Positions 1 through 64,000 of a stretch of 64,000 nt of DNA are shown piece by piece; position 1 is the first letter of the stretch, and every line of letters begins with the position of its first letter. The translations under genes were made by a program, and so were the position numbers. The stretch is from assembly GCA_016192525.1 (NCBI GenBank), contig JACPTZ010000168.1, positions 1 through 64,000 of the forward strand. Reading direction: 5' to 3'. The notes below the pieces were generated by a model. It saw only the letters and a list, made by a program, of their open reading frames with translations, was not told the origin of the DNA and did no database searches. This stretch comes from Planctomycetota bacterium (GTDB lineage Bacteria > Planctomycetota > MHYJ01 > JACPTZ01).

Positions 1-275
1 GGCGAATTTCGGGGAGAAGTGCGCCGTGGGATGACGGGTGTTCAATCGCGGGGCGGCGATTTGTCGCGGGGCGTCGCTTCCGCGACGCACTCCTAGCCGC
101 ACTGGCGCACGGCACCCCGGGGAACGGCGACGGGCCCCGGCCCCTCGGCTGGAGCGCGCCGCGCCAAGGGCGCTGCGCGGCTTATCCCGCGGGAGCCCCG
201 TTGCAGCGCTCGCGCGCTGCGCCCCAGCAGACGGATCACGAGGCGGCGCTCGCCGGCTGCGCCCCGGCGGGGAGA
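1..275. repeat. GC-rich non-coding edge with a dispersed repeat
   Basis: No convincing gene is seen here, downstream of the RNase E/G gene. A hairpin-like stretch lies near 70-95 (GTCGC...GCGAC). Positions about 202-235 are nearly the same as 14610-14643 (core GCGCTCGCGCGC then GCGCCCCAGC). These are therefore two copies of one intergenic repeat. Apparent long reading frames here are GC-driven shadows. Confidence 0.45.
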
Positions 276-2855
276 TTACGCCCCGGCCGGTGCACCGCCG
301 CCCGCAGGGGTGGCTCCGCCCGAGGATGCCGGGCCGGTGCCGGGACGATGCCGGCGGTGACGGCGTCCCCCGCGGCGGCCGCGGCGGCGCTTGCGCTTGC
401 CCTCCCCGTCGCCCCCGCCGGCCCCGGACCCGGAGGCGCCCTGAGCAGGCTCCCCCCCGGCACCGGCCGCGGGAGCGTCTCCTGAGACGGAACCGGCGGA
501 ACCAGGTGCTTCAGATGCCGCCCCCGCCCCCGCGCCCGGGGTCACGGATGCCCCCCCGGCCGCGCCCGAAATGCGAGCCCCCCCGCGGCCTCGACCGCCG
601 CGACCCCGGCCCCGCCCCCCCCGTCGTCCGCGCCGCCCCGCTGAAGGCCGCGACGACCTCCCCTCCCGCGCCGCCCCGACCGACTTGGCCGTCGTCGGAC
701 CGGGCTCGGGCAGGATCAGGTTGGGAGAGTAGCTCGGCGCCGGGGTGGCGTCCGGTGTGGGAATGAAGGCCGCCGTCGAGGGGATCGTGGACTCCGATCC
801 GCCTCCGCCCGGGACCACCGGACCCTGGATCGGTCCGCTGCCGGCGCCCGCGGGAGGCTCCGTGCCGGCGACCGGCAGGGCGAGCGGGGCGACGGCGATC
901 GGCGGACCGTTCGCGATCTCCACCTGCTCCGCCCAGTACGACGGGTCCCCCCGCACGACGATCGCGCGACCCGCCGCCTGTTCGATCTCGATCAGCGTCC
1001 GCCGCTTCGCGTTCAGGAGATAGGCCGCCACGTCCGGATGGAGCCGCACCTCCACCGAGGCGTTGTCGCGACGCGAGACGTTGAGCCGGATCTGCCGCAG
1101 CACCTGGAGCGCCATGCTCTCCGTGGTCCGGATCTGCCCGGCGCCGCGGCACTGCGGGCACTTCTCGTAGGAGAGGGCCTTGACCCCGGAGCCGATCTTC
1201 TGCCGGGCCATCTCGATCACGCCGAAGCGGGAGGTCCGCAGGATCCGCGACTGGCTGCGGTCCTTGCCCACCTGCTGGTGGAGCAGCCGCTCGATCTCCA
1301 CCCGGTGCTTCGCCTCCCGCATGTCGATGAAGTCGATGACGATCACGCCCCCGAGGTCGCGCAGACGGAGCTGGCGCGCGATCTCCATCGCCGCCTCGTG
1401 GTTGGTCTGGCAGGCCAGTTCCTCCGGGGTGAGGTCCTTCACGAGGCGGCCCGAATTCACGTCGATGGCCACCAGCGCCTCGGTCTGCTCGATGACAATG
1501 GAACCGCCGGAGGGCAGGTCCACGCGCCGCTCGTAGATGAGCCGGATCTGCTTCTCGACGTTGTACCGGTAAAAGATCGGCTCCGGATCGCGATAGAGCT
1601 GCAGCCGCGAACGGTAGCGCGGCATCACCGACATGAAGAAGTCGGCGAGCCGGTGGTACACCGCGGGGGAATCGACCACGATCTCGCGCGTTTCGGGGGT
1701 GAAGACGTCCCGCACGGCGCGGATCACGAGATCGCTCTCCTGGTACAGGGCGCACGGGGCCGGGGTGGTGCGCGACCGATCCTCGACGAGGCGCCAGAGC
1801 CGGGCGAGGTGCTCCAGGTCCCCGGCGAGATCCTCGCGGGAGCGTTCGGCGCCGGCGGTGCGGATGATGAACCCGATCCCCTCGGGCGGATGAAGCTCGG
1901 CGAGGAGTTTCCGAAGGTCGGCCCGCTCCGACCAGTTCTCGATCTTGCGCGATACCCCGACCTTTCGCTCGTACGGGGTGAGGACGAGGTAGCGCCCCGG
2001 GATCGAGATGTTCATGGTGAAGGTGGGCCCCTTCTGGCCCATCCCGTCGCGCGTCACCTGGACGATCACTTCCTGGCCGACGTGGAGAAGTTCCTGGATG
2101 GGTCGAAGTTTGGCGCGCGGGCGGTGAGGCCCCCGGAAGCGGCTGCGACGCCCCTTCGCCCCCCAGCGTCCGCCGCGGGGAGGACGCAACGCCTGTCCCC
2201 GCGGACCGCGGGGAGTCTGTCCGACCGGGGTCGCGGGCGCCGCTTCCTCCCCGGGCCCGCCGGCGACATCCTCCTCCGGCTCCGCGACGGCGGTCGAGTC
2301 CGCCGCCGGGGGCCCGCCCTCCTCCGGTTGACCGGCCGGAGGGGCGACCTCGGCCAGCGGAATCTCGGTCTCATGCTCATGCTCATCCTCGGCTCCGCCG
2401 GTTTCCGTCTCCTCGAACCGCGCCGCGGCGGTGGAGCCGTCCTCGCCCGGGGTCGCTTCCTCGGAGGAGGGGGCGGAACCCAGTTCCTCGGGCGGCGCCT
2501 CCATCGGCTCCGACGTCTCGCCGGGCGGCTCCGCAGAGGATTCCGACGGCGCCGAGGTGGAAGACTCCGGCCCGGCCGGCATCGCCGCGGACTGGGCCTG
2601 CGGCGCCTCCTCGGGCTCGACGAAGGCCCCCACCACGTCGGTGATGTGGATGAACCCGTTCTTCTCCGCGCCGTAGTCGACGAACGCGGCCTGAAGCGAC
2701 GGGATCACGTTCGAGACCCGCCCCTTGTAGATGTTTCCGACGAGCGTCTCCTTGAGGGCGCTCTCCACGTAGAACTCCTCGAGAATCCCGTTCTCGAGCA
2801 CGGCGATGCGGCACTCTTCAGCCTCCATCGCGTTCACCAGCATGCGTCGATCCAT
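276..2855 (-). CDS. rne: Ribonuclease E/G family endoribonuclease
   Basis: Single-strand endoribonuclease for rRNA maturation and mRNA turnover, cytoplasmic. The N-terminal S1 domain begins near EECRIAVLENG and includes GNIYKGRV. The catalytic core has EALVAIDVNSGR and GGVIVIDFIDM, carrying the metal-binding Asp residues. CPQCRGAG is the Zn-link motif joining subunits. Unusual are a Pro/Glu-rich insertion of about 165 residues inside the S1 domain, between FIHITDVV and PIQELLHVGQ, and a long Gly/Arg/Ala-rich basic C-terminal tail that could bind RNA or partners. I chose ATG 2855 because GGAGAAG lies 6 bases upstream. An in-frame TTG at 2885 overlaps the previous gene's stop and would add 10 residues. 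Likely co-transcribed with the TIGR03936 gene upstream. The family call is secure; E versus G is not distinguished. Confidence 0.93.
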   Translation of the reverse strand: MDRRMLVNAMEAEECRIAVLENGILEEFYVESALKETLVGNIYKGRVSNVIPSLQAAFVDYGAEKNGFIHITDVVGAFVEPEEAPQAQSAAMPAGPESSTSAPSESSAEPPGETSEPMEAPPEELGSAPSSEEATPGEDGSTAAARFEETETGGAEDEHEHETEIPLAEVAPPAGQPEEGGPPAADSTAVAEPEEDVAGGPGEEAAPATPVGQTPRGPRGQALRPPRGGRWGAKGRRSRFRGPHRPRAKLRPIQELLHVGQEVIVQVTRDGMGQKGPTFTMNISIPGRYLVLTPYERKVGVSRKIENWSERADLRKLLAELHPPEGIGFIIRTAGAERSREDLAGDLEHLARLWRLVEDRSRTTPAPCALYQESDLVIRAVRDVFTPETREIVVDSPAVYHRLADFFMSVMPRYRSRLQLYRDPEPIFYRYNVEKQIRLIYERRVDLPSGGSIVIEQTEALVAIDVNSGRLVKDLTPEELACQTNHEAAMEIARQLRLRDLGGVIVIDFIDMREAKHRVEIERLLHQQVGKDRSQSRILRTSRFGVIEMARQKIGSGVKALSYEKCPQCRGAGQIRTTESMALQVLRQIRLNVSRRDNASVEVRLHPDVAAYLLNAKRRTLIEIEQAAGRAIVVRGDPSYWAEQVEIANGPPIAVAPLALPVAGTEPPAGAGSGPIQGPVVPGGGGSESTIPSTAAFIPTPDATPAPSYSPNLILPEPGPTTAKSVGAAREGRSSRPSAGRRGRRGGRGRGRGGRGRGGARISGAAGGASVTPGAGAGAASEAPGSAGSVSGDAPAAGAGGEPAQGASGSGAGGGDGEGKRKRRRGRRGGRRHRRHRPGTGPASSGGATPAGGGAPAGA

Positions 2856-2881
2856 GTCGTGCTTCTCCGGCAGCGCGAGGT

Positions 2882-3523
2882 TCAATTCCGCGCCGCAATG
2901 TGGGTTCGGGTCTTGCGGATCCGCGGGGGCGGATCGAGGGAGGCGATGTCGATCCCGAGGGCGCGCAGCACTTCATCGGGCCGCGCGGTCCCGAGATCGG
3001 TCACCTTCAACCCGAGAAAGAGGGAACCGTCCTCCTGCAGGCGGCATTCGAGCAGGTAGGGACGGAGGTCGATGGTCTTGCGTTCGTTCGGCCGGACGCG
3101 TTCGATCGGCACGCTCGTCCTGGCGAGCAGGGCGGTGCAGGTCTCGGCGGACATCGTCACGGACGGGGGGAAGGTGATGGCGTAATCGACGCGCACCACG
3201 GCGTAGCGGATCCCCGGGCCGAGCAGTTCGACGGCGCCGGCGGCGAGTTCCGGTTGGAGCTGGGCGTTGAGCCGCTGCATGAGCTGGAGCGGCGGGACCC
3301 AGTCGGCGCATTCGATTTCGAGGACTTCGTCGTCGGACTCGATTCCGAGGGCGGTGGCCGTCGGGTAGGACATGCGCGGACGGGGGTTGTATCCCTCGGA
3401 CATGGCGACGGGGAGATCGGCCCGGCGGACGGCCATCTCCATCTGACGCATGAGGTCGTGATGCGAGAGGAAACGGAGGAGGCCGCGCTTGACGAAGCGG
3501 ACCCGGTAGGCGAAACGCTTCAT
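2882..3523 (-). CDS. TIGR03936-family (DUF2344) protein
   Basis: About 213 residues starting MKRFAYRVRFVKRG, with the family signature FLSHHDLMRQMEMAVRR and SEGYNPRPRMSYP. In many bacteria this domain is fused to, or sits beside, a B12-binding radical SAM protein (TIGR03960), and it is often next to RNase E/G as here. Its biochemical role is not established; an RNA-related function is suggested by context only. The frame is open to 3571, but the ATG at 3523 gives the normal family N-terminus. The stop overlaps the frame of the downstream rne gene, consistent with one operon. The usual radical SAM partner is not in the window. Confidence 0.85.
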   Translation of the reverse strand: MKRFAYRVRFVKRGLLRFLSHHDLMRQMEMAVRRADLPVAMSEGYNPRPRMSYPTATALGIESDDEVLEIECADWVPPLQLMQRLNAQLQPELAAGAVELLGPGIRYAVVRVDYAITFPPSVTMSAETCTALLARTSVPIERVRPNERKTIDLRPYLLECRLQEDGSLFLGLKVTDLGTARPDEVLRALGIDIASLDPPPRIRKTRTHIAARN

Positions 3524-3672
3524 GGTTTGCGGGCGCCGGCACCCCGCGAAACCCGAGGTCGCGCCCGGCACGGAGGGAGAGAGGGGGGCGGGAACGAGGT
3601 TCGGCGGAAGGCGTCGCTGCGGTACAAACGGAGCCGGCGGAGTCGGTCAGCGCCTGAAAGATGTCGGTCGGG

Positions 3673-3743
3673 GGACCGCCACGTGCGGTCCCTCCGCGGC
3701 TGGGGGCGTGCCTCGAGGCCGGGGGGCGCCCGTCCGGGCGCCC
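3673..3743 (-). terminator. Paired hairpins after pilQ
   Basis: Two perfect inverted repeats follow the pilQ stop: GGGCGCCC-4 nt-GGGCGCCC at 3724-3743 and GGACCGC-5 nt-GCGGTCC at 3673-3691. There is no T-run, so this is a termination or mRNA-stabilising structure rather than a textbook intrinsic terminator. It probably separates the pil operon from the TIGR03936-rne unit. Confidence 0.5.
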
Positions 3744-3751
3744 GCGCGCCG

Positions 3752-5695
3752 CTACTTCTTCTCGGGCGGCGCGGGAGGCGGCGTCGGGGCCGCACCCTCG
3801 CCCTGCTTCAGCCGTTCGAATTCTGCCTGCTCGCGCGCCTTGCGGAGATCGATGTGCTCCTTGATGAGCCGTTCGGCCTCGCCCATCCGGATCTGGTCGA
3901 ACTCCTCCATCGCCTGCTCGGCGCGCTCCTTGAAGAACTGCTTCTGCGCCTGGAGGATGGCGTCCCGGCCCCGAATGATCCGCGGGGTGGCGAAGACGAA
4001 GAAGTGATTCTCCGTCTTGAGATCGCGGTTCGCGCGGAAGAGACGGCCCAGGATCGGCACATCGCCCAGGAACGGCACCTTGCCCTGCTGCTCGGAATTG
4101 TTGCGCTCGATGAGACCGCCCACGATCGCGGTCTGGTTGCTGTTCAGAACCATGTGCGTGACGAGGGTCGACTCGCGGATGCGGGGGAGGTCCAGCTGGA
4201 CGTTTCCGCCCACGCCGGCTTCGAAGTGATCGAACCCTTCGATGGCGGAGCCCGTGCCGGAGAGCGACGTGTTCTGCGGGATCATGGTCAACATCACCTG
4301 GTCCTCGCCCCGCACGATGTGCGGGACCACGATCAACTGGAAGCCGATGGAGATCGGGGACCCGGAGCCGGGGGCGATGCTGGTCGAGGTCGAGGTCGAT
4401 CCGGTCGCCTGGATGACGGTGACCTGAACGAAGGGGACCTTGTTGCCGACGCTGATGGTGGCCTCCTGGTTGTCCATGCAGATGATCACCGGCGACTGGA
4501 CGATCTCCGACATCGAGTCGTCCTTGAAGAGCCGGAGGGCCGCGCTGATCCCCGCGCCGCCCACGCCGAGGCCGTTCGTGTAAATCGGCTCGTGGCCGAA
4601 CCCGAACGGGACCTTCTTGTTGAGCAGGTTGTTCGCCGTGTTCCAGGCCGAGACATTGGTCTGGGACTGGAAGGAAAGGCCCGTATCGGCCGTCCCCGAG
4701 CCCCAGCGGACGCCGATTTCGGCCAGATCTCGGTTCGAGGTGGAGACGAACTGAACGGAGATCTGGACCTGCTCGGGCTCGATGTCCAGCTTGCGAATGA
4801 TCTTCTCCATGTCGTCCAGGACCGGCTTGATGTCGGTCACGAGGATCACGTTGTTGATCTTGTCGTAATCCAGCGTTCCGCCCTTGGCGCGGCCGCCGCC
4901 GGCGGTGGTGAGCATGTTCCGCAGGGCCGTGAGGAGGGTAAAATCGCGAACCTGGTCCGGGGCGGTGGGGCCGCCGAGGGCAAAGGAGGTGGACATGTTC
5001 GCCCGGTAGATGTTGGGCGGCTTGATGTACTTCAATTCAAACAGCCGGGTCTCCATCTGCTGGACCAGACGGTTGGGTTCGACGACCCGGATGACGTTGT
5101 ACTCCTCGCGCACCGTGGCGAACCCGGCGGTCTTCACGATCGCGTCCAGGGCGTCCCCCCAGGGAACGTTCGAAAGGCGCAGGGTCACCGTGGGCTTCGC
5201 GCTGATGACGCCGGGAGAGATGATGATGTTGGCCCCGGCGTGCTTGGCGAGGTTGTTCACCACCTCGTCGAGCGGGGCGTTCTTGAACTCCATGTCGACC
5301 CTCGGCGGCTTCGTGATCCGGATGCGCCTCGGTCCGAGTTCAACGGCCAGACAGTCGGTGCGATGGAGAATCTCATCCAGGGCTTCGCGCCAGGGAAGGT
5401 CGACGAACTGGAGGGTGACCTTGTCTTCGATGCCCGGATCGGGGATCAGATTCACGCCGCTGACGGCGGAGAGATACGCCAGGACGTCCACGAGCGGCTT
5501 GTCCTTGAACTCCTGGGTGACGTTGTTGGCGCGTTCCACATCGCTCGAGGCGGACTCGTCCGACTTCGGGGCGGTCCGGCTGGTGATGTCGCCGGACACC
5601 TGCTGGGCCGGGCAGGGGCGTGCGGCGGCGGCGACAAAGATCGCGACCGCCCCCATCAGGACGCCGCGGAATCGACGATGAAACAGGAACATCAT
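3752..5695 (-). CDS. pilQ: Type IV pilus secretin PilQ
   Basis: Outer-membrane secretin through which the pilus fibre passes, 647 residues. It has a signal peptide (hydrophobic GVLMGAVAIFVAAAA then ARPCPAQQ). Two STN/N0-like repeats follow (KPLVDVLAYLSAVSGVN; APLDEVVNNLAKHAGAN), then an N1/KH-type segment (INNVILVTDIKPVLDDMEKII). The C-terminal secretin barrel contains VGNKVPFVQ and NQTAIVGGLIERN. A charged, coiled-coil-like tail of about 60 residues and a Pro-rich end follow the barrel and are longer than usual. Start ATG at 5695 has AGGAG 8 bases upstream. It is the last gene of the pilM-N-O-P-Q order, 31 bp after the PilP-like gene. Confidence 0.9.
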   Translation of the reverse strand: MMFLFHRRFRGVLMGAVAIFVAAAARPCPAQQVSGDITSRTAPKSDESASSDVERANNVTQEFKDKPLVDVLAYLSAVSGVNLIPDPGIEDKVTLQFVDLPWREALDEILHRTDCLAVELGPRRIRITKPPRVDMEFKNAPLDEVVNNLAKHAGANIIISPGVISAKPTVTLRLSNVPWGDALDAIVKTAGFATVREEYNVIRVVEPNRLVQQMETRLFELKYIKPPNIYRANMSTSFALGGPTAPDQVRDFTLLTALRNMLTTAGGGRAKGGTLDYDKINNVILVTDIKPVLDDMEKIIRKLDIEPEQVQISVQFVSTSNRDLAEIGVRWGSGTADTGLSFQSQTNVSAWNTANNLLNKKVPFGFGHEPIYTNGLGVGGAGISAALRLFKDDSMSEIVQSPVIICMDNQEATISVGNKVPFVQVTVIQATGSTSTSTSIAPGSGSPISIGFQLIVVPHIVRGEDQVMLTMIPQNTSLSGTGSAIEGFDHFEAGVGGNVQLDLPRIRESTLVTHMVLNSNQTAIVGGLIERNNSEQQGKVPFLGDVPILGRLFRANRDLKTENHFFVFATPRIIRGRDAILQAQKQFFKERAEQAMEEFDQIRMGEAERLIKEHIDLRKAREQAEFERLKQGEGAAPTPPPAPPEKK

Positions 5696-5726
5696 GGAAG
5701 GCTCTCCTGGCTGGAACCGCCCGGAA

Positions 5727-7502
5727 CTACCGGAACGTCACCTTGATTTCCTCATCGCGATAGAGATACACGATCCCGTCGCGTTCGATGCGTTTGACGA
5801 GAAGATTCTGGAATTCGGGAACTTCCTTCCCCTCCATCACCGTGAAGGCCTCCTTGGCGCCGGTGATGATCGCCATCGAGGCCGAGGACGAGACCGTGAC
5901 CGTCGTCGAGAGCGCCACCGGACGCCCCAGGAACTCCACCCCCAGTTGCACGGGGATCACCTTGTCCACCAGGACGTAGATGATCCCGGTCTGCCGCTTC
6001 GCAATGTCCTTCTGGGCGAACTCCGTGCGGATGTCGCCGCGGTTCTTCAGGATCTGGATCTTGTCCACGTAGGGCTTCACCCGGCCGGGGCCGGTGGGGT
6101 CGTTCTGGACCTCCGGCTTCTTCGCCAGTTCCTTCGCCTTGGCGAGGTCGCCGGCGAGATTCTTGAACAGGGTGACGTCGCCTTTGGAGATCCCCGAAGC
6201 GAAGGCCAACTCGGCCCCCTCCAGAAGCACGCTCAACTCCTTGATCACGGCCTCGAGCAGGCTGTAGTACTTCTTGGCCTCCTGCACGATCGCCTCGATC
6301 GCCTTCCGCTGCTCCTCGGGGGCGTGGCGTTCGATGAGCTCCTTCTCGATCGCCACGATGGCGAAGAAACTGTCGCCGAGTTCCTTCTTCTGCTCATCGG
6401 TGGGGTTCGGGGTCTCAAAAAGCGCCTTCATCCGGTCCCGCTTCTCCGAGGCCTCGGCTACCCTCTGACGGGCCTCCTCCACCGGGATGTCTCCCCCCGA
6501 CCCCTTCGGCCCCCCGCCGAGTTCCGAGCCGGTCACCGGAGTCCCCACGGGGGTGAACGGATCCCGGCGTCCCTTGGTCTCGAGGACCCACTCCACGGTC
6601 CCCCGGGCCGTGAACTGGTCGAAGGCGCGGAATTGCTCGATTCCGCCCCACTTGTACCTCATGAGCCGGCCGGATTCGGAGATGCTGAACTCGACGGGAT
6701 CGCCTCCGTCCGCCGGCGTCATGCGACACTCAAAGACCCCCTCTTCCTTCGGCCCCTCCTTCCCGGGAGGCGGTCCCTTTTCGGGGGTGGGCGCCTTTTC
6801 CGGTCGCTCCAATCGGGGGGTCAGCTTCGTCTGATCCAGGACTTCGATCCGGACCTCGCGGTAGTACTTCCCCGGCTGCCCCTCGGTGTGAAAGACGCGC
6901 ACATTCGCGTTCTTGCCGACCTCCAGGAGCTTCCGGTCCTTGAGCCACTGCCCGAGCATGGGGGGAACGTAGACGGCGAAATTTCGCGGGGCCGGTTCCT
7001 CATGCTCCCCCTTGGCCCCGCCCGAGACAAGGACTTTGAGCCCCTTTGTCTCGATCAGCAGATTGAGGTCTTCGGTCTGGGTTTGCCGGGTAAAGTTCAT
7101 CTGACGGAGATTGAAGTTCTCGTCCAGCGTCGCCTCGATCCGCTCCCCCTTGTAGGGAAATCCGGGTTGAGGCACAATCTGAAACTCCTCGGCGTACTTG
7201 TAGAACCGCTGTCCTCTCTCGGTGGTGTAGGTCACGGTATGGTGGGCGTAACCGATCTTCTGTCCGGCGGCGTCGAGGACCACAAACCAGCCGTCGTCCG
7301 CGATGTTCTCCGGCGGAAGCTGGATGGCGGTAAGGGGTTCTGCCGCCTCGGCCGGCTGCTTCCCCCCCGGTTTCGGCAGGCCGGGCGTGCGGCCGCCGCC
7401 GGCCGGCGCCTGCGCCGGGGCCGTCGGGGCGAAGGCAAGAAAGAGGGCGATGACCGCCCCGACCCACCTTTGACGACTGATCGTGGAAAGCTCCACCGTC
7501 AT
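5727..7502 (-). CDS. PilP-like secreted protein of the pilus operon
   Basis: This occupies the pilP slot between pilO and pilQ but is far longer (about 591 residues) than ordinary PilP. It has a signal peptide (WVGAVIALFLAFAPTAPAQA), a large N-terminal beta-rich region, and the PilP-like sequence RRDPFTPV mid-protein. A long helical, Lys/Glu-rich segment follows. The C-terminal domain contains GIIYVLVDKVIPVQLGVEF, ending RIERDGIVYLYRDEEIKVTF. That layout of RDPF, helical stretch and terminal domain recurs in the protein at 16905-17855. I prefer ATG 7502 because GGAGGG lies 5 bases upstream. A GTG at 7550 overlaps the pilO stop and would add 16 residues. Probable role: periplasmic link between the PilN/O pair and the secretin. 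Assignment rests on synteny and motif, not overall similarity. Confidence 0.75.
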   Translation of the reverse strand: MTVELSTISRQRWVGAVIALFLAFAPTAPAQAPAGGGRTPGLPKPGGKQPAEAAEPLTAIQLPPENIADDGWFVVLDAAGQKIGYAHHTVTYTTERGQRFYKYAEEFQIVPQPGFPYKGERIEATLDENFNLRQMNFTRQTQTEDLNLLIETKGLKVLVSGGAKGEHEEPAPRNFAVYVPPMLGQWLKDRKLLEVGKNANVRVFHTEGQPGKYYREVRIEVLDQTKLTPRLERPEKAPTPEKGPPPGKEGPKEEGVFECRMTPADGGDPVEFSISESGRLMRYKWGGIEQFRAFDQFTARGTVEWVLETKGRRDPFTPVGTPVTGSELGGGPKGSGGDIPVEEARQRVAEASEKRDRMKALFETPNPTDEQKKELGDSFFAIVAIEKELIERHAPEEQRKAIEAIVQEAKKYYSLLEAVIKELSVLLEGAELAFASGISKGDVTLFKNLAGDLAKAKELAKKPEVQNDPTGPGRVKPYVDKIQILKNRGDIRTEFAQKDIAKRQTGIIYVLVDKVIPVQLGVEFLGRPVALSTTVTVSSSASMAIITGAKEAFTVMEGKEVPEFQNLLVKRIERDGIVYLYRDEEIKVTFR

Positions 7503-7546
7503 CACATCCCTCCGAACAAACCCGATCGTATCGAGACCGTCCGCCG

Positions 7547-8140
7547 TCACTTCGCCGGCGGCGGGGCGGCCTCGGGAAACGTGTATGAAGTCAACTTGAC
7601 CGACAGCCCGAAGATCCTTTTGGACGGACCGCCCGATGGATCGGTAAGGGTCCCGCCGGAGAACCCGAAGGTGTTCACCTTGATGAACCGCTTCATCGTC
7701 TCCAGCTTGTAGATGAACGTCAGAAGCTCAAAGAAACCGCCCCTGAGCTGCACCGTCCAGATCTGGCTCTCGAAGACGGCCCCCTGCTTCGTCGGACCCG
7801 GCGTGTAGCCCAGGTTTCCCACTTCGACCTCGCACTGCTGTCCGAGCGTCGAGATCATCTCGTAGAAGTCCTCGAGCGGGGACTCCTTGACGGTCGGAAG
7901 CATCTCGCGAACCTTGGCCATCTCGGTCTCGGAGTTCTTCTCGTCGCTCTTCAGCTTCTCGATCTGGTCGACCTTGGCCTTCTCGGTCTTGCAGGATTCG
8001 GAAACCTTGAGCAGATCATCCTCGATCGGCTTCAGCATGTTGTTTTCGATGTACCAGATGGCCCCTCCGCCGAGCAGAGCGAAGAGGAGGCCCACCCCGA
8101 GGGTCAGGATGAGCAGTTGTTTCTCGGATAGCTTGTGCAC
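7547..8140 (-). CDS. pilO: Type IV pilus inner-membrane protein PilO
   Basis: 197 residues with the PilO layout: a short cytoplasmic N-terminus, one transmembrane helix (LLILTLGVGLLFALLGGGAI), a coiled coil rich in Lys/Glu over roughly residues 35-85, and a small alpha/beta periplasmic domain. In the established pilus model it pairs with PilN and forms the inner-membrane alignment subcomplex with PilM and PilP. The start is GTG at 8140 with GAGG nearby. Its stop overlaps an alternative GTG of the PilP-like gene, and it lies 19 bp after pilN. Confidence 0.85.
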   Translation of the reverse strand: MHKLSEKQLLILTLGVGLLFALLGGGAIWYIENNMLKPIEDDLLKVSESCKTEKAKVDQIEKLKSDEKNSETEMAKVREMLPTVKESPLEDFYEMISTLGQQCEVEVGNLGYTPGPTKQGAVFESQIWTVQLRGGFFELLTFIYKLETMKRFIKVNTFGFSGGTLTDPSGGPSKRIFGLSVKLTSYTFPEAAPPPAK

Positions 8141-8159
8141 GGGAACGATCCTCGCCTCG

Positions 8160-8810
8160 TCACTTCTTCGCCGGGGGCACCGCGTAGAGTTCGATCCGGA
8201 ACTGCAATTTCCCGCCTTCTTTGATCGACGGGTCCTTGACCACCGTCACCTGCAGCGGCTTGTTCATGTAGATGAACCGCTTCGGAATCTTCGGATGTTC
8301 CTGGAGGCGACGGCGGAAATCGGTCATGCCGCTGAAATCGGTCGAAGCGGCGAAACAATCCATCGAGAGGGTCGCATCGGCTTTCGCGCCGGAAGGCAGG
8401 CCCGAGCCCCCTCCCCCTTCGGTGCAGTTGATGTTCGTGATCCACACCTTCGGGGACTTCCAGATCACGTCCCAAACCTCGTCGATCGCCTCGGTCCATT
8501 TCCACCGGGCGAGTCCGCCGATGGTGCGCTCGACCTCCAGCGCCTTCCCGGCGTCCAGCCTCTTGGTGAGGACCGCCAGCCGGGCCACCAGGGGTTCGTA
8601 TTCATCCTTGACCCGCTTCTGGAGCAGTTCCAGCTCGGAGGTCTTGCTGTCCAGCTGTTCCTGCAGGGCCCGGACCTCCTGATACTTCACTCCCGCCCAC
8701 GACCAGACGCCGAGCACCACGACGATCATGGCGATCATTGCCATGAATCGCCCCAGCGGCGTCCGTTCCGCCGTGCGGAGTTCCGGGGGCAACAGGTTGA
8801 TTCGGATCAT
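8160..8810 (-). CDS. pilN: Type IV pilus inner-membrane protein PilN
   Basis: 216 residues beginning MIRINLLPPELR, the conserved N-terminal peptide by which PilN binds the PilM cleft. One transmembrane helix (FMAMIAMIVVVLGVWSWAG), a coiled coil at about residues 45-90 and a PilO-like periplasmic domain follow. It lies 6 bp behind pilM and 19 bp ahead of pilO in one operon. The N-terminal motif makes the call firm. Confidence 0.9.
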   Translation of the reverse strand: MIRINLLPPELRTAERTPLGRFMAMIAMIVVVLGVWSWAGVKYQEVRALQEQLDSKTSELELLQKRVKDEYEPLVARLAVLTKRLDAGKALEVERTIGGLARWKWTEAIDEVWDVIWKSPKVWITNINCTEGGGGSGLPSGAKADATLSMDCFAASTDFSGMTDFRRRLQEHPKIPKRFIYMNKPLQVTVVKDPSIKEGGKLQFRIELYAVPPAKK

Positions 8811-8816
8811 CGCCGC

Positions 8817-9851
8817 CTACGCTTTCTTGACCCGGGAGGCCAGCCCGACGGCAATCGCCAGGACCGGAGCCGACGGCTGCATGTCGGGGGGCAATCCGCC
8901 TTCCTTCGGCACGAGAAACTCAACCGGATTCCACCTCAGCGGCTGCTTGCCGAACGTGTGCTCGAAGTAGTCCTCCAGGCCGCCCAGCAGGGACCCCCCG
9001 CCGGACAGGTAGCACGACTCGACTTCGCGGTCGAACCGGCTCTCGAAGTAGTCGAACGAAAGGCGGATCTCGTGGCAGAGATCGTCCAGGACTCCGGTGA
9101 CCGCCTCCTGAACCTCCGCCAGGCGCTCCTTCGGCTCGCGTTTGAGGGCCTCGGCCTGCGCCATGTCGAGGCCGATCTTCTTGGAGATCGCCTCGGTCAT
9201 GTCGTTCCCCGCCATGTAGATCTCGCGGGTGAAGAAGGAATGGGACCCGCGCATGATATTGATGTTGCTTTTCGTGGCGCCGATGTCGACCAGGGCGACC
9301 ACCCGCTCCGCCTCCGAGACCTTCGGATTGAGAAGGGAGCAGAACTCGAAGGCGTTCCCCAGGGCGAAGGAGTCGACGTCGATCGTGTCCGGCGTCAGGT
9401 TGGCCCCTTTGATCAGGGCCACATGGTCGTTGATGAAAGATCGCTTCACGGCCACGAGCAGGACGCTCATCTCCTTGTCCGACCCGGCCTTTCCCTCGGG
9501 CTTGACCTCGGGGAGACGCTGGCAGTCGAGGACCACGTCCTCGCCCTCGAACGGGATGTACTTGTTCGCCTCGTACTTGATGGCGTTCCGCAGTTCCTCG
9601 TCGCCCATCTCCGGCATGGTGACGTATCGGACGATGACCGAACGTCCGGAAACAGCGGTGATGCAGCGCTTCGTGGCGAAGTTGCCTTTGGCGAGGACGT
9701 CGGCGAGGACGGCCGCGGTCTGGTCGGGGGCCGGAATCTCCGCCTGGGCGAAGCCGCCCAGGTAGAAATTCTCCCCGGACTCGATCAGTTCGATGGCCTT
9801 GATGTTCCTGGAGCCGATGTCCAGCCCCAGGCGGTGAATCTCGCGCGGCAT
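8817..9851 (-). CDS. pilM: Type IV pilus assembly ATPase-fold protein PilM
   Basis: 344-residue actin/FtsA-fold cytoplasmic protein that binds ATP and the PilN N-terminus. Recognisable elements are LGLDIGSRNIKAIEL (phosphate 1), VVALVDIGATKSNINIM (phosphate 2) and YLSGGGSLLGGLEDYFEHTF (adenosine region). The segment ELRNAIKYEANKYIPF is typical of PilM. It is the first gene of the pil operon; a promoter and a GC hairpin lie in the 100 bp upstream. No pilT, pilB or prepilin gene is in the window, so the motor and fibre genes lie elsewhere. Confidence 0.92.
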   Translation of the reverse strand: MPREIHRLGLDIGSRNIKAIELIESGENFYLGGFAQAEIPAPDQTAAVLADVLAKGNFATKRCITAVSGRSVIVRYVTMPEMGDEELRNAIKYEANKYIPFEGEDVVLDCQRLPEVKPEGKAGSDKEMSVLLVAVKRSFINDHVALIKGANLTPDTIDVDSFALGNAFEFCSLLNPKVSEAERVVALVDIGATKSNINIMRGSHSFFTREIYMAGNDMTEAISKKIGLDMAQAEALKREPKERLAEVQEAVTGVLDDLCHEIRLSFDYFESRFDREVESCYLSGGGSLLGGLEDYFEHTFGKQPLRWNPVEFLVPKEGGLPPDMQPSAPVLAIAVGLASRVKKA

Positions 9852-9880
9852 TCGGACTCCCTCAGCCGGTATGCCTCAAG

Positions 9881-9933
9881 CCCCCCCGTCCAGAGGGGGG
9901 GAGAATTCTATGTCGGCGGGCGGGGCCAGGCAA
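9881..9933 (-). promoter_or_regulatory. Promoter and leader hairpin of the pilM operon
   Basis: Reading leftward, TTGCCT (9928-9933) is followed after 17 bp by TAGAAT (9905-9910), a strong sigma70-like promoter. At the expected start point lies a C7-loop-G7 inverted repeat (9881-9887 with 9895-9901, 7-nt loop). It could be a structured 5' leader or the terminator of the nucleotidyltransferase gene upstream. pilM starts 30 bp further on. Confidence 0.6.
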
Positions 9934-9958
9934 GAAAAAGCGTCCCAAATCCGGCGGA

Positions 9959-10699
9959 TCAGCGCTTTTCCCGCTCAAACAGGTCGTTGGCCTGGTTGTA
10001 CGAATCGATGTCCCCGATGTCGTACCAGGGCCCCTTGACGACAAACCCGTACAGATCGACCTTCCGGTACAGCCACTGCATGTAGTAGCCGGGGGCGTCC
10101 CGGTTGTGCCCGGCATCGAGATACTCGCGGATGAACCGAATCTGCTTCTTCGGAAAGGCGTAGACCCCGATGGAGATCAGCGTCCCCTTCGGGAGGGGAG
10201 GCTTCTCTTCGAACTCGATCACTTTTCCGGAGGCGTCGAGCGTGACCGCACTGTACTGGCTCACCAGGTCCTTCCGCCCGAGATCCGTCAACCCGATCGA
10301 GGCCCCTCTGGCCTGGGAGAACTTCCAGAACTCCCGGAGATCGAACTCGATCAGATTGTCGCCGGCCACCACCAGGAGATCATCCCGGACCTTGGAGCGG
10401 TCGAGAACGAACTGGATGTCCCCGATCGCTCCGAGGCGGTCGTCGTTGGACTGCGTCCCGTCGTCGATGACCCGGATCGGCTTCGGGCAGGGATACTCCC
10501 GGCGCCAATCGTTATAGTTTTCGGCAAAGCGATGATTTGAAACGATATAAATCTCGTCCAAATCAGGGATCGCCAGGAGTCGCTCGATCGTGCGCTCGAG
10601 GATCGGCTTCCCCCCGACCGGGAGGAGCGGCTTCGGACGGTCCTTCGTCAACGGGTACAGACGCGTACCGTACCCGGCGCCGAGCACCAGTGCTTTCAC
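9959..10699 (-). CDS. Sugar-phosphate nucleotidyltransferase
   Basis: 246-residue Rossmann-like NTP transferase that joins a sugar-1-phosphate to an NTP for surface-polysaccharide precursors. The N-terminus has the activating-loop signature LGAGYGTRLYPLTKDRPKP followed by LLPVGGKPILE. VVAGDNLIEFDL holds the metal-binding Asp. EFEEKPPLPKG and GPWYDIGDIDSYNQAN are the usual sugar-binding and C-terminal elements. Length fits the RmlA/RfbF-type core without a hexapeptide acyltransferase domain. The sugar and nucleotide cannot be told from sequence. It is a single-gene unit with its own promoter, divergent from clpS. Confidence 0.85.
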   Translation of the reverse strand: MKALVLGAGYGTRLYPLTKDRPKPLLPVGGKPILERTIERLLAIPDLDEIYIVSNHRFAENYNDWRREYPCPKPIRVIDDGTQSNDDRLGAIGDIQFVLDRSKVRDDLLVVAGDNLIEFDLREFWKFSQARGASIGLTDLGRKDLVSQYSAVTLDASGKVIEFEEKPPLPKGTLISIGVYAFPKKQIRFIREYLDAGHNRDAPGYYMQWLYRKVDLYGFVVKGPWYDIGDIDSYNQANDLFEREKR

Positions 10700-10772
10700 C
10701 GCAGACTCCTGTACGCCGCGCGGGCCCCCTTCCCGAGGAACCGCGCCGCCAGGCGTGGACGTAATCCGGGGG

Positions 10773-10801
10773 ATTGTAGGGAGAGGGAACCGGGGTGTAA
10801 A
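10773..10801 (-). promoter_or_regulatory. Promoter of the nucleotidyltransferase gene
   Basis: TTTACA (10796-10801) and TACAAT (10773-10778) are separated by 17 bp, reading leftward toward the start at 10699. It lies back to back with the clpS promoter. Confidence 0.65.
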
Positions 10802-10822
10802 GAAAATTCTCCCGCCGTCCTC

Positions 10823-10851
10823 TTGCCAGGCCCCCCTGCGGCGACTATCCT
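10823..10851 (+). promoter_or_regulatory. Promoter of clpS, probably giving a leaderless mRNA
   Basis: TTGCCA (10823-10828), 17 bp, TATCCT (10846-10851). The clpS ATG begins only 7 bp after the -10 box, where transcription would start. No Shine-Dalgarno sequence fits in the gap. Confidence 0.6.
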
Positions 10852-10857
10852 GAGTTC

Positions 10858-11172
10858 ATGCCCGTCGTCGCCCCCCCTCGCCCGGCCCCGGCCGTGGACG
10901 CCGACCCCCGGGAGCGGCTCGCGCCGCTCTACCGGGTCCTGGTCCACAATGATGATATCTCGCCGATGGAGTTCGTGGTAGAGGTCCTGAAACGGTTTTT
11001 CCGGCTCCCGACCGGCCGCGCGGCCGGCGTCATGGTCGAGGCCCACTTCACCGGCGTGGCGTGGGTGGACACCCTCCCCCTCGAAGAGGCCGAGTTCCGG
11101 GTGGAGCAGGCCCACTCCTTCGCCCGGGGACGCCGGTACCCGCTGACGTTCTCCATCGAGCCGGAGGAGTGA
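10858..11172 (+). CDS. clpS: ATP-dependent Clp protease adaptor ClpS
   Basis: 104-residue adaptor that hands N-degron substrates to ClpA/ClpC. The core RVLVHNDDISPMEFVVEVLK contains the conserved NDD and MEFVVEVL residues of the binding pocket. EAEFRVEQAHSFARGRRYPL and the ending FSIEPEE match the C-terminal half. The N-terminal 25 residues are Pro/Ala-rich and probably flexible. The start is fixed by the nearby promoter and by the family length. No clpA is next to it; miaB follows with its own promoter. Confidence 0.92.
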   Translation: MPVVAPPRPAPAVDADPRERLAPLYRVLVHNDDISPMEFVVEVLKRFFRLPTGRAAGVMVEAHFTGVAWVDTLPLEEAEFRVEQAHSFARGRRYPLTFSIEPEE

Positions 11173-11176
11173 GACG

Positions 11177-11205
11177 TTGACACCCCCCTCCCCCCCCCGT
11201 AGAAT
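11177..11205 (+). promoter_or_regulatory. Promoter of miaB
   Basis: TTGACA (11177-11182), 17 bp, TAGAAT (11200-11205). The spacer is nearly all C, with runs of six and nine, so its length could slip during replication. The box lies just after the clpS stop. Confidence 0.7.
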
Positions 11206-11231
11206 CCGGGTCCGTCCCCCCGGGAGAGCCC

Positions 11232-12671
11232 ATGTCGCTCGGCCGCGTCTACATCGAAACCTTCGGCTGCCAGATGAACGTCCTCGAGACGGAACTGGTC
11301 CTCGGGGACCTCCGCCGCCGCGGGTTCGAGGTGTCTCCCAGCGAACAGGCGGCCGACGTCATCCTCTTCAATACCTGTTCCATCCGCGAGAATGCCGAGA
11401 ACCGGGTCTACGGCACGCTCGGCCAGCTCAAGGGCCGCGCCGAACGCGATCCGAATCTCGTCATCGGGGTCTTCGGCTGCATGGCCCAGAAGGAGGGGCG
11501 CGACCTCGTTCGGCGGATGCCGCACATCGACCTTGTCTGCGGAACCCACCGGTACGGCCTGCTGGGCGACCTCATCCGGGACACCCGCGCCACGCGGAAA
11601 CCGCGCGTCGCCGTCGAGGAGGCGGAGGATGTGGACCTCGACGATGCCCCGCGCTTCAACGAACTCCGCCCGGTCCCCTTCGTGGCCTTCGTCCAGGCGA
11701 TGCGCGGCTGCGATTGCCGATGCACCTTCTGCGTCGTCCCGTACACAAAGGGGACGGAACGCAGCCGGCCGATCCCGGAGGTGGTCGAGGAGGTTCGCCG
11801 GCTGGTCGATCAGGGGGTGGTGGAAGTCACGCTCCTCGGCCAGAACATCACCTCATACGGCAAGAACCTGAGCCCGTCGGCGCCCTCTCAGCCGCTGTGG
11901 GACTCCCGGCCGGAGGCATCGCCGGAGGAATGGGAGGTGAACCTGGCCGATCTGCTGGCGGCCGTGGACGCCGTCCCGGGCCTGCGCCGGACCCGGTTCC
12001 TGACCGGTCACCCTGCCTTCGTCACGGACCGGCTGCTGCGGGTCATGGCGGAAGGCCGGACGATCTGCCCCTTCCTTCATATGCCGGCGCAGTCCGGGTC
12101 GAACCGGATTCTGAAACGGATGAAGCGCGGCTACACGAAGGAGGAGTACCTCGAACAGGTGGCGAAGGCGCGGGAACTGATCCCGGACCTGGCGCTCGCG
12201 GGCGACTTCATCGTCGGCTTCCCCGGCGAGACGGAGGCCGACTTGTCGGAGACGCTGGACCTGCTTGAGCGAACGAGGCATTCGATGGCGTTCCTCTTCA
12301 AGTACTCGCAGCGACCGAAAACGCCCGCCGAGCGGCTCCCGGACGATGTCCCGGATGAGGAGAAGAAGCGCCGACACGCGGTCCTCTCGGAGGCGCAGCA
12401 CCGGATCACGCTCGCGGATCATCGGTCATGGATCGGCCGGACGACCGAGGTGCTGGTGGAGGGGCCAAGCCCCAAGAACGCCGCGCGCCTTTTCGGCCGC
12501 ACCCGGGGCGGGCTCCAGGTGGTCTTCGAGGGTCCGGATTCGTTCCGCGGTCGGTTCATCGAAGTTGCGATCGCCGGGGCCACGAATCTCACCCTGTACG
12601 GGGAGCGGGTGGGTGCGGGTTGCCTGCCCGGCCCTGTTCCGACTCCCGCCACGGCCGCGTTTCCGGCTTAG
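11232..12671 (+). CDS. miaB: tRNA-2-methylthio-N6-dimethylallyladenosine synthase MiaB
   Basis: Radical SAM methylthiotransferase acting on position 37 of tRNAs that read UNN codons, 479 residues. The N-terminal UPF0004 domain has TFGCQMN, NTCSIRENAENRVYG and GCMAQ, whose three Cys hold the auxiliary cluster. The radical SAM motif is RGCDCRCTFCVVPYTKG (CX3CX2C); an extra Cys sits inside the triad. GQNITSYG and the C-terminal TRAM domain (TTEVLVEGPSPK...GRTRGG) complete the family layout. A loop of about 20 extra residues follows SYGKNL. The stop codon TAG coincides with the left target duplication of the inserted repeat element that follows. Confidence 0.93.
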   Translation: MSLGRVYIETFGCQMNVLETELVLGDLRRRGFEVSPSEQAADVILFNTCSIRENAENRVYGTLGQLKGRAERDPNLVIGVFGCMAQKEGRDLVRRMPHIDLVCGTHRYGLLGDLIRDTRATRKPRVAVEEAEDVDLDDAPRFNELRPVPFVAFVQAMRGCDCRCTFCVVPYTKGTERSRPIPEVVEEVRRLVDQGVVEVTLLGQNITSYGKNLSPSAPSQPLWDSRPEASPEEWEVNLADLLAAVDAVPGLRRTRFLTGHPAFVTDRLLRVMAEGRTICPFLHMPAQSGSNRILKRMKRGYTKEEYLEQVAKARELIPDLALAGDFIVGFPGETEADLSETLDLLERTRHSMAFLFKYSQRPKTPAERLPDDVPDEEKKRRHAVLSEAQHRITLADHRSWIGRTTEVLVEGPSPKNAARLFGRTRGGLQVVFEGPDSFRGRFIEVAIAGATNLTLYGERVGAGCLPGPVPTPATAAFPA

Positions 12672-12672
12672 G

Positions 12673-12876
12673 GTCCACGCAACAATTACCTGAACGATAT
12701 GCGCGACTTTGTCATCCTGAGCGGAGCGGTCGCCGCAGGCGACCGCGAAGCGAAGGATCACCAGCACTGGACAGGAACAGGCGTTTCCCAGGGGCAGGAC
12801 TGGCGATCCTTCGGCCGCCTTCGGCGGCCTCAGGATGACAGGACTGCGTTTGTTCAGACTATTGTTGCGCGGACCC
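12673..12876. mobile_element. MITE-like element with nested inverted repeats
   Basis: This fills most of the 355 bp between miaB and ribD. The ends are inverted repeats, GGGTCC(A/G)CGCAACAAT at both sides, with CTGAAC also matching further in. TTA is directly repeated outside both ends (12670-12672 and 12877-12879), as expected for a target duplication. Inside lies a second pair, TGTCATCCTGAG (12711-12722) and CTCAGGATGACA (12829-12840), with further short palindromes. It has no reading frame. The left TTA overlaps the miaB stop codon. Confidence 0.65.
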
Positions 12877-13026
12877 TTAGGCGCTTGCCGGTCGAACGGA
12901 CCGAAACCGGCATTCCGCCGTCTCCGGTCATTCAGAGAGCGACGCGTAGAGCGTTCGTCTCCATATCCGCCGGACGCCTGTGAATTCTCCCCATGGAGCG
13001 CGCCGCGCCGGCGGCGCAGACGAGAC

Positions 13027-14325
13027 ATGTCCGCGGAATCCCCGCACGAACGATGGATGGCCCTGGCCCTCGAACTGGCCGCGAGAGGACGCGGCCGCGT
13101 GGAGCCCAATCCGCGGGTGGGATGCGTGCTGGTGCGGGACGGAAAGGCGATCGGACAGGACTTTCACTCGGTCTGGGGCGGACCTCATGCCGAGGTCAAT
13201 GCGATCCGAAGCGCCGAGTTCGAGCATGTGAGGCGGACCCCGGGCGATTCCCGGGCCGCGGCGGAGGGGGCCACCGCCTACGTCACTCTGGAACCCTGCT
13301 CCCATGTGGGGAAGACGGGACCCTGCACGGAGGCGCTGATCCGGGCGGGGGTGAAGACCGTCGTCGCCGCGCTGGAGGACCCGAACCCCCTCGTGCGGGG
13401 AAGGGGATTCCGGCGACTGCGCGAGGCCGGCATCGAGGTCGTGGTGGGCCCCGGCGCGGCGGGGGCGGAGCAACTCAACCGGGGCTTCCTCCACTTCCAT
13501 CGGACCGGCCGCCCTTACGGACTCGCAAAGTGGGCGATGACACTGGACGGCAAGATCGCCGATCCGGCACATCGATCCAAGTGGATCACCGGCGAGAGGG
13601 CCCGCGAGCACGCCCGATGTCTGAGGTTCGAGTGCGACGCGATCCTCGTGGGAGTTGGGACCGTCCTGGCGGACGATCCGTCGCTGAAACGGGTCGAACT
13701 GGACGACACCATCGACACCATTCTGAAGGAACAGCCGCGTCCCCGGAACGGCATGGACGAGTTGTACGAAATGGAGGCGCGATCCCGCGGGTGCACCGTA
13801 GACGAGGTCCGAAAGGAGATCGAAGACGCCACAAGGGCCGATCTTCCCCCTCCCCGCCCCTATCGTCGAATCCTCCTCGACACCCACATCCGCACCCCGC
13901 TCACCGCCAGGTGTGTGACCGAGGCGCGCGAGGTGGAAACCTGGGTCGTCATCTCCGACGCGAAGCGCAACGCGGCCGTCCGCGCCCTCACCGACGCCGG
14001 GTGCAAGGTCATCGCCATGCCGCCAGACTCGCAGGGGCGGGTCGACCTGGCCTCCCTCTGGGTGGAACTCGGCGCCCGAGGGGTGCAGCAGGTGCTCATC
14101 GAAGGCGGAGGCGGGGTCCTTGCGAGCGCCTTTGCCGCCGGGATCGTGAACGAGGTGGCCGTCTATGTGGCCCCTCTCCTCCTCGGCGGTCGCGACGCCG
14201 TCCCGGCCCTCGGGGGAACCGGCTTCCCCCTCCCCGGCGCCCCGCGTCTCGGCGAGATAGCGTGGGAGCGGATCGGGGACGATCTGTGCGGGAGAGGGAT
14301 CGTGGTCCGGAGCGCGCCCTGTTGA
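13027..14325 (+). CDS. ribD: Bifunctional riboflavin biosynthesis protein RibD
   Basis: Deaminase plus reductase for steps 2 and 3 of riboflavin synthesis, 432 residues. The N-terminal deaminase has HAEVNAIR and PCSHVGKTGPC (zinc ligands His, Cys, Cys) plus NPRVGCVLV. The C-terminal reductase begins AKWAMTLDGKIA and contains WITGERAR, ILVGVGTVLADDPSL and LIEGGGGVLASAF. An insertion of about 45 charged residues lies between DDPSLKR and RRILLDTHIRTPL, which ordinary RibD lacks. The frame is open from 12835, but ATG 13027 gives the normal N-terminus and the upstream part is repeat. No RFN (FMN riboswitch) element was recognised upstream, and no ribE/ribBA/ribH genes are adjacent. Confidence 0.9.
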   Translation: MSAESPHERWMALALELAARGRGRVEPNPRVGCVLVRDGKAIGQDFHSVWGGPHAEVNAIRSAEFEHVRRTPGDSRAAAEGATAYVTLEPCSHVGKTGPCTEALIRAGVKTVVAALEDPNPLVRGRGFRRLREAGIEVVVGPGAAGAEQLNRGFLHFHRTGRPYGLAKWAMTLDGKIADPAHRSKWITGERAREHARCLRFECDAILVGVGTVLADDPSLKRVELDDTIDTILKEQPRPRNGMDELYEMEARSRGCTVDEVRKEIEDATRADLPPPRPYRRILLDTHIRTPLTARCVTEAREVETWVVISDAKRNAAVRALTDAGCKVIAMPPDSQGRVDLASLWVELGARGVQQVLIEGGGGVLASAFAAGIVNEVAVYVAPLLLGGRDAVPALGGTGFPLPGAPRLGEIAWERIGDDLCGRGIVVRSAPC

Positions 14326-14745
14326 TCCGTCATCCCTGATCGTGCGAGGGGTCGGCCGCTGCTTTCCCCCTCCCCCGGCGGGGGAGGGGGTAGGGGGGGG
14401 GGCGCGGCCCTTCCGAGCGCAGGCCTGCCCCACGAGGGCCCTCCGCCCCGGCGCCGCTTCCGCGGCGCACTCCACACTCTGCGTCCTCGCCCTCGCCGCC
14501 CTGCCGTGCCCGACCGTCCCTCAAGCCCCTCCCTCGAACCGTCGATGACAGACACGCCGGATACGGACCCCCGGAGCGTCCGATAACGGGCGCTGCGTGA
14601 GAAGGCCCCGCAGCGGCGCTCGCGCGCCGCGCCCCAGCGGACGATCCCATGGGGCGCGCCGCGCGAGCGGCGCCGGAGGACGTGACCCGCGACCCCAGGC
14701 CCGATTCTCAACCCGACGGTTACCGCCAAGGAGGGCGATCAGACC
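14326..14745. repeat. Non-coding stretch with palindromic and G-rich repeats
   Basis: No gene is supported in these 420 bp. An 11-bp stem CCCCCTCCCCC/GGGGGAGGGGG (14366-14390, 3-nt loop) follows ribD and runs into a G10 tract with quadruplex potential. Parts of 14361-14421 resemble 27712-27802. Positions 14610-14643 repeat 202-235. The CCATGG(A/G)GCGCGCCGCGC block near 14647 recurs at about 12991, ahead of ribD. GGAGG at about 14731 precedes the next gene. Confidence 0.5.
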
Positions 14746-15978
14746 ATGGACCTGCTCATCGGATTCCCGACGTCGAATCACGCCGACTGCATCGGCGAGG
14801 CCACCGCACAGGCTGCCCTCGGCTGCCGGCGCTTCTTCCCGGGGATCGACGCCCACATCGTATGCGCCGACACTAACTCGATCGACAATACCCGCGGAGC
14901 GTTTCTCGACGCCCGGACCGGTCCTGTCGAGAAGACTTACGTGAGCACGCTCCCCGGCCTCGGAGGTCGCGGCCTCGCCATGCGCGAACTGCTCCAGATC
15001 GCCCGGGAGCGCGACCCGATCGCGCTGGTGGTGCTGGATCCGCGCCTCCCCGGGATCGCCCCGGAGTGGGTCCGCAACCTCGCCAAGCCGATCGAGCGCG
15101 GATACGACCTCGCCATCGCCCATTTCACCCGGCACGCGTACGACCGCCCGCTCACGAACCACCTCGTGTATCCCATGACCCAGGCCGCGCTCGGGACCGA
15201 CCACCGCGAGCCCGCCACGTATGCCTTCGCCTGCAAGCCTTCCCTCGCCGCCCACTGGCTGATCGAAGAGTGGCCGCACGGCGCGAACGGGCTCGGGGTC
15301 GGCATCTACCAGACGATCTCGGCCCTGCTCGACGGCTTCGGGGTGTGCGACGTGGGGCTCGGACCCCAGGCGCTCCCGCCCCGGATCGCGGCGGAGGAGA
15401 CCGAGTTTATCGAGACCGTCGAGACCCTGTTCGAGACGCTCCGCCTCCGTCGCGAGGAGTGGGAATGGCGCGACCGGTTCACCTCCGCTCCCTGCTTCGG
15501 TTCACTCGAGGCCGGCGAGCCGCCCGCCCCGTCCGCCGACTACGGCGCGCTCCGGGAGTTCGTCGAGACCCGGCTCCGCGAGCACCGGGCGACGATCAAG
15601 TCGATCCTCTGCAACGGCTCGACGCTGGAGATCGAGAAGATCCTGAAGGGCGGAGCGACGATTCTCGGCCTCGATGAGTGGCGTCGGATCTGTTTCGAGT
15701 TCATCGCCTACTACTGCGCCGAGCCCTCCCCGGCGGTGGTGCAGGCGCTTTACCCCCTCTTCGGCCTGCGGGCCCTCTCTTTCGTCTCCCTGACGGGCGA
15801 ACTCGACGCCGCCGCGGCCGAGCGCTCGATTCGGGCCCAGGCACAGCGGATGTTCGAGACGCGCGGGGCGCTCCTCGACCGCCTCACGGCAGAGGAGTCG
15901 CAGCGAACCGCCTGGACGCTCGGCGACGCGCGTCTGGCGGAGAGCGTGGCGGACGAGCCGACCGTGGTCGACATGTAG
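14746..15978 (+). CDS. Glycosyltransferase, possibly glucosyl/mannosylglycerate synthase-like
   Basis: 410 residues with a GT-A-type N-terminus (LLIGFPTSNHADCIGEATAQA; HIVCADTNSIDNT). A variant of the metal-binding Asp position is seen in ALVVLDPRLPGIAPEWVRNL, and LVYPMTQAALGTDHREP resembles the acceptor region of glycerate glycosyltransferases. A helical C-terminal half follows. Size and layout resemble retaining mannosyl- and glucosylglycerate synthases that make compatible solutes. That comparison is from memory, and a plain family-2 glycosyltransferase is equally possible. The start is preceded by AAGGAGG about 11 bases upstream. It stands alone, bounded by repeats. Confidence 0.6.
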   Translation: MDLLIGFPTSNHADCIGEATAQAALGCRRFFPGIDAHIVCADTNSIDNTRGAFLDARTGPVEKTYVSTLPGLGGRGLAMRELLQIARERDPIALVVLDPRLPGIAPEWVRNLAKPIERGYDLAIAHFTRHAYDRPLTNHLVYPMTQAALGTDHREPATYAFACKPSLAAHWLIEEWPHGANGLGVGIYQTISALLDGFGVCDVGLGPQALPPRIAAEETEFIETVETLFETLRLRREEWEWRDRFTSAPCFGSLEAGEPPAPSADYGALREFVETRLREHRATIKSILCNGSTLEIEKILKGGATILGLDEWRRICFEFIAYYCAEPSPAVVQALYPLFGLRALSFVSLTGELDAAAAERSIRAQAQRMFETRGALLDRLTAEESQRTAWTLGDARLAESVADEPTVVDM

Positions 15979-16015
15979 GGCCGCCCCTCGTCCGTGCCTC
16001 CTTCGGTGGGGCCAG

Positions 16016-16132
16016 GAGCGTGTCTGGCTATTCAGAAAGAACGGTAGCACAGGCTTTCCAGCCTGTGCGGGACTGGCTGGAAAGCCTGCCCTACCGTTTC
16101 CGAGGTCGCCCGGGCCATTGTCAGACACGCTC
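16016..16132. repeat. Three-layer nested inverted repeat
   Basis: Outer arms are GAGCGTGTCTG (16016-16026) and its complement at 16122-16132. Middle arms are AACGGTAG (16040-16047) and CTACCGTT (16091-16098). Inner arms are CAGGCTTTCCAGCC (16050-16063) and GGCTGGAAAGCCTG (16075-16088). It starts about 40 bp after the glycosyltransferase stop. No reading frame is present. The remainder to 16230 is also GC-palindromic, and a further GAGCGTGTCT copy lies at about 16265. Confidence 0.6.
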
Positions 16133-16230
16133 GTAGTGGTCCGCGACGATTGTGGTTCGGGGTGGCACGGGCCGCTCGCTGCCCGAGCAGACGCCCCGGA
16201 CGCGCGGGCGGACGAGCCGCCCGTCCCACC

Positions 16231-16515
16231 CTACCTTCGTTCCCCCGCGTCCGCTGATGCGCGGGAGCGTGTCTCGTCTGGTTCGGACGATCGCCAGGAC
16301 GGATAGTACCCGACGGCATAAGCACGCGGCGCATCTTCACCGCAAGACTGCACCATCGCACGAAACTCGTAGCCGCTCTTCCCCGGGGCGGGACCGGGTC
16401 CTTTGCCCAGTCCGGGAAAGGGAGCGGTCGCTAGCGAAGCCACAAGGGCAACGGTGAGTGAGAATCCAACCTGAAGCAGGATGAGGTCGGCGAGAGTCAG
16501 GCGCCGTTTCTGCAT
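16231..16515 (-). CDS. Small membrane protein, unknown function
   Basis: 94 residues with a basic start (MQKRRLTLADLILL) and one hydrophobic helix (LILLQVGFSLTVALVASLA), then a Gly/Pro linker and a polar tail with one Cys. The opening resembles the R(R/K)xTLxDLLLL start that I associate with many small planctomycete membrane proteins. GGGAG lies 8 bases upstream of the ATG at 16515. The C-terminal 25 residues run into repeat sequence, so the true end may have been altered. It is unpaired. Confidence 0.5.
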   Translation of the reverse strand: MQKRRLTLADLILLQVGFSLTVALVASLATAPFPGLGKGPGPAPGKSGYEFRAMVQSCGEDAPRAYAVGYYPSWRSSEPDETRSRASADAGERR

Positions 16516-16696
16516 GTGGAGCACTCCCGCGGGTCATGACCGCGTGGAGTGACGCGGCCGGCGCAGCGAACGAGCGCGCGAATCGGGGTGGACACGTCTC
16601 TTCACCCGGTCCTACGCGATCGTCGTCACGATGTTCGGTGGAATCCCGCGGGGGCGCGGCCTCTCGTCGGGATGTTGGGACCGGGATCGACCGCTC

Positions 16697-16905
16697 AGAG
16701 CCTGAGAAGAAATGCCACAGGGCGAGAACGCCGCGATCTTGTCATCCTGAGCCTCGGGCTCAGCCCGAGGCGAAGGATCACCAGCCGATGCGCCAAGTCC
16801 GCTAAGGTACTGGCGATCCTTTGCCCTGCCCGCCGGACGGAGGCGGGCAGGGCTCAGGATGACAATTTGGCGCACCGCTCCTCGGCGCATTTCTTCTCAG
16901 GCTCT
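16697..16905. repeat. Palindromic repeat element (TCATCCTGAG family)
   Basis: Outer arms AGAGCCTGAGAAGAAATGC (16697-16715) and its complement (16887-16905) enclose TGTCATCCTGAG (16740-16751) and CTCAGGATGACA (16853-16864). The right end touches the stop codon of the leftward gene at 16905. The right arm (about 50 bp) is nearly the same as the segment at 40180-40225. No coding capacity is seen. Confidence 0.65.
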
Positions 16906-17855
16906 CACCTCATCTTCACCGCCACCTCTTCGCCGCGGTAGAGAAGGATGACGCGATCCTGTTCGATCCGCCGGATGGAGAGGCCCGACAGCCACTCCGG
17001 GAGCGTGTCTCCCTCCCGCCCGGTGATCGTTCCGGTGGGACCGGTGAAAATGGCCTGCGCTTCGGGACGGCAGATCCGGACCGTGGTTTCAGCAGCGGCG
17101 GGGCGCCCCAGGAACTCGATTCCGATGCGAACCGGAATCTCCTCGTCCCGAAGCGAATAGATGATGCCGGTCAGGCGCTCCCCGATTCCCAGATGGGCCA
17201 CCGCGAACTGCCCCGCCTCGCGCTGCAGGGCGGTGAGGCGATCGGTCACGGCCTGGACGCGCGCCGCCTCCTCGCTTGAGGCGTCGGCGGGCAGGGTGCG
17301 CGCCACGACCTCCGCCTCGGCGGCGAGATCGTAGACGGCGTCGATCAGCCCCTGATTGTAGGCCCCCCGGGCCTCCTCGAGACTCTCCCTCGCCTTTGAT
17401 TCGAGAACCCGCAACTGCGTTTCCCGCGCGTCGATCGGGGTCCACCACGCGCGGGCCTTGTTGAGAATCTCACCGATCTGGGTCAGGGCTTCCTCCGGGG
17501 CCTTTCCCTCGACGAGCCGGGCCTGGCCCGCGGCGATGCGCTCGAAGAGTCTCCCGCGGTCCAGATCCTCGTCGAGCGTGCGCTTCGTCCGCGAGAGGAT
17601 GAACCCGAGCGTAGAGAGGTCCTGGCGGGCGTCGCGCAGGATGGACGCCGCCTGCTCTGCGGAGAGCCGGTCCGGGTGGGGGTCGCCGATCCCGGCTTCC
17701 TTCACCGGATCGAAGGGATCGCGACGATCCTGGCGGTCGAGTCTCCAGTCGTCGACCGAGGCCGAATCCTGAGCCCGCGCCGGGCGAACGGGGCAGAGCA
17801 GGATGGCGAGAAGAACCAGCGCCTGAAGGCGATCGAACGACGCGAGGCAGCTCAT
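16905..17855 (-). CDS. Second PilP-like secreted protein
   Basis: 316 residues with a signal peptide (LVLLAILLCPVRPARAQ), then RRDPFDPV, a long helical middle and a C-terminal domain. That domain contains GIIYSLRDEEIPVRIGIEFL and ends RIEQDRVILLYRGEEVAVKM. These match the C-terminal third of the pilus-operon protein at 5727-7502 (GIIYVLVDKVIPVQLGVEF; RIERDGIVYLYRDEEIKV), so the two are paralogs. This one lacks the large N-terminal region. It lies 15 bp behind the glycine-zipper gene, in the same operon. A role at a second envelope complex or as an alternative pilus part is inference. Confidence 0.7.
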   Translation of the reverse strand: MSCLASFDRLQALVLLAILLCPVRPARAQDSASVDDWRLDRQDRRDPFDPVKEAGIGDPHPDRLSAEQAASILRDARQDLSTLGFILSRTKRTLDEDLDRGRLFERIAAGQARLVEGKAPEEALTQIGEILNKARAWWTPIDARETQLRVLESKARESLEEARGAYNQGLIDAVYDLAAEAEVVARTLPADASSEEAARVQAVTDRLTALQREAGQFAVAHLGIGERLTGIIYSLRDEEIPVRIGIEFLGRPAAAETTVRICRPEAQAIFTGPTGTITGREGDTLPEWLSGLSIRRIEQDRVILLYRGEEVAVKMR

Positions 17856-17870
17856 GGCTTCCCTCCGTTA

Positions 17871-18971
17871 CTACCGCCTCAGCACCTGATCGAGCAGGTA
17901 TCCCACCCCCGCGCCGATCGCGGCCCCCTTGCCGCGCTCGCGATACTGATGGCCGATGATCGCCCCGATCCCCGCCCCCACCAGCGTGCGGCCTCCCGGA
18001 AGCCATGTGGGCGACGAGTGGCGTTCCGACCGGTACGAGGTGTACGACGGGCCATAATACGTGGTCCCGTACGACCGGTAGCCCGAGACGCAGGTGGTCG
18101 TCGAGCGATAGTCGCCCCAGTAGTTGTCGTAGAAAGAACGGTTGACACAGGTGGTGGTCGGCACATACGTCCGCTCGACATAGACCGTGGTGGGCGCCGG
18201 AGGCGTGTAGACCACCGTGGTCGATGGCCGAACGACCTGATCGACACGCGTCGCGGTCGTGGTGTGGGTGCCGAACTTCTTGAGCGTCCCGCCCTCCTCG
18301 GTGTTCCCGCGGCGGATCACCTCTACCGCCACGCCCGGGACCCCCGCCACGTCGGTCCCCTTCGTGACGATGCGAGTCGTCTCGCCGGCATCGACCGTGG
18401 CGCGGTAGACCGGGTTCTCCCCGACCCAGCGGACGAACCAGTCGCCCGGGGCCACAGCCAGGGAGCGGGTCTCGCCCTGTTCGAGGTTGACCCGCTCGCG
18501 GCCGTCGCCGTAGTAGACGTAGATGGTGCGGCTCTCGGCGTCGATGTTGAACGAGTACATGCGGTCGTCGGCGTTCACGAGCTCGATGGAGCCCTGACGT
18601 CCCTCGCCCGGCATCGCGACCGCGCGCTGCGCCTCGCCGCGCGGCGGGAGAGCCACCGCGGGCTCCGGCTTCGGCTCATTCGCGGCGGGCTGGGCCGCTC
18701 CGCCGGTGCGACCTGCGGGCTGCGCCGGGGCACGGCGGGTCTGGATCATCGCGGTGAGAACCTCGTCGCTCACCTTGGCCTCCTTGAGGCGGAGGATGTC
18801 GTCGGCCGAGAGTTCGAACGTCGATCCGCTCGCCCGGATCTGATTGACGATGACCGGGTCGCTCACCCCGGCCTGGGAGAGCCTGATGACCTCGTCGGTC
18901 GTGAGGGCCAGGGCCGGGGAGGCGAGGGTCGCGAGGAGGGCGAAGGCGATAAGGTATCGGTGAAGGCGCAT
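17871..18971 (-). CDS. Secreted glycine-zipper protein
   Basis: 366 residues with a signal peptide (LIAFALLATLASPALA). A helical module resembling short plant-homeodomain-free repeat regions follows (TDEVIRLSQAGVSDPVIVNQI; ADDILRLKEAKVSDEVL). A Pro/Ala linker leads to a beta-rich middle. A Tyr/Thr/Ser-rich stretch comes next, and the C-terminus is a glycine zipper (GAGIGAIIGHQYRERGKG, then AAIGAGVGYLLDQVL). Glycine-zipper segments insert in or span membranes. An upstream extension to 19544 is excluded because ATG 18971 has GGAGAG upstream and a strong promoter lies between. It is followed by the PilP-like paralog. Confidence 0.75.
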   Translation of the reverse strand: MRLHRYLIAFALLATLASPALALTTDEVIRLSQAGVSDPVIVNQIRASGSTFELSADDILRLKEAKVSDEVLTAMIQTRRAPAQPAGRTGGAAQPAANEPKPEPAVALPPRGEAQRAVAMPGEGRQGSIELVNADDRMYSFNIDAESRTIYVYYGDGRERVNLEQGETRSLAVAPGDWFVRWVGENPVYRATVDAGETTRIVTKGTDVAGVPGVAVEVIRRGNTEEGGTLKKFGTHTTTATRVDQVVRPSTTVVYTPPAPTTVYVERTYVPTTTCVNRSFYDNYWGDYRSTTTCVSGYRSYGTTYYGPSYTSYRSERHSSPTWLPGGRTLVGAGIGAIIGHQYRERGKGAAIGAGVGYLLDQVLRR

Positions 18972-19016
18972 GGGGCTCTCCTTCTTCTGGGTTGGCATCC
19001 CGCCGTCAATATGTGA

Positions 19017-19045
19017 AGTATATCGCCGGGTCGGGAATGTGTCAA
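19017..19045 (-). promoter_or_regulatory. Promoter of the glycine-zipper/PilP-like operon
   Basis: Reading leftward, TTGACA (19040-19045), 17 bp, TATACT (19017-19022): the best promoter match in the window. It drives the genes at 18971 and 17855. Confidence 0.75.
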
Positions 19046-19062
19046 GGCGGGACCGGAGTGTC

Positions 19063-19090
19063 TTGCCGGAACCGGAGGCGATGCTATACT
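19063..19090 (+). promoter_or_regulatory. Promoter of the PAP2/TPR operon
   Basis: TTGCCG (19063-19068), 16 bp, TATACT (19085-19090), divergent from the previous promoter. AGGAG at 19101-19105 then leads to the ATG at 19114. Confidence 0.7.
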
Positions 19091-19113
19091 GCCGCGATCC
19101 AGGAGAATGCCCG

Positions 19114-19764
19114 ATGCCGGATGCCGCTCCCCCCCCCCCGATCGAGTCCGGTCCCCCGATGGTGCCCCCGGCCGAGAGCGCCGCCGGCCGCCTCCCGATC
19201 GGATGGAAGCTCCTCTTCGCCCTCGGCGCGGCGGCGTTTGTCCTCGCCCTGGTCTTCGACGACGAAATCTCGAAGTTCATCACCTCGCATCGCCCGGAGA
19301 AACTCGATCCCTTCGTGATTCTCATCACGTCGTGGAAGTGCGAGGTCGCCATCCTGCTCGTCCTCTCGACCGGGATCCTGGCCCTCCGGCGGCGGAACGC
19401 CCTCCTCTTCACCTGGGGGACCTTTCTCGTCGGCGAAGTGATCGGAACCGCCATCAAGTACGGCGTGGGACGGCGGCGGCCGTACATCGCCCACGACGTG
19501 ATCGAAAACCTCGTCGAGGAATCGACCCCCAGTTTCCCGAGCAATCACTCGCTGGCCCTCTACACCGTGGCCTTCGCGCTGGGGTGGTGCTTTCCGAAAC
19601 TGCGGGGAGTGGCGCTGGCGTGGGCGACCCTGATCGCGTTCACACGGATCTACGTCGGGGTGCACTACACCTCGGACGTCCTGGGCGGGGCGTTCCTCGC
19701 CGTCGGTCTCGTGTGGCTGGCGAAGCGGCACTGCGGGGAATGGGCCCGGAGGACGGAGCCATGA
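19114..19764 (+). CDS. PAP2-family membrane phosphatase
   Basis: 216-residue integral membrane phosphatase. The three PAP2 catalytic motifs are present: KYGVGRRRP, SFPSNHS and RIYVGVHYTSD. About five membrane segments surround them. Family members act on undecaprenyl pyrophosphate, phosphatidic acid or sugar phosphates; the substrate is not predictable here. A C11 tract falls within the first dozen codons (MPDAAPPPPIESG), so indels there would frameshift the gene. The start is set by AGGAG 8 bases upstream. The stop overlaps the next ATG (ATGA), so the two genes are translationally coupled. Confidence 0.85.
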   Translation: MPDAAPPPPIESGPPMVPPAESAAGRLPIGWKLLFALGAAAFVLALVFDDEISKFITSHRPEKLDPFVILITSWKCEVAILLVLSTGILALRRRNALLFTWGTFLVGEVIGTAIKYGVGRRRPYIAHDVIENLVEESTPSFPSNHSLALYTVAFALGWCFPKLRGVALAWATLIAFTRIYVGVHYTSDVLGGAFLAVGLVWLAKRHCGEWARRTEP

Positions 19765-20795
19765 ACCGCCTGGTGGTGGGGCTCTTCGCGACGATGGGCG
19801 TGGTGGTGCTGATCGCCATCATGGCCGGCGTCCGGGTGATGACCTCCCCCCCGGAACCGGCGCCGCGGAGCGGCGGAGGAGGAATCGCGACTCCGTCCGA
19901 TCGACGCGGGCCAGGCGAGAGGTCCGGTCCCGCCGCCGTGCCGATGGGCGACCCGCGGATCGAAATCCTCGAACTTCGAAAGGAGATCCGGGAGCTGCGC
20001 GGGCAGCTCGAATGGCTGAAGCTCAAGTACGAGGGGCGCGGCGCCCCGCCCTCCGCCGGCGGGGGAGCCGGACACTCCACCCCACCCTCCGGCGAAGCGC
20101 CTCCGGGTCCCGGCGACCGCAGCGGAGGGGGTGCGGCCCCGGGCGGAAAAGCCGTCGGCGACTTCAGCGGGCCCGCCCTCTCCGGCCAGATGGAGGCGAT
20201 GCAGGCGGAGATCGACACCCTCAAGGCGCAGGTCGGCGCCCTCGCCGATCTCGCGGACAAACAGGTGGACGCCGTCCTGCCCTCGCTCTCCCCGCAGGAG
20301 CTGATCGAGCGCGGGAAACTGGCCCAGCAGTCGGGACGATCCGACCTCGCCCACCGCTACTTCGACTACTTCCTCAAGCAGTTCCCGAACGACCCCGGGG
20401 CGGCCGATGCGGTCTACACGATGGGCCAGGACGCGATCAGTCTCTCGAAGCCGGATCAGGCGATCGACTACTTCGAGCGACTCCGGCGCGACTTCCCCGA
20501 CTACAAGCTGACGCCGTACGCCTACTTCTACCTCGGCATGGCGCACGGGCAGAAAGGGGATCTCGACACGGCGGTGCGCTACTATCAGGAGTCGATTCCG
20601 CACCTCAAGGACAACGTCTACTATGAGGTGGCCGCCATTTACAACATGGGCGACCTCTACCTGGAGCACCAGGACCGGGTCTCGGCCCGCGGGCAGTTTC
20701 AGCGGATTGTGACCGAGTTCCAGGGGATCGAGAGCGTGAAGTCGATCGTGGAGGAGGCGGCGGAGCGGTTGCAGGAGATCGATTCCGGCAAGTGA
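19761..20795 (+). CDS. Membrane-anchored TPR protein (CpoB/YbgF-like C-terminus)
   Basis: 344 residues: one N-terminal transmembrane anchor (LVVGLFATMGVVVLIAIMAG), a coiled coil (IEILELRKEIRELRGQLEWL), a Gly/Pro-rich linker and a second short coiled coil near 145-175. At least three TPR units follow (HRYFDYFLKQFPNDP; AIDYFERLRRDFPDYK; VRYYQESIPHLKDN). The coiled-coil-then-TPR order recalls the cell-envelope protein CpoB/YbgF, but no tol-pal genes are nearby. It starts within the PAP2 stop codon. Function in envelope assembly is inference. Confidence 0.7.
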   Translation: MNRLVVGLFATMGVVVLIAIMAGVRVMTSPPEPAPRSGGGGIATPSDRRGPGERSGPAAVPMGDPRIEILELRKEIRELRGQLEWLKLKYEGRGAPPSAGGGAGHSTPPSGEAPPGPGDRSGGGAAPGGKAVGDFSGPALSGQMEAMQAEIDTLKAQVGALADLADKQVDAVLPSLSPQELIERGKLAQQSGRSDLAHRYFDYFLKQFPNDPGAADAVYTMGQDAISLSKPDQAIDYFERLRRDFPDYKLTPYAYFYLGMAHGQKGDLDTAVRYYQESIPHLKDNVYYEVAAIYNMGDLYLEHQDRVSARGQFQRIVTEFQGIESVKSIVEEAAERLQEIDSGK

Positions 20796-20835
20796 GCCGG
20801 GGCCGCGAAGGGGAGAACCGCGAATTACGCGAATT

Positions 20836-20965
20836 CAACAACAGAAGATTCTGAGGGACAGGAATAGAGACAGCAGCAACAACAACAACAGAGCAACAAC
20901 AACAACAACAGCGACAACAGCGACAACAGCAACAACACCAGCAACAACGACCACCACAACGATGC
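20836..20965. repeat. CAA/ACAACA microsatellite-like tract
   Basis: About 130 bp between two convergent genes is made largely of (CAA)n with AGC and GAC variants, for example AACAACAACAACAGAGC and GACAACAGCGACAACAGC. The strand bias (A and C on top, G and T below) and low GC contrast with the surrounding DNA. Reading frames here give only Gln/Asn/Thr or Cys/Val strings and are not genes. The stretch 20965-21131 holds no gene, apart from the frameshifted tail of the next gene. Confidence 0.7.
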
Positions 20966-21019
20966 AACTCACCTCGCGGCAGGGATGCGTGCGATCCCAG
21001 CGGCTTTTCACCACGAAGA

Positions 21020-23074
21020 CTACGGGGCACAAGGGGGGCAGAACAGAGACGTCACCTCCGTAACGTCCGCCCCGTCGGGATCGCGTCCTGGTGGTCTCGC
21101 GGCAAGCCGCGGCGCCAGGGGGAAAATGCCCCTACCGTTTGGGAGCATCGCCCGGGGGAGGAGGCGCCGGCTCGGCCGGCTTGTCCTCGGGCGGTGGAAC
21201 CGGCGGCGCATCCGTCTTGTCGCCGTCGGGAGGCGGGGTGTCCGCGGGGGGCGGGACAGGTGGCGCATCAGCGGGAGCGGCGCCGAATCCCCGAGCTTCA
21301 CCGGCTCGTACGGGTGGTTCCGCTTCTGCCTGACCTCGATCGAGGTCATCTTGTCCCCCTGCTGGATCTTGTCCACCACGTCCTGACCGCTCAGCACGCG
21401 ACCGAAAACGGAGTGCTTGCCGTCGAGCCACTCGGTCGGCTTGTGCGTGATGAAGAACTGGCTGCCGTTCGTGTCCGGACCGCTGTTCGCCATCGAGAGC
21501 GTCCCCCTCTCGTGCTTGCGGGCGGAAAACTCGTCCCTGATCCGGTAGCCGGGGCCTCCCTGACCGTCGTTCGAAGGGTCGGCGTCGCGCGAGTTCGGGT
21601 CGCCGCCCTGGATCATGAAGTCGGCGATCACCCGGTGCCAGGCCAGGCCGTCGTAGAACTTTTTCTCGATCAGGTTGATGAAGTTCGCCACGCTGTTCGG
21701 GGCGTCCTCCTCGAAGAGCTCGAGGAGGATGTCCCCCTTGTCCGTATGGATCACCACCAGCGGGAGGACCTCCGCCGGGGGGGCGGGAAGATCCTCCTGC
21801 TTCAGCCGGAACCTCGCCACGTCCGCCGCCGCCAGCACGTAGACGACCTTTCCGGCCGACCCGCACTTCGCGTACGTGCCGACGTTCTCAACCGACTTCC
21901 CCAGCCACAGTTCCTTCTTCGACTCGTCCTTCATCTTCATCGCGATCCGGTACGCCGAGGCCTCCTCGAGGCCGTATTCGGCCTCCGGCTTCTCGTCGGC
22001 GATATGGAGCGCCTTCAGCGTGCCGAGCATCTGCACCGCGTCCCGAAGTTTCGCCGGATGGGCCGGCCCCGGCGCGGGCGAGATGATCTCCCAGCCGGAT
22101 TCCTTCTTCACCAGTTCGGCGGCGCCTTCGGGACCCGCGATCGAGAGGGTCGCCAGGTCTTCGCTGTTGAATCCGAAGACTGTCCTGTCGATGAAGTCGT
22201 TCGGCGGTTTTCCGACGGCGTCGACCGAGTACTTGGCGATGACGATCACCGCGGAGGAATCCTCCCGCTTCGCATAGTAGTTGTCGGCGTCCTTCGCGCT
22301 TCCGACGTGGATCGCGTACTTCTCATTCGAAGCGGGCGGAGCGGGGGGCTCCTTTTTCTCCTTGTCGTCCGGCGCCTTCTTCTCGTCCGACTTCGGCGTC
22401 AGCTCGAACGAGAAGGTCCAGCGCGGCTGGTCCAGGCCGTACTCCTTCAGCTCCCTGGCCGGCGCCACCTCCGTCAGCGTCAGCATCGAGAGGGTCGTGA
22501 CGACGTTCTCCACCACGAGCTTCTGGGCGGGGAGGGCGCGCGGCGCCGTCAGCGACCAGTTCCCCTGGGCGTCCTTCGTCATCGCCGCTTCGCCTGAAGG
22601 TCCCTTGATCGAGAGGCTCTGGAGGCGCGCCGTCTCGAAGGAGAACACCCTCCGATCGAGCCAGGTGAGCGTGTCCGGCTTGTAGGCCCAGCGGAGCTGC
22701 TGCTCCACCGTGCAGACGTCAGTGGCGGCGTCGACCTCGAGCGTGGCCTGGTTGGCGGGGTTCTGCGAAACGAGAGCGCCGGTGGTCATCTTCTCGAGCT
22801 TGTCGAGGAGACCGTCGACGGTGGTGGAATCGGCGGTGTAGCCGCCGGCGTCGTCCACGACCCATCCCTTGTCCTTCTTCGACAGGGTGAGTTTCTTCTC
22901 CTTCTCGGAGAGATCGATCCGCTGGGCGTCGGCCTTCGAGAACGACTTCAGCAGCTCCCGCGCGGTGCGCTCGCCGCGGCCGGGGGTCGGCTTGCGGTTG
23001 TTCTCGAGAAGCCACGTGGCGCCGAAGAGGAGGACGAACGCGACGATGAGGATGAGGGTGGTCTTGGGCTTCAT
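21020..23074 (-). CDS. DUF4340 protein fused to a cyclophilin-type prolyl isomerase
   Basis: An N-terminal membrane anchor (TLILIVAFVLLFGATWLLE) leads into two or three DUF4340 repeats to about residue 440. A complete cyclophilin domain follows (LAWHRVIADFMIQGGDP; GTLSMANSGPDTNGSQFFIT; WLDGKHSVFGRV), with the catalytic Arg of FHRV-type motifs. DUF4340 proteins usually end the GldA/F/G ABC operon; the isomerase fusion is unusual and would sit outside the membrane. After LGDSA the frame turns into an Arg-rich tail of about 70 residues. The adjacent frame instead continues as a Pro/Asp-rich linker ending GDAPKR with a TAG at 21132-21134. That looks like the native C-terminus, so a one-base indel near 21278-21285 is likely. 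Start ATG 23074 has GGGAG nearby. Confidence 0.75.
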   Translation of the reverse strand: MKPKTTLILIVAFVLLFGATWLLENNRKPTPGRGERTARELLKSFSKADAQRIDLSEKEKKLTLSKKDKGWVVDDAGGYTADSTTVDGLLDKLEKMTTGALVSQNPANQATLEVDAATDVCTVEQQLRWAYKPDTLTWLDRRVFSFETARLQSLSIKGPSGEAAMTKDAQGNWSLTAPRALPAQKLVVENVVTTLSMLTLTEVAPARELKEYGLDQPRWTFSFELTPKSDEKKAPDDKEKKEPPAPPASNEKYAIHVGSAKDADNYYAKREDSSAVIVIAKYSVDAVGKPPNDFIDRTVFGFNSEDLATLSIAGPEGAAELVKKESGWEIISPAPGPAHPAKLRDAVQMLGTLKALHIADEKPEAEYGLEEASAYRIAMKMKDESKKELWLGKSVENVGTYAKCGSAGKVVYVLAAADVARFRLKQEDLPAPPAEVLPLVVIHTDKGDILLELFEEDAPNSVANFINLIEKKFYDGLAWHRVIADFMIQGGDPNSRDADPSNDGQGGPGYRIRDEFSARKHERGTLSMANSGPDTNGSQFFITHKPTEWLDGKHSVFGRVLSGQDVVDKIQQGDKMTSIEVRQKRNHPYEPVKLGDSAPLPLMRHLSRPPRTPRLPTATRRMRRRFHRPRTSRPSRRLLPRAMLPNGRGIFPLAPRLAARPPGRDPDGADVTEVTSLFCPPCAP

Positions 23075-23092
23075 GGAGGGAGCTCGCCTGGA

Positions 23093-24784
23093 TTACGGGG
23101 CCGCGGCCGCCTTCGCGATCGCGAGGCGGGTCAGGAACCGGTTCGTCTGCGACCGGCGCCAGAGCCAGCGGACCAGACCGAGCAGGGCGACCAGGAGGGG
23201 CATGCCGGCGATGCCGCCGACCTTGTATACGGTCGTCGCCTGGAGGCCGAACAGCGTCTCGTCGTCCTCGATCTTCAGCGGCCGGGCGGTGATGTCGCGC
23301 GGCCGGATCCCCGCCGCCTCCTCGTTCCGCGCCAGCCAGTCCACCAGGTTGAGGACGAACGGGGTGTTGTTCGGACGTCCCTGCTCGGGCCAGCCCAGCA
23401 TGGTGTCGGCCAGAAGGAAGTCGGCGTCGCCGACCACGACCAGACGCCCTTCCTTCTCCCCGTCCTTCACCGGAGGGGGAAGCGGGTCGGGGGGCTTGGC
23501 GTCGGGCCCCTCCGGGGGCTTCGGAATCGGAGGGGACTTGTCGGCATAGAAACTGTGAAACTTGCCGGAGGCCGTCGCCGCCAGGGTGAACTGTCTGAAG
23601 TCGTTCTTGTCGACACGAATCGGCTTCAGCGGCTGCAGGTCGTTGAACGGCTCGTGCCGTTCCCAGGTGTGCTCCGTGGACTTGATGAGCGCCCGCGGAG
23701 GGCAGGCAAACTTGCCCTCGAGCAGCTCGATCCCCGTCACCCACGGAAAGGTGACCGACTGGAGCCGCTGCAGAATGAAATGGTCCCGGTCCCAGTGGTC
23801 GCGCCGGGCCAGCGGCCAGTAGGGATACTCCGCCATGAAGGGTCCGAGCGGGACCGACTTGGGCGACTCCTCGTCGCGAAGAAGGCCGCTCAGGAGGCGG
23901 ACCCCCTGGGACTGACACCAGTCCTCCAGCCCCGTGGTCTGCGGGGAGGGAGGCATCCGCTCGTTGCTGGTGTCGATCGCCTCCAGACAGAGGAGGAGGC
24001 TTCCCCCCTTCACCAGGTACTGATCGAGGGCGTATTCGGAGACGTCATCGATGTCCTTGGGACCGGCGACGATCACGGCGGCGGTATCCTCCGGAATCGG
24101 CTTGCCGTCGTTCGGGTTGAGATCGCTCAGGTCGTACATTTTCTCGAGCTCTTCCCGCAGCGGCTTCATCTCCTGGGAGTACATCTCCCTCTCGTTGTGT
24201 CCCTTCAGGAAAATAATCTTCTTCGGCGTGCGGGTCGTGACCTTGAGAATCGCCTGCGTCAGGTCGTACTCGAGGTCGATGGCGTTGGCGCCGGGGGCGA
24301 TCGCCTGGATCACCGGGATCGTCTCGGTCTTCCCGCCGTAGGAGACGGTCAGCCCGGCGAAGAAGGTGGCGGCCTCCTGCTTGTCGTTCCGGCGGACGAA
24401 AAACTGCAGGGGTTGGATCCCGAGCGACTGGGTCTTCTGCTTCTCTTCGTCGGTGGAGCCCGGGTCGACCTCCTCCAGGAGGAGATGGGCCCCGCCATAG
24501 GCCTCGTATTCGCGGAGCAGATCCTCGATCCGGGCCCGGGACGGGAGCATCTCGGGCGGGAGATCGCGGGAGATATAGGTCTTCAGGGTGCACAGATCCT
24601 GCAGTCCCCTCAGAATCTCGTGCGTCTTCGGGGACAGGGTCTGCGATTTCTCCTCGGTCACATCGAGCCGCCAGAAATGGCGCGTCCCGAGGAAATTCAT
24701 CAGAATCAGGATCCCCACGGCCGCGGCGAAGGCGACGAGGGCATTGAGGCCGTAACGGGGGTGCGATCGGGGCTGGGTTACCAT
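23093..24784 (-). CDS. GldG-like ABC-transporter auxiliary protein
   Basis: 563 residues: an N-terminal transmembrane helix (VAFAAAVGILILMNFLGTRH), then the GldG/ABC-type uncharacterised substrate-binding fold (LDVTEEKSQTLSPKTHEIL; VTTRTPKKIIFLKGHNERE; AAVIVAGPKDIDD) and a C-terminal transmembrane helix near GIAGMPLLVALLGLVRWLW. Homologs pair with GldA/GldF as the extracytoplasmic part of an ABC-2-type system. In Bacteroidota this system supports gliding; elsewhere its cargo is unknown. Its ATG overlaps, within ATGGTAA, the stop of the alternative frame of the permease gene. This shows that the permease originally ended in that frame. Confidence 0.8.
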   Translation of the reverse strand: MVTQPRSHPRYGLNALVAFAAAVGILILMNFLGTRHFWRLDVTEEKSQTLSPKTHEILRGLQDLCTLKTYISRDLPPEMLPSRARIEDLLREYEAYGGAHLLLEEVDPGSTDEEKQKTQSLGIQPLQFFVRRNDKQEAATFFAGLTVSYGGKTETIPVIQAIAPGANAIDLEYDLTQAILKVTTRTPKKIIFLKGHNEREMYSQEMKPLREELEKMYDLSDLNPNDGKPIPEDTAAVIVAGPKDIDDVSEYALDQYLVKGGSLLLCLEAIDTSNERMPPSPQTTGLEDWCQSQGVRLLSGLLRDEESPKSVPLGPFMAEYPYWPLARRDHWDRDHFILQRLQSVTFPWVTGIELLEGKFACPPRALIKSTEHTWERHEPFNDLQPLKPIRVDKNDFRQFTLAATASGKFHSFYADKSPPIPKPPEGPDAKPPDPLPPPVKDGEKEGRLVVVGDADFLLADTMLGWPEQGRPNNTPFVLNLVDWLARNEEAAGIRPRDITARPLKIEDDETLFGLQATTVYKVGGIAGMPLLVALLGLVRWLWRRSQTNRFLTRLAIAKAAAAP

Positions 24785-24815
24785 TTCCGACTCTCGATGG
24801 CGATGCCGTTCAGCG

Positions 24816-25406
24816 TCAGAAAGAAGAAGATCGTCGAGAAATAGTGGGGAAGTAGTGCATGAAGTCCCGCTGACCGATGATGACGAAGCCGAAGGTGACG
24901 AGCAGAGAGATGATGAAGGCGATGATCTGGTTCCGGGTGATGCTGGAGAGGAAGCACCCGACGGCGATGTAGGCCGCCCCCATGAGGAGCGTGCCGAGAT
25001 AGCCCCCGATCATCGGGCCGCGATCCGGATCGCCCAGCCAGCAGACCAGCACCGGAAGCGGAAAGGTGCCGGCGATGGCCACCGCGAGAAAGGCGACGCT
25101 GGCCAGGAACTTCCCGAGGACCGCCTGCGTCGTCGTGACCGGCATCGTGAGCAGCACCTCGAGGGTGCCCGCCTTCCGCTCCTCGGCCCAGAGCCGCATC
25201 GTCACGGCCGGGATGAAGAACATGAAGATCCACGGGACCCAGTTGAAGAGGTTGTCCAGCGAGGCCTGGCGGATCGCGAGAAAATCGGGATAGGTGAAGA
25301 AGAAGAACATCGTCGCGCCGAGGAAGGCGGCGATGAAGACGTAGGCGATCGGCGAATTGAAGTAGGCGCCGAACTCGCGGCGCGTGATGGCCCAGGTGTT
25401 GCCCAT
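24816..25406 (-). CDS. GldF-like ABC-2 permease, 3' end frameshifted
   Basis: 196 residues with five clear membrane helices (AYVFIAAFLGATMFFFF through IIAFIISLLVTFGFVIIG) and the motif RLWAEERKAGTLEVLLTMPV, typical of GldF permeases. Family members have about 240 residues with a sixth helix and end ESR(K/R)W. Here the frame ends abruptly in PTISRRSSSF. The neighbouring frame instead encodes YFSTIFFFLTLNGIAIESRKW, ending at 24778. About 40 residues between helices 5 and 6 appear deleted together with a frameshift near 24840-24860, close to a short repeat (CACTA-TTC). Either the permease is inactivated or the assembly is wrong here. Confidence 0.8.
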   Translation of the reverse strand: MGNTWAITRREFGAYFNSPIAYVFIAAFLGATMFFFFTYPDFLAIRQASLDNLFNWVPWIFMFFIPAVTMRLWAEERKAGTLEVLLTMPVTTTQAVLGKFLASVAFLAVAIAGTFPLPVLVCWLGDPDRGPMIGGYLGTLLMGAAYIAVGCFLSSITRNQIIAFIISLLVTFGFVIIGQRDFMHYFPTISRRSSSF

Positions 25407-25408
25407 GA

Positions 25409-26347
25409 TCAGTTCCTGCCTCGCGACAGCCTCCGGAACACGTCCTCCAGGCTGGCCTGCTCGCGCGTCAGTTCCTTGAGCGACCAGCCGGCATCGCGCA
25501 CGGTCTCGAAAACCCGCTCGGTGATGTCCTCGCCGTCGCGCGGCGTGATGGCGAACCGCACGCAGCCCGCCGGCGCGCCGTCGCGCGGGGAGAGCGACAT
25601 CACTTCGGCCAGCCCGCGAAGCCGGGCCTGGATCGCCTCCGAGGGACCCCGGATCGTCGCCAGCACGAGGTTCTCGCCGCGGGCCTTCGCCTGGAGCTCC
25701 GTCGTCGTCCCCTGCGCCACGAGCACCCCCTCGTTGATGATGAGGACGCGGCTGCAGATCGCCTCCACCTCCGGGAGGATGTGGGTGCTGAGAATGACCG
25801 TCTTCTCGCTCCCGAGCGTCTTCAGAAGCGCCCGGACGTCGGCCGTCTGGTTCGGATCGAGCCCGGACGTGGGCTCATCCAGAATCAGAATGTCCGGATC
25901 GTGGATCAGCGCCTGGGCCAGCCCCACCCGCTGACGATACCCCTTCGAGAGTTCGTCGATCGACTTCATGAAGACGCTCTCCAGCCCACACGACTTCGTC
26001 ACGCGCCCGATCCGCTCGATCCGGTCGCGCCGGCCAAGACCGCGAAGCCGGCCGGCGAAGTGCAGGTAGTCCCCCACCCGCATCTCGACGTAGAGCGGGT
26101 TGTTCTCGGGGAGGTAGCCCACGCGCCGGCGGACGGAGAGCGAGTCGTCGATCACATCGAACCCCGCCAGCGTGGCCGACCCCGCGGAGGGGGGAAGGTA
26201 GCCGGTGAGGATCTTCATCGTGGTCGACTTCCCCGCCCCGTTCGGCCCGATGAAGCCGATGATCTCCCCTTTCTCGACGCTGAAGGAGATGTCGCGCACG
26301 GCGGCGACGGGACCGTAGAACTTGGTGAGTTTGTCGACGGTGATCAT
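25409..26347 (-). CDS. GldA-like ABC-2 ATP-binding protein
   Basis: 312-residue ATPase with Walker A (GPNGAGKSTTM), Q-loop region, signature LSKGYRQRVGLAQALIHDP, Walker B (ILILDEPTSGLDP) and switch His (ILSTHIL). The C-terminal DUF4162-like domain is typical of ABC-2 exporters. It sits immediately upstream of the permease (2-bp gap) and downstream of two small hypothetical genes in one operon. It would energise the Gld-type complex with the next two genes. Confidence 0.92.
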   Translation of the reverse strand: MITVDKLTKFYGPVAAVRDISFSVEKGEIIGFIGPNGAGKSTTMKILTGYLPPSAGSATLAGFDVIDDSLSVRRRVGYLPENNPLYVEMRVGDYLHFAGRLRGLGRRDRIERIGRVTKSCGLESVFMKSIDELSKGYRQRVGLAQALIHDPDILILDEPTSGLDPNQTADVRALLKTLGSEKTVILSTHILPEVEAICSRVLIINEGVLVAQGTTTELQAKARGENLVLATIRGPSEAIQARLRGLAEVMSLSPRDGAPAGCVRFAITPRDGEDITERVFETVRDAGWSLKELTREQASLEDVFRRLSRGRN

Positions 26348-26350
26348 GAT

Positions 26351-26671
26351 CTACGATCGCGGAAAATAGAGCCAGTGGCGGCGGGGCTCGCCCATCTCGT
26401 CGATGATGGCGTAGTACTCCTCGGCCGAGAGGTCCTGCGTGCGGCGACCGTATTTGTGGACCAGGGACGTGAAGGCCATCGAACGCTCGACCATGCGGTC
26501 GTGCGTGCGGCCGGAGCCGCCGACGATGACGAACTCGGGCCCGCGGGTGAGGCGGGAATGCCCGTCCTTCGCGTCGAGACCGAGACCCAGCAGAGCAGGG
26601 GGGACACTCTTGTCCCCGTCCGCGGGTTCCGGGGACTTCTCGGAATCGGGGTTGAGATCGAAGATCGACAT
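26351..26671 (-). CDS. Hypothetical small soluble protein
   Basis: 106 residues, acidic N-terminus (MSIFDLNPDSEKSPEPADGD), then a compact region with GPEFVIVGGSGRTHDRMVER, YGRRTQDLSAEEYYAIIDEM and the ending HWLYFPR. No transmembrane segment and no family recognised. It lies 3 bp ahead of the ATPase gene and 12 bp after the preceding gene, so it belongs to the Gld-type operon. The terminal part reads like a small recognition domain, but no function can be given. Confidence 0.65.
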   Translation of the reverse strand: MSIFDLNPDSEKSPEPADGDKSVPPALLGLGLDAKDGHSRLTRGPEFVIVGGSGRTHDRMVERSMAFTSLVHKYGRRTQDLSAEEYYAIIDEMGEPRRHWLYFPRS

Positions 26672-26683
26672 GAATCGGGATCC

Positions 26684-27121
26684 TTACGCGTGTCCGTGCG
26701 GATGTTCGTGTCCGTGTTCCCCGGACTTCGCCTCGGGCGTCGTGGGCGCGGGGGGAACGGGCGCCGCCGCGGGCTCCGGGATACCGGCCTTCGCGCGGCA
26801 CTGCTTCGCAAAAAACTCCTTGCCGGCCAGGGAGGCCCTACCCGCCGCCTCCTTCCAGTCCTCCGCCGTCAGCAGATCCCGGAAGGCGCGATCGATCCGC
26901 AGCAGCAGATGGGCATCGCCGTGTGATACGGCGTAGCGGTGGATTGGTTTGATCCAGGAGGGGTCCGGCCGGTCCGCCCGATCCACGAAGTCCATCGCGT
27001 CCTCATATCTCTCGGCCGCGACGCAGGCCTCCACGAAACCGGCGTGGTCGATCTCCGTCCCCGCCTTCGGATAGAGAAGGTCGCGCTTCTCGATGGGACC
27101 AGGGACATGGGCGCGGGGCAT
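26684..27121 (-). CDS. Hypothetical protein with His-rich tail
   Basis: 145 residues, mostly helical (DHAGFVEACVAAERYEDAMD; AFRDLLTAEDWKEAAGRA), suggesting a TPR-like or helical-repeat fold. The last 12 residues are His-rich (GEHGHEHPHGHA) and could bind metal ions. It starts 4 bp after the FmdB-like gene and lies upstream of the ABC genes in one operon. Function unknown. Confidence 0.65.
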   Translation of the reverse strand: MPRAHVPGPIEKRDLLYPKAGTEIDHAGFVEACVAAERYEDAMDFVDRADRPDPSWIKPIHRYAVSHGDAHLLLRIDRAFRDLLTAEDWKEAAGRASLAGKEFFAKQCRAKAGIPEPAAAPVPPAPTTPEAKSGEHGHEHPHGHA

Positions 27122-27125
27122 GGGA

Positions 27126-27443
27126 TCAGGTCTTTCCCTTGGAGGCGGACTTCTTCGCGGTCTTCGCCGGGGCCGGAACGTCCCCGGGCTTCTTCGAGGA
27201 GTCGGAGGGAGCAGCCTTGCCGTTCCCGCCGACGCCCTCGGCCCGGGCCTTCTCCTTGTACTCGCTGCTGCGGTAGTCGGTGATGTAGAACCCGGAGCCG
27301 CGGAAGAGGAGGGCCCCGCCCGCGCTCATCTGCCGCTTCGCCGACTTCCCGCACTCGGGGCAACGCCTCACCGGCTTGTCGTGCATCGACTGAAACCGCT
27401 CGAAGGCGTGGCCTCCGCGGCACAGGTACTCGTACGTGGGCAT
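27126..27443 (-). CDS. FmdB-family zinc-ribbon protein
   Basis: 105 residues starting MPTYEYLC, the hallmark of the FmdB/CxxC_CXXC_SSSS regulatory family. CPECGK gives the second zinc knuckle. The first knuckle reads CRGGHAFE, with only one Cys, so metal binding may use His instead or be weaker. FRGSGFYITDYRS is the typical middle motif. The C-terminus is a Lys/Ala-rich tail. The start was moved in from 27518 to the conserved MPTYEY. It is first in the operon that continues to the DUF4340 fusion. Confidence 0.88.
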   Translation of the reverse strand: MPTYEYLCRGGHAFERFQSMHDKPVRRCPECGKSAKRQMSAGGALLFRGSGFYITDYRSSEYKEKARAEGVGGNGKAAPSDSSKKPGDVPAPAKTAKKSASKGKT

Positions 27444-27543
27444 GGCGGGGTCCCGTTCGCCTGAAACAACTCTGCCCGGAGGAGAGCAATCCTCATGCCC
27501 TGCGGGGGGAGCCGCCACGGGGACTCACTCATAACATATCTGA

Positions 27544-27708
27544 TTATGGCTTAAGTACTTGCAACCACTCATGGCCAGGTCTTGTGATGGCGGAGTCTTG
27601 GGGGGGAGGCAGGTCTTGCCAGATTGGCAGCGATCTTCCTTCTATGTCCCACGTCTTCAGACAGAGCCAAGTGATCCGCCAACGCGAATCGTGCAGGTGG
27701 TTTGCCAT
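27544..27708 (-). CDS. Possible 54-residue orphan protein
   Basis: The short frame reads MANHLHDSRWRITWLCL, then KTWDIEGRSLPIWQDLP, and ends PGHEWLQVLKP. Its composition (five Trp, two Ile-Trp pairs, balanced charges) is unlike GC-shadow frames. The local base composition is less GC-rich than the neighbours, which hints at foreign origin. A GGAGGGGGAA purine run precedes the ATG. No family is recognised; it may be the remnant of a larger transferred gene. Confidence 0.35.
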   Translation of the reverse strand: MANHLHDSRWRITWLCLKTWDIEGRSLPIWQDLPPPQDSAITRPGHEWLQVLKP

Positions 27709-27919
27709 TGCTGTTTCCCCCTCCCCGTCCCTCGTTACGCCCGCCTGCGGCGGGCTACTCTGGAGGAGGGGGTAGAGGGAGGAGCACGGCCCTTCCCCGT
27801 GTTGGCGCGCGCCCCCCTCCCGACCCTCCCCCCTTCCTCCTGCGCCCTGCGGGCTACGGAGGACAGGTCGGGGGGGGGAACAACAACAAGAAACTCGCCG
27901 AACAAACGTTGATGGATCA
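27709..27919. repeat. Non-coding pyrimidine/purine-rich repeat
   Basis: This region holds TTTCCCCCTCCCC..., a short CGCCTGCGGCGG palindrome, GGAGGGGGTAGAGGG and CACGGCCCTTCC. The first and last parts match 14361-14421 closely enough to call a shared repeat. CCCTCCC and GGGGGGG runs continue toward 27880. No gene is seen. Confidence 0.5.
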
Positions 27920-28711
27920 CTAGTCCGGAAGCCCGGCCGCCGTCCCCAGACCGCGCAGCGCATCGAGAAAGAACCCCCGCTCGCCGGTGTAAAAGGCCCC
28001 GGGCCCGATGAGAGGCCGGAAGTGATAGGCCATCTGGAGCCCCACGACGAGGAAAAGCAGCACCCAGAGGACGAAGAAGGTCCCGCGGGCCGCGGAGTCC
28101 TGGCCGCCCAACCGATCCAGGTATCGCCGGGCCAGATCGAGCAGACGCACCCCGAAACAGAGGCCGATGAAGAACACCCCCAGGTGGAAGAACGACATGA
28201 AGACCGGCCCGCCCGCGCTCACCGTGAAGAACCATGAGACCGAGGTGAACCCGATCAGCATGATGGAGATCGCGGTGGTCTGGAGCATGAGCACCATCGT
28301 CGTCTGGCCGAAGGTCAGCTTCGATCCGAGAAGCGAGTTGAAGACGTAGAAGGTCGGCAGGCAGAGAAAGGTCGTCCCCAGGAGGATGATCGGCACCTTC
28401 ACCGCGGCAAACGCCGCCTGCAGCCCCCCCCCGAACATCCCGATCGTCGCGCCGTAGAGCGCCCCGAACGCCACCACGATGAGGAGCAGGCTGACGACGT
28501 GATCGTGAATCCGTCCCGGAACGGCCGCCTCCCGGATCACGGCCCCGCGGGCCTTGAGGATCGCCTCGACGATCCGGAACCGGTCCCACAGCCCCTTTCC
28601 CGCCCCCCACTCGAAACGGTCCAGTTCGAGCTGGTCCAGGGGATCCGCGAAGTGCGCCGGAAGCACCGGCGCTCCGCCGGTCCCGCCCGCCCCGTCGTTC
28701 GTGCCGTTCAT
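27920..28711 (-). CDS. Polytopic membrane protein, paralog of the upstream gene
   Basis: 263 residues: a charged N-terminus of about 70 residues, then about six helices (VVSLLLIVVAFGALYGATIG; LLGTTFLCLPTFYVF; FFVLWVLLFLVVGLQMAYHF). The segment GATIGMFGGGLQAAFAAVKVP aligns with GAAVGSYVGGSQVWHAAVKMP of the upstream neighbour, and both carry an RP(L/F)(I/V)G motif after the last helix. No named family is recognised. ATG 28711 was chosen; the frame is open to 28963 but overlaps the previous gene. The spacing of 22 bp suggests one operon. Confidence 0.7.
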   Translation of the reverse strand: MNGTNDGAGGTGGAPVLPAHFADPLDQLELDRFEWGAGKGLWDRFRIVEAILKARGAVIREAAVPGRIHDHVVSLLLIVVAFGALYGATIGMFGGGLQAAFAAVKVPIILLGTTFLCLPTFYVFNSLLGSKLTFGQTTMVLMLQTTAISIMLIGFTSVSWFFTVSAGGPVFMSFFHLGVFFIGLCFGVRLLDLARRYLDRLGGQDSAARGTFFVLWVLLFLVVGLQMAYHFRPLIGPGAFYTGERGFFLDALRGLGTAAGLPD

Positions 28712-28733
28712 GGTCTTCCTCCGTCCGTCAGGG

Positions 28734-29426
28734 TCAGTCGCCCCAGGTCCGGATCGCGGCGAGCGCCGTGTCCACGATCCCCTCGTAGATGTTGCCGCGC
28801 AGGTTCCGTTCGAGCGAGAAGCCTCCGAAGACGTCCCGGTTGTCGCCGACGAAGGGACGCAACAGCCACGCCATCTGTCCGCCGACGAAGTGGTAGACGA
28901 GGAGCCAGCAGGCGAGCGTCCGCAGCACCTGCACCCCCTTCCGGGCCGAGGTTCGAAGCCCACGATACAGATATCCCACGCTCACCGCCCCGCCGAGGGC
29001 GATGGCGGCCGTCATGAGCAGGACCAGGAGGAGGTAGGTGTTGTAGGAGCCGCGCGGCCCCGAGGCGAAGAAGAGCGCGAGGGCCGGGGCGAGCGCGCCG
29101 AGGATCACCCCGGTCACGGCGATCGAGGAGAGGCAGAGCAGGACCGTCTGGTCGAGCGAGAAATCGGTCCGGAACGCGGCCCCCACGACGTGCATCAGCA
29201 TCAGGCTCACCCCCAGCGTCCCCAGGAAGAGGACCGGCATCTTCACCGCCGCGTGCCACACCTGGCTCCCCCCGACGTAGGAGCCGACCGCCGCGCCGAA
29301 GAGCCCGGTCCCGGTCACCCCCACGAGCAGGATACCGAGGGCGCGCGCGGCCCCCATCCTCCGGGCGGCGATTTCGCCCAGCAGGCCCTCGGGGTTCTTG
29401 AGGATGGTGTCGACGGCGCCGAGCAC
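28734..29426 (-). CDS. Polytopic membrane protein, first of a tandem pair
   Basis: 230 residues with about six helices (ALGILLVGVTGTGLFGAAVG; VLFLGTLGVSLMLMHVVG; LLLVLLMTAAIALGGAVSVG) and the ending region AWLLRPFVGDNRDVFGGFS. It is clearly related to the downstream gene, pointing to a tandem duplication followed by divergence. The start is GTG at 29426 with GAGGG 8 bases upstream. The pair could form a heteromeric membrane complex; no substrate or partner can be proposed. Confidence 0.7.
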   Translation of the reverse strand: MLGAVDTILKNPEGLLGEIAARRMGAARALGILLVGVTGTGLFGAAVGSYVGGSQVWHAAVKMPVLFLGTLGVSLMLMHVVGAAFRTDFSLDQTVLLCLSSIAVTGVILGALAPALALFFASGPRGSYNTYLLLVLLMTAAIALGGAVSVGYLYRGLRTSARKGVQVLRTLACWLLVYHFVGGQMAWLLRPFVGDNRDVFGGFSLERNLRGNIYEGIVDTALAAIRTWGD

Positions 29427-29581
29427 GGGCCGGTCCCTCGATCGGAGCGGCGGAAGCGAGACGACCTATGGGAAGGAACGAAGGAGGAGGCGAAATGTTC
29501 GGTCGCAGAACAAAGAGAGCGGGGGAAGAGCGGAGGAGGAGAACAGCAGCGGGAGGCGCGCGAAGCAGGGGCTGCGGACCC

Positions 29582-31345
29582 CTAGTCCCCGCCCCCAGCC
29601 GTCAGATCCTCCGCATCCCGCGTGCAGGAGATGAACCCGATGCACATCTCGTCGGTGGTCTGTTCGCCCCAGGTGAGCGGCTGGGGCGGATGGTTCGGGT
29701 TGTTCGGGTTGCCCTCGGAGTTGTCGTAGATCGCCGTGAGGGTGAGGCGCGTCCCCTTCGGGAGCGGGATCGGCTCCTTGAAGTGATAGATGTCCTGCCA
29801 GTTGAAGTCCCAGTCCCGGATGTCGACGAGCGTCTGCTTCGTCCCGTCCGGAAACCTCGCCGTGACGCGGATCTCGCGGCCGGTCAGGTGCATGTGCGGC
29901 ATGATCGACCGGGCGTGGAGGTCCCGGTCCACGACCTCCGTAGCGGTCACCCTGAAGCGGTCCTTCCCCGGAGGAATCACGAATCCGAAGTTGATCAGCT
30001 CCACCCAGCGCAGACGCTTCTGGACCGGCTTCTTCGCGAAGGTGAGACCGAGGCGCGTGCGGTCCTTCTCCGGCCGGCCGTTCTTGTGATAGTGGACTTC
30101 GAGCACGACGCGACCGCCCTTCGGCAGAAGCCGTCCGACCCCGTCTTCCAGCGCGTAGGGCATCGTCCCCGGCGCCCAGCCGCTCATCTCGCCGGCCGGG
30201 ATGAACCCGGGGCCGGTGCCGTGAGAGAGGTAACCGGGCTTTGGATCGGCCGCGTCCAGTTTCTCCGCCGCGCCCCGTGTGTCCACGTACGCGATGATGT
30301 GGTGGACGACGTTGAGATTCCCGGGTCGGAGTTCCACCGCCTGGACCCACCGGTCCTCCGACTCGCTTGTGGGCAGGACGAAGCAGCGGTACTCGTCGTC
30401 CCCCTCGGCCGGGACCTCGTATTCCGGCGCCTCGAGGATGAGGTCGGGCTCGCCGAGCATCCATCCCTCGGCGATCTTCGGCGGGACGGGCGCCTGCGCG
30501 GGGTCGCCTTCCGGCGCGCCGGCGGCCACCCAGCGGTCGAGGAGGTCGATCTCCTCGGGCGTCATCACGCGTTCGTCCCGGAACGTCCCGTGATTCACCG
30601 GCTTCCAGGGCGGCATCGCCCTGGAGCGGGTGATGGCGGCGATGTTGAGCGCCCACTTCTTCGCCTGTTCGTAGGAGTCGAGCGGGAAGGGCGCCACCTG
30701 CCCGGGCCGGTGGCACTGGACGCAGTTCCGGTTCAGGAGGCCGGCCACCGGATTCGCGTAGGTCACCTCGGAGTCCCTGGATTCGGCCATCGGGTGCTGG
30801 AGGCGGCACCCGACCGGCTCGGTGGAGGCGACGGGCGGCTCCCTCCCGGCGAGGGCGGCCTCGATGGCGTCGGCGAGGTAGTGATTCCGGGCGAGCTGTT
30901 CGGTCTTGTTGTCGTCGATCCTCCCCGAGTAGTGGAGGCCGCGCTTCGCGCCGAGGAGGACCGCGCAGGGCTGCACCTCCACCTCGAACCGGTCGGCCAC
31001 CTCGAGGTCGCGGTCGAGCAGCACCGGGAACTTGAGGCCGGAGGCCTTCGCGTGGGCGGCGACCGACTCGGCGCTCTCGAGCGGATTGGCGTTGATGGCG
31101 AGGAATCCGATCCCCTGGTCGTGGTACTTCGCGTAGAGGTCGTTCATCCGCGAGAGATAGCGGGTGGACATCGGGCACTCGACGCCGATGAAGAAGAGAA
31201 CGGTGGCCTTTCGTCCCTCGAATTCATCGAGCCGGCGCACCTGGCCCGAGGGATCCGGAAGCTGAAAGCCTTTGATTTCCCCGGCCTCCCCGGGCCGGGC
31301 GAGGGCGAGCAGCACGAGCAGCGGAACGAGAATCGGGCGGCGCAT
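29582..31345 (-). CDS. Redoxin - cytochrome c - copper monooxygenase-like fusion
   Basis: 587 residues, exported (ILVPLLVLLALARPGEAGE). Residues about 22-170 form a thioredoxin/AhpC-type fold with a single Cys at the active site (GVECPMS, Cys57) rather than CxxC. A c-type heme site CVQCH follows at 208-212, with MPPW as a likely distal-ligand region. The C-terminal half resembles PHM/ascorbate-dependent Cu-monooxygenase domains: NVVHHIIAY, EVHYHKNG and IMPHMHLTG supply His/Met ligands. This composite is recurrent in planctomycetes as far as I know, but has no demonstrated reaction. ATG 31345 has GGAGGAAGGA upstream. Monocistronic by context. Confidence 0.8.
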   Translation of the reverse strand: MRRPILVPLLVLLALARPGEAGEIKGFQLPDPSGQVRRLDEFEGRKATVLFFIGVECPMSTRYLSRMNDLYAKYHDQGIGFLAINANPLESAESVAAHAKASGLKFPVLLDRDLEVADRFEVEVQPCAVLLGAKRGLHYSGRIDDNKTEQLARNHYLADAIEAALAGREPPVASTEPVGCRLQHPMAESRDSEVTYANPVAGLLNRNCVQCHRPGQVAPFPLDSYEQAKKWALNIAAITRSRAMPPWKPVNHGTFRDERVMTPEEIDLLDRWVAAGAPEGDPAQAPVPPKIAEGWMLGEPDLILEAPEYEVPAEGDDEYRCFVLPTSESEDRWVQAVELRPGNLNVVHHIIAYVDTRGAAEKLDAADPKPGYLSHGTGPGFIPAGEMSGWAPGTMPYALEDGVGRLLPKGGRVVLEVHYHKNGRPEKDRTRLGLTFAKKPVQKRLRWVELINFGFVIPPGKDRFRVTATEVVDRDLHARSIMPHMHLTGREIRVTARFPDGTKQTLVDIRDWDFNWQDIYHFKEPIPLPKGTRLTLTAIYDNSEGNPNNPNHPPQPLTWGEQTTDEMCIGFISCTRDAEDLTAGGGD

Positions 31346-31490
31346 GGGGGTCCTTCCTCCGCAGGGGGGGGATTCGGTTTGGAATGATTCGTGATACGGA
31401 GGAAGGGGAAGGAGTGTTGAAGGAACGGTGTGGGGCAAACGGTCCCGAACAGTCAGGAATCGAGAGGAAACGGGTGAGGAGGAAACGGAA

Positions 31491-33149
31491 TCATCGAGGT
31501 CTCTCCATCGCCCGTCGTTGCCGCTCCTCCACATCCCTCCTCACCTGGTCAATCTCTTCGAGTGCCTTCACTGCCTCCGCCCGAACCGAGGCGTCGGGAT
31601 CGGATTGCGCGATCCTCTCGAGGTCGGGGCGGTAGGTCGGATCCCGCTCCGGCCATCCCCAAAGCACGTCCTGATAGTAATGAACCAGCGCGCTCCGAAC
31701 CGACGACGATGAGTTTGCAGACAACTCGACCCGCAGCAAATCGAATTCGGACACGTCCTCGTCAGGGTTGAGACTCGCCATCAGGAACGATCCGACTCCG
31801 GCGCGCACGGCGTCACTCGGGTCCGAACGGAGAATCTGGAGCAAGACGTCCTTCTCACCGAGATCGAACACCCGAAGCCGGCGGACCGCGGCGCGACGGG
31901 CGCTCTCAGGCATATCCACCGACCGGGCGACCTCCACAAAGAAGGAGTTCTCCGCCGGCGGAATGGCGACGGCGAGGGCCGTGAACACCCGCTCGCTGAC
32001 CCGCCCGGCGTCCGTGCGCGTGTCTACATCGGGATGCGCGCGCCAATAATCCTTGAGCCTGGCTGTGTCATCCCGTGTCAGGGGCTCGCGATCCTGGACC
32101 TCGAGCAAGGCGTCGGCGGCATTCTCCGCCCTCCATTTCAGGAACGAGTCGCCGCCATGCGGCAGAAGCGCGTAATCAAGGAGCATCTCCACACGCTCGT
32201 GCCCCTTCACATAAAGCAGGAGATCCAGGTGAGCCATCATCGACGTGAACATCCCGATGGCGTTTCGCGAGGGGCGCGCCTGGTCGACGAACTCCCTCAG
32301 TCGCGCCGCGTCCTGACCCTCCACGGCGAATACGAGGTCGTTCCGGCGAGCCGCCCAATCCAGACGCCTCAGGAAGTCCATGACCAGGGAGGGCGGGAAC
32401 TCAGCAGACGCGTTGCTGCCGACAGGAGATGTCAGGAGATCGATGGCGTCACTCGTCTCCATGTTCCAAAGGCGCAGCAGCAGCTTCCAGTCCTCATCCG
32501 TCGATCGAGGGGCGCTCGTGCCCAAGGCCGACGCGATGAACGCCGCGTTGGAGTCCCCTTGCGCGAAGTCCACCTGAAGCAGGGCATCCACCAGCATTTC
32601 CCTCTCCTCTGGCGGAATCGCGACCATCAACCTCTCCTCGAGTCGATCGAGGGTCTCGTCGTCGCCCTTTCGGCTCGCCGCGATCATCTGATCAACCAGG
32701 GCCTGAATGTCCGGAGGAAAAGTCGGAGGGGTCGGAGGAAAGATCCCGACGCTCACAGGATCCCCTCTCGAAGCGGGAGGCATGTCGGAATACACCGGAG
32801 CCTTCCTGCTCCCGGCGGTCTCCCGTGTCCATCCTCCGTGTCTCCGAAAGACCCATTCCCCGGGGGGAAGGGACTTCTTCCGGGACTTGATCTCCTTTAT
32901 CCGTTCGGTCGCCCACCGCATCGCGTCGCCGTCGTAGGTCGACCCTCCGCGCATGGGCTCCACGGGGGGATCTCGCGGGTCCTTCACGGCGGGCCCTACA
33001 ACAGGGTGGGGGCGCAGTCCGTCGGATGGACGTTCGGCGATGGGAGCATGGACCGATTCCATTTCCGACGACGACCATCGCCATGCAAGCGCGGCCAGAA
33101 TCGTCAGGACAAACAGGAGACCGGCTGTTTTCCGCGGAGCGCTCATCAT
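31491..33149 (-). CDS. Membrane-anchored HEAT-like repeat protein
   Basis: 552 residues with an N-terminal hydrophobic segment (TAGLLFVLTILAALAWRW), a Pro-rich stalk to about residue 140, and helical repeats to the C-terminus. The last repeats are clear HEAT type (DPSDAVRAGVGSFLMASL; SSSSVRSALVHYYQDVL; DPDASVRAEAVKALEEID). Its ATG at 33149 overlaps the stop of the Pmp-like gene (ATGA), so the two are co-translated; they probably act together at the cell surface. Base composition is slightly less GC-rich than the neighbouring operons. Function unknown. Confidence 0.7.
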   Translation of the reverse strand: MMSAPRKTAGLLFVLTILAALAWRWSSSEMESVHAPIAERPSDGLRPHPVVGPAVKDPRDPPVEPMRGGSTYDGDAMRWATERIKEIKSRKKSLPPGEWVFRRHGGWTRETAGSRKAPVYSDMPPASRGDPVSVGIFPPTPPTFPPDIQALVDQMIAASRKGDDETLDRLEERLMVAIPPEEREMLVDALLQVDFAQGDSNAAFIASALGTSAPRSTDEDWKLLLRLWNMETSDAIDLLTSPVGSNASAEFPPSLVMDFLRRLDWAARRNDLVFAVEGQDAARLREFVDQARPSRNAIGMFTSMMAHLDLLLYVKGHERVEMLLDYALLPHGGDSFLKWRAENAADALLEVQDREPLTRDDTARLKDYWRAHPDVDTRTDAGRVSERVFTALAVAIPPAENSFFVEVARSVDMPESARRAAVRRLRVFDLGEKDVLLQILRSDPSDAVRAGVGSFLMASLNPDEDVSEFDLLRVELSANSSSSVRSALVHYYQDVLWGWPERDPTYRPDLERIAQSDPDASVRAEAVKALEEIDQVRRDVEERQRRAMERPR

Positions 33150-35773
33150 GGCTCCTGGGGCCCGATCGGATCGGGAACTTCTGTTTCCCATGGATCGTAC
33201 AACACGCCTGGAGACACCTTGTCTCCATAAAACTGTGGATTCGGATAGGGAATGACGAGGGGGCCGGTCGCCTTTCCCCACCAATTCTGACGCGCGTCGA
33301 TCAATGACGTCGGAGGCTGCACGCCGGCGGAGATGTCCACCCACGCTCCATACTGCGAGTGCCCTGCGATGGAACACTTCCGGACCGCAATGCTGGACGC
33401 AAACCCGGCGCGGATTCCCACGGGACTCAAGGCGCCGTCGAAGACCGTGCGTTCGAGGGTCGCCTTGCCGTGCGACTGAAAGGAACTCTCCACGAGATTG
33501 AACTGAACCGGAGCCTGGGTTCGGAAGAGGCAGTATTGGACGAGCACGTCCGAGGCATGCAGGTACATTCCGGCGGTCGTAACGGCCTTGATTTCGCTGT
33601 TCGCCATCTCAAAGGCCGGCTTGAAGCCAAGCACGCCGTGGGCGAACTCCCCGTCGATGTCGAGACGGTCAAAGAGGACATTGCCGCGGTTTCGGGCCTT
33701 GTCGATCAGCCAGACCGCGTTTGTGCCCCGGAAATCGCTTCGTTCGAGCTTGTTCGGCCCCGCCAGGGCGCGGGCCAGCTCGCGCCCGGCAAACTGAAAT
33801 CCTGTGTTTGAAGAGAACTTGACGTTTCTCGCCGCGAGCGCGATCGGAGGGTGCGCGCCATTTGCGAAGACGGCGCTTCCCTCTGCCGTCGAGATGTTCT
33901 GATCGAAGAGAATGGTCTTGCCTTCGCCGCCGTCGATATCGAGCGTGCCCAGCATCCAGACGGTGATGCCGCCGCCCCCCTTCGGGGCTTCATTCTTCGT
34001 CAGTGAGATCCGATCGCGCAACCTCAGAACAGCACCAAGATCCGAGACGAAGGCTGCTCCTCCTTGGGACGACGTGTTTCGATCAAAGACGATACCGACA
34101 GCGCCTCCCCCTCCTCGACAATCAACTCTTGTGAATTCTTGAACGCAGATCCCGCCCCCTAGCCCGCTCAGCGCGATGTTGTGCTCAAACACACTTCCTG
34201 CTTCAAGAGTTACAGTCGTTTCCTGAGTCGCCAGTATCCCCCCCCCATGCTTCAATGAGGTATTGTCCTCAAACCGCGTCTTTCCTCGCAGCGTCGACCG
34301 TTCCGCGTAGATTCCCCCTCCAGATCCCGTGGCTGAATTCTCCTTCAGGGTCGTTTCATTCAGGAGCGTCACGTTCGCGCATGCGGACAAGAAGAGGGCC
34401 CCGCCTCGTCCCCTGGAGCCCTGTCCCGCGCCTTGTGCCGCATTCTTGATGAACTGCACGCCGTCGATTCGGATCAGCGGCGAGATCGCGCTTACCGCGC
34501 CTCCGTTCCCCTTGTCTGCGTGATTGTCCTCAAAGGCCCCGCCCGCGGCGAGGAGGGGCGCATTCTGGAGCAGGAGGGCGCCGCCGTCTCCCTTCGCCCG
34601 GTTGTGGCGGAAATTCGAACCGTTCAGTTCGAGAATCGAACCGTTTGCCGCGTAGATGGCGCCTCCGCTGCTTCGCGCCTCATTGCGCTCGAAGTCGACC
34701 GTCTTGAACTCGGCTACCGAAAAGTCGATGACACACCCCGCGCCTGTACTGCTCTCGATGTGATTGCGCACGAAACCGCCTGTCATGGTGAATTGACTCT
34801 GACCCGACACGGCGATGCCGGCTCCGAGATCAGCGATGTTTCCGTCGAACTCACAGCCCTCAGCCTCCACGTTGCTTGCGTCGGCGACCGCCAGCGCCCC
34901 TCCCCTTCCCTGCACACTCATGTTCTTGACCTGGAACTTGGACGTCAGAAGACGCGCGGATTGAACGTTCCGCATGCAGACGGCGCCGCCGTCACCATCC
35001 GCTCGATTCTCCTCGAAGACGCAGTCGTCGATTGTCATCCGATTCCGCGTGGCGAAGATGCAGCCGCCGTCCCCGCCGAAGGCCTTGTTCAATCTGTTAA
35101 CGTGATTCGACACGTAGTTGATGTCGCAGTTGTCGAACGCACACGCGCCACCCGCCCCTGCGTCGTTCGAGGAGAATTCGGAGACCTCAATCCTCCCAGT
35201 GATGTTCACGGCCCTGATGGCCCCCCCGAGACTTCCCCCGAGGGCGTGGTTCCCGGTGAAGTGACAATTCGTGACCTGAAGTGTGCCGGCACTCTTATGG
35301 ATCCCGCCGCCTCCCCCGGAGGCGCTCAATCCTTCAAAGCAGCAGCCCGACACGTCCAGGTGGCCGCCCCCGCTGTGGATGCCCGCGCCTGAACCCGATA
35401 TCGCGTTGCCGGTCAGCGTCAACCCTCTAATCGTGGCGCTTCCCGCGCAGGTGAAAATCGGGCCGGCGCCGGATCCCGTGATCGTCGCGCTGCACGGGAA
35501 GTCGAAAAACGTGAACTCGGGCATGCCGAACGGCCCGCCCGGATCGGGGACGACGGCGACAATTCCGCCGCGGACGATGGAACCATCCGGCAGAGTGATC
35601 GGGTCTTCAGGATAGGTATTGGCGTTGATCCACAACTCGAAGGGAACGAAGCCCTGGCTCACGGCGTAGTCCACGGCCGACTTGACGGTCTGGTACGCCT
35701 CGGGGACGTCCTTGGCGACAACGAAGGTGTACTCGCTCTGCCCCCATGCTCGGTCAAGCGGCGCGAAAAGCAC
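33146..35773 (-). CDS. Pmp-like beta-helix surface protein, start separated by poly-G
   Basis: Secreted right-handed beta-helix of 875 residues from the in-frame GTG. It has many FxxN and GGA(I/L/V) repeats (for example GGAV, FEENRADGDGGAV, FRHNRAKGDGGAL, FEDNHADKGNGGAV, GGGI), the motif pair that defines chlamydial polymorphic membrane proteins. No autotransporter barrel follows; the end holds QNWWGKATGPL, common in beta-helix proteins. The GTG falls inside the signal peptide (HKAILWIAFVLFAPLDRAWG). The apparent true start is ATG 35936, with GGGAGGG 5 bases upstream and a promoter behind it. It is one base out of frame because of G14 at 35853-35866. With 13 G the protein would have 929 residues and a complete signal peptide. 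Confidence 0.75.
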   Translation of the reverse strand: MLFAPLDRAWGQSEYTFVVAKDVPEAYQTVKSAVDYAVSQGFVPFELWINANTYPEDPITLPDGSIVRGGIVAVVPDPGGPFGMPEFTFFDFPCSATITGSGAGPIFTCAGSATIRGLTLTGNAISGSGAGIHSGGGHLDVSGCCFEGLSASGGGGGIHKSAGTLQVTNCHFTGNHALGGSLGGAIRAVNITGRIEVSEFSSNDAGAGGACAFDNCDINYVSNHVNRLNKAFGGDGGCIFATRNRMTIDDCVFEENRADGDGGAVCMRNVQSARLLTSKFQVKNMSVQGRGGALAVADASNVEAEGCEFDGNIADLGAGIAVSGQSQFTMTGGFVRNHIESSTGAGCVIDFSVAEFKTVDFERNEARSSGGAIYAANGSILELNGSNFRHNRAKGDGGALLLQNAPLLAAGGAFEDNHADKGNGGAVSAISPLIRIDGVQFIKNAAQGAGQGSRGRGGALFLSACANVTLLNETTLKENSATGSGGGIYAERSTLRGKTRFEDNTSLKHGGGILATQETTVTLEAGSVFEHNIALSGLGGGICVQEFTRVDCRGGGGAVGIVFDRNTSSQGGAAFVSDLGAVLRLRDRISLTKNEAPKGGGGITVWMLGTLDIDGGEGKTILFDQNISTAEGSAVFANGAHPPIALAARNVKFSSNTGFQFAGRELARALAGPNKLERSDFRGTNAVWLIDKARNRGNVLFDRLDIDGEFAHGVLGFKPAFEMANSEIKAVTTAGMYLHASDVLVQYCLFRTQAPVQFNLVESSFQSHGKATLERTVFDGALSPVGIRAGFASSIAVRKCSIAGHSQYGAWVDISAGVQPPTSLIDARQNWWGKATGPLVIPYPNPQFYGDKVSPGVLYDPWETEVPDPIGPQEP

Positions 35774-35852
35774 GAACGCGATCCAGAGGATTGCCTTGTG
35801 CGCGACGTACCGGCGTCTCGACGCTACTCTGGAAGTCTGCCCGGGTGGCGCT

Positions 35853-35866
35853 GGGGGGGGGGGGGG
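35853..35866. repeat. G14 homopolymer, likely phase-variation tract
   Basis: Fourteen G on the plus strand (C14 in the mRNA sense) lie right after an ATG at 35870. With 14, the upstream start reads into a different frame, and the beta-helix frame meets a TGA made by the tract edge. Removing one base joins the start, Pro run and signal peptide in one frame. Such tracts slip during replication. Confidence 0.7.
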
Positions 35867-35981
35867 TCATACTCGAGATGTCAGAAAGCGACGAGGTGAG
35901 CGTCGACGAATCGGCGGCGATCGAGCAGTGCGACATGATGTCCCTCCCGGGGAAGAAACTGTCCAATGCGGCAACCCCGTC

Positions 35982-36009
35982 AGTCTACATCGAACGCGCC
36001 GGATTGCAA
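35982..36009 (-). promoter_or_regulatory. Promoter of the Pmp-like/HEAT operon
   Basis: Reading leftward, TTGCAA (36004-36009), 16 bp, TAGACT (35982-35987), about 45 bp before the ATG at 35936 that has a strong Shine-Dalgarno sequence. It supports the upstream start rather than the GTG at 35773. Confidence 0.55.
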
Positions 36010-36118
36010 GAGGGAATAACGACATGAGAGGCTTCTGGTCGGGCACGCGGTCCAGGTGCGGAGAAGCGCGCGTCCCTGCCCGTCACGGGTGGCATGCAGC
36101 CCGGGACGCGGGGGACCG

Positions 36119-36610
36119 CTACGAATGCCGCCGGCGACTTCGGCGGGCGATCCGCAGGAGGACGTCGACATCGGCCAGGTCTTGCGGACGGCCCACGGCC
36201 CGCTTGTTGCGAAGGAGTTCGCGTCGCCCCAGGAACCAGGCCTTCTGGCCGCCGTACCGCCCCACGCTGCGATTCCGCCAGGCGCTTCCAAAGGAGACCG
36301 CGCTGATGGAGGTGATGACGTCGATCCGCACGGGAGCGACGCCCAAAATCAGCACCTGTCCCCTCTTCTCGAGAATGGCCTCGTCGACGTCGAGCGTCTT
36401 GTACCCGAAATCCCGGATCGCCCGCAGAACGCGGAGGGCGTTCTCCGGTGAAGGCTCCACCCAGAAGTCGATGTCTTTGGTGTATCGCGGCCGCGCGTGG
36501 TAGGAGAAGGCGAACGCACCGACGATCAGATACCTAGCCCCGTTCGAGTTGAGCGAGGCGATAAACTCTTCGAAACTTTGCTCGACGCGGGTAATCTTCC
36601 GCACCACCAT
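36119..36610 (-). CDS. AbiEii/MNT-like nucleotidyltransferase
   Basis: 163 residues with a minimal nucleotidyltransferase signature: YLIVGAFAFSYHARPRYTKDIDFWV, in which G-x-F and the D-I-D pair form the active site, followed by a supporting Asp in VRIDVIT. The C-terminal part (RRELLRNKRAVGRPQDLADV) is typical of proteins annotated AbiEii-like or DUF6036. Start ATG 36610, preceded by GGGGG. The first 77 bp overlap the end of the small upstream gene, a coupling usual for toxin-antitoxin-type pairs. Which partner would be toxic is not clear. Confidence 0.75.
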   Translation of the reverse strand: MVVRKITRVEQSFEEFIASLNSNGARYLIVGAFAFSYHARPRYTKDIDFWVEPSPENALRVLRAIRDFGYKTLDVDEAILEKRGQVLILGVAPVRIDVITSISAVSFGSAWRNRSVGRYGGQKAWFLGRRELLRNKRAVGRPQDLADVDVLLRIARRSRRRHS

Positions 36611-36761
36611 TCCGGAACCCCCTTCCCAATTCGCGACACACCTGCACCAGCGCCACGCGCTCATCCGGCGTCATGGCGGCGTACTCGTCGAGGTCCGCGC
36701 GCTCCGCCTCCTCATGGGAGTGAAAAAGACGCATCGTCATCCGGATGGCTCGACGTTTCAT
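36534..36761 (-). CDS. Small partner protein of the nucleotidyltransferase
   Basis: 75 residues (MKRRAIRMTMRLFHSHEEAE, then DEYAAMTPDERVALVQVCRE). The S/H-EEAE-A-D...MTPEER pattern is common in small proteins encoded just before AbiEii/DUF6036 nucleotidyltransferases. GGGGAG precedes the ATG, and a strong promoter lies 43 bp upstream. No DNA-binding motif is obvious. It overlaps the next gene by 77 bp in another frame, and its C-terminus may be longer than usual as a result. Confidence 0.65.
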   Translation of the reverse strand: MKRRAIRMTMRLFHSHEEAERADLDEYAAMTPDERVALVQVCRELGRGFRNGGAEDYPRRAKFRRVYRLAQLERG

Positions 36762-36803
36762 GGACGCTCCCCGGCGCCGGTCGGCGAGTGAAGCAGCACG
36801 TAC

Positions 36804-36832
36804 ATTCTACCCGATTCCCGCGGGACGGGCAA
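36804..36832 (-). promoter_or_regulatory. Promoter of the nucleotidyltransferase module
   Basis: Reading leftward, TTGCCC (36827-36832), 17 bp, TAGAAT (36804-36809). Confidence 0.65.
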
Positions 36833-36897
36833 GGCCCCTTCGCGCGAGGACGCCGGTGTCGCCCTCTTTCGGCCGGGCGGGGAACGCGGAGGAGGCA

Positions 36898-36926
36898 TTG
36901 CGCCGCCGTGGAGGAAATCCTATCAT
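36898..36926 (+). promoter_or_regulatory. Promoter of the amino-acid ABC transporter
   Basis: TTGCGC (36898-36903), 17 bp, TATCAT (36921-36926). AAGGAG at 36974-36979 then precedes the GTG start at 36986. Confidence 0.5.
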
Positions 36927-36985
36927 GGGCCGGCTTGTGGAAGATCCTCGCCCCCGGCCGCACGGGGGGTGCAAAGGAGACCAGC

Positions 36986-38536
36986 GTGATCCATTCTCGA
37001 CTCGTCCTTCGCGTGAGCGTCCTCTCCCTCGCGTTCACGTCCGCGGCTCCGCTCCTCGCCCAGGACACCCTCTCCGCCGTGCGGCAACGCGGCGCCCTCC
37101 GATGGGGGGCCGATGCCGAGGGCGGAGCCCCCTACGTCTTCAAGGACCCCCGCGATCCCGAGCGTCTCATCGGATTCGAGTGGGACCTGGCCGCCCTGCT
37201 CGCCGGCGAACTCGGCGTGAGGCCCGAGATGGTCCAGAACCAGTGGGACAAGCTCCTCGAGGCGATCAAGCGCTCCGACTTCGATCTCGCCATGAATGGC
37301 GTCGAGATCACCGACGACCGCCGGCAGGAGGTGGACTTCAGCCGCCCGTACTACGTGGCGAGCGAACAACTCGTCGTCCGGAAGGAGATGAGCCAGGTCA
37401 CCTGCCTCGCCGACCTCCGCGGCCGCAAGGTGGGCACGCTCAAGGCCTCCCTCGCGGAACGCATCCTGCGCGGCGACGGGCAGATCGAGGTGGTCACGTA
37501 CGAGGGGCAGGTCGATCCGTACACCGATCTCAAGCTGGGGCGGATCGACGGGGTCCTCATGGACCTCCCCATCGCGCAGTTCTGCGCGCGGCCGGAGAAG
37601 GAGCTCATGTTCGCGGGACCTCCCGTCGGCCAGGCCTTCTACGCCATCGCCGTGAAGAAGGGCGACTCCGCCCTGCTCGGCGCCGTGAATGAGGCGCTCG
37701 ACCGGCTTCAGAAGGACGGGCGGCTGAGGTCGCTCTACGAACGATGGGGCCTGTGGAACGACGCCACGGCGGAGTTCTTCGGCGACCGGCGTCCCCTCGT
37801 CGCCCCGGCCCCGGAGTACGAGGCTTTTCTGGAGGCGATCGGCAAGAAGCCGACGATCACGGCGCGCGTCTGGCAGTACGTCACCTTTCTCCCCCCGCTC
37901 CTCCGCGGGGCGGGGCTGACGCTCTTCCTGTCGGTCACCTCGATGCTGCTCGCGATTGCGATCGGGCTGTCGCTCGCGGTGACGAGGCTCTACGCGGTCC
38001 GGCCGCTGGGTTTTCTCGCCACCGCCTACGTGGAGCTGGTCCGCGGGACCCCGCTCCTCGTCCAGTTGTACATCCTCTACTATGGGCTGCCCTACGCGGG
38101 GATCCTCCTGAGCGCGGGGGTGGCGGCGATTCTCGGACTCTCACTGAACTACGCGGCGTACGAGGCGGAGAACTACCGGGCCGGCATCCAGGCGATCCCG
38201 AAGGGGCAGATGGAGGCGGCGCTGGCCCTCGGGATGTCGCGCTGGCAGGCGCTCCGGCACGTGATCCTCCCGCAGGCGGTGCGGATCGTGATCCCGCCGG
38301 TGACGAACGACTTCATCTCGCTCCTCAAGGACTCGTCGATCGTCTCGGTCATCACGATGGTGGAGCTGACGAAAGAGTACGGGATGCTCGCGGCGGCGCA
38401 CCAGGACTATCTGGGGGTGGGTCTCCTGGCGGCGACGCTCTACTTCCTGCTCGGGTGGCCCTTCGCGCGGCTCGCGGCGTGGACGGAGAAGAGATTCGCC
38501 CCGGACCGGGCGGCGGTGGGGCTGGCGGCGGCATGA
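36986..38536 (+). CDS. Fused substrate-binding/permease protein of a polar amino-acid ABC transporter
   Basis: 516 residues. A signal peptide (VLSLAFTSAAPLLAQ) precedes a family-3 solute-binding domain to about residue 270 (GFEWDLAALLAGELG; FDLAMNGVEITDDR; GRKVGTLKAS). A GlnP-type permease follows, with LTLFLSVTSMLLAIAIGLSL, VELVRGTPLLVQLYILYYG and the EAA loop EAALALGMSRWQALRHVILP. Fusion of receptor and channel in one chain is known in some amino-acid importers. GTG 36986 with AAGGAG 7 bases upstream is the start; the longer open frame to 36497 is not coding. Its ATPase is the gene at 39150, separated by one unrelated gene. Confidence 0.9.
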   Translation: MIHSRLVLRVSVLSLAFTSAAPLLAQDTLSAVRQRGALRWGADAEGGAPYVFKDPRDPERLIGFEWDLAALLAGELGVRPEMVQNQWDKLLEAIKRSDFDLAMNGVEITDDRRQEVDFSRPYYVASEQLVVRKEMSQVTCLADLRGRKVGTLKASLAERILRGDGQIEVVTYEGQVDPYTDLKLGRIDGVLMDLPIAQFCARPEKELMFAGPPVGQAFYAIAVKKGDSALLGAVNEALDRLQKDGRLRSLYERWGLWNDATAEFFGDRRPLVAPAPEYEAFLEAIGKKPTITARVWQYVTFLPPLLRGAGLTLFLSVTSMLLAIAIGLSLAVTRLYAVRPLGFLATAYVELVRGTPLLVQLYILYYGLPYAGILLSAGVAAILGLSLNYAAYEAENYRAGIQAIPKGQMEAALALGMSRWQALRHVILPQAVRIVIPPVTNDFISLLKDSSIVSVITMVELTKEYGMLAAAHQDYLGVGLLAATLYFLLGWPFARLAAWTEKRFAPDRAAVGLAAA

Positions 38537-38582
38537 CGGCGTGTGGACCGCGGAGACGCGGAAGACGCGAAGGAGGCACAGC

Positions 38583-39032
38583 GTGGAGATGCCGCTCTGG
38601 TGGATTCCGTTCATCCTCCCGGCCATCTGGGCATGGGTCGCTCTGATTGTCTCCTTCGTCGGCGGGTGGTGGCGCCTGGGGAGGGAGTACCGAGCCGACA
38701 GCGAACCCTCCGGGGACCGTCGCAAGATCCGAAGCGCGACCTTTGAGTGGATGATGAACTACAACAATGTCCTGACGGTCTGGGTTTCGCCGGACGGGAT
38801 GTATCTCAGGACCATGTTCCTGTTCCGGCTCTTCCATCCGACACTCTTCATTCCGTGGAGGGACATTGGCGACATTCGAGTTGAGAAGGTGCTCCTCTGG
38901 AAGTGCTTGCGATGCAGACTTGGAAGGCCCCCGAACGGGGTGCGCGTGCAATTCCCACTCGACCTGCTGGAGGCGATGCGGGAGCACCTGGTCAGAGCGG
39001 GTGTCGAGATTGGGGGAGCGAGTGCAGGCTGA
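38583..39032 (+). CDS. Small membrane protein with PH-like domain, unknown function
   Basis: 149 residues: one or two N-terminal hydrophobic segments (WWIPFILPAIWAWVALIVSF) and a beta-rich part (VLTVWVSPDGMYLRTMFLF; FHPTLFIPWRDIGDIRVE) that resembles bacterial PH-like domains. AGGAGG lies 6 bases before the GTG at 38583; an ATG two codons later is the alternative. It sits between the two genes of the amino-acid transporter, which is otherwise one system. It may be a recent insertion or an accessory part. Confidence 0.65.
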   Translation: MEMPLWWIPFILPAIWAWVALIVSFVGGWWRLGREYRADSEPSGDRRKIRSATFEWMMNYNNVLTVWVSPDGMYLRTMFLFRLFHPTLFIPWRDIGDIRVEKVLLWKCLRCRLGRPPNGVRVQFPLDLLEAMREHLVRAGVEIGGASAG

Positions 39033-39149
39033 CCTCCGCGGCCCCGGACCCGATGTAGGGCCGCCCCTTGCGGGCGGCCTCGACTTGGCCGCGCGAACAG
39101 GGGCAGGCCGGGGGCAAGCCCCGGCCCTGCAAGGAAAGGACGTCCTCTT

Positions 39150-39941
39150 ATGAGCGAGTCGCCGTCCGCGAACGCGCCCGTCTCCGCGAGCCCCCTCATC
39201 GAGGTCGCCCATCTCGCGCGATCGGTGGGGTCGATCGTCATCCTGCGGGACATCTCATTCACGGCCGCGCGATCCACGCTCACGGCGGTCATCGGGCCTT
39301 CGGGCTCCGGCAAGTCGACTGTCCTTCGCTGCCTGAACGGTCTCGAAGCGTTCGACGGCGGGTCGATCCGGATCGGACCGGTCACGCTGAACGGTACGGC
39401 CACCCCGGCGGAGCGCGAGGCGGCCGTCCGGGAGATCCGGCGCGAGACGGGGATGGTCTTTCAGCAGTTCAACCTGTTTCCTCATCACACGGCGCTCGGC
39501 AATGTCGCCCTCGCCCCCCGGGTGGTGAAGGGGGCGGCGCGGGAGGTGACGGAGGCGAAGGCGCGCGAACTCCTCGCCAAGGTGGGGCTCGCCGACCGCG
39601 CCGGTCACTATCCGGGTCAGCTCTCCGGCGGCCAGCAGCAGCGGGTGGCGATCGCCCGCGTCCTCGCGATGGAGCCGGAGGTGCTGCTCTACGACGAGCC
39701 GACCTCGGCCCTCGATCCCTCGCTCGTCGACGAGGTGCTGAACGTGATGCGCGATCTCCGCCGGAACGGGATGACGCAGATCGTGGTGACCCACGAGATG
39801 GGATTCGCGCGCGAGGCCGCCGACCAGGTCCTCTTCCTCGACGGCGGCGGGGTGGCCGAGTCGGGGCCGCCCTCGCAGATCTTCGGAGAGCCGAAGGAAG
39901 CGCGGACGCGGGAGTTCCTCAAGCGGTTTCTCAGCAACTGA
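39150..39941 (+). CDS. Polar amino-acid ABC transporter ATP-binding protein (GlnQ-like)
   Basis: 263-residue ATPase: Walker [11 protein letters not shown]-loop [18 protein letters not shown], signature [16 protein letters not shown], Walker [14 protein letters not shown], switch His VVTHEMGFA. The ALEPE-type features place it with glutamine/arginine importers (GlnQ/ArtP). It partners the fused receptor-permease at 36986. The 117 bp upstream hold GC palindromes (GGGCCGCCCCTTGCGGGCGGCC-like) and no separate promoter was found; AAGGA precedes the ATG. Confidence 0.92.
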
Positions 39942-40365
39942 AGCACCGAAATGCCCGATGCGAGGGAGTCCCTGGTGACAGGTCAACACCAGGCAGCGCG
40001 AGGTGATTCTCTGCTACGAGGTTACCGTCGCATTGTCATCCTGAGCCTCGGCCGCCGGCCGAGGCGAAGGACCACCAGCGTGTACGGTTCGCAGACTCCT
40101 TCGCTGGTGATCCTTCGCTCAGCCGGCCAAACGCCTGTCCGCCATCTGTGTGGCGGAGCGGCCGGCTGAGCTCAGGATGACAATTCGGCGCACCGCACGT
40201 CGGCGCATTCCTTCTCAGGCTCTCACCCTGCCCACTCCCGGGGGGAGAGGGAAAGACCGGGCGGAACCCGCTGGCCCGAAAAAACCGTGCGGCCCCGGGA
40301 GCAGGGCGGCATAATCGCGCCCCGACGCGGCGCCCGCCGGAACATCGCCCAGGAACTCACCCCGC
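39942..40365. repeat. Non-coding stretch with a TCATCCTGAG element
   Basis: These 424 bp hold no gene. TGTCATCCTGAG (40034-40045) and CTCAGGATGACA (40171-40182) bound an element with internal GCCGGCCGAG and GCCGGCTGAGC palindromes. Its right flank (40183-40223) matches the right arm of the 16697-16905 element. CATAAT at 40310-40315 could be the -10 box of the kinase gene, but no good -35 box is seen. Confidence 0.55.
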
Positions 40366-43300
40366 ATGAGCACCGAGGCGGACCTCCTCATTGGTCGTCA
40401 CGCCGTCGCCCGCGGATGGGTGAGCGAGGCGCGTCTCGCGGAGGGGATCGCCCAGCAGGAACGCGAGAACGCTGAAGGACGCGCCCCCCGACGGCTCGGA
40501 ATGATCCTCGTCGAGCGCGGCGACCTCACCCCCGAGCAGCTCGCCGATCTTCTCGACGAACAGGCCCGGGCCATCATCTCCGCCGAGGATCTGGCCCTCG
40601 GCGCCACGCTCATCCGGAACGGGATGGCCACCCCGGACGCGGTCGATCGCGCCCTCACGATGCAGCGCACCCTGAGGAACCCCCGCCCGCTCGGCGAGAT
40701 CCTCGTCGAGCAGGGCCAGATCACCCCGCAGGCCCTCACCGCCACGCTCTCGGCCCAGGCGCGGATGGTTGAAAAGACGAAATCCGCCGGGGGAGGCGTC
40801 CGCCGCTTCGGCCGCTACGAGATCCTGACCGAACTCGGCCGCGGCGGAATGGGCGTCGTCTACCGGGCGCGGGACCCGCAACTCAACCGCACCGTCGCCC
40901 TCAAGGTGATGATGGGCGGGAACGATCCGTCCGAGATCGAGCGATTCCGGCGCGAAGCGGCGGCGATGGCCCGGCTCCGGCACCCGCACATCATCCCGGT
41001 CTTCGACGTCGGCGAGGAAGAGGGCCGGCCCTACTACACCATGGAGATGGTGGAGGGGGAGAGCCTCGCCGACATCCTCGAGCGGATGCGCGTACTTCCG
41101 CTCGAAGCGGCCCTCAAGATCGTGCGCGACGTGGCGCTCGCCCTCGGAGAGGCGCACCGGAACGGACTGGTTCATCGGGACGTGAAGCCTGGAAACGTGC
41201 TGATTGCGAAGACGCACGAAATGCGGGGGACGACGGACGACGGACGAGGGACGAAGGGCGAAGGGCGAGAGACGAAGAACGAGGAACGGAGAACGAAGGA
41301 GGACGAGGCGGAGACAGAGAGAAAAACAGAAACAACAGAAGAGAGCCCGGTACACGACGCCTCGAATGGGGCGGCCCCGCCGCGGCCGCCCTCTTCGCTG
41401 CCGCCGCCGCCGAAGACCCGCGTCTCAGGCGACACCTCCCTCATCCTCTCTACCGGCGTCACCGGCGCGTACCGGGTGCTCCTGTCGGACTTCGGTCTCG
41501 TCCGCGATCTCGAAAGCGCCCGCCTGACTCGTTCCGGCGACGTCATGGGTACGCCCCTCTACATGTCCCCTGAGCAGGCCAGAGGCGATGCGCGCGCGAT
41601 GGGCCCCCTCGCCGACGTCTACTCCCTCGGCGCCGTCCTCTATGAACTTGTCTCGGGGCGGCCGCCGTTCGTGGAGCCCGACCTTCCGCGCCTCCTCGCC
41701 CAGATCCAGCTCGACGATCCCCCGTCGCTCCGCACCCTCGTCCCCGGCCTGCCGCGCGACGTCGAGACGATCGTGATGAAGACGCTCGCCAAGGACCCCG
41801 CGCGGCGCTACCCCTCCGCCGACGACTTCGCGGAGGACATCCACCGGTACCTCGAGGGCGATATCATCCTCGCCCGACCCGCCTCGTTCGCCTACCGTCT
41901 AGCCAAACGGATTCAGCGCCACAAGGCCGCCTCCGCCGCGATCGCGGTCGGCTCGGCCTTCGCCCTCACCCTGGGCTGGCGCTTTCTGGGGCCGGCGTAT
42001 GTCACGCTGCGGGTGACCCCGGAGTCCGCGGCCGTCACCTTCAACGGCCGCCCGGCGGGGGCGCAGCGCGCCTTCACGGTCTGGCCGCCCGGACAGGTCA
42101 ACATCTCGGCCGAGGTGACCACCCGCTACCCGATCGGCGGCGAGGGCGGACAGGGCGTCGTGATCCGCACCGCCACAAACGGTCGCTCCGTCTCCTCGGG
42201 TGAGAACGTCCTCATCGAGATCGCCGTCCCGGCGGGCACCGGGCGTCTGACGGTCCCCGTCTCCCCGGCGAACGCCACGCTTCATCTGACGAAGGGGGAC
42301 ATCCGGCACGCCCTGGTCGGTCCCCAGAGACAGACCGAGATCGAGGAGGGAATCTGGGGCGTGAGCGTGGAGGCGCCCGATCACATCGCCCGTCAGGCGG
42401 CGGTGACGGTCAAGCCCGGGAGCGAGACGAGTCTGGCGGAAATCCGGCTTGAACATGAGACCGGTCTCCTCACCGTGGAGGCCACCATCCCGCAGACGCG
42501 CCTCCGGGTCTTCCCCGCGACGCGCGAGGAATTCGAGGTCGCGCTCGCGCCGGGCTGGGTCCGGCCGCAGGGCGGGGCCGCCCGGCTCCAGGGAGCGGGT
42601 CGTCCCCGCCTCCTCTGGCAGGCGATGAACCGGTTCTTCGACGAACATGGGCCGATGGACCCGGAAGCGGCGGCGGCGCTCCCAGGGGCCGGCAAGATGA
42701 CTCGACCCCCGGGGCCTTCCCGAGCGTCCACGACCTCGCCGCTCCGACCGATCGCGGACCATGAGTTCCCCTCCACGGTGCCGCTCCTCGATCTGCTCCT
42801 GCCGGTGGACCTGTTGAGAATGCAGACCGGCTGCTACCGCCTCCTGTACGTCAATCAGGAATGCACCAACCGGGAACAGTACGTCCGGATTCTGCCGGCC
42901 AAAGACGTCGCGGCGCGCTCGGCCGTGCTCGAGACCCTGCGAAACGGCTACTCCGCACGCGGTCTGCGGATCACCCGAAGCGAGGTGGACGGATGGGGTC
43001 TCACCTTCCAGGATGAGGCAGAGCATCAATGGACCGTCTTCCCGGAGGTCCCGGGAGAAACCCGATGCAAGGCCGCGCTCTTCCGAAGGGAGCGGTGGAC
43101 CTTTCAGGCCGCCGCCGCGGTGCGGGCCCCGCCGGCGCTCGCGGACCTCGATGCGGACGGGATTCGGGACGTGGTCGTGGCCGCTGAAGACGGCACCGTC
43201 TACGCCCTCTCCGGCGAAAACAGCGCGCTGATCTGGAACTGCGCGACCCGGAGCGAACGGCTCCGGTCCCCCGTCTGCGGCGATCTCAACGCGGACGGAA

Positions 43301-46300
43301 CGGTCGATGTCGTAGTCAGTTCGGAACCGGGCGGGGTGTTCGCCATCTCGGGAAGAGACGGCCACCGTCTCTGGATCTACACCGTCGGCGGAGAATCCCG
43401 CGCCACCCCGGTCCTGGGCGACCTCGATCGGGACGGAACGCCCGACGTGGTCATGGGATCGGGCTCCGGCGGGGTCCACGCCATCTCGGGGCGAACGGGG
43501 ACCCGACTCTGGCTCGCCCAGTTGCCCTCGCGGGTAGCGAACCGACCGGCGCTGGCCGATCTGGATGAGGACGGCACCGTCGACGTCGTCGTGTCGGGGG
43601 ATTCCGGACAGGTCTTCTGGATCTCCGGGAGAGACGGTTCCGAACTGCGACCCCCTGCGACCATCTACACCCGTGCGAATACGGACGCCCAGGGACGATC
43701 CTCGCCCGCGATGGCGGACCTCGACGGCGACGGTTTCCAGGACTGCATCGTGGGTTCCCTCGACAATGAAGTGTTCGCCCTGTCCGGCCGCGCCAGGCCC
43801 TCCGGTCGACCGGCGGAAGTCCTCTGGCGCGTACCGACCCCCACCCAGATCTTCTCGACCGCCGCCCTCGGAGACCTGAACGGAGACGGAATCCCGGACG
43901 CCCTCGTCGTCCTTCGCGATCGCGACGTCGTTGCACTTTCGGGCCGGGGTGGGGACACGCTCTGGACGGCGCGGACGCGCACGGCCGCGGGGGCCTCGGG
44001 TCCGCTCGAAGACGTGGACGGCGATTTGATCCCGGACGCGGTGCTGACCCTGGCCGACGGCTCGCTCAGCGCCCTTTCCGGCCGAAACGGCGACAGGCTC
44101 TGGGAGTTCCGCACGGAGGGCCCCGTGACCGCACGGACCCTGGGCGACCTGGACGGAGACGGCTCCCCCGAGTGCGTGATCGGTTCCGAGACCGGTCGGG
44201 TGACGGTGCTGTCGACCCGGGAGGGGCGGGTCCGATGGGACTTCGAGGCGAACGGACGGGTGATGGTGCCGCCGACGCTGGCCGATCTGAATGCGGACGG
44301 ATTTCTCGATGCCGTGGCGGGCTCCATCGACACGCGGATCTACGCCATTTCGGGGAAGGACGGGCAACCCCTCTGGATTCACGATGCGGATGAGTGGATC
44401 ATTCAGCCGTGCGACCTCGCGGACCTCAACGGGGACGGGACTCTGGACTGCCTCCAGCCGAGGCGCAACGGGAAGATCCTCGCCCTCTCCGGGATCGACG
44501 GCTGTCCGCTGTGGGACACCTCCCTGACCTTCTCTCCTTATGTCTGGGCGACGGCGATGGATCGGAACGGCGATCGGACTCCCGATTGCATTGTGGGAGC
44601 GGACTCTTCGGGCCTCGTGGCCCTCTCGGGAAAAGACGGGACCCCGCTTTCTCCGCCGGACATGGCTCACGTGACGTGTTCCCTCGCCGCGCTGGGCCGC
44701 CTGGACGATGATGACCTGCCGGATGCCGTGGTTCAAGGGGCGGAGGGCCGCCTGATCGCGTTCTCCGGAAGGACCGGGGAACGCCTCTGGGAAAGGCGCT
44801 TCGAGGAAGCGACACCATCTCCGGCATCGCTGGCCGATTTCGACGGCGATCGGCGGCTGGATCCGGTGTCCCATGTCGCAGCCGCCGGCCTCCAGTGGTA
44901 TTTGAGGATAGGGAACGGGCGCGACACGGCGAGTTCACGCGATCTCAACGTCGGAGACGCGCCCTACTTCTGGCAAATCCCCATCCTCGGACGACTGAAC
45001 GACGACGCCTCGCCGGACGGCGTTCTTTCCTGCGGGAACGGAACGATCATCGGCGTCAGCGGCGCTGACGGACGGGAATGCTGGCGGTACGCGACCCGCC
45101 GGACCGGCATGCGGAGCTGGCCGGGCCTGGCGGATCTGGATGGAGACGGCCTGTCGGACGCCGTGACCGGCACCAGTCTCGGAGACGGAGGGGACCGCGT
45201 GATCGCGCTCTCGGGGCGCGACGGCCATCTGTTCTGGGAGTTCACGACCGGAGGGGCCGTCTGGGGAGGCCCGGCCCTGGCGGATCTCGACGGGGACGGG
45301 ATCATCGAGTGCGTGATCGCGGGGGGAGGCAGCGATCGCCGGATCTACGCCTTGCAGGCGAGCGTCTCCGAGGCCAACCCTGAGGGGAAGGCCGAAGCGG
45401 CGGGATCCAACCGGGCCACGTCCATGCTGTTGCGGGCCAGGAGACGATACGTCGCCGACTCCTGGACTCTGGCGGAGGCGGACGGCGCCGCCGGGCTGGC
45501 GGCGCTGGAGAGACAAACCGCGGGCACGAACCCGGCGACAGGCTCGACGGCCGAACCTGAGACCCTCCTTCTGAGAGGCTCCCTCACGGGACTGCTCGGG
45601 ATGATCCGACTCTCCATGGGTCGACGGGAGGAGGCCCGGAAGGACCTCGAAGCGGCCTCACGTGACCTGCCCTCCGACCCGGACATCCGTCTGGGGCTCG
45701 CCCTGACGACTGAGGATCCCGAAGGGGCATCCCGGCACGCCGTCAGTGCGTTCCTCTCGGCGCCGATCGAAATGTGGGACCGGCTCACCACGGGCCACGG
45801 ACTTCCGGCTCCCTACTCTCCCGAGCCGACCACGCTTCTGGCGGCCGAGGTACCTTCTCCCGCGGAGGCGTTCAGCCGTTCTCGGCACCTCGCCCGTCTC
45901 GCTCGAGGGTCGGCCGAAAGGCTTCGCGATGGGGGAGCCGACTCCGGCGGCGGAAGGACATCGGACGTCCGCTTCGCGCGCGCCCTCGCCCTTCTCGCCG
46001 CGGGACGGCCCCGCGACGCGCTCGATCTCCTCGACCTCCTCGTTCGCGACGAACCGCGCTCGCTGGATGCGCTTCGTTTCCGGGGCCGGGCCCGCCTCGA
46101 TGCCGGAGACCCCGCGGGCGCGATCGTGGACGGGCGGGAGACGCTGGCCTTCAGCGGGCTTTTTCCCGAACGCGAATCCTGGCTCAGCGAGGCGGAGATG
46201 CGGCTGCGCGCTCAAGAGGCGGAGGAGAGGGGCGACTGGAAGACGGCCTATGAAGCCTACGATTCGGCGTTGAACGTGAGACCGATGAGCGCCGTGTACC

Positions 46301-46728
46301 GTCTGGGGTACCTGGGGGCGGCCGATCGACACGCGCGGGCCCTGGTCGATTCGGCCGCAACGAAGCCCGGAGAGGCCCCCAACTCCATCGCCAGCCGGGC
46401 CGCGGTAGCGGTGGCCCTCGCGGAGCGACAACTGGGATACGCGCGCGCCTTCGCCGCCCAGGCGGAGGGGGCCGGAGATGGGGCCTCGGCCGAGGACGTT
46501 CCACCGCTTCCCTCCTGGGCCGCCTCGGCGGGGTACACCTGGCCCCAGACTCTGGCGAAGTCGCTTGAAACCCTGGCGCTCGCGTACCTCGCCCGCGGAG
46601 GGACCGCCGACACCGCCGAGGCGATCGCCGCGCTGGAGGAGGCGCTCCGGATCGGTCCGGCAGAAGGGGACCGCGGGGAGATGATAAGGAAACTGATTGG
46701 AATGAAGGGGAGTACGAAGGGCCACTGA
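40366..46728 (+). CDS. Giant Ser/Thr kinase with MshEN-like, PEGA-like, FG-GAP and TPR regions
   Basis: 2120 residues. Four copies of a 23-24-residue motif (about 9-31, 43-66, 78-100, 109-131; type LGEILVEQGQIT...Q) resemble the MshEN/GspE-N motif. A Pkn2-type kinase follows: GRGGMG 158-163, Lys180, HRD 270-272, DFG 375-377, SPEQ 401-404, all catalytic residues present. Some 85 residues of low-complexity sequence separate HRDVKPGN from DFG; typical kinases have about 10. A transmembrane helix lies near 521-540, then a PEGA-like region. Sixteen repeats of D-x-D/N-x-DG...(A/V)(L/I)SGRDGxxLW, a blend of FG-GAP and PQQ-like blades, span about 922-1664, and TPR-like helices run to the end. The model is a cytoplasmic kinase controlled by an external propeller and TPR sensor. 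Downstream genes are co-oriented. Confidence 0.88.
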   Translation: MSTEADLLIGRHAVARGWVSEARLAEGIAQQERENAEGRAPRRLGMILVERGDLTPEQLADLLDEQARAIISAEDLALGATLIRNGMATPDAVDRALTMQRTLRNPRPLGEILVEQGQITPQALTATLSAQARMVEKTKSAGGGVRRFGRYEILTELGRGGMGVVYRARDPQLNRTVALKVMMGGNDPSEIERFRREAAAMARLRHPHIIPVFDVGEEEGRPYYTMEMVEGESLADILERMRVLPLEAALKIVRDVALALGEAHRNGLVHRDVKPGNVLIAKTHEMRGTTDDGRGTKGEGRETKNEERRTKEDEAETERKTETTEESPVHDASNGAAPPRPPSSLPPPPKTRVSGDTSLILSTGVTGAYRVLLSDFGLVRDLESARLTRSGDVMGTPLYMSPEQARGDARAMGPLADVYSLGAVLYELVSGRPPFVEPDLPRLLAQIQLDDPPSLRTLVPGLPRDVETIVMKTLAKDPARRYPSADDFAEDIHRYLEGDIILARPASFAYRLAKRIQRHKAASAAIAVGSAFALTLGWRFLGPAYVTLRVTPESAAVTFNGRPAGAQRAFTVWPPGQVNISAEVTTRYPIGGEGGQGVVIRTATNGRSVSSGENVLIEIAVPAGTGRLTVPVSPANATLHLTKGDIRHALVGPQRQTEIEEGIWGVSVEAPDHIARQAAVTVKPGSETSLAEIRLEHETGLLTVEATIPQTRLRVFPATREEFEVALAPGWVRPQGGAARLQGAGRPRLLWQAMNRFFDEHGPMDPEAAAALPGAGKMTRPPGPSRASTTSPLRPIADHEFPSTVPLLDLLLPVDLLRMQTGCYRLLYVNQECTNREQYVRILPAKDVAARSAVLETLRNGYSARGLRITRSEVDGWGLTFQDEAEHQWTVFPEVPGETRCKAALFRRERWTFQAAAAVRAPPALADLDADGIRDVVVAAEDGTVYALSGENSALIWNCATRSERLRSPVCGDLNADGTVDVVVSSEPGGVFAISGRDGHRLWIYTVGGESRATPVLGDLDRDGTPDVVMGSGSGGVHAISGRTGTRLWLAQLPSRVANRPALADLDEDGTVDVVVSGDSGQVFWISGRDGSELRPPATIYTRANTDAQGRSSPAMADLDGDGFQDCIVGSLDNEVFALSGRARPSGRPAEVLWRVPTPTQIFSTAALGDLNGDGIPDALVVLRDRDVVALSGRGGDTLWTARTRTAAGASGPLEDVDGDLIPDAVLTLADGSLSALSGRNGDRLWEFRTEGPVTARTLGDLDGDGSPECVIGSETGRVTVLSTREGRVRWDFEANGRVMVPPTLADLNADGFLDAVAGSIDTRIYAISGKDGQPLWIHDADEWIIQPCDLADLNGDGTLDCLQPRRNGKILALSGIDGCPLWDTSLTFSPYVWATAMDRNGDRTPDCIVGADSSGLVALSGKDGTPLSPPDMAHVTCSLAALGRLDDDDLPDAVVQGAEGRLIAFSGRTGERLWERRFEEATPSPASLADFDGDRRLDPVSHVAAAGLQWYLRIGNGRDTASSRDLNVGDAPYFWQIPILGRLNDDASPDGVLSCGNGTIIGVSGADGRECWRYATRRTGMRSWPGLADLDGDGLSDAVTGTSLGDGGDRVIALSGRDGHLFWEFTTGGAVWGGPALADLDGDGIIECVIAGGGSDRRIYALQASVSEANPEGKAEAAGSNRATSMLLRARRRYVADSWTLAEADGAAGLAALERQTAGTNPATGSTAEPETLLLRGSLTGLLGMIRLSMGRREEARKDLEAASRDLPSDPDIRLGLALTTEDPEGASRHAVSAFLSAPIEMWDRLTTGHGLPAPYSPEPTTLLAAEVPSPAEAFSRSRHLARLARGSAERLRDGGADSGGGRTSDVRFARALALLAAGRPRDALDLLDLLVRDEPRSLDALRFRGRARLDAGDPAGAIVDGRETLAFSGLFPERESWLSEAEMRLRAQEAEERGDWKTAYEAYDSALNVRPMSAVYRLGYLGAADRHARALVDSAATKPGEAPNSIASRAAVAVALAERQLGYARAFAAQAEGAGDGASAEDVPPLPSWAASAGYTWPQTLAKSLETLALAYLARGGTADTAEAIAALEEALRIGPAEGDRGEMIRKLIGMKGSTKGH

Positions 46729-46815
46729 GGCGCATCAACGAAGTTCGGGGCCGGGCGCCGATGAATCGGCCCGTCCGCCCGGAGCGAGGGGACACCGCCA
46801 GACAAGGAGATGATC

Positions 46816-48708
46816 ATGGTTTCGAAGCGGCTCATCGACATCGTCGTCGTCGCGGCCCTTGTCTCGTGGGCCGGCGGCTGCGCCCCCACTCCCCCGCCCC
46901 CGCCGGACGGGATCGTCATCGAAGAGGCCGCCATCCACCTCGGGGACGACGAGGTGAAACGGTTCGCCTCCCCCGCTCCGGGCGGCGCCCTTCTCGCCCG
47001 GAAGTTCGCCTTCTCCGGCGATCCCGCCGGCCCGTGGGGGCTCCGCCTCACCGTCCGGGACGTGAGCAGCCCCTACTCCCGGGACTTTGAGAAGGGAATG
47101 TACCGCGACGAAGTGAAGCTCAACGGGCACGGGCTGGCCTTCCTGAACGAGTACGTCGACGACGAGAACGGCGCCAAGGTTGACGTCGTGATCCCGGTCC
47201 CGCCCACCTTCCTGAAGGCCGGGGAGAACTCGCTGGAGATCGGCGCCGGCGGCAACAAGAACGCGCAGAAGCCGAATCTCGACGATTTCGAGGTCTCGGG
47301 GATCGCCCTGGTCCCGCTCTGCCGGCTGCGGGTCCGCGTGAAGGAGGAGGGAAGCGGCCGGGCCCTCCCGGCCAAGGTGAGCGCGCGCGGGATCGGCGGG
47401 ACACCGGACCCCCGCTTTGGCCCGTACTATCTCGCGGCCCGGGCCGGCTACACGGTCTTCACGGCGAAGGGGGAGGCAATCCTGAACTTCCCCCGCGGCG
47501 GGTCGTACCGCCTCACCGTCTCGCGCGGATTCGAGTACACCGTCGCCGAATTCGACTTCCCGGCCACCGGGGGGGACGCCGTCCAGGAAGTCGAGCTCAG
47601 GCGTTGCCTCGACACCTCCGGATACGTCGCCTGCGACTTTCACCTCCACTCCGATCCGAGCGGCGACAGCCGGGTGCCGATCGAGGACCGGGTGACCTGC
47701 TGCGCCGCCGAGGGGCTCGAGTTCATCGTGGCCACCGATCACAACATCCAGACCGACTACGCCCCGGCGATCCAGGCCGTCGGCCTCGGGTCCTGGCTGA
47801 AGAGCGCCGTCGGAAACGAGATCACCACCCATGGCCCGGCCATCGGCCACTTCAACGCCTTCCCGCTCAAGTACGATCCGGCCCGACCGGGAAACGGCGC
47901 CCTGGACGCCGGCGGTCTCACTCCGCGGAGCCTGCTCGATCGTGTCGATTCGGCGGCCGCGATCCGGGACCGCGTCCTTCAGATCAACCACCCGCGCAGC
48001 GCGGGCAACGGTTACTTCGAGATCTTCGGAATGCACCCGGAAACCCTGTCCGCGAAGGACCCGAACTTCCATCTGGATTTTCAGTCCATCGAGGTCTTCA
48101 ACGGAATCACGGATCCCGGACAGCTCGACCGGGTCCTGAAAGACTGGTTCAGCCTCCTGAACCACTCGCGCCCGCTCTGTGCGACGGGGAACTCCGATTC
48201 CCACAAGTGCGTGATGCAGGATGCCGGCTACGCCCGGACCTTCGTGCGGGTCCCGGAGGACTCCGACCCGGCCAGGGTCCGGGTCGAGGAGATCGTTGAC
48301 TCCGTGCGGGCCGGCCGCGCCGTCGTCTCCTCGGGACCCTTCATTCGGGCGACGATGGCGGGCCGGGAGGCGGTGGGAGAGATGTTCGCGGGGAAAGAGG
48401 GCGCCCTCTCCCTGAACGTCGAGGTCCAGGCCGCTCCGTGGGTCGCGCTGAAGTCTCTGGAGCTCATCGAGAACGGAGCGCCGGTTCAGCGGATCGGGTT
48501 CCCCCCGTCTTCCGGAGAGATCCTCCGGATGAAACAGGCCTTCCCTCTGAACCCTGCGAAGGACGCGTGGTATGTGGTGATCGTGGAGGGAGAATCCTAC
48601 AGGGCGGGGGCGGTCACGAGCGCCCGCATGCGCCCGGTCGCCTTCACCAATCCGATCCGGATCGACGCGGACGGAAACGGGAGATTCGAACCGGCGCCGG
48701 CGAAGTAG
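46816..48708 (+). CDS. CehA/McbA-family PHP metallohydrolase lipoprotein
   Basis: 630 residues. A lipoprotein signal (DIVVVAALVSWAGGC) with a lipobox-type AGGC precedes an N-terminal beta-sandwich. A second beta domain follows (GRALPAKVSARG). The PHP phosphoesterase domain has CDFHLHSDPSGDS, FIVATDHNI, QINHPRS and TGNSDSHKC, giving the expected His/Asp metal ligands. CehA and McbA hydrolyse carbamate esters, but most family members have unknown substrates. ATG 46816 was preferred: AAGGAG at 46804-46809 abuts an earlier ATG (46810) and is correctly spaced only for 46816. It follows the kinase gene by about 90 bp. Confidence 0.85.
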   Translation: MVSKRLIDIVVVAALVSWAGGCAPTPPPPPDGIVIEEAAIHLGDDEVKRFASPAPGGALLARKFAFSGDPAGPWGLRLTVRDVSSPYSRDFEKGMYRDEVKLNGHGLAFLNEYVDDENGAKVDVVIPVPPTFLKAGENSLEIGAGGNKNAQKPNLDDFEVSGIALVPLCRLRVRVKEEGSGRALPAKVSARGIGGTPDPRFGPYYLAARAGYTVFTAKGEAILNFPRGGSYRLTVSRGFEYTVAEFDFPATGGDAVQEVELRRCLDTSGYVACDFHLHSDPSGDSRVPIEDRVTCCAAEGLEFIVATDHNIQTDYAPAIQAVGLGSWLKSAVGNEITTHGPAIGHFNAFPLKYDPARPGNGALDAGGLTPRSLLDRVDSAAAIRDRVLQINHPRSAGNGYFEIFGMHPETLSAKDPNFHLDFQSIEVFNGITDPGQLDRVLKDWFSLLNHSRPLCATGNSDSHKCVMQDAGYARTFVRVPEDSDPARVRVEEIVDSVRAGRAVVSSGPFIRATMAGREAVGEMFAGKEGALSLNVEVQAAPWVALKSLELIENGAPVQRIGFPPSSGEILRMKQAFPLNPAKDAWYVVIVEGESYRAGAVTSARMRPVAFTNPIRIDADGNGRFEPAPAK

Positions 48709-48729
48709 GAGCGTCTCTCCGGATCGTGC

Positions 48730-48757
48730 TGGACGTGGAGCGAGGAAGCGTTATACT
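48730..48757 (+). promoter_or_regulatory. Promoter of the small basic protein gene
   Basis: TGGACG (48730-48735), 16 bp, TATACT (48752-48757). The -10 box is excellent and the -35 box weak. The ATG follows after 17 bp. Confidence 0.45.
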
Positions 48758-48774
48758 CTCCGCGCGAGACTCCC

Positions 48775-48936
48775 ATGCCCTCTCCGCGTCGTCGTGACAT
48801 GCTGGCGAAAAGCCCGGTGCTCCGGCGCCTCAAGCGGAACATTCACCGGATGAAGCACGCGCTCGACGACCTCGTGGCCGAGAGCCGGCGCAAGGACAGT
48901 CGGCGAAAGCGGAGCCGGCGGAGAAAGTCCCATTGA
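48775..48936 (+). CDS. Small highly basic protein, unknown function
   Basis: 53 residues. It begins MPSPRRRDMLAKSPVLRRLK, and the end is an Arg/Lys/Ser run (RRKDSRRKRSRRRKSH). Nearly half the residues are Arg, Lys or His, so RNA, ribosome or DNA binding is plausible. A short amphipathic helix (HRMKHALDDLVAESRR) lies in the middle. A promoter directly upstream and a following gene with its own promoter support a real, separately expressed gene. No family recognised. Confidence 0.55.
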   Translation: MPSPRRRDMLAKSPVLRRLKRNIHRMKHALDDLVAESRRKDSRRKRSRRRKSH

Positions 48937-48962
48937 TCTCCCCCCACCCCGCCCTGTAGAAT
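48933..48962 (+). promoter_or_regulatory. Promoter of the porin gene
   Basis: TTGATC (48933-48938), 18 bp, TAGAAT (48957-48962). The -35 box overlaps the stop of the small basic protein gene. The transcript would have a 5' leader of about 120 nt before the ATG at 49093. Confidence 0.55.
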
Positions 48963-49092
48963 CCCTGCTTCTTCGCCCAGGGAACGGGGGTTCCTGCGCC
49001 GGGCGATCCGCGCACGATGGCAGGCGCGCGGGGACGCGAGACGGGCAGGAACCGGAGTCGGCGTTCACCCGACTTTCTGGAGGACCCGTTCC

Positions 49093-50346
49093 ATGACGGC
49101 CTGCCGCCCCCTTCTCGCTTCATTGATCCTCGGTCTCCTCGCCCTCGCCGCTCCCGTCTTCGCCGGGGACGATGTGCCCTGGGACACCCCCACGCTCCAC
49201 GATCTCGGACTCCACGCGGGCTCGGCCGAGTCCGGAGTCGAGGTGCAGGCGAGCGGGCAGATCGACATCGAGTACCTGGGGATCCGCGGCCAGGGGGCGG
49301 GACTCCTCCAGGGGGAAAAACACGACCTCACCAACGGCCGCGCGCGGCTCTTCATCGACACCTTCATCGGCGACCACCTGTACTCCCTCGTCGAACTCCG
49401 CGGCGACCGGGACGAACCGCCGGACGACGGCCGCCTGAGCGGCCGCGTGGAACAGGCCTTTCTCCGCTACACCCCGTGGACGGAGCACGATTTCAGCATC
49501 CAGGCCGGGAAGTTCGTCTCGCCGTTCGGGTCGTACCCGACGCGGCATCAGACCGCGCAGGACCCGCTCATCTTCAAGCCGCTTCCGTACTCGTTCCAGA
49601 CGACCGTCTGCGACGGCCTCCTGCCGGGAGGGAACGACGGCTGGATCCGCTGGAAGGACATCCCCTTCTTCCGCCGCGGCATGCCTCCGATCTGGGACGT
49701 GCCGTACCAGCTCGGAGTCATGGTCTTCGGCTCCGGAGCGAAGGGAAAGGTGGACTACCGCCTCGCCGTGATGACCAGCGGGGTCTCGTCGCGACCGGAC
49801 GAGTGGGACACGCAGCCCGGCACCCACTCCGTCCCCGCCTTCGTGGCGCACGGGGGGATACGTCTGTCCCCCGCCCTCAAGTTCGGGGTCAACTACCAGG
49901 ATGGACCGTATCTCCTGGAGCAGGTGGAGCCCAGGCTTCCCGCCCGCTCCGAGATCGACGACTACCGCCAGCGGATCCTCGGACTCGAGGCGGAATTCGC
50001 CTGGGGACATCTGGAACTCCGCGGGGAGATCTTCTTCGATCGCTGGGAGGTTCCCCGGGTACGGGACGAGGCCGAGGACGTATCGTGGTACATCGAGGGC
50101 AAGTACGGCCTCCACCCCCGCCTCTTCGCCGCGTCGCGTTTCGGGATGATCTCGTTCAACAAGGTGTTGCAATCCAACGGCACGGCCGTCCGGTGGGACT
50201 ACCCCGCGCGACAGTGGGACATCGGACTCGGGGCGCGACTGACGGAGCATGTCCTGCTCCGAGTCGGATATCAGTGGAACGACGTCTCCAGGGGGACCGC
50301 TCCCACCGACGACATGTGGGCGATCCGGTTGAGCATTACGTTTTGA
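49093..50346 (+). CDS. Outer-membrane beta-barrel porin (OprO/OprP-like)
   Basis: 417 residues with a signal peptide (LLASLILGLLALAAPVFAG) and alternating polar/apolar strands throughout (RLFIDTFIGDHLYSLVELRG; QAFLRYTPWTEHDFSIQAG; HLELRGEIFFDRWEV). It ends WAIRLSITF, with the terminal Phe used for barrel insertion. Segments such as IQAGKFVSPFG resemble phosphate-selective porins and related barrels. It points to a diderm envelope. CTGGAGGA precedes the start by 10 bases. The next repeat begins 7 bp after the stop. Confidence 0.75.
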   Translation: MTACRPLLASLILGLLALAAPVFAGDDVPWDTPTLHDLGLHAGSAESGVEVQASGQIDIEYLGIRGQGAGLLQGEKHDLTNGRARLFIDTFIGDHLYSLVELRGDRDEPPDDGRLSGRVEQAFLRYTPWTEHDFSIQAGKFVSPFGSYPTRHQTAQDPLIFKPLPYSFQTTVCDGLLPGGNDGWIRWKDIPFFRRGMPPIWDVPYQLGVMVFGSGAKGKVDYRLAVMTSGVSSRPDEWDTQPGTHSVPAFVAHGGIRLSPALKFGVNYQDGPYLLEQVEPRLPARSEIDDYRQRILGLEAEFAWGHLELRGEIFFDRWEVPRVRDEAEDVSWYIEGKYGLHPRLFAASRFGMISFNKVLQSNGTAVRWDYPARQWDIGLGARLTEHVLLRVGYQWNDVSRGTAPTDDMWAIRLSITF

Positions 50347-50352
50347 CAACTG

Positions 50353-50477
50353 TGTCATTCCGAGCCCGGCCGCAAGGCCGGGCTAGGAATCTGGCCGTTC
50401 ACGCGGCTTATCGAGCACGTGGGATCGGCCGGATTCCTCGCGTCGCGCCAAACGGAGGCGCGACGCTCGGAATGACA
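50353..50477. repeat. Palindromic repeat element (TCATTCCGAGC type)
   Basis: TGTCATTCCGAGC (50353-50365) and GCTCGGAATGACA (50465-50477) are perfect inverted ends. Inside are CCCGGCC/GGCCGGG and AGGAATC/GATTCCT pairs. It lies 7 bp after the porin stop and 18 bp before the next start. It is a sequence variant of the TCATCCTGAG elements in the window. Confidence 0.65.
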
Positions 50478-50495
50478 TGAAAAAGGGAGACCCTC

Positions 50496-50735
50496 ATGGC
50501 CGATCCCACCATCGCCGCGAAGTTCCCGGCCGTCGTGGAACTCGATCCCGGCGCCTACTTCTGGTGCCGTTGCGGCCACTCGAAGAAGCAGCCCTTCTGC
50601 GACGGTTCGCACGCGGGCACGGAGTTCACCCCGCTCAAGTTCGACGTGGCCCAGAAGACGCGGATGGTCCTCTGCCAGTGCAAGCACACGGGCCATTCCC
50701 CGGCGTGCGACGGCAGCCACAAGACCCTCGTCTGA
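50496..50735 (+). CDS. CDGSH iron-sulfur protein with two cluster sites
   Basis: 79 residues with two complete CDGSH signatures: CRCGHSKKQPFCDGSH (24-39) and CQCKHTGHSPACDGSH (60-75). Each holds a 2Fe-2S cluster by three Cys and one His. The protein is soluble, with no membrane anchor. Such proteins carry electrons or clusters. It starts shortly after the repeat with GGGAGA upstream, and ends 3 bp before the polyketide synthase gene, so it is probably first in that operon and may serve the downstream flavoenzyme. Confidence 0.9.
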   Translation: MADPTIAAKFPAVVELDPGAYFWCRCGHSKKQPFCDGSHAGTEFTPLKFDVAQKTRMVLCQCKHTGHSPACDGSHKTLV

Positions 50736-50738
50736 CCG

Positions 50739-51785
50739 ATGCCCCGGATCGCCGCCGTCGCCACCGCCCTCCCGCCCCACTCCTTCGCCCAGAGTGAGAT
50801 CCGGGCGGCCTGCGAACGCGTCTGGTCGGAGCAGGAGGACCTCCGGCGTCTCTGCGCCGTATTCGACCGTTCCGGCGTCGAACGCCGCCACTTCGCCTTC
50901 CCGCTCGACTACTACCTCGCGGGTCCCCCCTTCGACGTCCGAAACGCCGACTTCATCCGCGAAGGAACCGCCCTAGCGGCGAAGGCAGCACGGGCGTGTC
51001 TGGCGCGGGCCGGGGTCCCGGCCGATCGCGTGGATCACCTCTTCCTGGTCACCACGACCGGCCTCGCCACGCCGAGCCTGGACGCCCGGCTCGTCGAGAC
51101 CCTCGGGTTGCGCCGCGATGTGCGCCGCTGGCCGCTCTTCGGCCTCGGCTGCGCCGGAGGGGCGGGGGGGCTCGCGCGGGCGGAGGCCGTCCTGCGCGAC
51201 CGCCCCTCGGAACGGGCCCTGGTCGTCTCGGTGGAACTCTGCGGACAGATCTTCTCCCCCCGCGCTCAAACTCCGGTCGATGTGATCGGAGCGGCCCTCT
51301 TCGGCGACGGCGCCGCGGCCGCGCTCGTCGAGGGCGCCGACCCCGGAGCGGGCGCGCGGATCCGCGCCAGCCATGCGGTCCTCTTCGAGAACACCCGCGA
51401 GGTGATGGGCTGGAACTTCACCTCCGACGGCATGAGGCTCGTGCTGTCCCGGGAGGTGCCGCAAGTGGTGCTCGGTCCGGTGCGGGAAGCAGTGTTTGAC
51501 TTCCTGCATCGCCTGGAGGTCCCGCCGACCGAAGTGAAATACTGGATCCTCCATCCGGGCGGCCGACGCGTGATCGACACCTACCTCCGGGCCTTCGGAC
51601 TGAGCGAGCCCGACGTGGAGTGGACCCGCCGGTCCATCGCGCGGGTCGGGAATCTGTCGAGCGCCTCGGTCCTCTTCATCCTCGCGGACGTGATGGCGGG
51701 CGGCGCTCCCCGCCCCGGTGAGAAGGGGCTCCTGTGCGCCCTCGGCCCCGGATTCGGGGCGGAGATGCTGCTGATCGAGGGGTGA
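50739..51785 (+). CDS. Type III polyketide synthase
   Basis: 348-residue chalcone/stilbene synthase-fold enzyme. The catalytic triad is visible: Cys138 in FGLGCAGGAGG, His272 in WILHPGG and Asn305 in VGNLSSAS. Length and motifs fit bacterial enzymes that make alkylresorcinols or alkylpyrones from fatty acyl starters and malonyl-CoA. It is followed after one base by an FAD oxidoreductase, and a methyltransferase lies 3.3 kb downstream. The set recalls srsA-srsC-srsB of Streptomyces, which makes methylated phenolic lipids and quinones. The starter unit is not predictable. Confidence 0.9.
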   Translation: MPRIAAVATALPPHSFAQSEIRAACERVWSEQEDLRRLCAVFDRSGVERRHFAFPLDYYLAGPPFDVRNADFIREGTALAAKAARACLARAGVPADRVDHLFLVTTTGLATPSLDARLVETLGLRRDVRRWPLFGLGCAGGAGGLARAEAVLRDRPSERALVVSVELCGQIFSPRAQTPVDVIGAALFGDGAAAALVEGADPGAGARIRASHAVLFENTREVMGWNFTSDGMRLVLSREVPQVVLGPVREAVFDFLHRLEVPPTEVKYWILHPGGRRVIDTYLRAFGLSEPDVEWTRRSIARVGNLSSASVLFILADVMAGGAPRPGEKGLLCALGPGFGAEMLLIEG

Positions 51786-51786
51786 C

Positions 51787-52863
51787 ATGCCCTGCGATGC
51801 CGTGATCGTCGGCGGAAGCGTGGCCGGCTCGATCACCGCCATCGAGCTGGCCCGGCGCGGATTCCGGGTGGCCCTGTTTGAGAAGTGCCGGTTCCCCCGC
51901 CCCAAGGCCTGCGGGGAGGGGCTCCTCCCGCACGGGGTCGCCGCGCTGGCCGAACTTGGCATCGACTGCCCCGCCCCTCGCGTCCGCGGCCTCCGCTACG
52001 TATCTCCCGGCGGACGCGTGGCCGAGGCCGACTTTCCGTTCGGCTACGGACTCGTCGTTCGGCGCGAGCGTTTCGACGAGGTCCTGTTCCGAAAGGCCGC
52101 GTCGACCCCCGGAGTCGAGGCGTTCGAGGGGACCGCCTGGGATCCGGATCGCACGAAGGCGCGCTGGATCGTCGGGGCGGACGGTCTCCACTCCCGCTTT
52201 CATCGCGGAGGCAATTTCACCGCCCGGTCACCGGCCGGGATCCGGATCGGACTGAGCACTCACGTCCGCGGACTGCGGATCGACCGCGAGCGGGTGGAGG
52301 TGATCCTCCATCCGGGGGGGGAGGTCTACCTGGCGCCGTCGGATGGAGACGAGACGCTGGTGGCCTGTCTTTGCCGCAAGGAGTCGATCCCGGCGGCGGA
52401 GAGCAACGAGGCGCGGGTGAAGGCCATCCTTCGATCCCTCCCCTCGCTGGTGGGCCGGCTGGGGGAGATCCGGTTCACCACGCCGGCCCTGGCCGTGGCC
52501 CCGCTGGGGCTGGCGGTGACGCCGGTGGCGTCGGGGAACATCATGCTGGTGGGGGACGCCGCGGGCGCCCCCGATCCGGTGACGGGGGAGGGAATGTCGC
52601 TGGCGATTCTGTCGGCGCGGGCCGCGGCGCGGGCGATGGCGGAGGGGCGGCCGGAGGAGTACGCGAGGGAGCGGGAGCGTCTGGCGGCCGGATCGCTCTG
52701 GCTCGGCTCGTGGATCCTCCGGGCCTCGAGGCTCCCCGCCATCGCGGACCGGGTAGTGCGGTCGCTGGCGGGGCGGCCGGACCTCTTCCGCAAGCTGCTG
52801 GATGTGGCGGTGGGACGGGAGAGGAACCTGTCACTGCCAGAGCTGGCGCGACTGGTCATCTAG
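51787..52863 (+). CDS. FAD-dependent oxidoreductase (geranylgeranyl reductase/hydroxylase type)
   Basis: 358 residues with an N-terminal FAD-binding Rossmann motif (AVIVGGSVAGSITAIELARRG), the FEKCRFPRPKACGEGLLP segment of the geranylgeranyl reductase/halogenase-like group, and the second FAD motif LVGDAAGAPDPVTGEGM. It could hydroxylate or reduce the polyketide product, as SrsC does for alkylresorcinols; this role is from context. Starts 1 bp after the polyketide synthase stop. A new promoter lies right after it. Confidence 0.85.
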   Translation: MPCDAVIVGGSVAGSITAIELARRGFRVALFEKCRFPRPKACGEGLLPHGVAALAELGIDCPAPRVRGLRYVSPGGRVAEADFPFGYGLVVRRERFDEVLFRKAASTPGVEAFEGTAWDPDRTKARWIVGADGLHSRFHRGGNFTARSPAGIRIGLSTHVRGLRIDRERVEVILHPGGEVYLAPSDGDETLVACLCRKESIPAAESNEARVKAILRSLPSLVGRLGEIRFTTPALAVAPLGLAVTPVASGNIMLVGDAAGAPDPVTGEGMSLAILSARAAARAMAEGRPEEYARERERLAAGSLWLGSWILRASRLPAIADRVVRSLAGRPDLFRKLLDVAVGRERNLSLPELARLVI

Positions 52864-52884
52864 CCGGCCCGCCCCACGAATCCC

Positions 52885-52912
52885 TTGCAACATTGCGCCC
52901 GCCCCGTAAAAT
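52885..52912 (+). promoter_or_regulatory. Promoter of the ferredoxin-dehydrogenase-hydratase unit
   Basis: TTGCAA (52885-52890), 16 bp, TAAAAT (52907-52912), 46 bp ahead of the ferredoxin start. It splits the locus into two transcription units. Confidence 0.6.
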
Positions 52913-52958
52913 GCGCGGTTTCGCGGGGAGCAGCCCGCGACCGCCATGGAGTAAACCA

Positions 52959-53426
52959 ATGCCCAAGGTGAAATTCGTCCAGGAGAAGAAGGAGATCGAG
53001 GTCGCCCCGGGCGCCAACCTCCGGACCGAGGCGATGAAGGCCGGGATCGAACTCTACGAAGGGCCCGACCGGCTCCTCAACTGCCGCGGATTCGGAATGT
53101 GCGCCACCTGCACGGTGTGGCTCAAGAACGACACCGCGAAGAACGCCGGCCCCATGGGAATCCACGAACGGATCCGGCGCGCCCTCGGCTTCTGGGCGCT
53201 CGGTCACGAGGAGGAATGCCGGCTCGCCTGCCAGACGAAGGTGATGGGCGATCTGGAAGTCTGGACCCGGCCCGGTTACAACTGGTTCGGCGAGACGGCC
53301 GCCGCGCCCGCCGCAAAACCCTCCGCACCAGCGCCCGTGGCGAAGCCGGCGGTCGCCGCTTCCGCGGCACCCTCCAGTGCCGCTTCCGCGGCGCCCTCCA
53401 GTGCGACGGCGGCGCCCAAGGCATAG
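52959..53426 (+). CDS. 2Fe-2S ferredoxin-like protein with Ala/Pro-rich tail
   Basis: 155 residues. The N-terminal 105 form a plant-type ferredoxin domain: CRGFGMCATC carries three cluster Cys, and the fourth is in ECRLACQTKV, which has two candidates. The last 45 residues are a low-complexity Ala/Pro/Ser tail encoded by near-tandem repeats (about 53340-53410), unusual for a ferredoxin and possibly a flexible tether. GGAG lies 9 bases before the ATG. The gene is followed after 3 bp by the dehydrogenase. Likely electron carrier for the neighbouring oxidoreductases. Confidence 0.8.
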   Translation: MPKVKFVQEKKEIEVAPGANLRTEAMKAGIELYEGPDRLLNCRGFGMCATCTVWLKNDTAKNAGPMGIHERIRRALGFWALGHEEECRLACQTKVMGDLEVWTRPGYNWFGETAAAPAAKPSAPAPVAKPAVAASAAPSSAASAAPSSATAAPKA

Positions 53427-53429
53427 CCC

Positions 53430-54287
53430 ATGGCCATCGAACGGATCCTCGTCATCGGCGCGGGTACGATGGGCCACGGCATCGGCCATGCCGCGGCCGT
53501 CGGCGGATACACCGTCACGATCCAGGACGTCTCCCCGGCCTCGCTCGACAAGGCCCGGGCCGCCGTCGAGAAGATCGTCCAGAAGGGGGTGGAACTCGGG
53601 AAGACGAAGCCGGACGAGGCCCAGAAGATCATCGGCCGCCTCTCCTTCACCCCGGACCGCGAGGCCGCCGCTCGACAGGCTGACCTCATCATCGAGGCCG
53701 CCCCGGAGCAGATCGCGATCAAGATGGAGATCTTCGCCGGACTCGACCGGATGGCCCCCGAGTCCGCGATCTTCGCTTCAAACACCTCGGCCCTCAGCAT
53801 TACGGAGATGGCGGGCGCGCTCTCGCGACCGGCCCGCCTCGTGGGCATGCACTTCTTCAATCCCGTGCACAAGATGAAGCTCGTGGAGGTCATCCGGGCG
53901 CTGGAATCGAGCCCGGCGGCGATCGAGGCGGTGACCGAAGTGGCCCGTCGAATGGGGAAGGAGACCGTTCTCGTCCGCGAGTCGCCCGGTTTCGTCACCA
54001 GCCGGGTGAACGCGATGATCGGAAACGAGGCCTTCTGCATGCTGCAGGAAGGGGTCGCCTCGGCGCCGGACATCGACAAGGCGCTGAAGCTCGGACTCAA
54101 CCACCCGATGGGACCGTTCGAGCTGGTCGACCTCGTCGGGCTTGACACGCGACTGAGCGTGCTCGAGTTCCTCCACAAGACCCTCGGCGAGAAGTACCGC
54201 CCCTGCCCGCTCCTCGTCCAGTACGTGAAGGCGGGACGGCTGGGCCGAAAGGTGGGGAAGGGCGTCTTCGAGTACCCGGAGAAATGA
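53430..54287 (+). CDS. 3-hydroxybutyryl-CoA dehydrogenase
   Basis: 285 residues, the usual length of the single-domain enzyme. NAD-binding GAGTMGHGIGHAAAVGG, then DLIIEAAPE and NTSALSITEMAGAL. HFFNPVHKMKLVEVI holds the catalytic His, and GFVTSRVNAMIGNEA with ELVDLVGLDT forms the C-terminal domain. It interconverts acetoacetyl-CoA and 3-hydroxybutyryl-CoA or related acyl-CoAs. It overlaps the enoyl-CoA hydratase gene by ATGA, so the two are coupled. In this locus it may feed acyl-CoA starters to the polyketide synthase or simply serve fatty-acid metabolism. Confidence 0.92.
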   Translation: MAIERILVIGAGTMGHGIGHAAAVGGYTVTIQDVSPASLDKARAAVEKIVQKGVELGKTKPDEAQKIIGRLSFTPDREAAARQADLIIEAAPEQIAIKMEIFAGLDRMAPESAIFASNTSALSITEMAGALSRPARLVGMHFFNPVHKMKLVEVIRALESSPAAIEAVTEVARRMGKETVLVRESPGFVTSRVNAMIGNEAFCMLQEGVASAPDIDKALKLGLNHPMGPFELVDLVGLDTRLSVLEFLHKTLGEKYRPCPLLVQYVKAGRLGRKVGKGVFEYPEK

Positions 54288-55072
54288 ACATGCCCCCCGC
54301 CTTCCAGAACCTGAAACTGGACCTCGCCGGCGGCATCGCCACGCTCACGGTCAACCGCCCGGATGTCCGGAACGCCCTCGACCTCGCGACGGTGAAGGAG
54401 TTTCACGAAGCCCTGCGCGTCCTGGCGGAGGAGGAGTCGCTCGGGGTCCTGATCCTCACCGGCGCGGGCGACACCACCTTCGTCGCCGGGGCCGACATCC
54501 GGGAGATCCGGGCCCGCAACGTGAAGGACGCCCTCGCGGGAATCAACACCCACCTTTTCGCGGCCGTGGAGCGGTTCCCGCGCCCGACGATCGCCGCCGT
54601 GAATGGTTACGCCCTCGGCGGCGGCTGCGAGCTGGCGCTGGCCTGCGACATCCGGATCGCCTCCGAGAAGGCGAAGTTCGGGCTCCCCGAGCTCGGGCTC
54701 GGGATCATCCCGGGGGCGGGCGGCACGCAGCGCCTCCCGCGGATCGTCGGCTGGGGACGGGCCAAGCATCTCATCTTCACGGGGGAAGTCCTGGACGCGG
54801 CGAAGGCGGAGCAGTTCGGGCTGGTCTCGAGGGTCGTCCCTCCCGACCGGCTGCTGGAGGCCGCGCGCGAGATCGCCTCGAAGATCCTGACCCGCGGTCC
54901 CCTCGCGGCTCGACTGGCGAAACTCTCGCTGAATGCGGCGGCGCGGGTCGATCTCGACTCCGGCCTCCTCGTGGAGATGCTCGCCCAGTCGGTCTGTTTC
55001 GGCTCCGAGGACAAGGTGGAGGGGACGACCGCCTTCCTGGAGAAACGTCCGGCGAAGTTCACGGGGAAGTGA
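54284..55072 (+). CDS. Enoyl-CoA hydratase (crotonase family)
   Basis: 262 residues with crotonase features: VAGADIREIRARN (oxyanion hole), GGGCELALACDIRIA and LPELGLGIIPGAGGTQRLP, with both catalytic Glu (ELALACD and PELGLG) in place. It hydrates short-chain enoyl-CoA. Together with the preceding dehydrogenase it forms a two-step beta-oxidation or butyrate-type module. The methyltransferase gene follows after 4 bp. Confidence 0.92.
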   Translation: MNMPPAFQNLKLDLAGGIATLTVNRPDVRNALDLATVKEFHEALRVLAEEESLGVLILTGAGDTTFVAGADIREIRARNVKDALAGINTHLFAAVERFPRPTIAAVNGYALGGGCELALACDIRIASEKAKFGLPELGLGIIPGAGGTQRLPRIVGWGRAKHLIFTGEVLDAAKAEQFGLVSRVVPPDRLLEAAREIASKILTRGPLAARLAKLSLNAAARVDLDSGLLVEMLAQSVCFGSEDKVEGTTAFLEKRPAKFTGK

Positions 55073-55076
55073 GCAG

Positions 55077-55799
55077 GTGCATCCCGACGAGGCCCTACGC
55101 GCCGCCTTCGGGGCTGCGGCGCCCGAGCACTTCCAGTGGCAGACCGCGCACTCGTACGTCTCCGCCCGCGAACAGGCGCTCATCCAAGCCGCCTTCAGCC
55201 CGTCCGGCGCGCGCCTCCTCGACCTCGGATGCGGCGAGGGGGCCACGCTGCATCATCTCGGCGACCCGCCGGGCGCCGTGGGCGTGGATCTCTTCCCTGC
55301 GAAGGCGGCGTTTGCCCGCGGACGTCTCCGGCGGGGCCGGTTCGCCGCCGCCTCGGCCCTGCAGCTCCCCTTCCGCGAGGGAGTGTTCGATCAGGTGCTG
55401 GTGCGCGACCTCGTCCACCACATTCCCGACCCGCGCCGGCTTGTCGATGAATGCGCGCGCGTCCTCCGGCCCGGGGGGGTCCTCGACCTCCTCGAACCGT
55501 GCGGACGGAATCCGCTCATCGCCCTGCACGCCCTTTCGAAGGTGGAGGAGCGGGGCGAGTGGCGATCCACGGTTCCCTTCCTGCATCGACTCTTCTCGAT
55601 CCGATTCGAGATCGTGCGAACGATGCGGTTTCAACCGCTCCCGATCCACCGGATCGTGTTCCATCCGGAGATGGGCTTCCCCCGCGCGGCGACGATTCCC
55701 GCGATGGCGGGTGCGGTGGATGGCGTGGAGCGCGCCGCCGCGGGACTCCTGCCGAAGGCGATCTGGGCGTACATCCACCTGAGGGGAGTCCGGCGATGA
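55077..55799 (+). CDS. Class I SAM-dependent methyltransferase
   Basis: 240 residues of the Methyltransf_11 type: motif I LLDLGCGEGATLHHLG, acidic residue in GVDLFPAKAAF, motif II FDQVLVRDLVHHIPD and motif III RVLRPGGVLDLLEP. The C-terminal part is extended by a helical region that could bind a lipid-like acceptor. Start GTG 55077; the reading frame is open further upstream inside the hydratase gene but is not coding there. In the polyketide locus it is the natural candidate for O- or C-methylation of the product. Confidence 0.85.
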   Translation: MHPDEALRAAFGAAAPEHFQWQTAHSYVSAREQALIQAAFSPSGARLLDLGCGEGATLHHLGDPPGAVGVDLFPAKAAFARGRLRRGRFAAASALQLPFREGVFDQVLVRDLVHHIPDPRRLVDECARVLRPGGVLDLLEPCGRNPLIALHALSKVEERGEWRSTVPFLHRLFSIRFEIVRTMRFQPLPIHRIVFHPEMGFPRAATIPAMAGAVDGVERAAAGLLPKAIWAYIHLRGVRR

Positions 55800-55825
55800 A
55801 CCCCGGGCGCCCGGAATGATCCTCC

Positions 55826-56005
55826 ATGCTGGCCCTGATCTCCCGTCTCTGCCAGTTCGCCGGCCTCGTGTGTCTCCCCGCGGCGCTCTACATCGGAATG
55901 GTAAAGGGCGACTCCCGAACGGAGCTGCTCCTCCTGGTCTTCGGCACGGCGATCTTTCTGATCGGCCGAATGATGGGGCGCGGCGGGAAGGGGGAAGCGC
56001 CGTAG
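55826..56005 (+). CDS. Small two-helix membrane protein
   Basis: 59 residues with two hydrophobic helices (FAGLVCLPAALYIGMV and LLLLVFGTAIFLIGRMM) joined by a short polar loop (KGDSRTE), and a basic tail. Similar short proteins are common behind methyltransferase genes in my recollection of planctomycete loci, but no family name is known to me. It lies 26 bp after the methyltransferase gene in the same direction, so it is probably part of the operon. Its TAG stop lies in the palindrome that ends the unit. Confidence 0.6.
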   Translation: MLALISRLCQFAGLVCLPAALYIGMVKGDSRTELLLLVFGTAIFLIGRMMGRGGKGEAP

Positions 56006-56022
56006 GGCCGGCCCTACGGCGC
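55997..56022. terminator. 26-bp perfect palindrome holding both convergent stop codons
   Basis: GCGCCGTAGGGCC is followed at once by its exact complement. The TAG of the rightward gene (56003-56005) and the TAG of the leftward fdhD (56014-56016) occupy mirror positions. It can fold into a hairpin in both transcripts and may serve as a shared terminator. No T-run is present. Confidence 0.6.
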
Positions 56023-56856
56023 GATGCGCCGCGGATGGGTGTACACGTTCATCGACTCCCCCCTCAGAAATCCCACCAGCGTCACACCGAAGGCCCGGGC
56101 CGTCTGGACCGCGAGGCTCGACGGGGCCGACACGGCGCACACGACCGGGAGGCGCGCCATGACCGCCTTCTGCAGAATCTCAAACGAGGCCCGGCCGCTC
56201 ACCAGAAGAAGTCGGCGATCGAGGGGGAGTTCTCCCTTGAGGAGCAGCGCCCCGATCGCCTTGTCGACGGCGTTGTGACGCCCAACATCCTCCCGCAAGA
56301 GGACGAGTCTCCCGTCCGGCTCGAAGATGGCCGCCGCGTGCAATCCTCCGGTCCGGGCAAAAATTCCCTGGGCGCGACGCATCGTCTCTCCCAGCCGGGA
56401 GAGCGTCGCGGAAGTCACCTGAAGCCGGGAACGGACCGGCCGCGCCAGGGTCCGGATCTGGTCGATGGAGGCCTTCCCGCACATCCCGCACGAACTGGTG
56501 GCGTAGAAGTGGCGCTTGAGACGTGAGAGATCGGGCGAGTGCCCTTCGGCAAAGATGATGTTGACGACGTTCCTTCTTCGCGGATGGGACGGGTCGCGCG
56601 GCTGGCGGAAGCGTCCGAGGTCCGCGGCCGAGCGAACGATCCCCTCTCCGTAGAGAAATCCGGTGGCGAGTTCCGGGTCTTCCCCCGGGGTTCGGAGCGT
56701 GATCGCCATCGGAGCGCCGTGGATCCGGATCTCGAGCGGCTCCTCGACGGCGAGGGTGTCGCGAACAGGCCCCGGGCGCGATGGCGCCCGTCCGACCGCA
56801 ACGCGACAGGTTCGAGTGGACATCGTGCGCGCATTGGGCATAGGCCGCGTTTTCAT
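56014..56856 (-). CDS. fdhD: Formate dehydrogenase accessory sulfurtransferase FdhD
   Basis: 280 residues. FdhD passes sulfur from IscS to the Mo-bis-MGD cofactor. The catalytic Cys pair is in SSCGMCGKAS; other family parts are EEPLEIRIHGAPMAITLRTP, TGFLYGEGIV, LREDVGRHNAVDKAIGALL and SGRASFEILQKA. Three in-frame ATGs (56856, 56841, 56823) lack a clear ribosome site, so the first 10 residues are uncertain. It follows the YdeP-type oxidoreductase gene on the same strand after 82 bp and presumably matures that enzyme. Confidence 0.93.
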   Translation of the reverse strand: MKTRPMPNARTMSTRTCRVAVGRAPSRPGPVRDTLAVEEPLEIRIHGAPMAITLRTPGEDPELATGFLYGEGIVRSAADLGRFRQPRDPSHPRRRNVVNIIFAEGHSPDLSRLKRHFYATSSCGMCGKASIDQIRTLARPVRSRLQVTSATLSRLGETMRRAQGIFARTGGLHAAAIFEPDGRLVLLREDVGRHNAVDKAIGALLLKGELPLDRRLLLVSGRASFEILQKAVMARLPVVCAVSAPSSLAVQTARAFGVTLVGFLRGESMNVYTHPRRIAP

Positions 56857-56938
56857 CCGGCGTGAGGCCGGCGCCCCCTCGAAGACTCAAGAGTGACAGG
56901 GCACATGGCGGTGTCCCGGACTCCCCCCGGGCCTCCTT

Positions 56939-59197
56939 CTACGACTCTCTCACCTCCACGAACACGTTGTAATCCGGCTCGCGGGAGATCGGGTCGCACC
57001 GGCGCGGGACCAGCACGTTCGCCTCCGGCCAGTGCGCCTGAAGCGTGCGACGCCGCACCGGAGCGAACCGCACCCGCGCGGCGTATTCGCCGGTCTCGGA
57101 GACGAGCCGGACGCGGTCCCCCTCGCCCACGCCGATCTCCCCGGCGTCCGCCGCGTTCATCAGCACGGCGTCCCGCGCGGCCCCGGTGAGCGGGTCGCGC
57201 TCCTTCTGGATCATCGAGTTGAACTGTTTCCCGCGCCGGGTCGTGAGATGGAACTTCCCGGGCGGGATCGTCACCTGCGGGATGTCCTGCGGCCGGAGCC
57301 GGAGCCGGCCGCCCGGCATCTTCGCGAAGTCCGCCCCCTCGAACAGCCGCTCCCCCCCCCACTGCACGAAGTCCCCCTCCTTCGTGAGCCCGGCGATTCC
57401 CCGGTAGATCGGCACCATCCGCTCGATCTCCTCACGGATCTGCTGCGGATGCCACCACGGCAGCGCCTTCGCGTGCTTCGGATCGACGCGGCGGGCCAGC
57501 AGCACCGGAATCTCCCACTCCGGCCTCGCCTCCGGGATCCGCGGACCCGGGATCTCCGGGCTGAACCTGATCCGGCGCTCGGTCGAGGTCGAGGTGCATC
57601 CGCCCGGCATCTCGTACCGCGTCATCGAGGGGAGCAGGACCACGAGGTCGCCGTCGAGCAGCATCGACGTATTCACCACGATGTCCTGGTGCACGCGGAC
57701 CCCGATCCGGTTCAGGGCCTCGATGACGAACGGCCGGTCCGGCATCGTTTCGAGCAGGTTTCCGCCGAGCGAGTAGAGGAAGTCGATCTTTCCCCCGTGC
57801 GCCGCCTCCATCATCTCCGGCGTGGCCAGCCCCGGCGTACCGGGGACCGGCGCCCCCCACGTCTCCCCGATGCTCCGCGCGTTCTCCTCGTTCACCGCCA
57901 GGCCGCCCGGGAACCGGTCCGGGATGAGTCCCACCTCGGCCCCGCCCTGCACGCCGCTGTGACCGCGGATCGCCATCACCCCGCACTTCTCGCGACCCAC
58001 CATCCCCCGCACCGCCGCCAGCGTGGCGATCGACCGCACATTCTCCACCCCGAACACCTGCTGCGTGAGCCCCATCGAATAGACGAAGACCGCCGTCCGC
58101 GCCTCCTTGTAGATCGCCGCGAACTTTTCCATCTCCGCCCGCGGCAGTCCGCCGGCCTCCTCGAGTTCCTCCCACGTCCACGCGTCGCACTTGCGTTCGA
58201 GTTCCTCGAGCCCGCCCGCGTGCTGCGCCAGGAAGGGCCGGTCGAATCCCCCGTTCGACTTCAGCGCCTTCAGGATGCCGTTCATGAAGGCGATGTCGCC
58301 GCCGATCCGCACCGGGTAGAAGTCGTCCATGAGGCGCGTTCCGAAGAGGGCGCTCGACGGCACCGAGGGCACCCAGTAGCGCTCCAGACCCGGCTCGCGG
58401 TACGGATTCACGACGGCGATCCGGGTCCCTTCGGCCTTCGCGTAGTGCATGTACTTGGTGGAGACCGGCTGGTTGTTGGCCAGGTTGGTCCCCCAGAGGA
58501 CGAGGAGGTCGGTCCCGATCATGTCCCGGAGCGAGCAGTTGGGGGCGCCGACGCCGAAGACGTCGGCCAGGCCGTAGGTCGACGGGGCGTGGCAGAGCCG
58601 GGCGCAGTAGTCGATGTGCGGACTGCCGAGGATGCGGGCCGCCTTCTGGAAGGCGTAGTATCCCTCGTTGGTGACCCCGCGCGAGGTGGCGAACCAGCCC
58701 ATCCGCAGGGGGTCGATCCGGCGCATCCGGTCGGCGAGGAGATCGAGCGCGGAGTCCCACGGGACGCGGGTGAAGCCGGGCTCCCCCCGCCGGCGCACGA
58801 AGGGGGACGGGAGACGTCCGAGGGCCTGCAGTTCTTCATTGCGCCTCGAGCGGAGGGCGCCGACATCCGCGAGGGCGGAGGGCGCGAAGGCCGGCATCGT
58901 ATTCAGGCGGAGGAGCCGGAGCCGGGTGGTGCAGAGGTGGGTCCCCTCGATGACGTGGTCCCGGAGGCCGTACGGGCCGAGCGAGCAGCCGTCGCACACG
59001 CCGTGGTTGAGGATGCGCCAGGCGTAGTCCAGCGCGTCGCGATTCTCCCAGGCGATCTCGATCATCTCCTGGAAATGGCGGGGCTTGTCGGGGACGGCGA
59101 CGCCGAAGGGGACGAGTTCGCGGATCGATTCCCAGAGGGAGCGCGGGAGCGGTTCGGGAGGAGGGCCGATGCGGGGGGGCATGGGAAACCGACTCAC
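56939..59197 (-). CDS. FdhF/YdeP-type molybdopterin oxidoreductase
   Basis: 752 residues, matching the length of YdeP. N-terminal Cys (GVCDGCSLGPYGLRD, then HLC) could bind a cluster. Then come the bis-MGD-binding segments (SRGVTNEGYYAFQKAARILG), YCARLCHAPSTYGL, LWGTNLANNQP, AIRGHSGVQGG and the C-terminal MGD domain (RVRLVSETGEYAARVRF). The fold is that of formate dehydrogenase H, but the substrate of this subgroup is not established; YdeP is linked to acid resistance in E. coli. It is coupled to the DJ-1 gene (4-bp overlap) and followed by fdhD, so cofactor sulfuration is provided in the same operon. Confidence 0.88.
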   Translation of the reverse strand: MSRFPMPPRIGPPPEPLPRSLWESIRELVPFGVAVPDKPRHFQEMIEIAWENRDALDYAWRILNHGVCDGCSLGPYGLRDHVIEGTHLCTTRLRLLRLNTMPAFAPSALADVGALRSRRNEELQALGRLPSPFVRRRGEPGFTRVPWDSALDLLADRMRRIDPLRMGWFATSRGVTNEGYYAFQKAARILGSPHIDYCARLCHAPSTYGLADVFGVGAPNCSLRDMIGTDLLVLWGTNLANNQPVSTKYMHYAKAEGTRIAVVNPYREPGLERYWVPSVPSSALFGTRLMDDFYPVRIGGDIAFMNGILKALKSNGGFDRPFLAQHAGGLEELERKCDAWTWEELEEAGGLPRAEMEKFAAIYKEARTAVFVYSMGLTQQVFGVENVRSIATLAAVRGMVGREKCGVMAIRGHSGVQGGAEVGLIPDRFPGGLAVNEENARSIGETWGAPVPGTPGLATPEMMEAAHGGKIDFLYSLGGNLLETMPDRPFVIEALNRIGVRVHQDIVVNTSMLLDGDLVVLLPSMTRYEMPGGCTSTSTERRIRFSPEIPGPRIPEARPEWEIPVLLARRVDPKHAKALPWWHPQQIREEIERMVPIYRGIAGLTKEGDFVQWGGERLFEGADFAKMPGGRLRLRPQDIPQVTIPPGKFHLTTRRGKQFNSMIQKERDPLTGAARDAVLMNAADAGEIGVGEGDRVRLVSETGEYAARVRFAPVRRRTLQAHWPEANVLVPRRCDPISREPDYNVFVEVRES

Positions 59198-59715
59198 CCC
59201 CCCCCGTTCAAAAGCTTCAGCAGCTCCTTCACAAACGCCGGCAGATCGTCCGGCTTCCGCGCGGTGATCAGGTTCTTGTCGACCACCACCTCGCGGTCGA
59301 TGTAGCGGGCGCCCGCGTTGACCACGTCGTCCTTCACCGCGAAGAAGCAGGTGCAGGTTCGACCGCGGAGGATCCCGGCGGAGGCGCAGACCCAGAGGCC
59401 GTGACAGATCGAGGCCACCGGCTTCCCGGCCCTGAAGAGGTCGGCGACGAACCGGTTCACCTCGTCGTATCGACGGAGGATGTCCGGGGCGTAGCCGCCC
59501 GGGATGACGACGGCGTCGTACTCCTTCGCCTTCGCCTCATGGATGTCGGCCTCGGCGGTCACGGGATAGCCGAGTTTGCTCCTGTACTCCGGCTTTCCGG
59601 TGCCGACGAACACCGTCCGGATCCCCGCCTCCCGAAGCCGGTAGGCGGGATACCAGACCTCCATCTCCTGGTACAGGTCCTCCACCAGGATCGCGACGGT
59701 CTTTCCGTTCTTCAT
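59194..59715 (-). CDS. DJ-1/PfpI-family protein
   Basis: 173 residues of the DJ-1/PfpI glutamine-amidotransferase-like fold. The nucleophile Cys sits in ASICHGLWVCASAG, and Glu in DLYQEMEVWYPAYRL. PGGYAPDILRRYDEV and the closing region DLPAFVKELLKLL match the YhbO/PfpI subgroup, which protects against stress and has been debated as protease, chaperone or deglycase. It is the first gene of the operon leading to the molybdoenzyme and FdhD, with a strong promoter. The last codons are a C-run encoding GGG. Confidence 0.9.
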   Translation of the reverse strand: MKNGKTVAILVEDLYQEMEVWYPAYRLREAGIRTVFVGTGKPEYRSKLGYPVTAEADIHEAKAKEYDAVVIPGGYAPDILRRYDEVNRFVADLFRAGKPVASICHGLWVCASAGILRGRTCTCFFAVKDDVVNAGARYIDREVVVDKNLITARKPDDLPAFVKELLKLLNGGG

Positions 59716-59750
59716 GGCGACGGCTCCCCATCGGGTGTGCGGAAACCATG

Positions 59751-59780
59751 ATTCTAGGGAGCCACGCCGAAGACTGTCAA
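59751..59780 (-). promoter_or_regulatory. Promoter of the DJ-1/molybdoenzyme/fdhD operon
   Basis: Reading leftward, TTGACA (59775-59780), 18 bp, TAGAAT (59751-59756), 36 bp before the start. On the other side, TGAAACCCGC occurs twice (about 59789-59798 and 59806-59815), which may be an operator for the divergent gene. Confidence 0.65.
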
Positions 59781-59855
59781 CGGGTATCTGAAACCCGCAA
59801 GATTCCTGAAACCCGCGGGGAATCCCGCCGGTACTGTGTGAGAAAGGAGACCGCC

Positions 59856-60404
59856 ATGCTCATGTCCGACGTCTTCGCGATCGTCTTCACGATCCTCGGC
59901 TTCCTGCTGGCTTTCCCCGCCCTGTGGCTCACCCTGAACGCGCTCTTTCCGAACGCGGCGCGGCGATCGGAGGAACAGGTCCGCGAGGCCCCGATCCGGT
60001 CTTTCCTGGTCGGCGCCGTCTCCCTGACCGCGATCGTCTTCCTCGTCGTCCTGCTCGCCGCGACGCAGGCAAACTTCCTCAAGTTCATCGCGCTCCTGAC
60101 GGGCGGGGGCGGGGCGATCCTCGCGCATCTCGGCGTGGCCGGGCTGGTTCGCCACATCGGTTCGCGCATGCCTTCTTCCATCGACGGTGCGAGCCCGTGG
60201 AGGGCGGCCCTTCGGGGCGCGATCGCACTCGAGCTCTCGTATCTGCTCCCCATCGCGGGATGGTTTCTGATCCTGCCGGTTTCGTGGCTGGTGGGACTCG
60301 GGGCGGCGACCACGGCGATCCTGCGTCCGGCGCCGGCGCTGAAGGCCGCACCCGTGTCGGCGCCGGATTCGGCAGCGGCGATGCCGGTGGGGAGCGCGGG
60401 CTAA
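59856..60404 (+). CDS. Polytopic membrane protein, unknown function
   Basis: 182 residues with four to five helices (VFAIVFTILGFLLAFPALWL; SFLVGAVSLTAIVFLVVLLA; FIALLTGGGGAILAHLGVAG; LSYLLPIAGWFLILPVSWLV). The last pattern, LPIAGWFLILP, is seen in membrane proteins near polymer-forming and envelope genes, but no family is assigned. AAAGGAG lies 6 bases before the ATG at 59856. It is divergent from the DJ-1 operon and followed by a hairpin GCTGGGT/ACCCAGC right after its stop. Confidence 0.65.
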   Translation: MLMSDVFAIVFTILGFLLAFPALWLTLNALFPNAARRSEEQVREAPIRSFLVGAVSLTAIVFLVVLLAATQANFLKFIALLTGGGGAILAHLGVAGLVRHIGSRMPSSIDGASPWRAALRGAIALELSYLLPIAGWFLILPVSWLVGLGAATTAILRPAPALKAAPVSAPDSAAAMPVGSAG

Positions 60405-60600
60405 GCTGGGTCGGGAAAGTACCCAGCCACCCGCCCGTCCTGAGCGAGCCCCGCAGCACGTGCGGCGGTGCGAGTCGAAGGGTGGGTGGGCCGCGGCCGC
60501 CGACTCGTCCTTCGACTCGGGCGCGGCGACGGAGCCGCGCCCTCGCTCAGGACGGACGGGTTTGCCCGCGGGTTCAGCCGTGACGGATCACCAGTCCCTC
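60405..60600. repeat. Hairpin plus CGTCCTGAGCGAG inverted repeat
   Basis: GCTGGGT (60405-60411) and ACCCAGC form a hairpin directly behind the membrane-protein stop. CGTCCTGAGCGAG (60436-60448) and CTCGCTCAGGACG (60542-60554) bound a palindromic element with inner GTCGAAGG/CCTTCGAC arms. This is the third sequence variant of such elements in the window. No gene lies here. Confidence 0.6.
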
Positions 60601-60659
60601 CCCGCACGGGAGGGGCACGCCCCCTGACGGCGCCGACGCGGACCGTGGTGTCACCCATC

Positions 60660-62162
60660 ATGCCCCTCTCCCGACGCGATTTTCTCCAGACCGGCGCCTT
60701 CGCGGGGGGCGCCCTCGCCCTCGCGGGCTGCGACGGCGTTTACCGCCAGGCCGCACAGCAGCTGGGCCAGACGATCCCCCGCTCCGTCACCCCCCCCTCC
60801 GGGGTCGGCCTCGACCCGTTCCACCACCTCCTGTCGCGGGCCGGGTTCGGCCCCTGGCCCGGAGACGTGGAGCGCGCCCGTTCGATGGGCGCCGAGGCGT
60901 GGATCGACGAACAGCTCGCGCCGGAATCGATCGACGATCGCGCCTGCGACCTGCGCGCGAACCGCTTCGAGACCGTCTTCTGCCCCGGCGGCGAGGCGTA
61001 CGAGTACCGCCGCCCCGTGGTCCACGAGGAACTCGCCCGGTTCACCCTCCTCCGCGCCCTCTACAGCCGGCGCCAATTGCACGAGGTGATGGTCGAGTTC
61101 TGGTCCGACCACTTCAACATGGACATCGGGAAGGCGGAATGCGCCTGGCTCAAGTCCTCGCACGACCGCGAGGTGCTCCGCGCGCACGCCCTGGGCCGCT
61201 TCCGCGACCTCGTGCGGGGGACCGCGCTCAGCCCGGCGATGCTCGTCTACCTCGACGGCCGGGCGAACAAGCGGGCCCGGAACGAGGACCGGCCGAACGA
61301 GAACTTCGCGCGCGAACTGCTCGAACTCCACACGCTCGGCGTCCACGGGGGATACACGCAGCGGGACGTGATGGAGGCGGCCCGGGCCCTCACGGGATGG
61401 ACCGTCCGCAAGGGGTGGCGGAAGGGGTCGGTGGAGTTCCGCGCGGCCGACCACGACGACGGCCCGAAGGAGGTCCTCGGCGTGACGATCCCGGCCGGTC
61501 ACGGGGAGCGCGACCTCGACCTCCTCCTCGACATCGTCCTGCGGCATCCATCCACCTCCCGCCACCTGGCCGTGAAACTCTGCCGTCGGTTCGTCTCGGA
61601 GCAGCCTCCCGAATCTCTGGTGGAGAGGGTGGCGGAGGCGTATCGCTCGACGAACGGCGAGATCAGGCCCATGGTGCGCGCGATCCTCACCTCGGAGGAG
61701 TTTCGCCGTTCGGCCGCCCTGAAGGTGAAGCGGCCCTTCCGGTATGTCGTCTCGGCGCTCCGGTCGCTGGGGGCGGACACGTTCGCCCACCGCCCGCTCC
61801 TCGAGTACCTGTCGAGGATGGGCCAGCCGCTCTTCTCGTATCCCACGCCCGACGGCTACCCCGACGAGAACGCCCCCTGGCTCGGGGCCTTCTTCTGGAG
61901 ATGGAACTTCGCCGTGGCGCTCGTCACGAACCGGATCGGAAAGACGTCGGTGGATCTCCGGGCGCTGAATGACGCGATCGCCCCGCCCGGCGCGGCGGCC
62001 CACTCCGCGCGCTGGCTGAGGCACCTGCTGGGGCGGGACGGCACGCCGGCCGAGCAGGCCGCGATCGACCGGTTCCTCGGCGGCTCCGGAGGTACGCCGG
62101 CTCAGCGCCAGGCGGAGGCCGTGGGCTTGATCCTCGCGTCCCCGGGGTTTCAGTGGTTTTAG
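60660..62162 (+). CDS. DUF1800 secreted protein
   Basis: 500 residues. Twin-arginine-type export signal SRRDFLQTGAFAGGALALAGC, possibly lipidated at the Cys. Family features: HHLLSRAGFGPWPGDVERA, FWSDHFNMDIGKAE, RPNENFARELLELHTLGV, FSYPTPDGYPDENAPWLG. DUF1800 and DUF1501 proteins are nearly always encoded together, especially in planctomycetes and related phyla; function unproven. ATG 60660 was chosen (a GTG at 60648 is the alternative), and the long upstream open frame lies in repeat. The partner gene follows after a 256-bp repeat region. Confidence 0.88.
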   Translation: MPLSRRDFLQTGAFAGGALALAGCDGVYRQAAQQLGQTIPRSVTPPSGVGLDPFHHLLSRAGFGPWPGDVERARSMGAEAWIDEQLAPESIDDRACDLRANRFETVFCPGGEAYEYRRPVVHEELARFTLLRALYSRRQLHEVMVEFWSDHFNMDIGKAECAWLKSSHDREVLRAHALGRFRDLVRGTALSPAMLVYLDGRANKRARNEDRPNENFARELLELHTLGVHGGYTQRDVMEAARALTGWTVRKGWRKGSVEFRAADHDDGPKEVLGVTIPAGHGERDLDLLLDIVLRHPSTSRHLAVKLCRRFVSEQPPESLVERVAEAYRSTNGEIRPMVRAILTSEEFRRSAALKVKRPFRYVVSALRSLGADTFAHRPLLEYLSRMGQPLFSYPTPDGYPDENAPWLGAFFWRWNFAVALVTNRIGKTSVDLRALNDAIAPPGAAAHSARWLRHLLGRDGTPAEQAAIDRFLGGSGGTPAQRQAEAVGLILASPGFQWF

Positions 62163-62183
62163 GAGCGCCTATGAGAATGAACT

Positions 62184-62335
62184 TGTCATCCTGAGCCCTG
62201 CCCGCCTCCGTGCGGCGGGCAGGGCGAAGGATCACCAGTACTGGAGCGTACCTGGCGTGTAAGCTGGCGATCCTTCGCGTCGGGCTGCGCCCCGCAGCAC
62301 GTGCTGCGGGGCTGCGCCCGACGCTCAGGATGACA
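62184..62335. repeat. Palindromic repeat element (TCATCCTGAG family)
   Basis: TGTCATCCTGAG (62184-62195) and CTCAGGATGACA (62324-62335), with CCCTGCCCGCC/GGCGGGCAGGG and GGGCTGCGCCCCGCAGCAC-type inner palindromes. It begins about 20 bp after the DUF1800 stop and separates the pair DUF1800/DUF1501. Confidence 0.65.
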
Positions 62336-62418
62336 ATGCGGTGACGTCGTACCCTTGGTTTATCCGACGGGTATTGGTTTCTGCGGGTAGAGGCGTACAA
62401 CGGAGACGCGAGAAAGCC

Positions 62419-63627
62419 ATGACCGACTCCTGCCCCTCCCGTCGCGCCCTCCTCCGCTCGCTCTTCTTCGGCCTCCAGCCGGTGAAGCCGGGTCGAACGC
62501 TGGTCTGCGTCTTCCTTCGCGGCGGGGCGGACGGTCTGAACATGATCGTCCCGCACGGCGACGATCGCTACTACACCCTGCGCCCCACCCTGGGCGTCCC
62601 GCGGCCGGACGACCGCACGGCCGACGACGGACGCGCGATCGACCTCGACCGCTTCTACGGCCTGCATCCCGCGCTCGCGCCCCTCCGTCCGATCTACTCC
62701 GCCGGGCGGCTTGCCATCGTTCACGCCGCCGGAAGCGACGACCAGACCCGGTCCCACTTCGAGGCGCAGGACCAGATGGAGCACGGGGTGCGGATGAACC
62801 AGATCGCCTCGGGCGGGTGGCTCGGGCGGCACCTGCGAGCCCGGAATGCCGCGGAGGAACGCGCGATGCCGCCGGTGGCGCTCGGAACGTCGATCCCGGA
62901 GTCGCTCCGCGGGGCGCCGGCGGCCGCGACCCTCACCTCCCTCGACGACTTCTCGATCAACACGGCCACCGGAGACCTCCGGGGGCTTGCCGAGGCGCTG
63001 GAGGCGCTCTACTCCGCCGACTCCACCGCGGCCGCCGCCTGCGGCCGGGAGACGCTCGAAGTGATGCGCCGCGTGGAGCGCCTGAAGCACGGGGCCGACG
63101 CCCCGGCGCACAGCGCCTCGTATCCGGATCACGAATTCGCCCGCGGGCTCCGCCTCGTGGCCCGGCTCATCCAGGCGGGGGTGGGGCCGGAGGCGGCCTG
63201 TCTCGACCTCGGCGGCTGGGACACCCACTTCACGCAGGGGGCGGTGAGCGGGCTTCTGCCGGGGTTGATGCGCACCCTCGCCGAAAGCCTCGCGGCGTTC
63301 GACGCCGATCTCGGGGACTCCGGCGAGCGGGTGGTCACCGTCGTGATGACGGAGTTCGGCCGCCGGGCGTACGAGAACGTCTCGTTCGGCACCGATCACG
63401 GCCGGGCGGGGGTGATGTTCCTGATGGGAGGGTCGGTGGCCGGCGGGAAGGTGTACGGCGCCTGGCCGGGGCTGGGCGAAGACCGGATGGACGGTCCGGG
63501 CGATCTGGCCGTCACGACCGACTACCGGGACGTGCTGGCCGAGGTTGTCGCCCGGGGGTTCGGACAGTCCCGCCTGGGCGACGTGTTCCCCGGGCACACG
63601 CCGTCGTTCCGCGGGGTGATGCGATGA
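62419..63627 (+). CDS. DUF1501 secreted protein
   Basis: 402 residues of the DUF1501 (alkaline-phosphatase-like) family: FLRGGADGLNMIVPHGDDRYY, FYGLHPALAPLRPIY, DQMEHGVR, LDLGGWDTHFTQ, VVMTEFGRRAYENVSFGTDHG. The N-terminus has SRRALLRSLF, a twin-arginine-like start, but only a weak hydrophobic stretch, so export may depend on its DUF1800 partner. ATG 62419; the extra 26 residues of the open frame are repeat-derived. The 3' end overlaps the convergent hemA frame by about 116 bp. Confidence 0.9.
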   Translation: MTDSCPSRRALLRSLFFGLQPVKPGRTLVCVFLRGGADGLNMIVPHGDDRYYTLRPTLGVPRPDDRTADDGRAIDLDRFYGLHPALAPLRPIYSAGRLAIVHAAGSDDQTRSHFEAQDQMEHGVRMNQIASGGWLGRHLRARNAAEERAMPPVALGTSIPESLRGAPAAATLTSLDDFSINTATGDLRGLAEALEALYSADSTAAAACGRETLEVMRRVERLKHGADAPAHSASYPDHEFARGLRLVARLIQAGVGPEAACLDLGGWDTHFTQGAVSGLLPGLMRTLAESLAAFDADLGDSGERVVTVVMTEFGRRAYENVSFGTDHGRAGVMFLMGGSVAGGKVYGAWPGLGEDRMDGPGDLAVTTDYRDVLAEVVARGFGQSRLGDVFPGHTPSFRGVMR

Positions 63628-64000
63628 GACGGACGGCGGTCTCTCCCGTGAGTTCCCCGTCGATGATCCTCCACGCCTCCGCCGCCGCCGTGTGACGCCG
63701 CCGGCGGTTCTCCTCGATGATGCCGGTCATGTGCTCGATGTCGAAGAGCCGGACGCCGGGGAGGAGTCCGATCTCCGGATCGAGGATGCGCGGGACGGCC
63801 GCGTCGATCAGCACACAGGTGGCGCGGGCGTCCCCGCCCGCGCCGCGCCGGGCCTGCTCGAAGGCCTGGCGTGTCACGAGAAACTCCGGCGCATGGGCCG
63901 CGCCCAGGACGAGGTCGGCCTTGGAGAGGAGTCCGGGGAGCGTCTCGAGCCCGGCCGCCTCGGCGCCGAGTTCGCCGCCCGCCTCCATCGCCCGGTCGAG
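63512..64000 (-). CDS. hemA: Glutamyl-tRNA reductase (partial, C-terminal part)
   Basis: The gene runs off the right edge; 162 residues are visible. The NADPH-binding part is recognisable (ELGAEAAGLETLPGLLSKAD; VLIDAAVPRILDPEIG; GVRLFDIEHMTGIIEENRRRR). This is the first step of tetrapyrrole synthesis from glutamyl-tRNA. Normal enzymes continue about 100 residues into a helical dimerisation domain. Here the frame instead turns Arg/Gly/Pro-rich after RIIDGEL and ends antisense to the DUF1501 gene. The C-terminal domain is therefore missing or frameshifted near 63650. Confidence 0.75.
   Translation of the reverse strand, partial: LDRAMEAGGELGAEAAGLETLPGLLSKADLVLGAAHAPEFLVTRQAFEQARRGAGGDARATCVLIDAAVPRILDPEIGLLPGVRLFDIEHMTGIIEENRRRRHTAAAEAWRIIDGELTGETAVRLIASPRGTTACARGTRRPGGTVRTPGRQPRPARPGSRS

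Follow-up and report, generated by a model that had tools for sequence, protein, structure and literature searches.

A start-proximal poly-C tract as a candidate on/off switch for a Pmp-repeat beta-helix protein in a planctomycete

Results

A 14-C tract separates a start codon from a signal-peptide and repeat frame

The 64,000-nucleotide stretch of DNA analysed here (the window) carries a run of 14 cytosines lying between the start codon of a gene and the reading frame for its signal peptide and Pmp-type repeats. On balance, we favour the view that this tract is a translational contingency locus captured in its OFF state. The coding strand is the minus strand, and the tract is thus poly-C in the mRNA sense and G14 on the plus strand. 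The features of the locus are as follows.

35982–36009, minus strand: weak sigma-70-like promoter, TTGCAA-16-TAGACT
35941–35952, minus strand: leader CCCCGGGAGGGA with Shine-Dalgarno GGGAGGG; an identical 12-mer stands just before the ATG of paralogue C39
35934–35936, minus strand: ATG, proposed start codon of the full protein; homologous leader and ATG in C39
35853–35866, minus strand: 14-C homopolymer, proposed slip site, lying between the start frame and that of the signal peptide and passenger
35754–35936, minus strand: open reading frame as assembled with 14 C (OFF product), 60 residues and then TGA at 35756–35754
35741–35818, minus strand: signal peptide in the passenger frame, RRRYVAHKAILWIAFVLFAPLDRAWG followed by QS, typical by eye and with its cleavage site placed by eye
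33146–35773, minus strand: passenger frame of 875 codons, counted from an internal GTG, with Pmp-type FxxN/GGA repeats of beta-helix type
31491–33149, minus strand: downstream gene whose ATG overlaps the passenger stop (ATGA), encoding a HEAT-repeat protein that has a membrane segment at its N-terminus

The minus strand reads, in order, leader CCCCGGGAGGGACATC, ATG 35936, 22 more codons (the last of which is itself ATG), a single A and the 14 C; the sequence immediately upstream of ATG 35936–35934 is CCGGGAGGGACATC. The signal-peptide/passenger frame begins APPGQTSRVASRRRYVAHKAILWIAFVLFAPLDRAWGQSEYTF directly 3' of the tract and is one frame off the start frame, so that a tract of 13, 16 or 10 C would put start and passenger in one frame. 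A preliminary description of this DNA had given the tract, the ATG, their coordinates and this frame arithmetic correctly, and the signal peptide and 875-residue passenger that it placed just beyond the tract are present with their frame intact. The promoter it called good is weaker than that, matching 8 of 12 consensus bases and escaping a scan at a 9-of-12 threshold.

A TGA immediately before the run closes off the passenger frame on that side, and between the tract and GTG 35773 this frame contains no ATG, GTG or TTG. Translation might begin elsewhere in this frame, at GTG 35773 or at a rare start, in which case the upstream ATG would be irrelevant and there would be no switch. GTG 35773 does lie in the right frame, but it sits in the middle of the hydrophobic core of the signal peptide, and starting there would forfeit the positive n-region; no other ATG, GTG or TTG intervenes before the tract, and C39 starts at the homologous upstream ATG. 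We give this possibility almost no credence.

Paralogues support the start codon, and one carries its own out-of-frame tract

The window gene belongs to a four-member family in its genome (with C39, C71 and C164). C39 is 35% identical to it over nearly the whole length and has the same leader arrangement, CCCCGGGAGGGA-N3-ATG; in a 464-kb sequence set (the window plus a 400-kb sample of the genome) this 12-mer occurs once, at the window gene itself. C39 lacks a C run and reads in frame from the leader-linked ATG through its signal peptide, which resembles that of the window gene in the passenger frame only (shuffle p 0.0045). Because C39 shares the leader and reads in frame from its ATG, ATG 35936 is the likely start, bearing out the start codon proposed earlier. 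The N-terminal extension 5' of the tract has no protein-level similarity to C39 in any frame, and the start homology therefore rests on the leader.

In C71 the order is GGAGG-7-ATG-GCAG-C11: the C11, at C71:144557, begins 7 bases after the first base of the GGAGG-linked ATG, and this frame stops after 11 codons. The signal peptide and beta-helix of C71 are one frame off, shifted the same way as those of the window gene, the tract being one base too long, although the two tracts lie at different distances from their starts. An in-frame ATG about 14 bases upstream lacks a ribosome site, which makes an OFF state of C71 probable, not certain. Since only about seven genes genome-wide have start-proximal runs of at least 11, two tracts within a four-member family are unlikely to have arisen by chance. 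The proposal that homologues be compared for the tract thus received a divided answer: C71 has one (C11), C39 and the distant homologues do not, and C164 is cut at a contig end with its start missing.

C164 contains an in-frame TAA (L060:2789-2791), beyond which 192 codons keep their match to the family, and is a possible pseudogene. This sign of family decay would suit a fixed frameshift, a recent loss of the window gene by slippage in the run with no switching back. We regard such a loss as quite unlikely: the remaining 875 codons are stop-free, the operon partner is intact, and a 14-C run, given the known slippage behaviour of such runs, would itself be likely to revert.

The passenger is a Pmp-repeat beta-helix protein without a Pmp barrel

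The passenger frame runs uninterrupted to 33146 and ends in an NWWG-type C-terminus without a barrel. It matches PF02415 at 63.7 bits (cut-off 20.6) and TIGR01376 at 43.2 bits (cut-off 15), and weakly NosD, whereas the Pmp middle domain (PF07548) and the autotransporter barrel (PF03797) gave no match at E up to 1. By these matches, the protein is Pmp-like in its FxxN/GGA repeats, as originally described, and, lacking both the middle domain and the barrel, is not a Pmp. The passenger is presumably secreted and may be exposed on the surface. An AlphaFold2 model from the single sequence reached a pLDDT of 38 and was set aside, and a PDB profile search gave one weak, uninformative match. The ATGA overlap suggests that the passenger and the HEAT-repeat gene are probably translationally coupled; a HEAT-repeat-type neighbour also follows C39, C71 and C164.

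RpoB of this organism is 62–67% identical to that of planctomycetes and mostly 50–55% identical to that of others, which places it in Planctomycetota and agrees with the non-chlamydial lineage named at the outset. Among the genomes compared, this genome alone represents its genus and family, and no close relatives of the beta-helix gene were confirmed in GTDB genomes. A search of 392 genomes of the phylum yielded distant beta-helix matches only, but many of them. These distant homologues have no start-proximal tracts, and the N-terminal family (the ITGSGAGPIFTC block) was not found outside this genome. In another planctomycete, two Pmp-repeat copies (L234 and L236, at G033:C45 and G033:C61), both at contig ends, carry a G9 within the GGG motif, and in both the frame is broken at the G9.

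Long C runs exceed chance and occur in frame in housekeeping genes

Markov models of order 1–5 built on the 464-kb set predict about 0.02–0.07 runs of at least 14 C per 464 kb, or about 0.01 or less per 64-kb window. Across the whole genome, 40 runs of at least 11 were observed against about 6–19 expected, a total that includes some plain artefacts. Pure C runs are not accounted for by a preference for CCC, which makes up only 34% of the proline codons here, against 58% for CCG.

Having a C run that encodes proline close to a start is partly a habit of this genome. Start-proximal runs stand in frame in genes for PabB (C11), an ABC exporter (C13), a PAP2 phosphatase (C11), a DEAD-box helicase (C21) and a 2-oxoacid:ferredoxin oxidoreductase (C9). 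As housekeeping genes carry such runs in frame, a start-proximal tract alone is no proof of a switch. We considered and rejected the idea that every long C/G run is one, given these in-frame runs and several that resemble artefacts: a C48, a C37 beside an N gap and a C11 at a contig end (L033 at C76:39024, L029 at C69:34609 and L027 at C44:1, respectively) have the appearance of artefacts from poly-G reads in the assembly. In the PAP2 gene (window 19129–19139) the C11 directly follows three close ATGs in three frames, one of them in frame. At L022 (C3:46945), the frame of a YqaA-like membrane protein has no nearby start, and the nearest ATG precedes a C11 in another frame.

Some full-length protein might also be made from the 14-C allele itself, by programmed +1 ribosomal frameshifting or transcript slippage on CCC-C. 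This sequence is recognised as +1-prone for tRNAPro (PMC4519876, PMC7577736), and in both family members with a tract the offset is one that a +1 shift would correct. With only two possible offsets, however, a shared one in two genes is weak evidence; m1G37 normally suppresses +1 shifts at CCC-C, and the housekeeping genes with C runs stay in frame. We consider this mechanism very improbable.

Run lengths elsewhere in the assembly usually hold

An error of a single base would be enough to produce the observed frame break. As a yardstick, we asked whether the frame holds across runs inside other genes of the same genome. It was kept in 22 of 23 clear cases for in-gene runs of at least 9, and in 12 of 13 for runs of at least 11, the exception being a C15 (L055). 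All ten runs of 9–10 in the 464-kb set kept frame, with no true break, and the longer frame-keeping runs include two C13 (L034, L056) and a C14 (L049). Apparent frame shifts at window runs 11190 and 59197 proved to be boundaries of neighbouring genes and were discounted. Run lengths in this assembly are thus usually correct, and with 22 of 23 in-gene runs keeping frame, assembly error is not the default explanation.

Still, the true run might be in frame and the gene ON, with the tract varying or not, if the assembled or sequenced length is wrong. A 14-base G/C homopolymer is difficult on any platform, the assembly does contain artificial-looking runs (the C48, and the C37 before the N gap), and the yardstick thins at 14–15 bases, where L049 keeps frame and L055, another in-gene run, breaks it. 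On the other hand, the 22 clear cases of coding runs of 9–14 keep frame, and C71 shows the same one-base offset at a run of only 11. We judge a length error unlikely.

Runs between promoter-like boxes elsewhere in the genome

Four other runs of 11–12 G/C (G11, G12 or C11) lie exactly between -35-like and -10-like boxes:

L023: spacer run, TTGACA-19-TATATG
L059: spacer run, TTGACA-20-TATATG
L038: spacer run, TTGACA-19-TATGTT
L024: spacer run, TTGACG-18-TAGGAT

By chance, 0.18 such runs would be expected, and four were reached in 0 of 500 flank shuffles. L023 and L059 stand upstream of paralogous genes and differ by one G, and in two of the four cases (L023 and L038) the gene that follows has a clear signal peptide. 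These four runs are candidate promoter-spacer switches. Their resemblance to promoter-spacer contingency loci raises the prior for the window tract as a switch. More broadly, start-proximal poly-C in beta-helix genes of the Pmp-repeat type and poly-G/C spacers in the promoters of further genes for secreted proteins could together form a phasome, a wider set of random switches, a suggestion that we make tentatively and hold to be possible but doubtful.

The spacer-run loci map to L201 (C18:34687), L205 (C217:5342), L203 (C92:7151) and L024 (C23:2135). At L201 and L205, about 100–330 bases past the promoter-like site, the paralogous genes for glycine-rich secreted proteins are interrupted by an in-frame TGA in matching position (GT*HDF.IQC), after which the homologous frame continues.

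Discussion

In the reading that we prefer, the 14-C run would be a start-proximal contingency tract whose length is altered by replication slippage. Only in one of three registers would ATG 35936 share a frame with the signal peptide and Pmp-repeat passenger, giving a secreted protein of about 930 residues in ON cells, and the assembled population consensus would represent an OFF register from which cells could return. OFF cells would probably also make less of the HEAT-repeat partner through polarity, given the ATGA overlap with the passenger stop. The switch first proposed for this locus has kept its tract, frame logic, start and repeats and gained the out-of-frame C11 of C71 and the spacer runs, while the protein itself, though it has Pmp-type repeats, is not a Pmp. 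Counted against it are the tract-free C39, the unequal tract positions, the housekeeping runs and the distant homologues without start-proximal tracts.

If the tract varies, homopolymer on/off switching of a Pmp-repeat protein would extend beyond Chlamydia into Planctomycetota, a member of the same superphylum. This would suggest that switching of this type in surface-type beta-helix proteins has an ancient origin or else evolves anew with ease, and that environmental bacteria, too, are served by contingency loci of the pathogen style. A phasome, if real, would bring pathogen-style variation to a lineage not known as pathogenic, its target perhaps being phages, predators or cell-cell contact. 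Our literature search, incomplete in its coverage, found no study of phase variation in planctomycetes.

Neisseria porA is a known promoter-spacer tract switch. In Chlamydia lpxC, a poly-A tract lies between -35 and -10 (PMC4514472). The four loci with G/C runs between -35/-10-like boxes resemble both systems, whereas the window's own tract is translational and lies outside the promoter. Prokaryotes in general have homopolymeric tracts at gene 5' ends, mostly of A/T, and poly-C/G runs of more than 2 bases are generally under-represented in the genomes surveyed (PMC2831843). As in Listeria inlA and Bacillus swrA (PMC2831843), the window run lies near the start and slippage would yield a short dead peptide; unlike most such 5'-end tracts, it is poly-C. 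With planctomycete right-handed beta-helix/NosD-like secreted proteins the passenger shares the repeat scaffold and NWWG-type C-terminus, and it differs from the distant homologues in the start-proximal tract of its gene and in the N-terminal block found in this genome only.

The closest parallel is with the pmp genes of Chlamydia. The poly-G phase variation of these genes invoked in the preliminary description is documented: poly-G/poly-C tract frameshifts are common in pmpG-group genes and have been interpreted as phase variation (PMC6740158), and an earlier hypothesis had the Pmps of C. pneumoniae vary in phase through homopolymers (PMC4514472). For another chlamydial gene, raw reads with an OFF majority of 10 G have been recorded. 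Like C. pneumoniae pmp10 and the pmpG group of C. abortus, C. psittaci and C. felis, the window gene encodes a large protein with FxxN/GGA(I,L,V) repeats, its frame is set by a long coding G/C run, and its genome holds tract-bearing and tract-free paralogues, some of them off frame. In contrast to the chlamydial genes, it encodes no Pmp middle domain or barrel, its host is a planctomycete, and its tract, seen here in assembled sequence, is C on the coding strand where theirs is mostly G. The class of mechanism is thus a known one, for which the host lineage and a barrel-less Pmp-repeat protein are new.
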